In this document: positions 1 to 37,495 of the stretch, in pieces
Layout of the letters: every line of letters begins with the position of its first letter
How positions within the stretch are numbered: position 1 is the first letter of the stretch
NCBI GenBank assembly: GCA_006226565.1
Contig: SBGO01000531.1
Location: 1 to 37,495 of the forward strand
Direction of reading: 5' to 3'
DNA: 37,495 nucleotides
From: Deltaproteobacteria bacterium
GTDB taxonomy: Bacteria > Myxococcota_A > UBA9042 > PHBI01
Position numbers and translations under genes: made by a program
The notes under the pieces: generated by a model
What the model saw: the letters and a program-made list of their open reading frames with translations, nothing else
Database searches by the model: none
What the model was told of the DNA's origin: nothing

Positions 1-1
1 C

Positions 2-130
2 AAGCTCGCCCCCCACGGCCTCGCGACCCGCCGTCCGGGCCCCGCCGACGCGCCCGCGAAGGAGGCGCCGGCCCCCGACGCGGCGGCGGCGAAGACCGGA
101 GAGGACGAGCCCGGCGGGGGCGAGGGCTGA
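2..130 (+). CDS. C-terminal tail of a truncated upstream gene (unknown)
   Basis: An open frame runs from the first bases of the window to a TGA at 128-130. It encodes about 42 residues rich in Ala, Pro, Gly and acidic residues and ends in EPGGGEG. The low-complexity composition is typical of a disordered C-terminal tail in high-GC genomes, but no domain is visible and the start lies outside the window. It could be a chance open frame, since at this GC content stop codons are rare. No function can be given. Confidence 0.4.
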   Translation, partial: KLAPHGLATRRPGPADAPAKEAPAPDAAAAKTGEDEPGGGEG

Positions 131-180
131 GCACGGAAGGGGTTGCGCGGCCCGCCTCGGCGGTGCAGTTTTCCCGACGT

Positions 181-200
181 CGCGCCCCCCGTGGGGCGCG
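181..200 (+). terminator. Hairpin between the truncated gene and the first lipoprotein
   Basis: CGCGCCCC and GGGGCGCG form a perfect 8-bp stem around a CCGT loop. It lies 50 bases after the upstream stop and 28 bases before the lipoprotein ATG. No T tract follows, so it may be a terminator of the high-GC kind or a leader stem-loop of the lipoprotein mRNA. Confidence 0.35.
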
Positions 201-228
201 CGACGAACGATCATCGAGAGGTAGAGCG

Positions 229-891
229 ATGCGACGGACGCTGATGGTGGGGGCGCTGGCCCTCGCGCTCGCGGCGGGGTGTGGTGGCGAGAAGAAGAAC
301 GACGGCGCGGCCCCCGAGGGCGACCCCGCGCAGGTCGAGGCGGCCCCGAGCTTCGACGCCGCCGCCCTGAAGGCCAAGCTGCAGGGGACCTGGATCTCCG
401 GCGACGAGAAGAAGCCGCAGTTCAAGTTCGTCTTCGACGGCGACAAGGCGTCGGTGACGGACATGCGCTTCATGGGCGAGCCGAAGACCGAGACCGGCAA
501 GCTGAAGATCAACTCCGCCTACGAGCTCGGCGTGGAGCTCCCCGACGGCACGACCTACAAGTACGACATGGTCGAGGTCGACGGCACCATGCACCTCGGG
601 CTCGGCAAGGTCTTCGAGGTCGAGAGCCTCGACAGCTTCACCCTCAAGACCGCGATGTTCGAGTCGATCGTCAAGCAGGGCGACAGCTGCAAGTGGATCA
701 AGAGCTTCGGCGACAAGGCCGAGGAGCGCGCGATCACCTGCAAGACCGGCGAGCGGGACGGCAAGAAGACGCTCGGCTACCAGGAGCCCGACAGCTTCGA
801 CAAGGAGAAGCTGGCCGACCGCGAGCTCTTCGTCTTCGGCAAGCTCCTCGTGGACGAGGAGCTGCTGTCCGCGGTCGCGAAGAAGCAGTAG
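229..891 (+). CDS. Small lipoprotein of unknown function
   Basis: The ORF track starts at 163, but ATG at 229 is a better start: a GAGAGG ribosome-binding site lies just upstream and the protein then begins with a classical lipoprotein signal, MRRTLMVGALALALAAGC, with LAAGC as lipobox. The mature protein would be about 200 residues, acidic then Lys-rich, with a segment beginning KLQGTWISGDEK that resembles the opening strand of lipocalin-like or 'DUF' beta-barrel lipoproteins. Two cysteines around residues 155-170 could form a disulfide. No family is recognised with confidence. It is a single-gene unit: a hairpin precedes it and two more follow it. Expected location is the periplasmic face of the inner or outer membrane. 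Confidence 0.8.
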   Translation: MRRTLMVGALALALAAGCGGEKKNDGAAPEGDPAQVEAAPSFDAAALKAKLQGTWISGDEKKPQFKFVFDGDKASVTDMRFMGEPKTETGKLKINSAYELGVELPDGTTYKYDMVEVDGTMHLGLGKVFEVESLDSFTLKTAMFESIVKQGDSCKWIKSFGDKAEERAITCKTGERDGKKTLGYQEPDSFDKEKLADRELFVFGKLLVDEELLSAVAKKQ

Positions 892-907
892 CGCCCAAGG
901 CTCACGC

Positions 908-934
908 GCGCGCCCCCGCCGGACGGAGGCGCGC
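908..934 (+). terminator. Terminator-like hairpin after the first lipoprotein
   Basis: GCGCGCC (908-914) pairs with GGCGCGC (928-934), starting 17 bases after the lipoprotein stop codon. The stem is 7 bp with partial inner pairing. No T tract follows, so this is a structural inference only. Confidence 0.4.
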
Positions 935-989
935 ACACGGTCGACCCCACCGCGACGCAGCGGCCCGCCACGGAGCGTCTTGACGCGCC

Positions 990-1011
990 CTTCGCGCACA
1001 GGCGCGCGAAG
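990..1011 (+). terminator. Second hairpin in the 892-1138 intergenic region
   Basis: CTTCGCGC (990-997) pairs with GCGCGAAG (1004-1011) around a 6-base loop. It sits between the stop of the first lipoprotein and the candidate promoter of the next gene. It could be a second terminator stem or an operator-like palindrome. Confidence 0.35.
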
Positions 1012-1023
1012 TAACCGATCGCT

Positions 1024-1052
1024 TTGCGCATAGCCGCTCGGCGGTGCACAAT
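1024..1052 (+). promoter_or_regulatory. Candidate sigma-70 promoter for the EGF/LamG lipoprotein
   Basis: TTGCGC, a 17-base spacer and CACAAT match the -35/-10 pattern (4 of 6 at -10). The segment CTCGGCGGTGCA inside it also occurs at 156-167, in front of the first lipoprotein and likewise downstream of a TTGCGC. The predicted start would leave a leader of about 80 bases. Confidence 0.35.
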
Positions 1053-1138
1053 GCGTCCGGACGCCTCCGTCCGCACCTCCCTCCACCGCCGCAGTGACGC
1101 CGCCCCTTGTCGCGGCGTGCCCTCAAGGGGTCCTCTCC

Positions 1139-3034
1139 GTGCACCACTCCCACCTCGCGGTGAGCGCGTTGGGGCTGATCGCCCTGCTCGGCGGCTGTGC
1201 CGATCGCGCCCCCTCGGCCGACGCCCGCCTCGCGATCGCCGTGGCGCCGTTGACCCTCGACGGCGTCACCAACGCGACCTACACCCTGAGCGTCGTGAAC
1301 GGCGCCGGGGAGACGGTCTGGACGCGCACCGTCGACGCCGACGCCTACGGCGACGGAGCGGGCAGCCTGAGCTACGTCGGCACCTGCGACGCCGACTCGA
1401 ACCCGAACCGGATCGACCTGGTGGTCGAGTCCCTCGAGGCCGGCGGCGTGACGCTCGTGTCCGGGGTCGACTGGGTCAACCCCGCCCCACCGGGCAACCC
1501 CGTCTCGCGCACCGCGGACTGCGTCGCCGACCAGGACGTCGCCGTCACCTTCGACCTGTCCCTCGCGCGCGCGGCGCAGCAGGGCTTCTTCGACGTCGCC
1601 CTGAGCTTCAGCGACGTCTTCTGCTCGGCCAAGCTCGACTGCGTGCGCGACGACGGCGGCACCCTCACCGAGCTCCACCTGCTGTCGAACCCGTCCACCG
1701 GCGACCGCGACCGCACTGCGGTGCTCGGCTTCGCGTGCACGGCGGGCCCGAATCAGGACACCGTCCTCCACCTCGATCCCATCGCGATCGCCTGTGGCAG
1801 CGGCCAGTCGGTCAGCGTCGACTCCAGCGCCGGGCCCGGCAACCTCGACCCGAGCTACTCGGGCTCCGAGCTCCTCTTCCAGGCGGCCGTCTACCGCGGC
1901 GTCGAGCAGCTCGGGACCAACCACAAGGCCTACTGGAACGTCGCCCTGGGGCTGAACCCGAGCGCCGCCCCGGCGCCGACCTCGTGCACCCTGACCGCGG
2001 CCGGCACCGTCACCGACGGCCCCCTCGTCGGCGGCCTGACCCCCGACGGCACCCGCTGGCCCTACGTCGCCTGGTCCGTCGAGCTCTACGACGCCGCCGG
2101 CACCTACACCTGCGGCCAGCACGGCGCCGGCGACGGCAACGGCGTCGACCTCGCCTACAGCGACACCGCCGGCATCGCCTTCGCCGCCTCCTTCGCCTCG
2201 GTCGACCAGAGCGTCGAGACCTACCAGACCGCCTGCGCCATCCCCAACTGCGCCAGCGGCGGCCTGTGTGACTCGGTCTCCGGCGACCCGCTGTCCTGCG
2301 ACGCCTGCGACGCCGGCTGGACCGGCGCGCTCTGCACCCTCGCCCCGCGCCTGTGGTACCGCGCCGACACCCTCGCGCTCGCCGACGGCACCGCGGTCGT
2401 GAGCTGGCCCGACGCCGGCACCGCCAACGCGACCCTCGTCCCGCAGGGCACCGCGCCGACCTACCGCACGGGCGTCGTCAACGGCCGCCCCGTCGTCCGC
2501 TTCGCGAAGGCCGGCGAGATGATCAGCGGCGCCTTCGTCCTTCAGCAGACCTCGAACGACTACACCTTCTACGCGGTCCTCAAGGCGGGGACGACGCAGA
2601 ACCAGTACGCCGACATCCTCGACAACAACCACGGCGGCAGCAGCAACGCGACCTCCGCCGGCCCGGTGTGGCAGCAGAACGTCTCCAACACCAACAACAT
2701 GGGCGTCGGCTTCTGGGCGAACCCGCCCGGGGTCTACAGCGGTGGCAGCCCGTGGAACGTGAGCACCGCCGCCTTCACCCTCCAGGAGGTGCAGAAGGCG
2801 GGCACCCAGCAGACCGCCTGGGTCGACGGCAGCGTCGCCATCTCCGAGGGCGTGCAGGCGATCATGAACAAGCCGTCGGTGCCCTTCGCCCTCGGCGGCA
2901 ACACCTACATCGCGACCCGCCGCTGGGACGGCGACATGGCCGAGTTCATCTACTTCAACCGGGCGCTGACGCCGAGCGAGCGCGCCGAGGTGCAGCAGAT
3001 CCTCGCGACCAAGTACGCGATCACCCTGAACTGA
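1139..3034 (+). CDS. Lipoprotein with one EGF-like unit and a LamG/jelly-roll domain
   Basis: GTG at 1139 is preferred over the track start at 1094 because AAGGGG lies 8 bases upstream and the signal peptide then ends in a lipobox LLGGC. About 631 residues. Residues ~30-360 are a Thr/Asp-rich beta region that I do not recognise. Residues ~364-400 contain one six-cysteine EGF-like unit (CAIPNC...CDSVSGDPLSC) of the same type that is repeated some 22 times in the giant protein at 12355-19653. From about residue 401 to the end is a concanavalin-like (LamG-type) domain with LWYRAD, NGRPVVRF and a final FNRALTPSER motif, a fold that commonly binds carbohydrate or mediates adhesion. Likely a surface-anchored binding protein. 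It converges on the histidine phosphatase gene with 18 bases between stops. Confidence 0.88.
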   Translation: MHHSHLAVSALGLIALLGGCADRAPSADARLAIAVAPLTLDGVTNATYTLSVVNGAGETVWTRTVDADAYGDGAGSLSYVGTCDADSNPNRIDLVVESLEAGGVTLVSGVDWVNPAPPGNPVSRTADCVADQDVAVTFDLSLARAAQQGFFDVALSFSDVFCSAKLDCVRDDGGTLTELHLLSNPSTGDRDRTAVLGFACTAGPNQDTVLHLDPIAIACGSGQSVSVDSSAGPGNLDPSYSGSELLFQAAVYRGVEQLGTNHKAYWNVALGLNPSAAPAPTSCTLTAAGTVTDGPLVGGLTPDGTRWPYVAWSVELYDAAGTYTCGQHGAGDGNGVDLAYSDTAGIAFAASFASVDQSVETYQTACAIPNCASGGLCDSVSGDPLSCDACDAGWTGALCTLAPRLWYRADTLALADGTAVVSWPDAGTANATLVPQGTAPTYRTGVVNGRPVVRFAKAGEMISGAFVLQQTSNDYTFYAVLKAGTTQNQYADILDNNHGGSSNATSAGPVWQQNVSNTNNMGVGFWANPPGVYSGGSPWNVSTAAFTLQEVQKAGTQQTAWVDGSVAISEGVQAIMNKPSVPFALGGNTYIATRRWDGDMAEFIYFNRALTPSERAEVQQILATKYAITLN

Positions 3035-3052
3035 TCAGGCTCTCCGCCTCGC

Positions 3053-3655
3053 TCAGGCGAGGTGGGCGGTGTCGCCGATGGAGCCCGCCTCCCAGCCGCC
3101 GGGGATCTCGCGCAGCACCGTGAGGGACGCGTTCGGGACGATGCGCGCGCCCACGTCCGCCAGCGCCAGCGCGGCCTTCACGCAGCCACCGTGGGTGACG
3201 ACGAGCACCCGCCCCCCGGCGTGGGACACGCGGAGCCCGTCGAGGGCCTGGGCGACCCGCTCCTCCTGCGCCTCCCGCGTCTCGCCGCCCGGGGGCGCCT
3301 CGATGGTCGCGATGATGTCGTGGCTGGTGCCGCCGATCTCGTCCCAGCGCCGCCCCTGCAGCTCGCCCAGGTCGCGCTCGCGCCAGCGCGCGTCGATGGC
3401 GACGGGCGCGTCCCCGAGCGCCCCCGCGACGATGTCGGCCGTCTCTCGCGCCCGGGCCAGGTCGCTCGCCACGACGTGATCGAAGCGCTCGCCCTGCGCG
3501 GCGAGGTGCGCGGCCAGGCGCCGCGCCTGGTCGACCCCTTCGGGCGCCAGCGGCACGTCGAGCTGCCCCTGGAGGCGCTTGTCCTGGTTCCACGTCGTGA
3601 TGCCGTGGCGCACGAGGACGACCTCGAGCCCGCTCTTCTGACCGCTGTCGACCAT
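3053..3655 (-). CDS. Histidine phosphatase (phosphoglycerate-mutase-like) family protein
   Basis: The ORF track opens this frame at 4726, but the real start is ATG at 3655, preceded by an AGGAGG site on the minus strand; the longer reading overlaps the LysR gene. The 200-residue protein has the branch-1 histidine phosphatase signature: LVRHGITTWN near the N-terminus (phospho-acceptor His), RERDLGELQGR in the middle and VTHGGCVKAAL with the second catalytic His. This size and motif set fit cobalamin-pathway phosphatase (CobC) or broad-specificity phosphatases such as GpmB-like enzymes; no cobalamin gene is nearby, so the substrate is open. It lies 71 bases downstream of the LysR gene on the same strand, so they may be co-transcribed. 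Confidence 0.9.
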   Translation of the reverse strand: MVDSGQKSGLEVVLVRHGITTWNQDKRLQGQLDVPLAPEGVDQARRLAAHLAAQGERFDHVVASDLARARETADIVAGALGDAPVAIDARWRERDLGELQGRRWDEIGGTSHDIIATIEAPPGGETREAQEERVAQALDGLRVSHAGGRVLVVTHGGCVKAALALADVGARIVPNASLTVLREIPGGWEAGSIGDTAHLA

Positions 3656-3726
3656 GTCGGCGCCCTCCTGCCGTGTGGGCCTCGCCTTCCCTACACCCGG
3701 CGCGCGCCGCTGCCAATGTTGGCGTC

Positions 3727-4647
3727 TCAGGCGGCGTCCAGGCCCGGGCTGCCCCACCCCTCGGCGTGCTCGACGAGGGTGTCGATGAAGAGGCGCACGT
3801 GCGGCGGCACCGGGCCGCCCTGGGGATAGACCGCGTAGACCGACGACGACGGCGTCACCACCCAGTCGTCGAGCAGGACCTGCAGGCGCCCGTCGCGGAG
3901 GGCGTCGTCCACGAGGAAGTCGGGCAGCACCGCCGCGCCCTGGCCGGCGATCGCGGCGTCCCGGATCGCGTCGCCGTTGTTGGTGCGGAAGCCCCCGGAG
4001 ACGCGCACCACGACGCGCTCGCCGTCGCGCTCGAGGGTGAGCTGGTCCGGGCGCGCCGCGACGGTGTAGACGAGGAACGGGAGCTCGGCGATGTGGTCGG
4101 GGAGCGTGACCCGGTAGCGGGCGGCGAAGTCGGGGCTGGCGATGACGTGCGCCGTGACCGCCTTGATGCGCCGCATGATGAGCGACGAGTCGACGAGGCG
4201 CCCGACCCGCACCGCCACGTCGGTCTTGGTCGCGACCAGGTCCACGAAGTCGTCCTGGAGCTGCAGGTCGACCTCGAGCTCGGGGTAGCGCTGCATCAGA
4301 TCCGTGATCACCGGCAGGACCAGGGTCCGCCCCACGCTGAGCGGGGCGTTCACGCGCAGCTGGCCGTGCACGCGCCCGCCGTGGTGGCTCAGCTCGCGCT
4401 CCGCCTGCTCGGCCTCGGCGAGCATCCGCGCGCAGTGCGGGTAGAGGCGCTCGCCGGCCTCGGTCAACCGGACCTTCCGCGTGGTGCGCAGCAGGAGGCG
4501 CACGCCGAGGTGCTCCTCGAGCCCGGCCACGGCCTTCGAGACCGCCGACTTCGACAGGCCGAGGGCGCGCGCGGCGGCGCTGAAGCCCCCCGCGTCGACG
4601 ACGTGAGCGAAGATGACCATCGACTGCAGGGGCGGGGTGCTCGTCAT
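3727..4647 (-). CDS. LysR-family transcriptional regulator
   Basis: Start chosen at ATG 4647 (MTSTPPLQSM), which has a GAGAGG site upstream; the track start at 4686 would add 13 residues without a ribosome-binding site. The 306-residue length is typical. Residues ~5-65 form the winged helix-turn-helix (GGFSAAARALGLSKSAVSKAVAGLEEHLGVRLL), with TRKVRLTEAGERLY closing the DNA-binding domain. The remainder is the periplasmic-binding-like co-inducer domain ending in a VYPQGGPVPPHVRLFID strand typical of the CrgA/AaeR-like subgroup. Its promoter-to-start region (4645-4674) shares a 30-bp element with the leader of the YceI gene, suggesting autoregulation and control of yceI. Ligand unknown. Confidence 0.93.
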   Translation of the reverse strand: MTSTPPLQSMVIFAHVVDAGGFSAAARALGLSKSAVSKAVAGLEEHLGVRLLLRTTRKVRLTEAGERLYPHCARMLAEAEQAERELSHHGGRVHGQLRVNAPLSVGRTLVLPVITDLMQRYPELEVDLQLQDDFVDLVATKTDVAVRVGRLVDSSLIMRRIKAVTAHVIASPDFAARYRVTLPDHIAELPFLVYTVAARPDQLTLERDGERVVVRVSGGFRTNNGDAIRDAAIAGQGAAVLPDFLVDDALRDGRLQVLLDDWVVTPSSSVYAVYPQGGPVPPHVRLFIDTLVEHAEGWGSPGLDAA

Positions 4648-4674
4648 TGTTTCCTCTCGCAGACATTTCGTCTC
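4645..4674. promoter_or_regulatory. Shared LysR/YceI element, copy A (over the LysR start)
   Basis: This stretch begins CATTGTTTC, contains TCGC in the middle and then ACATTTCGT. It matches 24 of 30 positions with 5438-5467, in the same orientation. It covers the start codon, ribosome-binding site and predicted -10 of the LysR gene. A TGT-N12-ACA dyad is contained in it. Inferred operator, probably for LysR autoregulation. Confidence 0.45.
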
Positions 4675-4693
4675 CGAGAGGGTCAATCGTCAA
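4665..4693 (-). promoter_or_regulatory. Candidate LysR promoter
   Basis: On the minus strand TTGACG (plus 4688-4693), a 17-base spacer and CGAAAT (plus 4665-4670) resemble a sigma-70 promoter. The predicted start point falls at about 4658, at the ribosome-binding site, giving a very short leader. The -10 overlaps shared element copy A. Confidence 0.4.
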
Positions 4694-4759
4694 CCCCGTT
4701 GGGCTCCTCGAGCTCGGCGGCCGCACGAGACGACCGCCGCTCGGGCGGGGGACTGGGAC

Positions 4760-5281
4760 CTACGGCAGCTCGTGGACGGTCACGACCACGGCGGCGTCGC
4801 CGGATTGGCGCTGGACGGTCAGCGTCAACGGGGCGTCGCAGCGCTCGGCCTCACACGGGACGGCGAGCGCGGCGGGGGCGGCGAGCTGGGCGGCGGTGAG
4901 CGTCACCTCCCCGACGACGCCGAAGCCGTCGCTCAGCGTGACGACGACCCGGTTGGGCGGCGGGCACGGCCCCGGGATACCGCGCATCACGGGCTCGGCG
5001 GAGATCAGCAGGTGCCTCACCCAGGCGTACGTCTGGATCTCCTCCGAGGAGCTCTTCGACGGCGACACCTCCAAGCCCGGCGTCGAGACCTCCGTCACCT
5101 TGGGACTCTCGCGCTCGTCGATGACCACCTTCGCGACCACTGGCAGGTCGTCCGGGGTCAGCGCGCTCTGGATCGAGGTCGGCTCTTCGTCGGGCAGGTC
5201 GTAGTCGCACCCCGGAACGAGGGTCAAGACGCTCGCGAACGCGAACGCCGTCGGGACCAGCACCATCGCACGATGGGACAT
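4760..5281 (-). CDS. Small lipoprotein of unknown function
   Basis: Start taken at ATG 5281 (MSHRAMVLVP), because GAGGAGG lies 6 bases upstream; the track start at 5323 has none. The 173-residue product has a signal peptide and lipobox LVPGC followed by Asp at +2, a residue that in E. coli keeps lipoproteins in the inner membrane (the rule is not reliable in Myxococcota). The mature chain holds a spaced pair of Cys-containing segments (GPCPPPN, PCEAERC) and beta-strand patterns such as VVVTLSDGFGVVGEVTLTAAQL. No family is recognised. It is divergent from yceI across a 279-base intergenic region that is noticeably AT-richer than its surroundings. Confidence 0.75.
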   Translation of the reverse strand: MSHRAMVLVPTAFAFASVLTLVPGCDYDLPDEEPTSIQSALTPDDLPVVAKVVIDERESPKVTEVSTPGLEVSPSKSSSEEIQTYAWVRHLLISAEPVMRGIPGPCPPPNRVVVTLSDGFGVVGEVTLTAAQLAAPAALAVPCEAERCDAPLTLTVQRQSGDAAVVVTVHELP

Positions 5282-5437
5282 GGCGGCCTCCTCGGTGTGG
5301 GTGGTTTGGGACAGCGATCGCAAGATCCATTCCGGCCCAAATCAACGTGTAACACCAAGTAAACATTGCATATCGGCATGACGCAGCGCGTCGCGCCAGG
5401 GCGATTTCGCTCAGGGCCTGGGGCCAATCGCGCGGCC

Positions 5438-5467
5438 CATTGTTTCTCGTCGCGAACATTTCGTTTC
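5438..5467. promoter_or_regulatory. Shared LysR/YceI element, copy B (yceI leader)
   Basis: Second copy of the element at 4645-4674: CATTGTTTC, TCGC and ACATTTCGT are identical and in register. It lies about 94 bases upstream of the yceI ATG and contains the dyad TGTT-N10-AACA, the kind of spacing seen in LysR boxes (T-N11-A). The surrounding 5320-5480 stretch is AT-rich for this genome. Inferred LysR-binding site controlling yceI. Confidence 0.45.
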
Positions 5468-5560
5468 TAAACCACCGAATTGTCTACCAGGCGTTTCGAG
5501 GCGATGGTTGGCCCGTACCCACCCGGACGGGTGTCCCAGCGCAACCACAGGAGCATCCCA

Positions 5561-6145
5561 ATGCGCACCATTCGAAAGCTCGCTCTCGCCGCCCTCGCCC
5601 TCGCCATCCCCGCGCTCGTCTCGACCAGCGCCAGCGCGGCCAACTACTCCATCGACTCGTCGCACACCTCGATGGTCTTCAAGATTCAGCACCTCGGCGT
5701 CGCCCCGGTCTACGGCCGCTTCAACAAGACCTCCGGCAGCTTCGTCTACGACGCCGCCAAGCCCGAGGCCTCGAGCCTGAACGTCGAGATCGACGTCAAC
5801 AGCGTCTTCACCGCCGAGAAGAAGCGCGACGACCACCTGAAGAGCCCCGACTTCTTCAGCGCCAAGCAGTTCCCGACCATCACCATCAAGTCCAAGAGCG
5901 TCACCGCCGCCAAGGGCAAGGACGTCCTCAAGGTCGTGGCCGACGTCACCATCCGCGGCGTCACCAAGACCCTGACCTTCGACATCGCCAAGACCGGCGA
6001 GGGCCAGGACCCCTGGGGCAACTCGCGCGTCGGCTTCGAGGGCACGCTGACCATCAACCGCATGGACTTCGGCGTGAGCTTCATGCCCGACGGCCTCGGC
6101 AAGCAGGTCACCATCATGTTCGCCGTCGAAGGCATCAAGGGCTGA
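5561..6145 (+). CDS. yceI: YceI-family periplasmic lipid-binding protein
   Basis: ATG at 5561 with CAGGAG upstream is preferred to the track start at 5480. The 194-residue precursor has a Sec signal peptide ending SASA before ANYSIDSSHTSM. The mature protein has the YceI lipocalin-like pattern: SIDSSHTSMVFKIQHLGV at the N-terminus, KRDDHLKSPDFF, TVRGVTKTL-like strand (TIRGVTKTLTFDI) and a final HxMDFG-like INRMDFGVS. YceI proteins bind polyisoprenoid-type lipids in the periplasm and are often induced by stress or alkaline pH. The next gene begins 4 bases after the stop, so the two form an operon, probably controlled by the LysR protein through the element at 5438. Confidence 0.93.
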   Translation: MRTIRKLALAALALAIPALVSTSASAANYSIDSSHTSMVFKIQHLGVAPVYGRFNKTSGSFVYDAAKPEASSLNVEIDVNSVFTAEKKRDDHLKSPDFFSAKQFPTITIKSKSVTAAKGKDVLKVVADVTIRGVTKTLTFDIAKTGEGQDPWGNSRVGFEGTLTINRMDFGVSFMPDGLGKQVTIMFAVEGIKG

Positions 6146-6149
6146 GGTC

Positions 6150-7067
6150 ATGGACCCCGTCCAAGCCGGGCTCATCGGGGTGGTGGCGCCGTCCGTGGCC
6201 GCCACCGCCCTGATCCTCCTCCTCCGTCGCCCCTGGGGCTCGGCGAACGCCGCCCCCTGGGCGACGGGGCTCGCCCTGGCGGTCGCCTACGGCGTCGCCT
6301 TCGCCCTCATCCTCGGCTGGCCGTCGCTGCCGCCGATCGACATGACCCACGCCACCCCGTGGCTCGTCATCCCGGCCGTCGGAATCGCCTTCCTCCCGCT
6401 CCGCGTCGCCAAGGGCCGGGCCCTGGCCACCGCGGCCCTCGGCCTCCTCAACGCTGCGATGCTGCTCGGCCCGCTCGCCGGCCGTAGCTTCGACGCCACC
6501 GAGCTCGTCCTCCACGCCCTGCTCATCGCCGCCTCCTTCGCGGCCCTCCAGACCGGCATCGAGCGGGCCACCGCCGAGCTCGATCCCCGCGCCGGCGTTC
6601 TCGCCGCTCTCACCCTGGTGTCCGGCGCCGCCGCCGCGATCCTGCTCTCTGACATCGCCTCGCTCGCCCAGGTGACCGGGGGCCTCGCCGCCGGGCTCGG
6701 CGCGCTCTTCGCCCTCGGCCTCTGGCGCCCGGAGCTCGCTCGCGTCACCCACGCCGCGCCGGTCATCGCCACGGTCGTCGGCGGCACCCTCTGGGGCGCG
6801 GTGCTCTACGCCAACGGCCGCTACGAGGTCGCCGTGCTGCTCGCCATCACCCCGCTGGTACTGTGGGCGCTGCGCTCGACCCTCGCCCGCCCCCGCCGCC
6901 TCCTCGCGCGGCTCGCGGTGCCGGCCCTGATCGCCCTGGTGCCGGTGGGCGCCGCCGCGGGCCTCGCCGCGAGCGCCTACTTCGCCGACTCGAGCGAGCA
7001 GGTCGCCCCGGCGACCGACGGCAGCGCGCCCGCCGACGACGGGTACGACCCGAACTACGGGTACTGA
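6150..7067 (+). CDS. Polytopic membrane protein, unknown function
   Basis: The 305-residue protein has about ten hydrophobic segments (for example residues ~6-26, 36-58, 65-82, 90-112, 117-137, 145-200 in two spans, 208-228, 232-250 and 258-283), separated by short loops, and ends in a polar tail DGYDPNYGY. ATG at 6150 follows the yceI stop by 4 bases, indicating translational coupling. No transporter signature is recognised. Its position directly behind yceI suggests a membrane partner: YceI genes are commonly paired with cytochrome b561-like proteins, but this protein lacks the heme-ligating histidine pattern I would expect. A long GC-rich hairpin immediately follows the stop. Confidence 0.85.
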   Translation: MDPVQAGLIGVVAPSVAATALILLLRRPWGSANAAPWATGLALAVAYGVAFALILGWPSLPPIDMTHATPWLVIPAVGIAFLPLRVAKGRALATAALGLLNAAMLLGPLAGRSFDATELVLHALLIAASFAALQTGIERATAELDPRAGVLAALTLVSGAAAAILLSDIASLAQVTGGLAAGLGALFALGLWRPELARVTHAAPVIATVVGGTLWGAVLYANGRYEVAVLLAITPLVLWALRSTLARPRRLLARLAVPALIALVPVGAAAGLAASAYFADSSEQVAPATDGSAPADDGYDPNYGY

Positions 7068-7069
7068 GC

Positions 7070-7111
7070 GAGGGCGCGCGACGCGACTCCAGCCCTCGCG
7101 TCGCGCCCCTC
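7070..7111 (+). terminator. Strong terminator-like hairpin after the yceI operon
   Basis: Beginning 2 bases after the stop codon, GCGCGACGCGA (7076-7086) pairs with TCGCGTCGCGC (7096-7106), extended by GAGGG/CCCTC with one bulged C, giving about 16 bp around a 9-base loop. There is no T tract, which is common for terminators in very GC-rich bacteria. Confidence 0.6.
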
Positions 7112-7173
7112 GCCCGGCGGGCTCCGCCGCCACACCGTGAGCCCCCTTGTCCTCGCGACCCGGGTGTCTCACG

Positions 7174-7914
7174 ATGCGGCCGATGAGGCCTCCCCGCCAT
7201 GACGCGCCGACGCCGCGTCCATCCCCGGGCGACGCAGGCGCCTCCCTCGTCTCCGCCGCGCCCGAGGTCGAGGCCGAGGCCATCGCCGCCCTCACGCCCT
7301 ACCTCGTGCCACGCCGCTTCGCCGCCGGCAGCACCCTCTGGCTCCAGGGCAGCCGCGCCGGGCTCCTCGTCGTCCTCGAGCGCGGGCGCGTGAAGGCCGT
7401 GCGCGACCACCCCGACGGGAGCGCCACGCTGCTCTACATCTTCAGCCCCGGAAACGTGTTCGGCTTCCTGCCCTTCGTCGACGGTGGCCCCTACCCCGCC
7501 ACGGCGATCGCCATCGACGACGTCGAGGCGCGCGTGATGACCCGCGACGCCCTCGTCCGCGCCATCCGCAGCGATCCCGAGGTCGCCCTGACCCTGCTCA
7601 CCGCCCTCGGCCAGCGGCTGCGAGGCGCGTTCCAGCGGGTCGGCGAGCTCGCCCAGCGCCGCGCCGTCGTGCGCGTCGCCGCCGGCGTCGTGAGCCTGCT
7701 CGCCCCCCACGAGGACGGCCCGACCACGACCATCGAGGTCCCCGATCCGGCCTACACCTTCGCCGAGGAGCTCGGCGTCACCCCCGAGACCCTCTCGCGC
7801 GAGCTCAACCGCCTCGCCCACGAGGGCGCCCTCCACCGCCTCGGCCCGCGCCGCTGGCAGGTGCTCGACGCCCCCCGCCTGCGCGCCATCGCGGCCGGCC
7901 ACGAGGACGAGTAG
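7174..7914 (+). CDS. Crp/Fnr-family transcriptional regulator without a cysteine cluster
   Basis: About 246 residues from ATG 7174; ATG 7183 and the track's TTG 7147 are alternatives and none has a strong ribosome-binding site. The N-terminal half is a cyclic-nucleotide-binding-type beta roll (FAAGSTLWLQGS, then IFSPGNVFGFLPFVDGGPYPATAIAIDD). The C-terminal helix-turn-helix has TPETLSRELNRL as recognition helix. This keeps the Glu-x-x-Ser-Arg pattern by which Fnr reads TTGAT half-sites. The N-terminal Fe-S cysteines of true Fnr are absent, so direct oxygen sensing by a 4Fe-4S cluster is unlikely; Dnr/FixK-like or heme sensing is possible. A perfect TTGAT-N4-ATCAA box lies 20 bases after the stop, in front of the FmdE operon, and is the obvious target. 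Confidence 0.9.
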   Translation: MRPMRPPRHDAPTPRPSPGDAGASLVSAAPEVEAEAIAALTPYLVPRRFAAGSTLWLQGSRAGLLVVLERGRVKAVRDHPDGSATLLYIFSPGNVFGFLPFVDGGPYPATAIAIDDVEARVMTRDALVRAIRSDPEVALTLLTALGQRLRGAFQRVGELAQRRAVVRVAAGVVSLLAPHEDGPTTTIEVPDPAYTFAEELGVTPETLSRELNRLAHEGALHRLGPRRWQVLDAPRLRAIAAGHEDE

Positions 7915-7933
7915 GCCGACAATCGGGCCCCCG

Positions 7934-7947
7934 TTGATCGCAATCAA
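7934..7947. promoter_or_regulatory. Perfect Fnr-type operator
   Basis: TTGAT CGCA ATCAA is an exact match to the Fnr/Dnr-class consensus. It lies between the Crp/Fnr regulator gene and the FmdE gene, whose ATG is 61 bases further on. With the candidate -10 at 7969-7974 its centre falls near -40.5, the class II activator position. Confidence 0.8.
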
Positions 7948-7968
7948 GCGCCCCCGCCCCGCGGACCC

Positions 7969-7974
7969 TACCCT
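7969..7974 (+). promoter_or_regulatory. Candidate -10 of the FmdE operon promoter
   Basis: TACCCT (3 of 6 to consensus) lies 21 bases after the Fnr box and no -35 is apparent. This is the layout of a class II activated promoter, where the regulator replaces the -35 contact. Predicted start about 7981, 28 bases before the ATG. Confidence 0.4.
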
Positions 7975-8008
7975 GGCCTCAGCCTGCGTAGACCAGAGGA
8001 GGCGCCCG

Positions 8009-8632
8009 ATGATCGATCCCCGTGACTACCTCGCCGCCGGACAGCAGCTCCACGGCCACAAGTGCCCGGCGATGCCCCTCGGGCTCCGCGCCGGCGCCGC
8101 CGCGATGAACGCCCTCGGCGTCGAGCGCTCCAAGGACGGGCAGCTCCTCGCCCTCGTCGAGCTCGGCGAGCACCACTGCGCCCACTGCTTCGCCGACGGC
8201 GTGCAGATGATCACCGGCTGCACCTTCGGAAAGGGCAACATCCAGGCCCTCGGCTACGGGAAGTTCGGGCTGACCCTGGTCGACAAGGCGACCGGCCGCG
8301 CGGTCCGCGTCGTCCCGAAGGCCGAGGCGCAGCTCCAGAGCAAGCAGACGCCGTTCTTCATCGCGTACCGCCAGAAGGGCATCCCCGCGTCCCAGGTGCC
8401 GCCCGAGGTGGTCGCGCCGCTCATCGAGAAGGTCATGGGCGCCCCCGACGAGGCGATCCTGAGGATCGGCGAGATCGTCGATCACCCCGTCGCCAAGCCC
8501 CTCGAGCACTTCGCCTCCTTCGTCTGCGAGGCGTGCGGCGACATGGTCATCGAGACCTACGGCCGCCTCGTCGGCGACCGCCGGGTCTGCATCCCCTGCG
8601 AGGGTCGGCTCCGCGCCGAAGCGGCCGGCTGA
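8009..8632 (+). CDS. FmdE-family protein with C-terminal zinc ribbon
   Basis: ATG at 8009 follows AGAGGAGG; the track start at 7934 would begin inside the Fnr box. The 207-residue protein has the FmdE domain, with GHKCPAMPLGLRAG (Cys19), EHHCAHC (Cys57, Cys60) and ITGCTFGKGNI (Cys71), all conserved positions of the family named after subunit E of molybdenum formylmethanofuran dehydrogenase. The C-terminus is a treble-clef-like zinc ribbon with CEAC (173/176) and CIPC (194/197). In bacteria without methanogenesis the role of FmdE is unclear, though it is often found near molybdenum or anaerobic genes. It is the first gene of an operon placed behind a perfect Fnr box, which fits an anaerobic function. 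Confidence 0.92.
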   Translation: MIDPRDYLAAGQQLHGHKCPAMPLGLRAGAAAMNALGVERSKDGQLLALVELGEHHCAHCFADGVQMITGCTFGKGNIQALGYGKFGLTLVDKATGRAVRVVPKAEAQLQSKQTPFFIAYRQKGIPASQVPPEVVAPLIEKVMGAPDEAILRIGEIVDHPVAKPLEHFASFVCEACGDMVIETYGRLVGDRRVCIPCEGRLRAEAAG

Positions 8633-8648
8633 ACCGTCGTCAGGACCC

Positions 8649-8680
8649 CCATCAGAGCGCCGCAGAGCGCGCTCTGATGG
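8649..8680 (+). terminator. 12-bp hairpin between the FmdE and TauE/SafE genes
   Basis: CCATCAGAGCGC (8649-8660) pairs perfectly with GCGCTCTGATGG (8669-8680) around an 8-base loop. It starts 16 bases after the FmdE stop and ends 21 bases before the TauE ATG. No T tract follows. It could be an attenuating terminator, an RNA-processing or stability element that sets unequal expression within the operon, or an operator. Confidence 0.5.
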
Positions 8681-8701
8681 AGGCGTCCGAGGAGGCCCGC
8701 C

Positions 8702-9451
8702 ATGCTCGTCCCGCTCGTCGCAGGGCTCGTCACCCTGCTCTTCACGACGCTCCTGACGATCGCCGGCGTCGGGGCGGCCTTCATCCTCATCCCGGTCTTC
8801 ATCGCGCTCGGCGTCGACGTCCACGTCGCCATGTCGACGGCGCTGCTCCTCAACGCCATCGCGATGGCCTTCGCCTCCTACCGCTTCGTCAGGGCGAAGC
8901 TCGTGCTCTGGGACATCGCGGTCCCGACGCTGCTCGTCGCGGCCGCGACGTCCCCCCTCGGCGCCATGGTCGGCGTCGGGCTCGACCGCGAGACCCTGCT
9001 CTGGGGCTTCGTGGGGTTCCTGCTCTTCGCCGCCGCGATGATGCTCTTCTACCGCCCGAAGGAGCGCCCCGGGACCCACAGCCGCGGCCAGCGGCTCGGC
9101 TACGGGCTCGCGGTCGGCGCCTTCGCCGGCTTCCTCGGCGGGATGCTCGGCGTCGGCGGCGGCAACTTCGTCGTGCCGGTGCTCGTCTGGCTCGGCATCT
9201 CCGCGAAGCAGGCCTCGGCGACGACCTCGTTCATCGTGATCTTCGCCTCGCTCTCGGGCTTCCTGGGCCGCGTCAGCATGAGCGGCGTCAGCCCGGAGCT
9301 GCTGGCCTTCACCGGCGTCGGCGCGGCGGCCGGGGCCGTCCTCGGCGCCTGGCTGATGACCGAGAAGCTGAACCGGAACCAGGTGAAGCTCCTCATCGGC
9401 GTCGTGCTCCTCGGCGTCGCGGCGAAGATGACCGTGAGCCTGGTGGCGTGA
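8702..9451 (+). CDS. TauE/SafE-family sulfite/anion exporter
   Basis: 249 residues with GAGGAGG 7 bases before the ATG. It has eight or so hydrophobic segments in two halves, each with the family motif: IAGVGAAFILIPVFIALGVDVHVAMSTA in the first half and GFLGGMLGVGGGNFVVPVLVWLGISAKQASATT in the second. The GGMLGVGGG loop is the hallmark of TauE/SafE permeases, which export sulfite, sulfoacetate or related small anions. It lies between the FmdE gene and a predicted beta-barrel protein whose ATG overlaps its stop (TGATG). Substrate not deducible. Confidence 0.92.
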   Translation: MLVPLVAGLVTLLFTTLLTIAGVGAAFILIPVFIALGVDVHVAMSTALLLNAIAMAFASYRFVRAKLVLWDIAVPTLLVAAATSPLGAMVGVGLDRETLLWGFVGFLLFAAAMMLFYRPKERPGTHSRGQRLGYGLAVGAFAGFLGGMLGVGGGNFVVPVLVWLGISAKQASATTSFIVIFASLSGFLGRVSMSGVSPELLAFTGVGAAAGAVLGAWLMTEKLNRNQVKLLIGVVLLGVAAKMTVSLVA

Positions 9452-10104
9452 TGCGCGCGCTCCACGCCCTCGCCGCCGCGGCGCTCCTCTCGGCGCTCGG
9501 GCACGCGCCCGGGGCCCGCGCGGAAGACGCCAGCCCGGAGCTGCGCCTCAAGCTCGACGCCGACTACGCCCTCGGCCCCCTCGCCACGGCGCCCCGGGTC
9601 TTCCTCGAGACCGAGCAGCGCTTCCGCGACGCCGGGCTCGTCTTCCTGAAGGGCTACGCCGGCGCGCGGCTCGCCCCGGCGGCCTGGCTCGGGCTTCAGG
9701 CGTACTACGCCCACGTCGACGGCTTCGGCTCGGCCCACACCACCAAGCACCTGCTGGTCCTCGACGTCGCCCTGAAGGCGGCCCTGGGACCATTCGCGCT
9801 GAGCGACCGCCACGGCAACGAGTGGCACAGCGACCCCGGCTTCTACCGCTACCGGAACGCCCTCCGGGTCGCGTTCACCGGGGGGCCACGCTGGCTCGTG
9901 CCGTGGGTCGGGGAGGAGGTCCGGTTCGACTCGGACGAGGGCCGCCTGGTGATGAACGACGTGGCGGCCGGTCTCGACCTCCGAACGGGGCCGAGCGTGA
10001 CCGTGCGGCTCTACTACGATCTCGAGTCCAGGCGGCGGGGCGCCGACCACTGGATCGACACGCACACCGTCCAGATCATGCTCCTCCTCCACGCGGGGCC
10101 GTGA
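9451..10104 (+). CDS. Predicted outer-membrane beta-barrel protein (DUF2490-like)
   Basis: ATG 9451 overlaps the TauE stop by one base, so translation is coupled; the 680-residue track ORF is a shadow upstream of this point. The 217-residue precursor has a Sec signal peptide ending ARAEDASPEL. The mature part is a series of alternating amphipathic strands (RVFLETEQRFRDAGLVFLKGYAGARLAPAAWLGLQAYYAHVD, YRYRNALRVAF, VRLYYDLESR) ending VQIMLLLHAGP, as expected for a small outer-membrane barrel; the spacing and R-rich strands recall DUF2490 proteins. Probably a pore or accessory to the TauE exporter. Family assignment is tentative. Confidence 0.75.
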   Translation: MRALHALAAAALLSALGHAPGARAEDASPELRLKLDADYALGPLATAPRVFLETEQRFRDAGLVFLKGYAGARLAPAAWLGLQAYYAHVDGFGSAHTTKHLLVLDVALKAALGPFALSDRHGNEWHSDPGFYRYRNALRVAFTGGPRWLVPWVGEEVRFDSDEGRLVMNDVAAGLDLRTGPSVTVRLYYDLESRRRGADHWIDTHTVQIMLLLHAGP

Positions 10105-10138
10105 CGGGCCTGGACTGACGGGCGCTGGTGATTCCCTT

Positions 10139-10157
10139 CGACAGAACCGTTCGGTCG
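10139..10157. promoter_or_regulatory. 19-base imperfect palindrome upstream of the ScsD-like gene
   Basis: CGACAGAACCGTTCGGTCG pairs at 8 of 9 positions around a central C (one A:G mismatch). It lies 52 bases before the TTG start and looks like a dimeric-regulator operator. No promoter hexamers were identified with confidence. Confidence 0.4.
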
Positions 10158-10209
10158 TGACATTCGCACGCCGGGCGGGGCCCCCGCACCCCACGCTCGG
10201 GAGAGGACC

Positions 10210-10815
10210 TTGTCGAAGCGCCGCAACGAGCCCGAGACCGCGCCCCATAGCGAGCCCGAGGGCGCGCCCGCCACGGCCTCGTCGGTGGGCCCGCTGACCC
10301 GCATCGGCCAGCTCTGGCGCGGCGCGCGGCGGCGCTGGTGGAGCCGCTGGGCGATCGACATCGCGATCCTCATGGCGATCTTCTGGGCGGTGGGCCGCTA
10401 CCAGTCGCGGAACCTGCTCGACGACCGCGTGATGGCCCCCGACTTCACCCTCGTCGACCTCGACGGCGTGAAGCACACGCTCTCGGACTACCGCGGCCAG
10501 AAGGTGCTGCTGCTCTTCTGGGCGCCCTGGTGCACGGTCTGCCACCTCGAGTCCGACAACTGGGCGCGGCTCCAGAGCTGGCGCGAGGACGTGCGCGTCA
10601 TCGCCGTCGCCGGCGGCTGGGAGACCAAGGCGTCGGTCGAGGAGTTCATCGGCGACGATCGCGGGGCGTACCCGGTGCTGCTCGGCAACGACGCCGTGCT
10701 GCGGGCCTATCACGTCGACTCCTTCCCGACGCACTACATCATCGATACCGACGGGAGCGTGGCGTGGCAGGGCGCGGGCTACTCGCCCACGATCGCCGTC
10801 TGGATGCGACTCTGA
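10210..10815 (+). CDS. Membrane-anchored thioredoxin-like protein (ScsD/TlpA type)
   Basis: Start is TTG 10210 with GAGAGGA upstream at short spacing; the first later ATG would remove the membrane anchor. 201 residues: a basic, disordered cytoplasmic head (1-45), a transmembrane helix (WAIDIAILMAIFWAVG, ~46-62), then a periplasmic thioredoxin fold with MAPDFTLVDLDG, the active site WAPWCTVC (Cys108, Cys111) and a cis-Pro SFPTHYIID. The sequence around the active site resembles the ScsD branch of the TlpA family, which supplies reducing or disulfide-exchange power in the periplasm, often under copper stress. It is separated from the TauE operon by 105 bases and converges on the DGAT gene with 10 bases between stops. 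Confidence 0.92.
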   Translation: MSKRRNEPETAPHSEPEGAPATASSVGPLTRIGQLWRGARRRWWSRWAIDIAILMAIFWAVGRYQSRNLLDDRVMAPDFTLVDLDGVKHTLSDYRGQKVLLLFWAPWCTVCHLESDNWARLQSWREDVRVIAVAGGWETKASVEEFIGDDRGAYPVLLGNDAVLRAYHVDSFPTHYIIDTDGSVAWQGAGYSPTIAVWMRL

Positions 10816-10825
10816 CGCGCCGGGC

Positions 10826-12211
10826 TCAGGCCGAGAGGGCTTCGAGGGCCGCGAGCTCGTCGGGATAGGCGGCCACGATCGCCTCGGGATCGGGCACGAG
10901 CCCCGCGTCCGAGGCGACGCCGACGGTGACCTGCCCGGCGTAGCTGAAGATGCTCACGCCGAGGCCGACCCCGGCCGACATCGGGACCCAGAAGAGGAAG
11001 CCGGCGATCTTGTGCCCGCCCAGCATGATCGGCGCCTTCGGGCCCGGCACGTTCGTCATGACGGCCGAGCCCTTGGTGCCGAAGTAGCGCAGGACGGCCT
11101 GCTCGACGCGGGTCGGGGTGAGCCCGACCGCGTTGAGGATCCCGAAGGCGACGGCCGGCTCCTGGCTCTGCTTGATGCGGTCCATCTCGCGGCGGAGGGC
11201 GCCGAGGCGGGCCGCGGGCGTCTCCTGGCCGACCGGGAGCGGCAGCACGGCGAGCGAGAAGTGGTTCCCGAGGTCCGCCGGGACGGGCTGATCGAGGGGG
11301 CGCAGGTTGACGGGCACGAAGGCGCGCACGTCCGCCACGAGCGAGCCGCGCTGCTGCAGGTACCGGCGCAGCGCCCCCGCGATGGCGGCGAGGAGCACGT
11401 CGTTGAGGGTGCAGCCGAGGTCCTTGCAGGCGGCCTTGATGCGCGGCAGCGGCATCGGGTCGGACCAGGCGACCCGCTTCTGAACGCCGAGCGGGCCGCG
11501 GAGCGCCGTGTCGGGGTCGGGAGACAGGCCGAGGAGGTGGGTCGCGGCGGCCGCCACGTCGGTCCCGAGGCGCGCGAGCTCGAGGAGGCGCGCCGGGTGG
11601 GTGCTGAGCTCGACGCCCTCGTGCCACAGCGTCTCGCCGAGCTTCCACGTGGCGCGCATCGGGCTGAGCCGCGGCCGGTGGAAGCGGTCGGTGTGGGGCT
11701 CCTGCGGCACGTGGACGACGTGCGGGTCGAGCCCGGCGTCGTCGGCCATGGCGAGCAGGACCCGGGCGAGGGAGATCCCGTCGGCGACGCAGTGGTGGAT
11801 CCGCACGACGAGGACGGTCGCCCGGCCGCCGTCGTAGCCCTCGATGACGTGGAGCTGCCACGGAGAGCGTGAGCGGTCGAGCGGCACCGCCATCATCTCG
11901 GCGCAAAAGGACTCGAGCTCGGCCTTCCCGCCGGGGGCCGTGAGCCTCCCTGGAACGACGTGCCGGGCTACGTCGAACTGGGGGTCGTCCTCCCAACGGG
12001 GCGGGCCGAGCTCGAGAGGGGCCTCACGGATACGCCGTGAGAAGCGGGGATAGACAGCGACGAGGCGCTCGCTGACGAGGCCGAGCACGACGTCGTAGGG
12101 GACGGGCCCGTCGAACCACAGGAGGGCCGTGATCATCATCAGGCTCTCCGGACGGTCCATGTGCAGCCAGGCCGCGTCCGTCGGGGTCATTCTGGTGGGC
12201 GGCCGTGTCAT
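10826..12211 (-). CDS. Wax ester synthase / diacylglycerol acyltransferase (WS/DGAT)
   Basis: ATG at 12211 (MTRPPTRMTPTDAAWLHMD) follows GGGAGGGG; the track start at 12253 lacks a ribosome-binding site. 461 residues, the usual WS/DGAT length. Motifs present: SPWQLHVIEG, the catalytic HHCVADG (near residue 138), FVPVNLRPLDQP, the LNDVLLAAIAGALRRYL 'ND' motif and NVPGPKAPIML. These enzymes transfer acyl-CoA to fatty alcohols or diacylglycerol to make storage wax esters and triacylglycerols, and sit at the membrane or lipid-body surface. It has its own candidate promoter (TTGCGC-N16-TACAGT) and follows the hairpin that ends the giant EGF gene. Confidence 0.95.
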   Translation of the reverse strand: MTRPPTRMTPTDAAWLHMDRPESLMMITALLWFDGPVPYDVVLGLVSERLVAVYPRFSRRIREAPLELGPPRWEDDPQFDVARHVVPGRLTAPGGKAELESFCAEMMAVPLDRSRSPWQLHVIEGYDGGRATVLVVRIHHCVADGISLARVLLAMADDAGLDPHVVHVPQEPHTDRFHRPRLSPMRATWKLGETLWHEGVELSTHPARLLELARLGTDVAAAATHLLGLSPDPDTALRGPLGVQKRVAWSDPMPLPRIKAACKDLGCTLNDVLLAAIAGALRRYLQQRGSLVADVRAFVPVNLRPLDQPVPADLGNHFSLAVLPLPVGQETPAARLGALRREMDRIKQSQEPAVAFGILNAVGLTPTRVEQAVLRYFGTKGSAVMTNVPGPKAPIMLGGHKIAGFLFWVPMSAGVGLGVSIFSYAGQVTVGVASDAGLVPDPEAIVAAYPDELAALEALSA

Positions 12212-12269
12212 GACACCCCTCCCGTCCTGGAGGCGGCGGCAAGCCACGAGCACCGACGCCTACACGTCG

Positions 12270-12297
12270 ACTGTACCCCGTCTCGTCGACGGCGCAA
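12270..12297 (-). promoter_or_regulatory. Candidate promoter of the WS/DGAT gene
   Basis: On the minus strand TTGCGC (plus 12292-12297), a 16-base spacer and TACAGT (plus 12270-12275) match a sigma-70 pattern, 58 bases before the ATG. Two GTCGAC sites 19 bases apart (12266, 12285) flank the -10 and could be a regulator's direct repeat. Confidence 0.4.
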
Positions 12298-12320
12298 CCG
12301 ACGGTCCGCGCGGGCGCGAC

Positions 12321-12346
12321 GGCCGGGCTCCCGCGGGAGCCCGGCC
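12321..12346 (-). terminator. Perfect 26-base palindrome, terminator of the giant EGF-repeat gene
   Basis: GGCCGGGCTCCCG is followed directly by its own reverse complement, a 13-bp perfect stem. It lies 8 bases after the stop of the 12355-19653 gene in the direction of transcription. No T tract follows. The position and stability make terminator the simplest reading. Confidence 0.6.
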
Positions 12347-12354
12347 ACCGGGCC

Positions 12355-15300
12355 TCAGTTCGCGGTGCAGAGCGGCTCGACGCTGACGTAGCCGGACGAG
12401 CTGGTCACCGAGGCCGTGCCGGTCGCGACGATGGCGTCGTGCCCGTAGGTGACGGTAACGAAGTCCCCGACGCTCCACAGGCCCTCGCCGACCGCGGCGT
12501 TCTGCAGCGTGTCGTCGGCCGGATCCGCGCCCCAGGCGACGTAGCCGACCATCGCGCTGGCGTTCGCGACGGCGCCCTCGTAGATCGCCAGCTCGCCGAT
12601 GCGACCGACGGTGAAGGGCAGGACGTAGGCCGCGGTGCCGCCGCTCGAGATCGAGGCGCCGCCGAGCTGGCCGCAGAGCGTGCCGGCGCAGACCATCCAG
12701 CCGTTCGGGTTGAGCGTGCCGCCGGTCACGTTGCGCAGGGCGACGCTATCCGAGCCCGCCATGAAGCGGACCTGCGAGATCGCGATCGGCGCGCCGGAGG
12801 AGACCGGGATCGAGCCCGGGGTCGCCGGGCAGCCGCCCGCGTTGCACCAGTAGGTGCCCGTCAGGCACTTGCCGCTCTCGCCGGCCGCGTCGATGGACGC
12901 GACGTCCATCGGGTGGATGGCCGCGGTGTAGATCGAGAGCTCGTCGACGTCGCCGTGGAGACCGGCGCCCACGACCACCGGGGCGAGCGGCGCCACGACG
13001 TCGAGGCCGACCGCGCTGCCCGTCCCGTCGAGCGCGCCGTCGACGTAGCCGTAGACGGCGCCGTCGTAGCGGTCGAGGACCATGGCGACGTGGTGCCAGT
13101 CGCCGTCGCGGATCGTCGCCGAGCCGATGAAGACGACGCTCGTGCCGGCGCCGTCCTGCACGGCGTACTCGATCTCGCCGTCGTCCGCGCCGCCGACCAG
13201 GGTCATGCTCCAGCGCTCGCGCGCCGCGGGGCTCGAGTCGTAGTCGTCGCGGGACACGAGGACCTCGCTGCCCTCGCTGCCCTCCGCCGCGCGGACCCAG
13301 AGCTCGACGCCGAAGGAGCCGGCGCCGGGGTTGAGCGCGCTCGACGGGACCGAGACGGTCGCCGCGTCGTCGCCGCCGTGGAAGGACAGCGCGCCGTCCA
13401 CGATGCCGCTGTCGACCGTGGCGCCAGCCACCAGCTCGAGCGTCGCGCCGCCGATCTCGTCGGCTCCGTCGACGTCGCCGGGCCACCACGCCGCCGCCCC
13501 CTGGGGCACCAGGGCGCAGGTCGTCGCGGTCGAGGCGCGCAGGTCGTGACAGGCGCTCGCGCCGCACGGGTTGGGGGCGCACTCGTCGTCGTCGTCGCTG
13601 CAGGTCGTGCCGCCGAAGCCGCCCCCGCAGGTGCAGGTGAAGCCGTCGGGGGTCGCGTCGCCGCTGCAGCTCCCGCCGTTGACGCAGGGGTTGCTGCTGC
13701 ACGCGTTGGAGGCGCAGCTCGAGCCCGTGCCGCTGAAGCCGTCGTTGCACGCGCAGGTGTAGGACCCGGCGGTGTTGGTGCAGACGGCGTTGCGGTCGCA
13801 GGTGTTGCTCGCGGTGGCGCACTCGTCGTTGTCGACGCAGAGGCGCCCGTCGCCGCTGTAGCCCGGCTTGCAGGTGCAGGTGTAGCTGCCGGCCGTGTTG
13901 GCGCAGTTGGCGTCCGAGGAGCAGAGCGCCTGGCCGTTCGTGCACTCGTTCACGTCGGTGCAGGTGTGCCCGTCGCCCGTCCACCCGGCGTTGCAGGTGC
14001 AGGCGAAGCCGCCGATCGTGTCCGCGCAGGACGAGTGCGCCCCGCAGTTGTGCGTGCCGGACGCGCACTCGTCGACGTTGGTGCAGTTCACGCCGGTGCC
14101 GGCGTAGCCGGAGTTGCAGACGCAGGTCGCCGTCCCGGACGCGCCGGAGCAGGTCGCGTCGCTGTCGCAGGTCGGGTTGCAGATGGGCGTCTCGCAGTTG
14201 TCGCCGGTGTGCCCGGTCGCCCCGCAGTCACAGACGTAGCCGCTCGGCAGCTCGGCGCAGGTCCCGCCGAACTGGCACGGGCTGACCGTGCAGCCGCCGG
14301 CGCAGGAGATGGCGCAGCCGGCGAGATCCACGGTGGTGCCGCCGGTGGTCCCGGCGCAGCGGTCGTAGCGGTTCCAGGCGCCGTCGTTGTCGCGGTCGGC
14401 GTGGCCGACGAGGCGCATCATCAGGCCGCCCGGCGTGGTGTTGGCGCCCTGCTTGACGGCGAAGCTGACGATGTTGTTGCCGCTGCGGAAGCCGCTGCTC
14501 AGGGTGAACGCGATGCGCCCGTCGGCGCCGCTCGGCGAGAGGCTCACGTTCTGGGCGCTGCCGTTGACGTAGACCGCCGCCAGCGTGCCGTCCACGAAGC
14601 CGCTGGCGTCGACGCGGAAGGACGCCACGTCCGCCTGCTGGAGGCTGAAGCTCCGCTCGAAGTAGACGTTCGCGGTGGTGCCCCAGCCGCCACAGGCCTT
14701 GCCCGACGGGGCCAGCCAGCCGGCCTCGTGCCAGCTCTGGACCGTCGAGGGGTGGCACGCCGCCGTCACGTCCGCCGCCGCCGACGCCGACTGGAGCGTG
14801 CTCCCGGTCTTCCAGGCGGGATCCGAGGCGCCCGGGGAGAGCACGACGTCCGACGCGTTCACGCCGGTCGAGAGGCTCGGCACGGTCGGGTTGGTCCCGA
14901 CGACCGCCGCCGGGTTGCAGACCGGCTTCTGGGCGCTGCAGCCGCTGTCGGTGTCGGCGCCCGGCGCGTCGTCGAAGCACAGGCCGCACTGGATCATGCA
15001 GCCGCGCTCGCCGACGACCTCGCCGCTGCGGGTGCTCGGGCAGGCGTCGACCGCGTCGATGACGCCGTCACCGTCGGAGTCGGCCGCGCCCCAGCCGTTG
15101 ACGATGAGCGCCGCCGGGTCGTCCGCCTCGGCGGTCTTGCGGACGGCGAAGGTGATGGTGTTGGTGCCGGCGACCCAGCCGCTGTCGACCGTGAAGTCGA
15201 GGGACTTGGTGAGGTCGTAGGCCGGCCCGCGCTCGCCGAGCGGCTGGCCGTTGAGGTAGACCTCGACGACCTGGCTCGAGGTGAAGGCCGAGAACGACGC

Positions 15301-18300
15301 GGAGAAGGTCGCGACCTGCGACGCGCTCAGCGAGATCTCGCGGTGGTAGAAGACGGCGGCGCCGCTCGGGGGCACGGCCGGCGGCGAGCAGCTCGACGCG
15401 ATCACGTCGAAGTCCTGGCCGTCGGTGAAGCCGTCGCAGTCGTTGTCCTTGCCGTCGCAGATCTCGTTGGCGCCGGGGTAGACGGCGGCGTCGTTGGGCT
15501 TGCAGTCGCAGGCGTCGGGGTAGCCGTCGTTGTCGCTGTCCACCTCGGCGAGCGAGAAGTGCAGCGTGAAGTTCTGCAGCGTGCCCGAGGCCGCGCCGTT
15601 GTAGCCGGTGTTGTCGACCACCTGGAGCTTCCAGGTGCCCGTCGGCGCCGACCCGTCGACGCAGCCGGCCAGCGACGTCCCGTCATCGGGCGCGTAGGTC
15701 CCGGTGTAGGGGCTCGAGCCGCTGGCGATCGCCGTCGCCGCCTCGTCGTCGAGGCGCGTGTTGATGAAGTTGGCGTTGCCGCGCTTGTTGATGAGGGTGA
15801 ACCACTTCGCGCCGACCGGGGAGTAGAGCTCGACCGAGAGGTCGCTCGTGCGGCCGTGGGACACGTTGAGGGTCACGTCGAGGTCGAGGGTCTTGCGGCT
15901 GTCGTTGACCGCCGGCGCCGAGCACACCGCGTAGCGCGTCGGGTAGGTGCCGGTGTCGGTGCAGGTGTAGCTGCTGTTGCCGGTGCCGGCGAAGTTGTTG
16001 TCGCCGCCGTCGGGGCAGTAGCGGTCGCTGATGCCCACCGAGCACGCCGCCACCACGTTGACGTCGGCCTCGTCGGTGAAGCCGTCGCCGTCGTTGTCGG
16101 CGCCGTCACAGACCTCGGCCACCGACGGGTCGTTCTCGATGCACCCGATGCCGGGCTGGCCGATCCAGTTGGCGTCGGTCAGCGGCCGCGCGTTCCAGTT
16201 GCGGTAGCAGCTGTCGATGACCAGCGCCGCCGACTTCTGGCCGGTGAGGCTCTGCGAGATCTTCCAGTAGGTGTCGTTGGCGTTCTTCCCGAGGACGTTC
16301 CCGCTCGCGTCGCGGGCGGTGTTCATCACGAAGGGCGCCGGCAGGTTGGCGATCGGGTCGTCGCAGTCGCGCGCGCAGCTCCCCGCGCCGAGCGGGCAGA
16401 TGAAGTTCGCCTCGCGCTGGCAGCTCGCGTTGCAGCCGTCGCCATTCGCGGTGCCGCCGTCGTCACAGGTCTCGCTGCCGAGCACGAGCCCGTCGCCGCA
16501 GATGGGCTGGGTGCAGGTCGCCCCGGTCCAGCCGGTGGAGCACCCGTTGCAGCTCTGGGCCACGCCGGTCGCCTTGTTGCAGGTGACCGCGCCGGGGCAG
16601 TTGTCCGGCGCCACGCAGCCCTTGTCGCAGACGCGCCCCCAGCGGCCGACCACGCAGCCGTCGTCGCACGCCGACGCCTGGCCCGAGGTCTTGTCGCACT
16701 CGATCACGCCGAGGCAGCTCGCGTCCTCGCAGGTGTTGGTGCAGTTCGGGCCCCAGAAGCCGGGCTCGCACGCGGTGCAGCTCGTCGGCTCGCCGGTCGC
16801 CGGGTCGCAGCCGACGGTGCCGATGCAGTGCCCCTGATGGCAGACGCGGTCGCAGCCGAGGCCCCAGAAGCCGTCGTCGCAGCCGTTGCAGCTGGCCGTC
16901 ATGCCGCTGGTCTGGTTGCAGCGCACGGTGCCGGAGCAGTCGCCGGCGTCGCAGGTGTCGAGGCAGGTCTCGCCCCAGTAGCCGGGGTCGCACGCCGGAC
17001 AGCTCGTCGCGACGCCGCTGACCTGATCACACGTCACCGTCCCGTCGCAGTGGCCCTGGGCGCACTCCTGCTCGCAGGTCGGCCCCCAGAAGCCGGGCTC
17101 GCACGCCTGGCAGCTCAGCGGCGTCCCCGCGTCCTTGTAGCAGGTGACGGTGCCGACGCACTCGCCCTGGTCGCAGCTGCGCTTGCAGGTCGTGCCCCAC
17201 CAGCCGGCGTTGCACGCGCTGCAGCTCGTCGCGATCCCCGAGCCCTGCTCGCAGGTCACGGTCCCGATGCACTCGCCCTGGGCGCAGCTGTCCTCGCAGG
17301 TCGGGCCCCAGTAGCCGTCCGCGCACGCGACGCACGCGGTCGCCTCGCCGGTCCCCTGGTCGCACTGCACGTCGCCCACGCAGTTGCCCTGGGGGCACGC
17401 CTGGTCGCAGCTCGGGCCCCACACGCCCGAGTCGCACGACGAGCAGCTGAGCGACGTCCCGGTCAGCTGGTCGCAGTGCACGACGCCCGTGCACGACCCC
17501 TGCTGGCACACGTTGGTGCAGGTCTCGCCCCAGATGCCGGCGTTGCAGCCGGTGCAGCTCACCGGCGCGCCGGTGTCGTGGTCACAGGTCACGACGCCCG
17601 TGCAGTCGCCCTGGTTGCAGACGTTCTGGCAGTAGCTGCCCCAGCGCCCCGGCTCGCACTCGCTGCAGGTCACCGGCGCGCCGTCGATCTGGTCGCAGCT
17701 CGCGTCGCCGACGCAGCCCTCGATCTGGCACGTGTTCTGGCAGGCCGCGCCCCAGGACCCCGGCACGCACTGGGTGCAGCCGAGGGGGTCGCCCGTGGCC
17801 TTGTCGCAGGTCGCCGAGCCGGCGCAGCTCGGGATGGCGCAGGTGTTCTCGCACGCCTGGCCCCAGTTGCCGGACTTGCACTGGTTGCAGGAGGTCGCGG
17901 TGCCCTCGACCTGGTCGCAGGTCACGACGCCCACGCAGGTGCTGCTCGAGCACGTCTTGTCGCAGATTGCGCCCCACTTCCCGGCGGCGCACTCGCTGCA
18001 CGAGACGGCCGCCCCGTCGGTCTGGTTGCAGCGCGCGTCGCCCAGGCAGTTCGGGATGACGCAGGCGTCCTGGCAGGTCGGGCCGGCCCAGCCGACCGCG
18101 CACTCGCTGCACGACAGCGGCACGCCGCTGTTCTGGTTGCAGGTCGCGACGCCGGCGCAGTTCTCCAGCGTGCAGGCGTTCTGGCAGGTGACGCCGTACC
18201 ACCCGGCCGCGCAGCCGCCGCAGGTCAGCGGCTCGCCCGTGCTCTTCGAGCAGGTCAGCGAGCCCACGCAGTTCGACGGCGCGATGCACGCCGCCGAGCA

Positions 18301-19653
18301 CGTGCCGCCCCACCAGCCCTGCTTGCAGGTCGCGCAGCTCACCGTCGTGCCGGTCGCCTGGGCGCAGGTGATCTCGCCCTGGCAGTGGTTGGCGACGCAC
18401 GGGTCGGTGCAGTCGTCCCCCCACAGCCCGGCGCTGCATCCGCCCGGACACAGCCGCCCGGCGCTCGAGTCGTCCTGGTCGCAGATGACCGAGCCGAGGC
18501 AGTCGCCCTGGGGGCACTGCGAGGTACAGTCGACGCCGGTCCAGCCGGGCAGGCAGCGGTCACAGGAGACCGTGGCGCCCGTGTCCTGGTCGCAGCTGAT
18601 GCCCTCGGCGGTCGTCGGGTCGCAGGTGTTGGACGTGCACGGCAGGTCGCAGGACTCGGTGCGCAGGCCCGGCGTGCAGCCGTCGGGGCAGGTCCGGACC
18701 GAGCCGTCCTGGGCGCACACGACGTTGCCGTTGGCGCAGCCGGTGGCGTCACAGGGCTCCATGCAGTCGTCGCCCATCCAGCCGTTCTCGCACTTGGTGC
18801 AGGTCCGCGCGGTGCCGTCGACCTTGTCGCACATGACGCCGCCGACGCAGTTGCCCTGGTCGCAGGTCTGGGCGCAGCCGAGGCCCCACTTGCCGTCGGT
18901 GCACGCGACGCAGGAGACGCCGTTGCCCTGGAGGCCGGGGTGGCAGGTGCAGGTGTAGCCGCCCTCGGTGTTGGTGCAGTCCGCGTTGTCGTTGCAGTCG
19001 TCGACCTCGGTCGCGCACTCGTCGATGTCCTCTTCGCACGCGAGGCCGTAGTAGCCCTCGACGCACGCGTCGCAGAGGCGGTTCGAGCCGTCGCCGGAGC
19101 AGGTCACGGTGCCGGCCTTGCAGTTGCCGACCTCGCACTCCTCGCTGCAGTCCTGGCCGAAATAGCCGGCCGCGCACACGCAGGCGACGCCGCCCTCCTC
19201 GGTGGGCGTGCAGCTGCCGCCGTTGAGGCACGGGTTCGGGTCGCAGAGGTCGACGCGCTCCTCGCAGGTGACGCCCGTCCAGCCCTCGGCGCAGGCGCAC
19301 GCGAAGGCGTTGATCTCGTCGGTGCACGTCCCGCCGTTGGCGCACGGGTTCGGGTCGCAGTCGTCGATCTCGGCGCAGTCGCCGTTGTCGTCGGGACCGT
19401 AGCCCAGCTCGCAGGTGCAGGTGCCGTTGTCGTCACAGGCCCCGCTGGCGCAGTCGGTCGACTGCACGCAGCCGCCGCCGAAGCCACAGGGCGAGCACTT
19501 CGTCCCGCCGCAATCGACGCCGGTCTCGTCGTGGTCCTGGACGAGGTTGTCGCAGACCGCTCCCTCGCTCTTCGTGGAGCCCGAGCAAGCGGACATGGCG
19601 ACGAGCGCTCCGAGCCCTGCGAACATGACGCTGACGGAAACGAGTCGTGACAC
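12355..19653 (-). CDS. Giant EGF-repeat mosaic lipoprotein (2,432 aa)
   Basis: GTG 19653 is chosen over the track start: GAGGGAGA lies upstream and it begins a lipoprotein signal (VSRLVSVSVMFAGLGALVAMSAC). Domains in order: classical EGF units (~60-170); about 22 tandem EGF-like units of ~37 residues (~171-1050) of the pattern C-x4-C-x-G-x3-C-D...SC-x2-C-x2-G-W-G-x2-C, with one calcium-binding EGF inserted after the first; a DUF4215-type CGDGLVLGSETCDDG motif; a P-domain-like segment (~1254-1369); two MopE-type calcium loops; two TSP3-like DxDxDG segments alternating with jelly-roll-like domains; a block of calcium-binding EGFs (~1800-2026); a LamG domain (~2045-2257, DGDWHHVAMVLD); and a C-terminal beta domain. 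Expected to be cell-surface, calcium-stabilised and adhesive. No enzyme motif was seen. Confidence 0.9.
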   Translation of the reverse strand: MSRLVSVSVMFAGLGALVAMSACSGSTKSEGAVCDNLVQDHDETGVDCGGTKCSPCGFGGGCVQSTDCASGACDDNGTCTCELGYGPDDNGDCAEIDDCDPNPCANGGTCTDEINAFACACAEGWTGVTCEERVDLCDPNPCLNGGSCTPTEEGGVACVCAAGYFGQDCSEECEVGNCKAGTVTCSGDGSNRLCDACVEGYYGLACEEDIDECATEVDDCNDNADCTNTEGGYTCTCHPGLQGNGVSCVACTDGKWGLGCAQTCDQGNCVGGVMCDKVDGTARTCTKCENGWMGDDCMEPCDATGCANGNVVCAQDGSVRTCPDGCTPGLRTESCDLPCTSNTCDPTTAEGISCDQDTGATVSCDRCLPGWTGVDCTSQCPQGDCLGSVICDQDDSSAGRLCPGGCSAGLWGDDCTDPCVANHCQGEITCAQATGTTVSCATCKQGWWGGTCSAACIAPSNCVGSLTCSKSTGEPLTCGGCAAGWYGVTCQNACTLENCAGVATCNQNSGVPLSCSECAVGWAGPTCQDACVIPNCLGDARCNQTDGAAVSCSECAAGKWGAICDKTCSSSTCVGVVTCDQVEGTATSCNQCKSGNWGQACENTCAIPSCAGSATCDKATGDPLGCTQCVPGSWGAACQNTCQIEGCVGDASCDQIDGAPVTCSECEPGRWGSYCQNVCNQGDCTGVVTCDHDTGAPVSCTGCNAGIWGETCTNVCQQGSCTGVVHCDQLTGTSLSCSSCDSGVWGPSCDQACPQGNCVGDVQCDQGTGEATACVACADGYWGPTCEDSCAQGECIGTVTCEQGSGIATSCSACNAGWWGTTCKRSCDQGECVGTVTCYKDAGTPLSCQACEPGFWGPTCEQECAQGHCDGTVTCDQVSGVATSCPACDPGYWGETCLDTCDAGDCSGTVRCNQTSGMTASCNGCDDGFWGLGCDRVCHQGHCIGTVGCDPATGEPTSCTACEPGFWGPNCTNTCEDASCLGVIECDKTSGQASACDDGCVVGRWGRVCDKGCVAPDNCPGAVTCNKATGVAQSCNGCSTGWTGATCTQPICGDGLVLGSETCDDGGTANGDGCNASCQREANFICPLGAGSCARDCDDPIANLPAPFVMNTARDASGNVLGKNANDTYWKISQSLTGQKSAALVIDSCYRNWNARPLTDANWIGQPGIGCIENDPSVAEVCDGADNDGDGFTDEADVNVVAACSVGISDRYCPDGGDNNFAGTGNSSYTCTDTGTYPTRYAVCSAPAVNDSRKTLDLDVTLNVSHGRTSDLSVELYSPVGAKWFTLINKRGNANFINTRLDDEAATAIASGSSPYTGTYAPDDGTSLAGCVDGSAPTGTWKLQVVDNTGYNGAASGTLQNFTLHFSLAEVDSDNDGYPDACDCKPNDAAVYPGANEICDGKDNDCDGFTDGQDFDVIASSCSPPAVPPSGAAVFYHREISLSASQVATFSASFSAFTSSQVVEVYLNGQPLGERGPAYDLTKSLDFTVDSGWVAGTNTITFAVRKTAEADDPAALIVNGWGAADSDGDGVIDAVDACPSTRSGEVVGERGCMIQCGLCFDDAPGADTDSGCSAQKPVCNPAAVVGTNPTVPSLSTGVNASDVVLSPGASDPAWKTGSTLQSASAAADVTAACHPSTVQSWHEAGWLAPSGKACGGWGTTANVYFERSFSLQQADVASFRVDASGFVDGTLAAVYVNGSAQNVSLSPSGADGRIAFTLSSGFRSGNNIVSFAVKQGANTTPGGLMMRLVGHADRDNDGAWNRYDRCAGTTGGTTVDLAGCAISCAGGCTVSPCQFGGTCAELPSGYVCDCGATGHTGDNCETPICNPTCDSDATCSGASGTATCVCNSGYAGTGVNCTNVDECASGTHNCGAHSSCADTIGGFACTCNAGWTGDGHTCTDVNECTNGQALCSSDANCANTAGSYTCTCKPGYSGDGRLCVDNDECATASNTCDRNAVCTNTAGSYTCACNDGFSGTGSSCASNACSSNPCVNGGSCSGDATPDGFTCTCGGGFGGTTCSDDDDECAPNPCGASACHDLRASTATTCALVPQGAAAWWPGDVDGADEIGGATLELVAGATVDSGIVDGALSFHGGDDAATVSVPSSALNPGAGSFGVELWVRAAEGSEGSEVLVSRDDYDSSPAARERWSMTLVGGADDGEIEYAVQDGAGTSVVFIGSATIRDGDWHHVAMVLDRYDGAVYGYVDGALDGTGSAVGLDVVAPLAPVVVGAGLHGDVDELSIYTAAIHPMDVASIDAAGESGKCLTGTYWCNAGGCPATPGSIPVSSGAPIAISQVRFMAGSDSVALRNVTGGTLNPNGWMVCAGTLCGQLGGASISSGGTAAYVLPFTVGRIGELAIYEGAVANASAMVGYVAWGADPADDTLQNAAVGEGLWSVGDFVTVTYGHDAIVATGTASVTSSSGYVSVEPLCTAN
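16500..19140 (-). repeat. Tandem array encoding ~22 EGF-like units
   Basis: About 110-base coding repeats, seen on the plus strand as recurrent TCGCAG / GTTGCAG / GCAGCT words. The units are divergent in protein sequence (for example CNQGDCTGVVTC, CAQGECIGTVTC, CHQGHCIGTVGC), but neighbours at 16800-17600 are the most alike, suggesting more recent expansion there. Confidence 0.85.
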
Positions 19654-19834
19654 GGTCTTCTCCCTCGGGTGGCCCCGAGTTGGCTGGTCGTCGGCCTGGC
19701 CGCGGTGGGCGCGAGGCTCGCAGACTACCACACGCAATCGCTCAGAACATGCCGAAACACGCGCCGCTGCGCAACGCACAAGGCGCCCAGCGCGACCCCG
19801 AGCCGCACCGCGATGCCCGAAACCGGCCCCCGGG
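19654..19834. other. Intergenic region before the giant EGF gene
   Basis: This 181-base gap holds a short CTCGGG/CCCGAG hairpin (19664-19679) directly upstream of the ribosome-binding site of the giant gene. No convincing -35/-10 pair was found. DUF190 lies upstream on the same strand, so read-through is possible. Confidence 0.4.
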
Positions 19835-20191
19835 TCAGCGCCGGCGATCCGCCGCGCCCGCCGGGGCGTAGCGCAGGACTCGGACCTTCTCGGTCGTCAC
19901 CAGCCCCTCGATGTCCATCTCGTCGAGGATCCCGGTCAGCCGCTCGACGCGCTCCGGGGTATCGACGACCTCGATGACGACGGGCAGATCCTCGGACATG
20001 CGCAGGATGTGCGTGGTGTGGAGCACGCTGCGCGCGCCGAAGCCCGCGACCCCGTGGAAGACCGTGGCGCCCGCGAAGCCCTCGCGTCGGAGGCGCTCCA
20101 CGAGGGCCAGGGAGAGCGGCTGGTGGTGCCAGCGGTCGCCCTCGCCGATGAAGATCCGGACCAGGACCTGCTCACCATCCAGGACGCGCAT
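19835..20191 (-). CDS. DUF190 (PII-like) protein
   Basis: 118 residues; ATG 20191 with a GAGGAG site 10 bases upstream. The pattern VLVRIFIGEGDRWHHQPLSLALVERLRREGFAGATVFHGVAGFG, then LPVVIEVVDTPERVERLTGILDEM, is diagnostic of DUF190, a ferredoxin-like fold related to PII signalling proteins. DUF190 genes are regularly found next to crcB, as here (33 bases downstream of it), so a regulatory role in fluoride export is likely though the ligand is unknown. The Arg-rich end (AADRRR) has no obvious function. Confidence 0.93.
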   Translation of the reverse strand: MRVLDGEQVLVRIFIGEGDRWHHQPLSLALVERLRREGFAGATVFHGVAGFGARSVLHTTHILRMSEDLPVVIEVVDTPERVERLTGILDEMDIEGLVTTEKVRVLRYAPAGAADRRR

Positions 20192-20224
20192 GAGAGCGTG
20201 CTCCTCGGGCCCTCCCGGGCCCCG

Positions 20225-20611
20225 TCACGCCGCGCCGACGACCCACCGCCCGACCGCGAAGCCGAGGAAGCTCGCCGCGAGGCACACCGTCAGGGTAACG
20301 CCGATGTTCAGCGCCGCCGAGCCCCAGGCGCCCTGCTGCATGAGGCGCAGGGTCTCGTAGCTGAAGGTCGAGTAGGTCGTGAAGCCGCCCATCGCGCCCG
20401 TCGTGACCGCCAAGCGCACGGTCGGCGACATCAGCTCGGTCTCGGTCCCGACGACCATCAGGACGCCCAGGACGAACGAGCCGATCACGTTCACCGACAG
20501 GGTGCCGTAGGGGAAGCTCGGCCCCGCCGCGCGCTGCACCCAGCCGGCGAGCAGGTAGCGGAGCCCGGTACCGACGGCGCCGCCGAGGCTGATCCAGAGT
20601 AATCGTGCCAT
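20225..20611 (-). CDS. crcB: Fluoride channel CrcB/FluC
   Basis: 128 residues from ATG 20611 (MARLLWISLGG); the track's GTG 20623 would add four residues, and GGGAGAGG lies between them, so either is possible. Four transmembrane helices with the family motifs GGAVGTGLRYLL, TLSVNVIGSFVLG and GAMGGFTTYSTFSYE, the last holding the pore-lining Phe and Thr/Ser box and the central sodium site. It works as a dual-topology dimer that exports fluoride. A single full-length gene is present. It starts 30 bases after the MopE-2 stop and is followed by DUF190. No fluoride riboswitch consensus was found upstream. Confidence 0.95.
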   Translation of the reverse strand: MARLLWISLGGAVGTGLRYLLAGWVQRAAGPSFPYGTLSVNVIGSFVLGVLMVVGTETELMSPTVRLAVTTGAMGGFTTYSTFSYETLRLMQQGAWGSAALNIGVTLTVCLAASFLGFAVGRWVVGAA

Positions 20612-20641
20612 CCCCTCTCCCACCCGCGCCGCGGGACTCGC

Positions 20642-23600
20642 TCACGGCGCCAGGTAGTACACCCAGCCGGCGTCGTCGCCAAAGATGACGCCGCCCGGGA
20701 CCAGCGCGGCCTCCGAGTCCACCCCGCTCGTCCCGGTGTCGTAGCGCCAGCGCTGGGTCCCGTTCGCGTTCACGGCGTAGAAGTGGCCGTTGTCGTCGCC
20801 GATGTAGACGACGCCGTCCTTGTCGATGATGGGGACGCCGTTGCGCGACTGGTCCTTGGTCATCGAGAAGGTCCACTCGCCGCCGAGGTCGGTGCCGCGG
20901 AAGCTGCGGAGCCCGCTCGCGCCGTTGGCGTTGGTCAGCACGTGGTCCCGGCCGTCCGCGCCGCGCCAGACCGAGACGTGGGCGTCGACGTCGCCGCCGG
21001 CGTTGGCGCTGTGCGTGTCGTCGCCGTAGGCGCCGTAGTCGATGACGCGGTGCACGTAGTTGCCGAAGGACTGGAAGATGACGCCGTCCTCGGTGATCGC
21101 GACCGAGGCGTCGACGTCGCGGTCGGCGACGACGAAGGTCCAGGCGACGATCCCGCTCGGCTCGACCGCGAAGAGCGCGTGGTTCGAGCAGCCGAAGTAG
21201 ATGCGCCCGGTGGTCGGGCTCATCCCGACGTGGGCCGGGACGTACTGGAGGTTCGGCACGGCGATGGACCAGCGCACGTTCCCGCCGGGGTCGACGGCGT
21301 AGGCGCGGGCGTAGCCGACGGTGTAGCTCGTCCCGTCCTCGCCGACGAGCGGGGCGCCGGTGATGTTGTCGCTGGCCGCGCCCTGGAAGGCCGTGTGCCA
21401 GAGCAGCGCGCCGTCGGGCCCGAAGAGCGCGAGGCCGTTTCCGACGGGGACCACGATGGTGCCGCCCTCGCGCAGCGTCGGGCTGGCGCCGCCGCTCATC
21501 GCCGCCGGCATCGTCGTCTGCCAGACCGTCGCGCCGTCGCTCGGCCGGAGCTTGTAGAGGACGTTCTGCACCGCGATGATCACGTCGCCCGCGGTGTCGA
21601 CCGTGGCCGAGGTGGTGATCTCGGCCGTCGTCGTGAGCCGCCGCTTCCAGCGCAGGTGGTTGCTGGTCGGTCCCGCGAGCGTCTTGGCGTGGCCGCTCCG
21701 GCGGGCGTCGTACTTGGCCGTCGGCCAGCCGCCGACCTGCATCCCGCAGCCCTCGTCCCAGAGGCCGTCGCAGTCGTCGTCGAGGGCGTTGCAGACCTCG
21801 ACCTCGCCGGGGTTGACGATCTCGGTCTGGTCGTCGCAGTCGCCGCCGACGGTGGCCGTGAAGTCGCCGGTCGGGCCGCACAGGCAGGTCCGCGTCAGCG
21901 TCACGCCGAACTCGTCGCCGTCGATGTCCTCGTAGAGGTCGACGCAGCCCTCGGCGTTCGCCTCGTCGGTGGCCCCGTCGCAGTCCTCGTCCTTGCCGTC
22001 GCCGCCGCAGCGCTCGGGGAGCGCCGGGTTGCGCGCCGGGTCGTCGTCGTCGCAGTCGACCGCCTGGGTCCCGCGCCACAAGCCCTCGGCGCCGCACAGG
22101 CAGCGCGCGTCGCCGACGCCCCAGCGGTCGCCGTCGACGTCGGTGTAGAACGGCTGGCAGCCGACCGCGTCCTCCTCGTCGACCGCGTCGTCGCAGTCGT
22201 CGTCGGTCCCGTTGCAGAACTCGGCCGAGGCCGGCGAGATGAGCGGCGCGGAGTCGTTGCAGTCGCCGCCGGTCTGGGTGTCGTAGGCCCCGCTGGCCGC
22301 GCACAGGCAGCGGAGCTCGTCGTCGTCGCCGTAGCCGTCGCCGTCGAGGTCGCGCAGCCACGGCGCGCAGCCGCCCGCGCCCTCCTCGTCGGTCTGCCCG
22401 TTGCAGTCGTCGTCGAGGCCGTTGCAGCGCTCGGGCTCGCCGGGCGAGATGAGCGGCGCCCCGTCGTCGCAGTCGCCGGCGGCCAGCCCGCGGTAGTAGC
22501 CGTCGGCCTGGCAGAGGCAGCGGTAGTCGCCGTCGACGCCGAAGCCGTCGCCGTCCTCGTCGTGCCAGCGGAGCGCGCAGCCGAAGGCGTTGACCTCGTC
22601 GGTGGCGCTGTCGCAGTCGTCGTCGACGCCGTTGCAGACCTCGGACACGCCGGGGTTGGCGTCGGCCCGCGCGTCGTCGCAGTCGCCCGAGATGGTCGCC
22701 GTGTAGAAGCCGGCCGGGCCGCACAGGCAGCGCGAGTCGCTCGCGTCGCCCCAGGTGTCGCCGTCCTGGTCGCGGTAGAAGGTCACGCAGCCGTCGGTCC
22801 CGGGGTCGTCGACGACGCCGCTGCAGTCGTCGTCCTTGCCGTTGCAGGTCTCGAGCACGGTCGGGCGGATCTGCGGGTCGGCGTCGTTGCAGTCGCCGGG
22901 GGTCACGGTCGTGAAGGGGACGGTCGGCGCGCACAGGCACAGCGCGTCGCCGGCGACGCCGAAGCCGTCCTGGTCGGAGTCGCGCAGATAGGTCTGGCAG
23001 CCGTCGCTCCCCGCCGGGTCGGTCACGCCGTCGCAGTCGTCGTCGACGTCGTTGCAGAGCTCGGTGGCGCCGGCGTGGAGGTCGGCGTTCCCTTCGTCGC
23101 AGTCGCCGCCGATGGGGGCCGTCCAGGGGGCGGTCGGCGCGCACAGGCAGCGCTGGTCGCTGAACACGCCGACGCCGTCGTGGTCGGCGTCGGCGTAGTA
23201 GACCACGCACCCCTCGGCGCCCTGCTCGTCGGTCTCACCGTCGCAGTCGTCGTCGACCCCGTCGTTGCAGAGCTCGCGCGCGAAGGGGTGGGTCGTCTCG
23301 ACGGCGTCGTCGCAGTCGCCGGCGTTGGCCGCCCGGTACAGCCCGTCCGGGCCGCAGAGGCACGCGCTGTCCTCGGGCAGGCCCCAGTTGTCCCCGTCGG
23401 CGTCGTAGTAGAACGGCGTGCAGGTCGCCTCGACGCCCTCGTCGGTGTCGCCGTTGCAGTCGTCGTCCTTCTGATTGCAGACCTCGACCGCGTTCGGGTG
23501 GATGAAGGGGCTCGTGTCGTCGCAGTCGTCGGCGTTGGCGGCGACGTACGGCACGGTCGGCGCGCACAGGCACGCCGTCTCGCCAGCGACCCCGTAGCTG

Positions 23601-25468
23601 TCGAAGTCGGTGTCGAGCCACCAGACCTGGCACCCCTCGGCGCCCTCCTCGTCGAAGAGGCCGTCGCAGTCGTCGTCCTTGCCGTTGCACTCCTCGGTCG
23701 CGCCGGGGTGGATGGTGGGCACCGCGTCGTTGCAGTCGCCGCCGGTGGTCGCGCTCCACGGCGAGCTCGGGGCGCACAGGCAGCGCGCGTCCGCGGTGAG
23801 GCCGTGGGTGTCGCCGTCGCTGTCGCGGTAGTAGGGCGTGCAGCCCTCGGCGTCCTGCTCGTCGGTCTGCCCGTCGCAGTCGTCGTCGGCGCCGTCGCAG
23901 GCCTCGGTCACGCCCGGGTTGCGCGCGGGCGCCGCGTCGTCGCAGTCGCCGCCCCGCTCGACCGGGAAGGCGTCGCTCGGGCCGCACAGGCAGGCGAAGC
24001 GCGACGGGTCGCCCCAGCCGTCCGTGTCGCCGTCGGCGAAGTGGAGCGTGCAGTTCCCGGCGCCCTCCTCGTCGGTGAGGCTGTCGCAGTCGTCGTCCTC
24101 GTCATTGCACACCTCGGCCGCGCCCGGGTTGACGCCGGCCAGCGTGTCGTCGCAGTCGGTCGGCGACTTCGAGGTGTAGCCGCTCTCCTCGTCGGGCCCG
24201 CACAGGCACAGGCCGCCGGCGAAGGCGCCGAAGCCGTCGTGGTCGAGGTCGGGGAAGAAGGCCGAGCAGCCGACGGCGCCCGGGTCGTCGACCACGTCGT
24301 CGCAGTCGTTGTCGAGGCCGTCGCACACCTCGAGGGCCGACGGGCGGACGTTGGGGAGGTCGTCGTCGCAGTCGCCGCCCTTGGTGGCGTTCCACTCGCC
24401 CTCGGGGCCGCAGAGGCAGCGCGGGTCGCCGCCGCCGAAGCCGTCCTCGTCGTGGTCGCGCCAATAGGAGGCGCAGCCCTCGCCGCCCTCACCGTCGGTG
24501 CTGCCGTCGCAGTCGTTGTCGACGCCGTCGCCGCAGACCTCCGGGGCGGGGGCGTGGGCGTCGCAGCGCGGACCGCTCGCGCCGTCGCAGACCCAAGCGC
24601 CGACGCAGGTGCCGAGGGCGTTGGTGACCTGGCAGACCTCGGAGACGAAGGCGTCGTCGGTGTCGCCGTCGCAGTCGTCGTCCACGCCGTCGCAGTCGTC
24701 GATCACCGGCGCGGGGGCGTTGCAGGCGCTCAGCCCCTCGACCGAGCAGTAGCGGGTCCCGAGGCAGCGGCCGAGGTCGTTCTCGCTCGCGCAGGTCGTG
24801 CTCGCGCCAGCGGCCATGGCGGCGGGGGAGCAGCCGCAGACCCCGGAGAGAGGGACGCACTGGGGCGTCTGCTCGCCGTTCACGTCGGCCTGGCTGGCGC
24901 AGAGGTAGCCGGGCGGGCAGCTCGCGCCGGCGCAGAGGCCGCCGCAGAAGGCGCCGTCGTTGCCGTGGGGCCCGCGCGGGATGCAGCGCTGGGTCTCGTC
25001 GCCCTCGGTGAGGCAGTCGGCGTTCGTCTCGCAGGGCCGGCACAGGGTCGGGTAGCTGGGGACGCAGATGAAGATGACGTCGGGGAACGCCGCGAGATCC
25101 TGACGACAGGACCAGCCCTCGTCGCAGCTCCCCTCGCAGGTGCGGGTGCAGACGCGCTCGTCGTAGCCCTCGATGCAGTAGCCGCTCTGGCAGTCGCTGT
25201 TCTCGAAGCAGGGATTGACGAGGCCCGGGGGCTCGGTGTCGGCCCCGTCGGAGCCGTCGAGCGCGTCGCCTTCGACCTCGTCGCCGGTGTCGGCGTCGGC
25301 GACGTCGGCGGCGTCGACGTCCGAGGCCACCACGCCGTCGAGCTCGCTCGCGCTGTCGGCCGCGTCGGCGTCGCGGTCGCGGCCGCCGGTGACGTTGTCG
25401 TGGCAGCCCCCCGCGCCCGGGGCGAGGGCCAGGAGGAGGAGAACCGTCCACGCGTGGCGCATCGTCAT
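20642..25468 (-). CDS. MopE-type metal-binding repeat / PQQ-propeller lipoprotein (copy 2)
   Basis: ATG 25468 lies 2 bases after the stop of the upstream copy; the track frame to 26575 is a shadow. About 1,608 residues: lipoprotein signal with lipobox GAGGC, an Asp/Ala-rich acidic linker (~25-75), a cysteine-rich N-domain (~80-250, CFENSDCQSGYC...), then 15 MopE repeats (~258-1241), each with a CNGxDDDCDGxTDE loop, a DxDxDGxG loop and a GDCDD loop, spaced by CLCGP. These acidic loops resemble calcium- or copper-binding sites of the family named for Methylococcus MopE. Residues ~1242-1608 are a PQQ-like beta-propeller (WPTAKYDARRSGH; TSYTVGYARAYAVDPGGNVRW; VYIGDDNGHFYAVNANGTQRW). Likely outer surface. 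Co-linear with its upstream neighbour. Confidence 0.92.
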   Translation of the reverse strand: MTMRHAWTVLLLLALAPGAGGCHDNVTGGRDRDADAADSASELDGVVASDVDAADVADADTGDEVEGDALDGSDGADTEPPGLVNPCFENSDCQSGYCIEGYDERVCTRTCEGSCDEGWSCRQDLAAFPDVIFICVPSYPTLCRPCETNADCLTEGDETQRCIPRGPHGNDGAFCGGLCAGASCPPGYLCASQADVNGEQTPQCVPLSGVCGCSPAAMAAGASTTCASENDLGRCLGTRYCSVEGLSACNAPAPVIDDCDGVDDDCDGDTDDAFVSEVCQVTNALGTCVGAWVCDGASGPRCDAHAPAPEVCGDGVDNDCDGSTDGEGGEGCASYWRDHDEDGFGGGDPRCLCGPEGEWNATKGGDCDDDLPNVRPSALEVCDGLDNDCDDVVDDPGAVGCSAFFPDLDHDGFGAFAGGLCLCGPDEESGYTSKSPTDCDDTLAGVNPGAAEVCNDEDDDCDSLTDEEGAGNCTLHFADGDTDGWGDPSRFACLCGPSDAFPVERGGDCDDAAPARNPGVTEACDGADDDCDGQTDEQDAEGCTPYYRDSDGDTHGLTADARCLCAPSSPWSATTGGDCNDAVPTIHPGATEECNGKDDDCDGLFDEEGAEGCQVWWLDTDFDSYGVAGETACLCAPTVPYVAANADDCDDTSPFIHPNAVEVCNQKDDDCNGDTDEGVEATCTPFYYDADGDNWGLPEDSACLCGPDGLYRAANAGDCDDAVETTHPFARELCNDGVDDDCDGETDEQGAEGCVVYYADADHDGVGVFSDQRCLCAPTAPWTAPIGGDCDEGNADLHAGATELCNDVDDDCDGVTDPAGSDGCQTYLRDSDQDGFGVAGDALCLCAPTVPFTTVTPGDCNDADPQIRPTVLETCNGKDDDCSGVVDDPGTDGCVTFYRDQDGDTWGDASDSRCLCGPAGFYTATISGDCDDARADANPGVSEVCNGVDDDCDSATDEVNAFGCALRWHDEDGDGFGVDGDYRCLCQADGYYRGLAAGDCDDGAPLISPGEPERCNGLDDDCNGQTDEEGAGGCAPWLRDLDGDGYGDDDELRCLCAASGAYDTQTGGDCNDSAPLISPASAEFCNGTDDDCDDAVDEEDAVGCQPFYTDVDGDRWGVGDARCLCGAEGLWRGTQAVDCDDDDPARNPALPERCGGDGKDEDCDGATDEANAEGCVDLYEDIDGDEFGVTLTRTCLCGPTGDFTATVGGDCDDQTEIVNPGEVEVCNALDDDCDGLWDEGCGMQVGGWPTAKYDARRSGHAKTLAGPTSNHLRWKRRLTTTAEITTSATVDTAGDVIIAVQNVLYKLRPSDGATVWQTTMPAAMSGGASPTLREGGTIVVPVGNGLALFGPDGALLWHTAFQGAASDNITGAPLVGEDGTSYTVGYARAYAVDPGGNVRWSIAVPNLQYVPAHVGMSPTTGRIYFGCSNHALFAVEPSGIVAWTFVVADRDVDASVAITEDGVIFQSFGNYVHRVIDYGAYGDDTHSANAGGDVDAHVSVWRGADGRDHVLTNANGASGLRSFRGTDLGGEWTFSMTKDQSRNGVPIIDKDGVVYIGDDNGHFYAVNANGTQRWRYDTGTSGVDSEAALVPGGVIFGDDAGWVYYLAP
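21740..24695 (-). repeat. Array of 15 MopE coding repeats (copy 2)
   Basis: About 200-base units recognisable on the plus strand by CCGTCGCAGTCGTCGTC near each CDGxDDDCDG loop. The seventh and eighth units (GVEATC; LCNDGVDDDCDGETDE) match the seventh and eighth of the neighbouring array. Confidence 0.85.
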
Positions 25469-25470
25469 GG

Positions 25471-30324
<4,854 letters not shown>

Positions 30325-30555
30325 GGGACCTCCGTTGTGGGGGAGCGCGAGCCGGTCCAGCTCGCGGCCGATCGGACCTCAGCCGCGCGGTGAGATCAAG
30401 ATTCTCCGCTGAAATGCGGTCGATTCGTGGGCCCGGCGCGGGGGGGGTGACGGCGGCGAGACGGGTTTTGGGGTGGAACTTCGGCGCGCGGACCGGGGAG
30501 CTCGAGCCGGAACGTGGTTGCACTGCGAAGGGCGCGCGGACCGGCGGCGGACGGA

Positions 30556-30600
30556 GAAAGTGTGATGAGGTGGGGTCTGACCCCAACTTTTCACACTTTC
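30556..30600. repeat. REP-like nested palindrome
   Basis: Outer arms GAAAGTGTGA (30556-30565) and TCACACTTTC (30591-30600) are perfect 10-bp complements. Inside them TGGGGTC/GACCCCA forms a 7-bp perfect stem around one T. The GGGGTCTGACCCC core is like the extragenic palindromes mobilised by REP-associated tyrosine (Y1, IS200-like) transposases. No transposase is in the window. Confidence 0.6.
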
Positions 30601-30619
30601 GCTCGCGGAGGCCCGATTC

Positions 30620-30659
30620 GAGTCAAAGTGACTTTTTCTTGCAAGGGTCATCTTGACTC
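30620..30659. repeat. Second imperfect inverted repeat beside the REP-like element
   Basis: GAGTCAAAGTGAC (30620-30632) and GTCATCTTGACTC (30647-30659) are complementary at 11 of 13 positions, with a T-rich 14-base loop. It lies about 65 bases before the hydrolase ATG and could be a second part of a composite REP element, or an operator for the cassette. Confidence 0.5.
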
Positions 30660-30723
30660 TTTTAGGGTTGTTTCGACCTTGAAGGTGTCGCGACCCCGCG
30701 ACCCACCCCAGAAGGAGCCCCGC

Positions 30724-31527
30724 ATGAACCAGATCCACCTCGTCGTCATCGACCCGCAGAACGACTTCTGCCGCCCGGACGGCGCCCTCTCCGTCCCCGG
30801 CGCCGACCGCGACATGGACCGCCTGGCGCTGATGGTCCACCGCATGAAGGACAAGCTCGCCGACATCCACGTGACCCTCGACAGCCACCGCGCCGTCGAC
30901 ATCAGTCACCCGGTCTGGTTCCGCGACCGCGACGGCAACCACCCCGCGCCCTTCACGCAGATCACCGCCTCGGACCTCCGCGACGGCGTCTGGGTCCCGA
31001 CGCTCCCCTCGACCCACGCGCGCACCCTCGACTACCTCGACGCCCTCGCCGCCAGCGGCCGCTACCCGCACATCATCTGGCCCGAGCACTGCCTCATCGG
31101 CGGCGAGGGGCACAACGTCGTCCCCGACCTCTTCGACGCCTTCAACGAGTGGTCCCAGCGCTTCGCCCTCGTCGACTTCATCACCAAGGGCTCCAACCCC
31201 TTCACCGAGCACTTCTCGGCGCTCCGGGCCGAGGTCCCCGACCCCGGCGACCCGGGCACCCAGCTCAACGCCGGGCTCCTGACCACCCTCGAGGAGGCCG
31301 ACGTCATCCTGCTCGCCGGCGAGGCGGGCTCGCACTGCCTCGCCAACACCGTCCGCGACATCGCCGAGGCGTTCCGCGACCCGGCCTACATCCGGAAGAT
31401 GGTGCTGCTCACCGACGCCACCTCCCCGGTCCCCGGCTTCGAGGCCTACCAGGACGCCTTCATCCGCGACATGACCCGCGCCGGGATGCAGCTCTCCACC
31501 ACCCAGGACGTGCTCGCGACGCTCTGA
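30724..31527 (+). CDS. Nicotinamidase-like cysteine hydrolase
   Basis: ATG 30724 follows GAAGGAG; the track's start at 30514 lies inside the REP-like element. 267 residues of the isochorismatase/nicotinamidase fold with the complete catalytic set: Asp10 in VIDPQNDF, Lys155 in FITKGSNPF and nucleophile Cys205 in GEAGSHCLANTVRD. The zinc-site residues of PncA are also present (Asp53, His55, His62 in LDSHRAVDISH), as is a WPEHC segment. A PncA-type reaction, nicotinamide to nicotinate plus ammonia, is therefore chemically plausible, but the protein is longer than PncA (~210) and has insertions, so another amide may be the substrate. It is first in a cassette with a vWA protein (50 bases on) and a kinase-like protein. 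Confidence 0.9.
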   Translation: MNQIHLVVIDPQNDFCRPDGALSVPGADRDMDRLALMVHRMKDKLADIHVTLDSHRAVDISHPVWFRDRDGNHPAPFTQITASDLRDGVWVPTLPSTHARTLDYLDALAASGRYPHIIWPEHCLIGGEGHNVVPDLFDAFNEWSQRFALVDFITKGSNPFTEHFSALRAEVPDPGDPGTQLNAGLLTTLEEADVILLAGEAGSHCLANTVRDIAEAFRDPAYIRKMVLLTDATSPVPGFEAYQDAFIRDMTRAGMQLSTTQDVLATL

Positions 31528-31577
31528 CGCGCGCCCACGCCCCCCCACTCCCCCGCCTTCCCCCAAGGAGCCACGAC

Positions 31578-32324
31578 ATGCCTATCCTCGACCCCAACAA
31601 GTCCATGACCCTCCACACCGTCACCGGCTCGCGCTACGGCTTCTCGGCCACCCGCGTCGACCAGCTCGGCGCCTCGGAGTGGACGCTGGTCGCCATCGTC
31701 TGCGACGTCAGCGGCAGCGTCGGCGCCTTCCAGAAGGAGATGGAGGCCGCCATCCAGTCCATCGTCGAGGCCTGCCGCCTCTCCCCGCGGGCCGACCACC
31801 TGATGCTCCGCACCGTCGCCTTCGACGACCGCGTCCGCGAGGTGCACGGCTTCAAGCCGCTCTCCGACTGCCACCCCAAGGACTACGACGGCGCCCTCGC
31901 CATCGGCGGCACGACCGCCCTCTACGACGCCGCCCACAACGCCGTCGCCGCCACCGTCCAGTACGGCTCCACGCTGGCCAAGCGCGGCATGGCCGTCAAC
32001 GCCATCCTCTTCGTCATCACCGACGGCGGCGACAACGCCTCGACGGTCGACGCCGGCGCGGTCAAGCACGCCATCGCCCACGCGGTGAAGAGCGAGGCCC
32101 TCGAGTCGGTCCAGACGATGCTCATCGGGGTCGACGTCGACACCTCCGGGGTCGGCGCCTACCTGATGGACTTCTCGGCCAAGGCCGGCTTCGACCACTA
32201 CCTCGGGCTCGCCGACGCCACGCCCCGCACCCTGGCCGGGCTGGCGGACTTCGTCTCCCAGAGCATCGCCGCGCAGTCGATGTACCTGGGGACGGGCCTG
32301 TCCGCGACCCTCGGGAGCATCTGA
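31578..32324 (+). CDS. vWA-domain protein with intact MIDAS
   Basis: ATG 31578 after AAGGAG; the 391-residue track ORF overlaps the hydrolase and is an artefact. 248 residues, almost entirely one von Willebrand factor A domain: a short lead (MPILDPNKSM), then the metal-ion-dependent adhesion site DVSGS (Asp43, Ser45, Ser47), Thr112/113 in GGTTALYDA and Asp149 in VITDGGDN. No signal peptide or transmembrane helix, so it is cytoplasmic, like TerY and other vWA partners of kinases in bacterial stress-response operons. The kinase-like gene starts one base after its stop. It probably acts as a divalent-metal-dependent scaffold or as a substrate of the kinase; this is inferred from context. Confidence 0.92.
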   Translation: MPILDPNKSMTLHTVTGSRYGFSATRVDQLGASEWTLVAIVCDVSGSVGAFQKEMEAAIQSIVEACRLSPRADHLMLRTVAFDDRVREVHGFKPLSDCHPKDYDGALAIGGTTALYDAAHNAVAATVQYGSTLAKRGMAVNAILFVITDGGDNASTVDAGAVKHAIAHAVKSEALESVQTMLIGVDVDTSGVGAYLMDFSAKAGFDHYLGLADATPRTLAGLADFVSQSIAAQSMYLGTGLSATLGSI

Positions 32325-32325
32325 G

Positions 32326-33642
32326 ATGGCCCCGCGGGTGCTCCTCGACGACGGCCGCGCGGTGGCGCTCTCGCCGCGCGACTTCGTGGCCAAGGGCGGC
32401 GAGGGCAGCGTCTACGCCAGGGACGGCGTCGCCTTCAAGCTCTACCACGACCCGGCGCGCGCCCTGACGCCGGCCCGCCTCGCGGCGCTGTCGGCCCTGG
32501 ACCACCCGCGGATCCTGCGCCCCGAGGGGCTCCTCCATGACGACGACGGCCAGGTGGTCGGCTTCCACACCCGCTTCGTGCCCGACACCTGGCCGCTCTG
32601 CCGCCTCTTCGCCCGGAGCTTCCGCGAGCGCTACCACATCGACGACCGCGCCGTGCTGGCGCTGCTGCTCGAGATGCTCCACGTCGTCGACCACGCCCAC
32701 GACCGCAGCCTCCAGATCGTCGACCTGAACCCCCTCAACGTCCTGGTCGCGGCCGACGGGCGCACGCCCTACTTCATCGACGTCGACAGCTGGCAGGCCC
32801 CCGGCTTCCCGGCGACCGCCATCATGGACAGCGTCCGCGACCGCCACGCCGCCCCCGGCGTCTTCGACGACGCGACCGACTGGTTCGCCTTCGCCGTGGT
32901 CGCCTTCCAGCTCCTCGTCGGGGTCCACCCCTACCGCGGCGGGCACCCGGTGAAGGGGCTCGACGCGCGCATGACGCAGAACATCTCGGCGCTCCGCCCG
33001 GAGGTCGTGCTCCCGCCGAGCGCCGCCGACCCGCGCGGCCTCGGGGCGCCGCTCCTGCGCTGGTTCGACGCCGTGCTCGAGCGCGGCGAGCGCCGGCCCC
33101 CCGACCGGATCGCCCTGGTGACGATGTGCCCGATGCCGCCGCGGTCGGTGGCCCCGGGCTCCCCCTACGAGGCCGCGATGCGCGACGGGCAGCTCCGCCT
33201 GCGCGACGCCACGACGCACGACGAGGTGCCCCTCACCCTGACGGCGTCGGCCTTCGCGTGGCACCAGGGGCGCCTCTACGCGCTCAGCGGCGACGCCATC
33301 GTCGAGGTGACCCTCCGGACGCTGGGCGGGCGGACCTTCGCGACGACCCGGGTCGTCAGCCAGGTGCTCCCCCACGCGACCACCCTCTACCCAGGGGTCG
33401 CGCTCCAGGACGCCCTCGGCGCGGTCTACGCCTCCCTCTTCCCCGCCCCGGGCGTCTGCCATCAGATCCGCGTGCCGGATCTCGACGGCCGGCGGATCGC
33501 CGACGCCAGCTTCACGGACCGGACCCTGACGGTGCTCGTCGCCCGGGTCGACGGGCGCTTCGACCGCCTCCGCTTCCGCTTCGACCGCGCGCTCCGGACC
33601 TTCGCGAGCGACGCCGAGCGGGACGTCGAGCCCACGCCCTGA
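32326..33642 (+). CDS. Divergent protein-kinase-like protein with unknown C-terminal domain
   Basis: 438 residues; ATG is one base after the vWA stop and is preceded by GGGAG. Kinase features: glycine loop GGEGSVY (24-30), Lys38 in AFKLYHD, a catalytic loop VDLNPLNVLV with Asp133 and Asn138, and FIDVDSW at the DFG position (Asp152). The HRD His/Arg are replaced (IVDLNP), and the activation segment QAPGFPATAIMDSVRDRHA is unlike standard Ser/Thr kinases but resembles those partnered with vWA and PP2C proteins. The lobe after the helical core ends near residue 275. Residues ~285-438 form a beta-rich region (LRLRDATTHDEVPLTL...) that I do not recognise, possibly a sensor. No transmembrane helix. 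It should be the effector or signalling arm of the cassette. Confidence 0.85.
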   Translation: MAPRVLLDDGRAVALSPRDFVAKGGEGSVYARDGVAFKLYHDPARALTPARLAALSALDHPRILRPEGLLHDDDGQVVGFHTRFVPDTWPLCRLFARSFRERYHIDDRAVLALLLEMLHVVDHAHDRSLQIVDLNPLNVLVAADGRTPYFIDVDSWQAPGFPATAIMDSVRDRHAAPGVFDDATDWFAFAVVAFQLLVGVHPYRGGHPVKGLDARMTQNISALRPEVVLPPSAADPRGLGAPLLRWFDAVLERGERRPPDRIALVTMCPMPPRSVAPGSPYEAAMRDGQLRLRDATTHDEVPLTLTASAFAWHQGRLYALSGDAIVEVTLRTLGGRTFATTRVVSQVLPHATTLYPGVALQDALGAVYASLFPAPGVCHQIRVPDLDGRRIADASFTDRTLTVLVARVDGRFDRLRFRFDRALRTFASDAERDVEPTP

Positions 33643-33645
33643 GGC

Positions 33646-33664
33646 GCCGGCGGCCGCCGCCGGC
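33646..33664 (+). terminator. Terminator-like hairpin after the kinase cassette
   Basis: GCCGGCGG (33646-33653) pairs perfectly with CCGCCGGC (33657-33664) around a 3-base loop, 3 bases after the kinase stop. It is followed by an A-rich stretch rather than T, so it is bounded only by position. Confidence 0.5.
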
Positions 33665-33691
33665 GGCGCACGAAAGGGTTCGAAAAAACGG

Positions 33692-33730
33692 GCGAAAGGT
33701 GGATCCGAGCCGCGCCGCTTGGCATGCTCC
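33692..33730 (+). promoter_or_regulatory. Lipoprotein upstream element, copy 1
   Basis: GCGAAAGGTGGA, then CCGCGCCG and TGGCATGCT. The same order of words occurs at 34395-34434 before the GH92 gene, with 16 versus 17 bases between GGTGGA and TGGCA. The spacing suggests paired promoter hexamers of a shared type. This copy ends 4 bases before the ATG, so transcription would start close to the start codon. Confidence 0.4.
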
Positions 33731-33734
33731 AGGT

Positions 33735-34370
33735 ATGGCCACGTTCCCCCGGACGTCGCCGCTCGCCCTCGGCGCGGCGCTCCTCTTGGCGTGTACGTCG
33801 AACCCGACGCCCCACCCGGGTGTCGAGGACACGACGTCGCAGGTCGACGTCTACGTGCCGAGCGACGAGGCGCAGCGCGGCGTCTGCGGCGAGCTGGGCG
33901 GCCAGTGGAGCGACGACGACTCGCTCTGCACCGAGGTCGACCAGGGCTTCGACGCCAACGCCGGCGCGATCGAGCCCGCGGAGGGCCCGCCGGCGGCGGA
34001 CATCGTCGGCATCGACGTCACCGGCGCGGCCGGCGACTACGCCTTCACCGTCGTCATCAGCAGCGACGACACCGGCTGCGAGCTCTACACCGACTGGTGG
34101 GAGGTCGTCTCCGTCGACGGCACCCTGGTCCACCGCAAGGTCCAGATCCGGCCCCACGTCGAGGATCAGCCCTTCACCGACACCGCCGCCCACGTCGACC
34201 TGACGGAGGACGCGCTGGTGCTCGTCCGCGCCCACCTCAACACCGATGGCTACGTTGGCATCGCCTGGGTCGGCCGCGTCCGCGACGGCTTCACCCGGGC
34301 CCGCATCTCGCCGACCTTCGCCGAGGGCCTCGAGACCGCCGAGCCGCAGCCCCCCACCTGCCTGCCGTAG
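33735..34370 (+). CDS. Small acidic lipoprotein of unknown function
   Basis: ATG 33735 (MATFPRTSPLALG) gives a signal peptide with lipobox LLLAC; the track start at 33126 lies inside the kinase gene. There is only a weak CCAGG before it, so the transcript may have a very short leader. 211 residues, acidic, with segments GVCGELGGQWSDDDSLCTEV (two Cys, probably a disulfide) and a beta-rich body (DYAFTVVISSDDTGCELYTDWWEVVS; LVLVRAHLNTDGYVGIAWVG) reminiscent of small extracellular beta-sandwiches. No family recognised. A 94-base gap with the shared upstream element separates it from the GH92 gene. Confidence 0.75.
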   Translation: MATFPRTSPLALGAALLLACTSNPTPHPGVEDTTSQVDVYVPSDEAQRGVCGELGGQWSDDDSLCTEVDQGFDANAGAIEPAEGPPAADIVGIDVTGAAGDYAFTVVISSDDTGCELYTDWWEVVSVDGTLVHRKVQIRPHVEDQPFTDTAAHVDLTEDALVLVRAHLNTDGYVGIAWVGRVRDGFTRARISPTFAEGLETAEPQPPTCLP

Positions 34371-34394
34371 CCGCGCCGCGCGGCGACGCGCGCC

Positions 34395-34434
34395 GTGAAA
34401 GGGTGGACTCGCCGATCCGCGCCGTGGCACGCTG
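34395..34434 (+). promoter_or_regulatory. Lipoprotein upstream element, copy 2
   Basis: GTGAAAGGGTGGA, then CCGCGCCG and TGGCACGCT, matching copy 1 at 33692-33730. It lies 30-70 bases before the GH92 ATG. TGGCAC could recall a sigma-54 -24 element, but the -12 would be GCGC instead of TTGC and copy 1 lacks it altogether, so sigma-54 is unlikely. Confidence 0.4.
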
Positions 34435-34464
34435 GCGCGCCTCCGTCGCCACCCTGGGGACCGC

Positions 34465-36723
34465 ATGAATCGCACGCTGACGCTGCTCGCCGGCTCGCTC
34501 CTCGTCGCCGCCTGCGCCGACGACCCCGCCGGGCCCCAGCTCGCGCCGCTCGTGGTCGAGGACCTCGCGGCCGAGGTCGACCCGATGATCGGCACCGGCG
34601 GCTCGGGCAACGTCATCCCGGGCGCGCTGCTGCCCTACGGGATGGTGCGCGCGAGCCCCGCCGGCGTCGGCGAGCACGGCCGCATCGCCGCCTATCGCTA
34701 CGGCGACACCGCGCTCCGCGGCTTCACGCACACCCACCTCCAGGGCCCGGGCGGCTCGGCGAACGGCTACAACGAGCTCCTCGTCACGCCCTTCACCGCC
34801 ACGCCCGACGACGCCTTCGTCGCGACCCACACCTCGGGCTTCGACCACGCCACCGAGCGCGCCGAGCCGGGCTACTACGCCGTGACGCTGGCGGACGCCG
34901 GGGTCGACGTCGAGCTCACCGCCACCGCCCACGCCGCCGTCCACCGCTACACCTACCCGACCGGCGCGCGCGGGCGGCTCCTGGTCGACCTCGGCGTGGC
35001 CATGGGCGCCGCGAAGGACGCGCACCTCGAGCAGGTCGACGCCCACACCCTGCGCGGCTGGGCCCGCTACGACGAGCACCCGGCGCTCTCCTTCATCCTC
35101 CAGGGCGAGCCGACGGGGGAGGCCATCCTCTACTTCGCGCTCACCGTCGACCGCGACGCGGACGAGGTCGGCTTCTTCCGCCGCGGCTACGTCAACGAGG
35201 AGGCCGACGGCGAGATCGACGGCGCCGACATCGGCGCCTGGCTCGGCTTCGACCCCGGCGACGCCCCGGTGACCGTGCGGGTCGGCCTCTCCTTCATCGA
35301 CATGGCGCAGGCGCGGACCCACCTCGACGCCGAGGTGGGCGAGCGCTCCTTCGACGAGGTGCGGGCCGCGGCGCGGGCGACCTGGAACGAGGCGCTGAGC
35401 CGCGTGAAGGTCCGCGGCGGCACGGCGAGCGAGCGGCGCGTCTTCTACACCGCGCTCTACCACAGCCTCTTCCAGCCGGCGGACTACACCGAGGTCGGCG
35501 GGCGCTTCCACTCGGCGACCGACGGCGAGCACCACGTCCACGACGCCGGCGCGCGCCGCTTCTACACCGACGACTGGTGCATGTGGGACACCTACCGGAC
35601 GACCCACCCCCTCGGCACCCTCGTCGCGCCCGAGCGCCGCAGCGACATGGTCTGGTCGATGCTCCACGCCTACGAGGAGGGCGGGTGGCTGCCGAAGTGC
35701 ACCTGGCACGCGACCGGCTACTCGCGCGTGATGACCGGCAACCCGGCCGTCGCCATCATCGCCGACGCCTACGTGAAGGGGCTCCGGGACTTCGACGACG
35801 CGCTCGCCTGGGAGGCCGTCGACAAGGCGGGGCAGCAGGACATCGCCAACATCGCCGAGGACCAGCTCTGCGGCTACCTGAACCTCGGGACGGTGCCGGA
35901 CTACCTCACGCTCGGCTACGTCCCCGCGGCGTGCGACCCCGACCAGGCGGCGTCGATGACCCTCGAGTACGCCTACGACGACTGGGCGACGGCGCGCTTC
36001 GCCGAGGCGCGCGGCGACCTCGAGGCGGCCGGGCGCTACGACGCGCGGGCGCAGAACTGGCGCAACCAGTGGAACCCCGAGACCGGCTTCATGCAGGCGC
36101 GGGCCGCCGACGGGAGCTGGGTCGAGCCCTTCGACCCCGACGGCTACGCCAAGTACTTCGTCGAGTCGACGGCGCGCATCTTCTCGTTCTTCGTCCCCCA
36201 CGACGTGCCGGGGATGATCGACGTGATGGGCGGCGCCGAGGCGACGACGGCGCGCCTCGACGCGTTCTTCGACGGCGGCTACCTCGACATCTCGAACGAG
36301 CCGAGCTTCCACGTCCCGTGGCTCTACGGCCGGACGGGCGAGCCGGACAAGACGCGGGCGCGGGTGCGGGAGATCCTGGCGACCGACTTCTCCGACGCGC
36401 CGGACGGGCTGCCGGGCAACGACGACTCCGGGGCGACCTCGGCGTGGTACGTGCTGGCGGCGCTCGGCGTCTACCCGATCGCCCCGGGGGACGGCGTCTG
36501 GGACCTGACGGTGCCGCGCTTCGAGACCGCGGAGCTGTGGATCGCCGACCTCGACGACCCGACGGTCGGGCACACGGTCGTTATCGAGGCGCCGCGGCCC
36601 CCGTCGGGGGAGGAGACGCTGCGCGGGATCACCCTCGACGGCGTGGTGCTCGACGCGCCGCGGGTCGACCACGCGGCGCTCCTCGGAGCGAAGACGCTGC
36701 GCTTCGAGCTCGGCGCCGAGTGA
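34465..36723 (+). CDS. GH92-family glycosidase lipoprotein (alpha-mannosidase type)
   Basis: 752 residues, ATG 34465 after GGGGA. Lipoprotein signal with lipobox LVAAC. The mature protein has the GH92 signature at its N-terminus, AEVDPMIGTGGSGNVIPGALLPYGMVRASP, then GFTHTHLQGPGG, YHSLFQPADYTEVGGRFHS, DDWCMWDTYRTTHPL and near the end PGNDDSGATSAWYVLAALGVYPIAPGDGVWDL with Asp653/654. GH92 enzymes are calcium-dependent, inverting exo-acting alpha-mannosidases that release mannose from N-glycans or yeast mannan. The length is typical. There are no sugar transporters or other glycosidases in the window, so it stands alone. It is surface-anchored, as expected for a predator or degrader of polymers. 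Its stop is 3 bases from the stop of the convergent U32-like gene. Confidence 0.93.
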   Translation: MNRTLTLLAGSLLVAACADDPAGPQLAPLVVEDLAAEVDPMIGTGGSGNVIPGALLPYGMVRASPAGVGEHGRIAAYRYGDTALRGFTHTHLQGPGGSANGYNELLVTPFTATPDDAFVATHTSGFDHATERAEPGYYAVTLADAGVDVELTATAHAAVHRYTYPTGARGRLLVDLGVAMGAAKDAHLEQVDAHTLRGWARYDEHPALSFILQGEPTGEAILYFALTVDRDADEVGFFRRGYVNEEADGEIDGADIGAWLGFDPGDAPVTVRVGLSFIDMAQARTHLDAEVGERSFDEVRAAARATWNEALSRVKVRGGTASERRVFYTALYHSLFQPADYTEVGGRFHSATDGEHHVHDAGARRFYTDDWCMWDTYRTTHPLGTLVAPERRSDMVWSMLHAYEEGGWLPKCTWHATGYSRVMTGNPAVAIIADAYVKGLRDFDDALAWEAVDKAGQQDIANIAEDQLCGYLNLGTVPDYLTLGYVPAACDPDQAASMTLEYAYDDWATARFAEARGDLEAAGRYDARAQNWRNQWNPETGFMQARAADGSWVEPFDPDGYAKYFVESTARIFSFFVPHDVPGMIDVMGGAEATTARLDAFFDGGYLDISNEPSFHVPWLYGRTGEPDKTRARVREILATDFSDAPDGLPGNDDSGATSAWYVLAALGVYPIAPGDGVWDLTVPRFETAELWIADLDDPTVGHTVVIEAPRPPSGEETLRGITLDGVVLDAPRVDHAALLGAKTLRFELGAE

Positions 36724-36726
36724 CCC

Positions 36727-37495
36727 TCAGCGGGGCACCTCGAGGGCGACGACGACCTCGCTGAAGGCGCCGCCGGCGGAGGCGTAGAAGGCCGGCAGGT
36801 CCTCGGAGACGTCGAGGGCCGCGGTGGCGCCGTGGCGCACGGTCGGCGCGTGCGGGTACGGGAACGCGATGTCGAGGGCGCGGGTCACGCAGCCGCGGTG
36901 GCAGGCGGTCGTCGGGTGGGCCGGCGAGGCCCCCTCGAGGGCGATGGCCATCGGGCAGGCGCGGCTGCTCGTGATGTAGCTCCACGGCGCCCACAGGGAC
37001 GCCGTGAACGCCCCCGAGAGCGGGGCCGAGAGCGGCGTCGGCAGGGCGTCCCAGGCCAGGCGGCGGACGCCGGCGGCGTGGAGGTGGGCGGCGTGGGCGC
37101 CGCGGTCGAGGTAGGGGGCGCCGTAGGCCCGGTCCTGAGCGACCCGGAGGGCGTCGACGTCCGGCGCGTCGACGAGGTCGGGCGGCAGCGGCGACGGGAG
37201 CGCCGTCGGATCGCGCTCGAGCTGGTCCCGCTTCATCCGGTTGAGCGCGCGCCCCGCCTCGACGGGGAGCCCCAGGTCGGCCGCGAGCGCGAGGGCGCCG
37301 AGGTCGTTGGCGAGCACGGTCGGCGGCGGCGTGAGGGCGGCGACGGCGGCGAGGCCGGCGACGAGGTCGGGGACGTGGGCCTCGAAGGCGAACGGCAGGG
37401 CGATCGCCGAGGCGAAGCCTGCGTCGGCGATGGCCTGGCAGCGCTCCACCAGGGCGCGCGGCTTCGGCCAGCGCAGCGGGCACGCCGAGAGGTCG
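36727..37495 (-). CDS. U32-like (UbiU/UbiV/YhbU-type) Fe-S protein, 5' end outside the window
   Basis: The frame stays open beyond the track start (GTG 37449) to the window edge, adding DLSACPLRWPKPRAL, so the gene is partial. At least 255 residues are visible. Segments VLANDLGALALAADLGLPVEAGRALNRMKRDQ and ITSSRACPMAIALEG...ACHRGCVTRALDIAFPYP resemble U32-family proteins: the Cys-x(17)-Cys-x3-Cys pattern would supply three ligands of a 4Fe-4S cluster and the cysteine near the visible N-terminus may be the fourth. U32 proteins act in ubiquinone hydroxylation, tRNA modification or collagen-type proteolysis. Which applies is not decidable here. Convergent with the GH92 gene. Confidence 0.6.
   Translation of the reverse strand, partial: DLSACPLRWPKPRALVERCQAIADAGFASAIALPFAFEAHVPDLVAGLAAVAALTPPPTVLANDLGALALAADLGLPVEAGRALNRMKRDQLERDPTALPSPLPPDLVDAPDVDALRVAQDRAYGAPYLDRGAHAAHLHAAGVRRLAWDALPTPLSAPLSGAFTASLWAPWSYITSSRACPMAIALEGASPAHPTTACHRGCVTRALDIAFPYPHAPTVRHGATAALDVSEDLPAFYASAGGAFSEVVVALEVPR

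Follow-up and report, generated by a model that had tools for sequence, protein, structure and literature searches.

Which protein reads an exact Fnr-type box when the Crp/Fnr regulator encoded beside it has none of the cysteines of an oxygen-sensing Fnr, and to which signal would that protein respond? The question is raised by a cassette of four genes in a stretch of DNA of 37,495 nucleotides (the window), which encodes a regulator, an FmdE-family protein (PF02663), a TauE/SafE exporter, and a fourth protein without a known family. The features of the cassette are:

7174..7914, plus strand: Crp/Fnr-family regulator of 246 aa, recognition head TPETLSR, cysteine-free (PF00027 8.5e-19, PF13545 1.3e-10)
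7934..7947, no strand assigned: Fnr-type box TTGATCGCAATCAA, an exact TTGAT-CGCA-ATCAA, which recurs upstream of fmdE orthologues
7969..7974, plus strand: putative -10 hexamer TACCCT, beginning 28.5 bp past the box centre; class II spacing kept in ten orthologous promoters
7996..8002, plus strand: Shine-Dalgarno-like GAGGAGG, a good match by sequence ahead of the ATG at 8009
8009..8632, plus strand: fmdE-family gene, 207 aa (PF02663 1.7e-30), with a C-terminal DksA/TraR-like zinc finger
8702..9451, plus strand: TauE/SafE-family membrane exporter (PF01925 3.3e-37)
9448..10104, plus strand: protein without a known family, whose N terminus resembles a signal peptide; its gene is the conserved fourth one of the cassette

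Our answer, which we regard as probable, is that the regulator would be a local, cysteine-free activator of the Crp/Fnr family, whose dimer would bind TTGAT-N4-ATCAA at 7934-7947 and act as a class II activator at a promoter with its -10 hexamer at 7969 and its start at about 7981/7982. Activated transcription would then express fmdE and the two genes downstream of it, those for the TauE/SafE exporter and for the protein of unknown family. Sequence comparison shows that cassette, box, and class II spacing are all conserved; we infer direct binding, activation and not repression, and a signal that is neither cAMP nor a cysteine-bound Fe-S cluster but some other small ligand or redox state. The mechanism is an ordinary one, a cysteine-free class II activator of the Crp/Fnr family, in a new and conserved cassette.

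The box, which the first-pass annotation had recognised as an exact consensus, lies 19 bp past the stop codon of the regulator and 61 bp ahead of the fmdE ATG at 8009, and the window contains no second exact copy. The GC content of the window is 73%. A first-order Markov model predicts 0.0003 exact boxes for the window, 0.07 for the genome, and about 1e-6 for the gap between the regulator and fmdE, and matches with at most two mismatches number five in the window versus 0.74 expected from shuffles. The same annotation had proposed to scan the genome (7.71 Mb, 780 contigs) for further sites, and eight exact copies in total were found, versus about 0.07-0.12 expected. As controls, the reversed pattern and the same halves with N5 spacing both gave no exact match in the genome, and boxes with one mismatch number 56 versus five in the control. 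None of the eight exact boxes is located inside an open reading frame judged to be a gene, genes being called here by ORF length and GC3 and not from an annotation. Thus, given the excess, the null controls and the absence from likely genes, Fnr-type boxes are a real and spacing-specific feature of this genome, and a chance match is ruled out for the window by shuffles, genome controls, and Markov expectation alike. The other seven exact boxes (L001-L008) adjoin genes for two proteins with CxxCH motifs (one of them collagen-like, its motifs resembling those of cytochromes), for a DksA-like protein, for a PAP2 enzyme, and for others.

With the centre of the box at 7940.5 and a predicted start at 7981 or 7982, the box would be centred at -40.5 or -41.5, which is the geometry of a class II Crp/Fnr-dependent promoter (where the box overlaps the -35 region and has its centre near -41.5). 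Across ten orthologous promoters a TATAAT-like hexamer tends to begin 28-30 bp past the box centre. This offset window was first read from the data; it is the class II distance given in textbooks, and the result holds after correction for the 36 offsets tested. The hexamers score 5.9 on average, the median for all offsets is 2.7, and none of 20,000 permutations reached this mean; with only the seven canonical boxes the result is the same. The conserved distance supports the earlier placement of the box centre at about -40.5 with TACCCT as the -10 hexamer.

Apart from that of the window, eight genomes have an orthologue of the regulator (about 39-54% identity) linked to fmdE, usually together with TauE and the fourth gene (loci L067, L069, L071, L075, L078, L079, L117, and L120; L078 belongs to genome G031). 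The cassettes beyond that of G031 came from scanning GTDB contigs and 379 genomes of the phylum. The same arrangement thus recurs in several distantly related bacteria. An Fnr-type box is present upstream of fmdE in six of these eight genomes. It is an exact TTGATN4ATCAA in L067, L071, and L078, and one base off (TTGATTGACGTCAA) in L069; in L079 (at about 4895) and L117 (on the reverse strand, some 90 bp ahead of fmdE) the halves are exact and five bases apart, TTGATN5ATCAA. The remaining two boxes have diverged, to TTGTCGCTCGACAA (TTGTC) in L120 and to TTGCCTGCACTCAA in L075. In G031, a genome of the same class, the cassette is the same with the regulator turned around, and the divergent gap between regulator and fmdE contains three boxes (TTGATTCAAGTCAA, TTGATCCAAATCAA, and TTGACCCCTGTCAA). 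In seven relatives without a linked regulator, the 220 bp ahead of fmdE (132 bp for L076) contain no TTGAYN4RTCAA. Counting the window, the box is therefore present in seven of nine loci with a linked regulator versus none of seven without (Fisher p=0.003); the loci are few and not fully independent, the contig of L076 ends after 132 bp, and for both L076 and L077 a regulator orthologue is encoded on another contig of the genome.

Some observations count against our explanation. The box of L075 and L077 is imperfect (TTGCCTGCRCTCAA) even though ESLSR is retained in the regulators of both, and for the TTGTC-type box of G085 (L119) a search of that genome found no close relative of the regulator to which it could be tied. 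The variant boxes of L075 and L077 keep the class II spacing to the -10 hexamer, which suggests that they are genuine.

The regulator has the architecture of the Crp/Fnr superfamily, a cNMP_binding domain followed by a C-terminal HTH_Crp_2 domain, both scoring above the Pfam cut-off and both in agreement with the AlphaFold model and the fold search. It does not belong to the NCBIfam equivalogs FixK, FtrB, or FnrL, for which its best score is 51.9 bits versus cut-offs of 211-300. The Glu-x-x-Ser-Arg head of the FNR subfamily is present as TPETLSR (Glu205, Ser208, Arg209), and its Glu, Ser, and Arg are kept in ten of 11 orthologues. On comparative grounds the regulator is predicted to bind TTGATN4ATCAA. 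In a comparison with E. coli FNR (PMC4505428) all three are present in the window regulator, which speaks for the regulator as reader of the box. The four cysteines that hold the [4Fe-4S] cluster in the FNR subfamily are absent: there is no cysteine in the 246 residues and none is conserved among the 11 orthologues. An alternative start exists at ATG 7183, and the reading frame is open from TTG 7147; the cysteine count is zero if ATG 7174 is the start and one if TTG 7147 is used. Both the ETLSR head and the missing cysteines had been described before, and the view that this is not a [4Fe-4S] Fnr holds for the orthologues as well. An oxygen-sensing Fnr as the neighbour of the box is ruled out by the lack of cysteines.

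The first-pass annotation had named another Fnr in the genome as an observation that would speak against the linked regulator. Such a protein is present. An Fnr-like protein encoded on contig C43 (L010 1498-2199, minus strand) has four cysteines and the head LETVSR, and its unusual cysteine spacing (Cys-x11-Cys-x2-Cys plus a central Cys) is also found in the orthologue of G001, a relative from the same family (L115 524-1504). This weakens the assignment to the linked regulator and leaves the comparative evidence standing. The box might be read mainly by the C43 protein, so that fmdE-tauE would be induced anaerobically as part of a general Fnr regulon, with the neighbouring regulator acting elsewhere or only modulating. 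The four-cysteine protein itself, with its shared cysteine spacing, and the eight exact intergenic boxes, several of them near c-type-cytochrome-like genes, would fit such a regulon. However, no four-cysteine Fnr was found in G031, G053, G054, and G055, relatives with canonical cassette boxes, and G001 and G002 have no fmdE at E<=0.001. We therefore judge it unlikely that the C43 protein is the main reader, while in the organism of the window both proteins may use the box, resulting in cross-control.

The linked regulator as reader of the box is further supported by two relatives, G031 and G053, where no Crp/Fnr protein other than the cassette regulator was found to have an E-x-x-S-R head; together with the recurrence of cassette and box in orthologous loci this makes the assignment the favoured one on comparative grounds. 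In G053 the cassette box is also the only exact box outside an open reading frame. G054, G055, and G057 each have a second regulator with the head RETVSR, and exclusivity therefore holds in two relatives only. Because many exact boxes are present in G055, G057, and G031, some of them inside open reading frames, no regulon can be defined there. In L120 the joint change of the head to APTLSR and of the box to TTGTC would fit a regulator that reads the box. In CprK, a change at the position of Glu-209 alters base 3 of the half-site (PMC2610375). L120 keeps base 3 and changes bases 4 and 5, so that this covariation is not the one predicted from CprK.

Crp/Fnr proteins can also repress, and L078 has three boxes in its divergent promoter, so the regulator might use the box as a repressor or as both activator and repressor. 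This is improbable, because in ten promoters the centre of the box is found at the activating class II distance from the -10-like hexamer.

If the linked regulator is the reader, what does it sense? The first-pass annotation had suggested nitric oxide or a gas bound to heme, which would make the regulator a DNR/NNR-like sensor. It shares with these proteins the lack of cysteines and an Fnr-type box, and its ExxSR head is, like that of DNR, of the PET(F/L)SR type. DNR (3dkw) is also among the nearer solved structures, with a profile E-value of 2.4e-25 and an rmsd of 4.9, the lowest among the matches listed in the fold search. However, the nearest matches by sequence profile and fold are the CRPs of Thermus thermophilus and M. 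tuberculosis, which outscore DNR in the profile comparison, DNR being slightly behind. In addition, the sensor domains of 11 orthologues have no His, Cys, or Met in common, so that neither a candidate heme ligand nor support for heme or nitric oxide is found, and a conserved cysteine-held Fe-S cluster is excluded. No gene for denitrification or NO detoxification was seen beside the cassettes, and the regulator appears to control fmdE-tauE instead. The missing residues weigh against a heme or NO response of the DNR/NNR type; we hold a DNR/NNR-like sensor to be very unlikely, and the same low expectation applies to NO or a heme-bound gas as the signal. At another locus (L132 1390-3513) a different Crp/Fnr regulator is followed by TTGACCAAGGTCAA and the gene of a hybrid-cluster (prismane) protein, an arrangement that resembles HcpR/DNR-type regulation.

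A cAMP sensor is unlikely as well, given that the contact residues are missing. The phosphate-contact motif of M. tuberculosis CRP, FGELSIFDPGPRTSSA, aligns with FGFLPFVDGGPYPATA in the window regulator, which lacks the Glu and the Arg-Ser/Thr contacts of the CRP subfamily. Where CRP has GEL...RTSSA the regulator group has G(F/Y/L)(L/M)P...YPA, with an invariant Tyr-Pro in 11 orthologues in place of the cAMP contacts, and the recognition head differs, too. Trp56 and Tyr107-Pro108 are invariant in the group.

The flanks of the cassettes give a weak hint to the signal. Of the eight linked cassettes whose flanks could be read, four have genes for arsenic or metal efflux as neighbours:

L067: ArsR, ArsP
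L069: ACR3
L075: ArsD, ArsA
L079: ArsP

The unlinked L077 is also placed beside arsenic genes (ArsR, ACR3), and a CDF gene is among the efflux genes flanking fmdE cassettes in the set L067, L069, L075, L077, and L079. No such genes were found beside the cassette in the window, L071, L078, and L120. Since efflux genes accompany some cassettes and are absent beside others, a metal, metalloid, or oxyanion signal is a hypothesis only. Stress by such a compound, relieved by the cassette itself, is nevertheless our best guess, a tentative one. The wider proposal, that a distinct Crp/Fnr subfamily without cysteines and cAMP motif reads Fnr boxes, senses a metal, metalloid, or oxyanion, and controls an fmdE-tauE export cassette often located next to arsenic efflux genes, is somewhat more doubtful. 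The RedB paper concerns a different subgroup and was set aside.

Compared to FNR, the [4Fe-4S] oxygen sensor of E. coli and relatives, the window regulator has the same Crp/Fnr fold, the same Glu/Ser/Arg head, the same TTGATN4ATCAA box, and the same predicted class II geometry, but it lacks the cysteine cluster and would be the local regulator of one cassette whereas FNR is global. In this last respect it resembles CprK, the activator of halorespiration, which is also specific to a cassette and has an Fnr-like box (TTAATN4ATTAA). CprK differs in binding chlorophenols, in having Val in place of the Fnr Glu, and in its target genes. Not every Fnr box in such genomes should be assigned to an oxygen-sensing Fnr. 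An uncharacterised Crp/Fnr subfamily tied to one conserved target promoter also means that the signal could be found with a simple reporter.

The cassette would also provide a clue to the function of the FmdE-TauE/SafE pair, which recurs in several phyla and on an enteric plasmid and for which no established role outside methanogenesis was found in the literature. The FmdE protein of the window has the FHGHxC-type metal site in the form HGHKC, and H15, H17, C19, and C57 match the metal site of the solved FmdE structures (PMC2954224). Genes of PF02663 mostly adjoin metal-ion transporters (PMC2954224). The zinc-finger match is weak (1.8e-4, below its cut-off). A search of the available literature found no paper on FmdE together with TauE, and the FmdE structure paper alone was informative. 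For the fourth gene there is no match in Pfam or NCBIfam; orthologues are present in L069, L071, L076, L078, L079, and L117. Here the two-domain FmdE with zinc finger and its TauE/SafE partner differ from known members of the family in having a dedicated Crp/Fnr regulator and a conserved Fnr-type box; upstream of the plasmid fmdE no Fnr box was found in the one enteric plasmid checked. The plasmid pair is that of a Kosakonia plasmid (L156 5992-7365), and an fmdE relative is carried by 30 plasmid records including Citrobacter plasmids. Further along the window, at 12355-19779, a very long open reading frame encodes a protein with many EGF-like, cysteine-rich repeats.

Follow-up and report, generated by a model that had tools for sequence, protein, structure and literature searches.

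A nicotinamidase-like hydrolase genomically tied to a putative TerY-P-type phosphorylation switch in bacteria and very large phages

Why should a nicotinamidase-like hydrolase be encoded next to a vWA-domain protein and a divergent protein kinase? The question is raised by a 37,495-nt stretch of contig SBGO01000531.1 from a Deltaproteobacteria bacterium (GCA_006226565.1), hereafter called the window, in which the genes HYD, VWA, and KIN adjoin one another (Table 1). As proposed in a first-pass annotation of this DNA, they form a compact cassette of three intact ORFs, all on the plus strand, and their active-site residues are conserved in nearly all relatives. HYD and VWA are 50 bp apart, and a single base separates the VWA stop codon (32322–32324) from the KIN ATG (32326), just as had been noted before. 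The REP-like element reported upstream is real: the palindrome TGGGGTCTGACCCCA at 30571 has 62 copies in the genome, as against 0 for a control pattern, and no special link to the cassette. Its copies are often paired, approximately 50–70 bp apart. After KIN, where a hairpin had been described, a GC-rich inverted repeat is present; searches for terminator-like and sigma-70-like sites at the cassette gave none. On its minus strand the window encodes a 1617-aa protein (25471–30324) that combines a PQQ-like propeller with 13 metal-binding motifs of the MopE type; on the plus strand, an enzyme of glycosyl hydrolase family 92 (34465–36723) follows the cassette. Between the gene for this enzyme and KIN lies a 211-aa lipoprotein-like ORF to which no family was assigned.

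Table 1. Features of the cassette and its upstream region in the window.
Feature	Position	Strand	Basis
HYD: nicotinamidase-like cysteine hydrolase, 267 aa	30724..31527	+	Pfam, PDB profiles, AlphaFold/Foldseek, invariant catalytic residues
VWA: vWA-domain protein, complete MIDAS, 248 aa	31578..32324	+	Pfam VWA, conserved MIDAS, HYD adjacency
KIN: TerY-P/YegI-type protein kinase, all-beta C-terminal domain, 438 aa	32326..33642	+	YegI profile, kinase fold, catalytic residues
REP-like repeat TGGGGTCTGACCCCA, not cassette-specific	30571..30585		62 genome copies vs control pattern 0
Operator-like inverted repeat AGTCAaagTGACT, upstream of HYD	30621..30633		Sequence; putative NrtR link
Second operator-like inverted repeat GGTCAtctTGACT	30646..30658		Sequence; similar palindromes 5' of some relatives' operons, weakly enriched

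HYD scores 28.6 bits against the Pfam Isochorismatase family (cut-off 27) and fails the NCBI nicotinamidase equivalog model NF008623 (34 bits, cut-off 174). All PDB matches to a family profile built from 31 relatives were nicotinamidases or their relatives (yeast Pnc1 2h0r, 1.6e-13; 2wt9; 3pl1), and Foldseek with the AlphaFold model (pLDDT 96) also placed nicotinamidases first (Acinetobacter 2wta, E 7.4e-15; Pnc1 3v8e, 1.1e-13), biuret hydrolases ranking clearly below them among the matches. The complete Asp10/Lys155/Cys205 set and the PncA-like metal ligands claimed from the first reading are all there, namely the catalytic residues D10, K155, and C205 and the metal-type ligands D53, H55, H62, and H122. 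Across 178 homologues from cells and viruses, K155, C205, W119, and H122 occur in 178/178 and D10 in every row without a gap at that position; D10, D53, and H55 are conserved in essentially all of them, and H62 is substituted in a few distant members. The pocket-type residues F15 and W119 are likewise conserved in the family. We take D10, D53, H55, W119, H122, K155, and C205 to correspond to D8, D49, H51, W68, H71, K96, and C138 of Mycobacterium tuberculosis PncA, and F15 to its pocket residue F13. HYD thus has the D-K-C residues, the metal ligands, and the fold in common with PncA and Pnc1 of the isochorismatase superfamily, whereas it differs from them by a long insertion that accompanies a length 50–90 aa above that of PncA, by its identity of only ~20% to solved nicotinamidases, and by its coupling to a kinase module. 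Being longer than PncA and outside the equivalog model, it represents a distinct subfamily; its function as a nicotinamidase, with nicotinamide as the probable substrate, is well supported by residue patterns and the predicted structure. In one locus (L059:5759–7768) a HYD-type domain is fused with a zinc alcohol dehydrogenase domain in a single 669-aa ORF, with NrtR and an NAPRT-like gene nearby.

The same length, together with a score so far under the equivalog cut-off, means that the substrate could differ. The amide that HYD hydrolyzes might be a different one (ureidocarbamate, maleamate, or biuret type), in which case the cassette would be a stress-signaling unit unrelated to NAD, a reading that is also compatible with the long insertion and with the PncA already present in the source genome. 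We regard this as improbable, since nicotinamidases precede biuret hydrolases in both the Foldseek and the PDB profile searches, the family retains the D53/H55/H62/H122 ligands together with F15 and W119 of the pocket type, and the link to NAD-gene neighbors described below is strong in cells and, independently, in viruses. The source genome encodes an ordinary PncA (C742) as well as NAPRT with NadE (C763) elsewhere, so HYD is a second nicotinamidase-like enzyme there. That HYD itself is merely the housekeeping PncA can be dismissed, as the two are separate genes on separate contigs; no ordinary PncA match was found in 11 of the 16 Myxococcota genomes with HYD, nearly all with the triad.

The two remaining genes resemble the components of a phosphorylation switch. 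VWA matches the Pfam VWA family (8.6e-5) with 23.3 bits, just under the cut-off of 23.8; its relation to E. coli YegL shows only in a profile alignment (1.7e-7) and is weaker than the matches of KIN and PP2C to their E. coli counterparts given below. Its MIDAS residues are D43, S45, S47, T113, and D149, conserved in 93 homologues with S45 at times replaced by T; the earlier list was right for four of these, but the conserved threonine is T113 and not T112. KIN, a divergent kinase, does not reach the Pfam Pkinase cut-off. Its motifs are intact (G-loop GGEG; K38; DLNxxN with D133 and N138; IDVDS with D152), the catalytic Lys and Asp are conserved across its relatives, and AlphaFold and Foldseek predict a protein kinase fold followed by an all-beta domain. 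The C terminus is shorter than in the closest relatives (438 aa versus 545–580 aa). We asked whether KIN might be truncated or frameshifted and rejected this, as the C-terminal ends of the relatives match nothing downstream of the stop in the window. The all-beta C-terminal domain of the window KIN shows neither the CxxC...CPxC motif nor the zinc ribbon or OB fold of TerY-P kinases; such motifs were seen in distant KIN relatives.

The TerY-P triad consists of a vWA protein, a PP2C phosphatase, and a kinase with a C-terminal zinc ribbon, and is hypothesized to be a metal-sensing phospho-switch (PMC11090510). The comparison with this system drawn in the first-pass annotation was correct, the KIN-family profile matching E. 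coli YegI at 1.3e-29 and the PP2C profile of the relatives matching PphC at 9.5e-12. Like TerY-P and YegI-PphC-YegL, the HYD-family loci combine a MIDAS vWA protein, a YegI-type kinase (DxNxxN, IDxDS) and, mostly, a PP2C in one operon. They are unlike these systems in that the nicotinamidase is a constant fourth member and that NrtR and NAD genes surround them. The copy in the window departs further from the TerY-P triad, having neither PP2C nor the kinase zinc ribbon. PP2C is also absent from the nearest relatives (L034–L041) and is found in other bacteria and in phages; with NrtR not adjacent either, the window holds a reduced version of the cassette.

If the three genes belong together, they should also be neighbors elsewhere. 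Neighborhoods were derived with a purpose-written gene caller (pooled training for high-GC loci) and iterated profiles, and family labels come from these profiles; NAPRT (nicotinate phosphoribosyltransferase) was assigned by TIGR01513, PP2C by PF13672, and NrtR by its NUDIX and NrtR_WHD domains, the NrtR NCBI model being the best match but remaining below its cut-off. A recurrent neighbor of ~240 aa, provisionally called PPX, was at first a candidate for PP2C; it is actually NrtR, and PP2C is a separate gene. At E < 1e-20, HYD relatives occur in 32 of 284 Myxococcota genomes. The nearest ones have the order HYD-VWA-KIN-NrtR (L035, L036, L038–L041) and more distant Myxococcota PP2C-KIN-HYD-VWA, which in one locus (L062) is accompanied by NrtR and by NAPRT, the latter transcribed divergently from the operon. 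A scan of 85,462 genomes yielded at least 577 HYD relatives, of which the best 80, a list that favors sequences close to the window, were inspected. Among these 80, loci from at least five phyla show HYD-VWA-PP2C-KIN operons, the hosts including Acidobacteria, Bacteroidales, Agitococcus, Nannocystaceae and other delta-proteobacteria, a MAG labeled Lokiarchaeota, and five Patescibacteria loci (Moraniibacteriota, Parcubacteria, Niyogibacteria, and Lloydbacteria); NrtR often lies directly upstream, and in a few loci KIN was not found or lies past the contig end. The Bradyrhizobium operon is apparently a prophage, an identical HYD being present in two IMG/VR contigs (L230, L240). Beta-proteobacteria have HYD-NAPRT instead, in several cases also with a glutamine NadE and NrtR; seven loci (L091, L103, L115, L122, L128, L140, L155) carry such a HYD-NAPRT-NadE-NrtR operon without the kinase switch.

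VWA lies beside or near HYD in 31 of 110 cellular loci, and the other 79 have no triad; the enzyme can thus do without the switch. The reverse search, with the window VWA against Myxococcota at E < 1e-9, found VWA genes in 13 genomes, in 12 of which they adjoin HYD, while the contig of the 13th ends 90 bases away from it. By chance, the two gene sets would overlap to this extent with P = 6e-12, a value that serves only as a guide because the genomes are related. This asymmetry is informative: HYD can exist without the switch, whereas VWA proteins of this type are almost never encountered without HYD. The adjacency on which the cassette idea depended therefore holds beyond the window, the pair together with KIN also recurring in distant phyla and, as shown below, in most viral lineages. 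The first annotation had further suspected a role in NAD metabolism, which gains strong support from the NrtR, NAPRT, and NadE genes beside HYD in relatives; its option of NAD depletion is so far unsupported, as the linked genes make NAD and do not destroy it.

NrtR is an NAD repressor that senses ADP-ribose. The loci of HYD relatives share NrtR, NAPRT, and a nicotinamidase-type enzyme with NrtR-controlled NAD salvage operons, but add the vWA/kinase/PP2C switch, and NrtR is not adjacent to the operon in the window; an NrtR-like gene lies on another contig (C754). Two GTCA-N3-TGAC palindromes, AGTCAaagTGACT and GGTCAtctTGACT, precede HYD in the window, and similar palindromes are found 5' of some relatives' HYD operons. 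The pattern GKGTC-N5-GACMC is weakly enriched upstream of HYD operons (4/106 exact versus 2/606). As a genome-wide NrtR site, RGTCANNNTGACY was rejected: most of its 55 sites read GGTCA-N3-TGACC, those inspected were not clearly linked to NAD genes, and the NrtR and NAPRT genes of this genome have no such site upstream.

The cassette is also widespread in viruses. Three assembled phage genomes of 462–595 kb contain HYD with VWA beside or near it plus PP2C, and two of them KIN. In IMG/VR, a metagenomic set in which some entries are proviruses, 127 contigs, many of 200–620 kb, encode HYD relatives. PHROG 2, presumably the large terminase, was matched in 11 of 15 viral records tested, in some weakly. 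Grouping 83 viral loci (including the three phage records) at 95% HYD identity gave 68 lineages, of which 55 contain HYD, VWA, PP2C, and KIN within one stretch of at most 17 kb; NAPRT is also present in 18, and NrtR in 15. Two types of NAD synthetase, a NadD-like adenylyltransferase, and NADAR recur among the viral neighbors. Some of the large phage contigs (L177, L178, L179, L182–L261) even have the whole deamidating route of HYD, NAPRT, NadD-like, and NadE, with NrtR, beside the switch genes, and in several of them NADAR is nearby. A FastTree phylogeny of HYD required 22 virus/cell changes, an exact number that is uncertain, which points to frequent exchange. Tpt1/KptA, Thg1, RNA ligase, and NAD-dependent DNA ligase, which are NAD-using or RNA-repair genes, also recur near the phage cassettes (L179:103–663; L253:3087–3908; L208:13019–14161; L260:6007–7842).

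What might the cassette do? On balance we favor, with moderate confidence based on sequence comparisons and structural models, an enzyme of nicotinamide salvage under the control of a TerY-P-like phospho-switch. From the gene content, conservation, folds, and linkage to NAD genes described above we infer the substrate of HYD, the phosphorylation target, and the trigger. HYD would feed nicotinamide into the Preiss–Handler route (nicotinamide to nicotinate, NaMN, NaAD, and NAD). VWA and KIN, with PP2C in most relatives, would constitute a switch of the TerY-P/YegI-PphC-YegL type genomically tied to HYD, and it is gene linkage alone that suggests its action on NAD salvage. The VWA protein could provide a Mg-dependent scaffold; KIN and the phosphatase might set the phosphorylation of the VWA protein, HYD, or salvage partners, turning NAD rebuilding up upon NAD breakdown, with NAD loss or metal state as the putative trigger. 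In the relatives, NrtR would add ADP-ribose-responsive transcriptional control. The HYD set is found again in distantly related bacteria and in dozens of phages of very large size, so that phosphorylation-controlled rebuilding of NAD appears to be common to cells and their viruses.

Two further interpretations concern phages. NADase immune effectors would release nicotinamide and ADP-ribose, and the cassette could be an anti-immunity or anti-stress system moving between phages and bacteria that rebuilds NAD from this nicotinamide under the phospho-switch. The many large viral contigs, the whole-route loci with NADAR nearby, the virus/cell changes on the HYD tree, and the known phage NAD salvage by NadV/NadM (PMC9503650) would agree with such a role. 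We nevertheless consider it a tentative possibility, because the NrtR and NAPRT neighbors in bacteria fit ordinary NAD homeostasis and phages may simply need NAD for the NAD-dependent DNA ligase and Tpt1 encoded near the cassette. The most far-reaching version, a portable phosphorylation-switched Preiss–Handler system built around the HYD subfamily, repeatedly exchanged between bacteria and huge phages and protecting its carrier against immune NADases, is about equally tentative. Host defense against phages is a less probable function still, despite TerY-P-like kinase, PP2C, and vWA modules having been reported as stand-alone anti-phage systems in work cited by PMC11090510. In PADLOC, the cassette matched no specific defense model, TerY-P included, and showed only weak generic kinase similarity; no obvious toxin or nuclease partner accompanies it, its flanks in the window encode secreted proteins and a glycosidase rather than a defense island, and phages themselves carry it widely. 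Such frequent phage carriage argues at least as much for counter-defense or metabolism as for host defense.

We found no description of a nicotinamidase combined with a vWA protein and a YegI-type kinase in the open-licence papers searched, where absence is not proof. Enzymes for rebuilding NAD from nicotinamide are known from large phages, namely NadV with NadM or NadR and the NARP pathways (PMC9503650), and in this respect such phages resemble the HYD phage loci. Unlike the NadV route, however, the latter have a deamidating route plus a phospho-switch, and thereby point to a phage NAD route of nicotinamidase, NAPRT, NadD, and NadE beyond the one in that survey. The ARG-centered anti-ADP-ribosylation systems (PMC9503650) share with HYD relatives a neighborhood of an NrtR-like regulator and a vWA protein, but are built around an ADP-ribosylglycohydrolase, and neither a nicotinamidase nor a YegI-type kinase has been described in them. 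If the favored salvage function is true, bacterial NAD salvage would be under post-translational control. The HYD loci tie a TerY-P-type switch to one defined, easily assayed enzyme, so that what such switches control becomes directly testable; to our knowledge, these kinase/phosphatase/vWA switches are widespread and their substrates largely unknown.

Two individual loci deserve mention. In a Variovorax plasmid record (L181), an NrtR-type regulator is divergent from HYD-VWA, and a macro-domain gene, a nucleoside 2-deoxyribosyltransferase-domain gene, and an NAD kinase are nearby. In Vibrio vulnificus (L180), a divergent HYD relative lies near RNA ligase family, potassium channel, and TerD-family genes.
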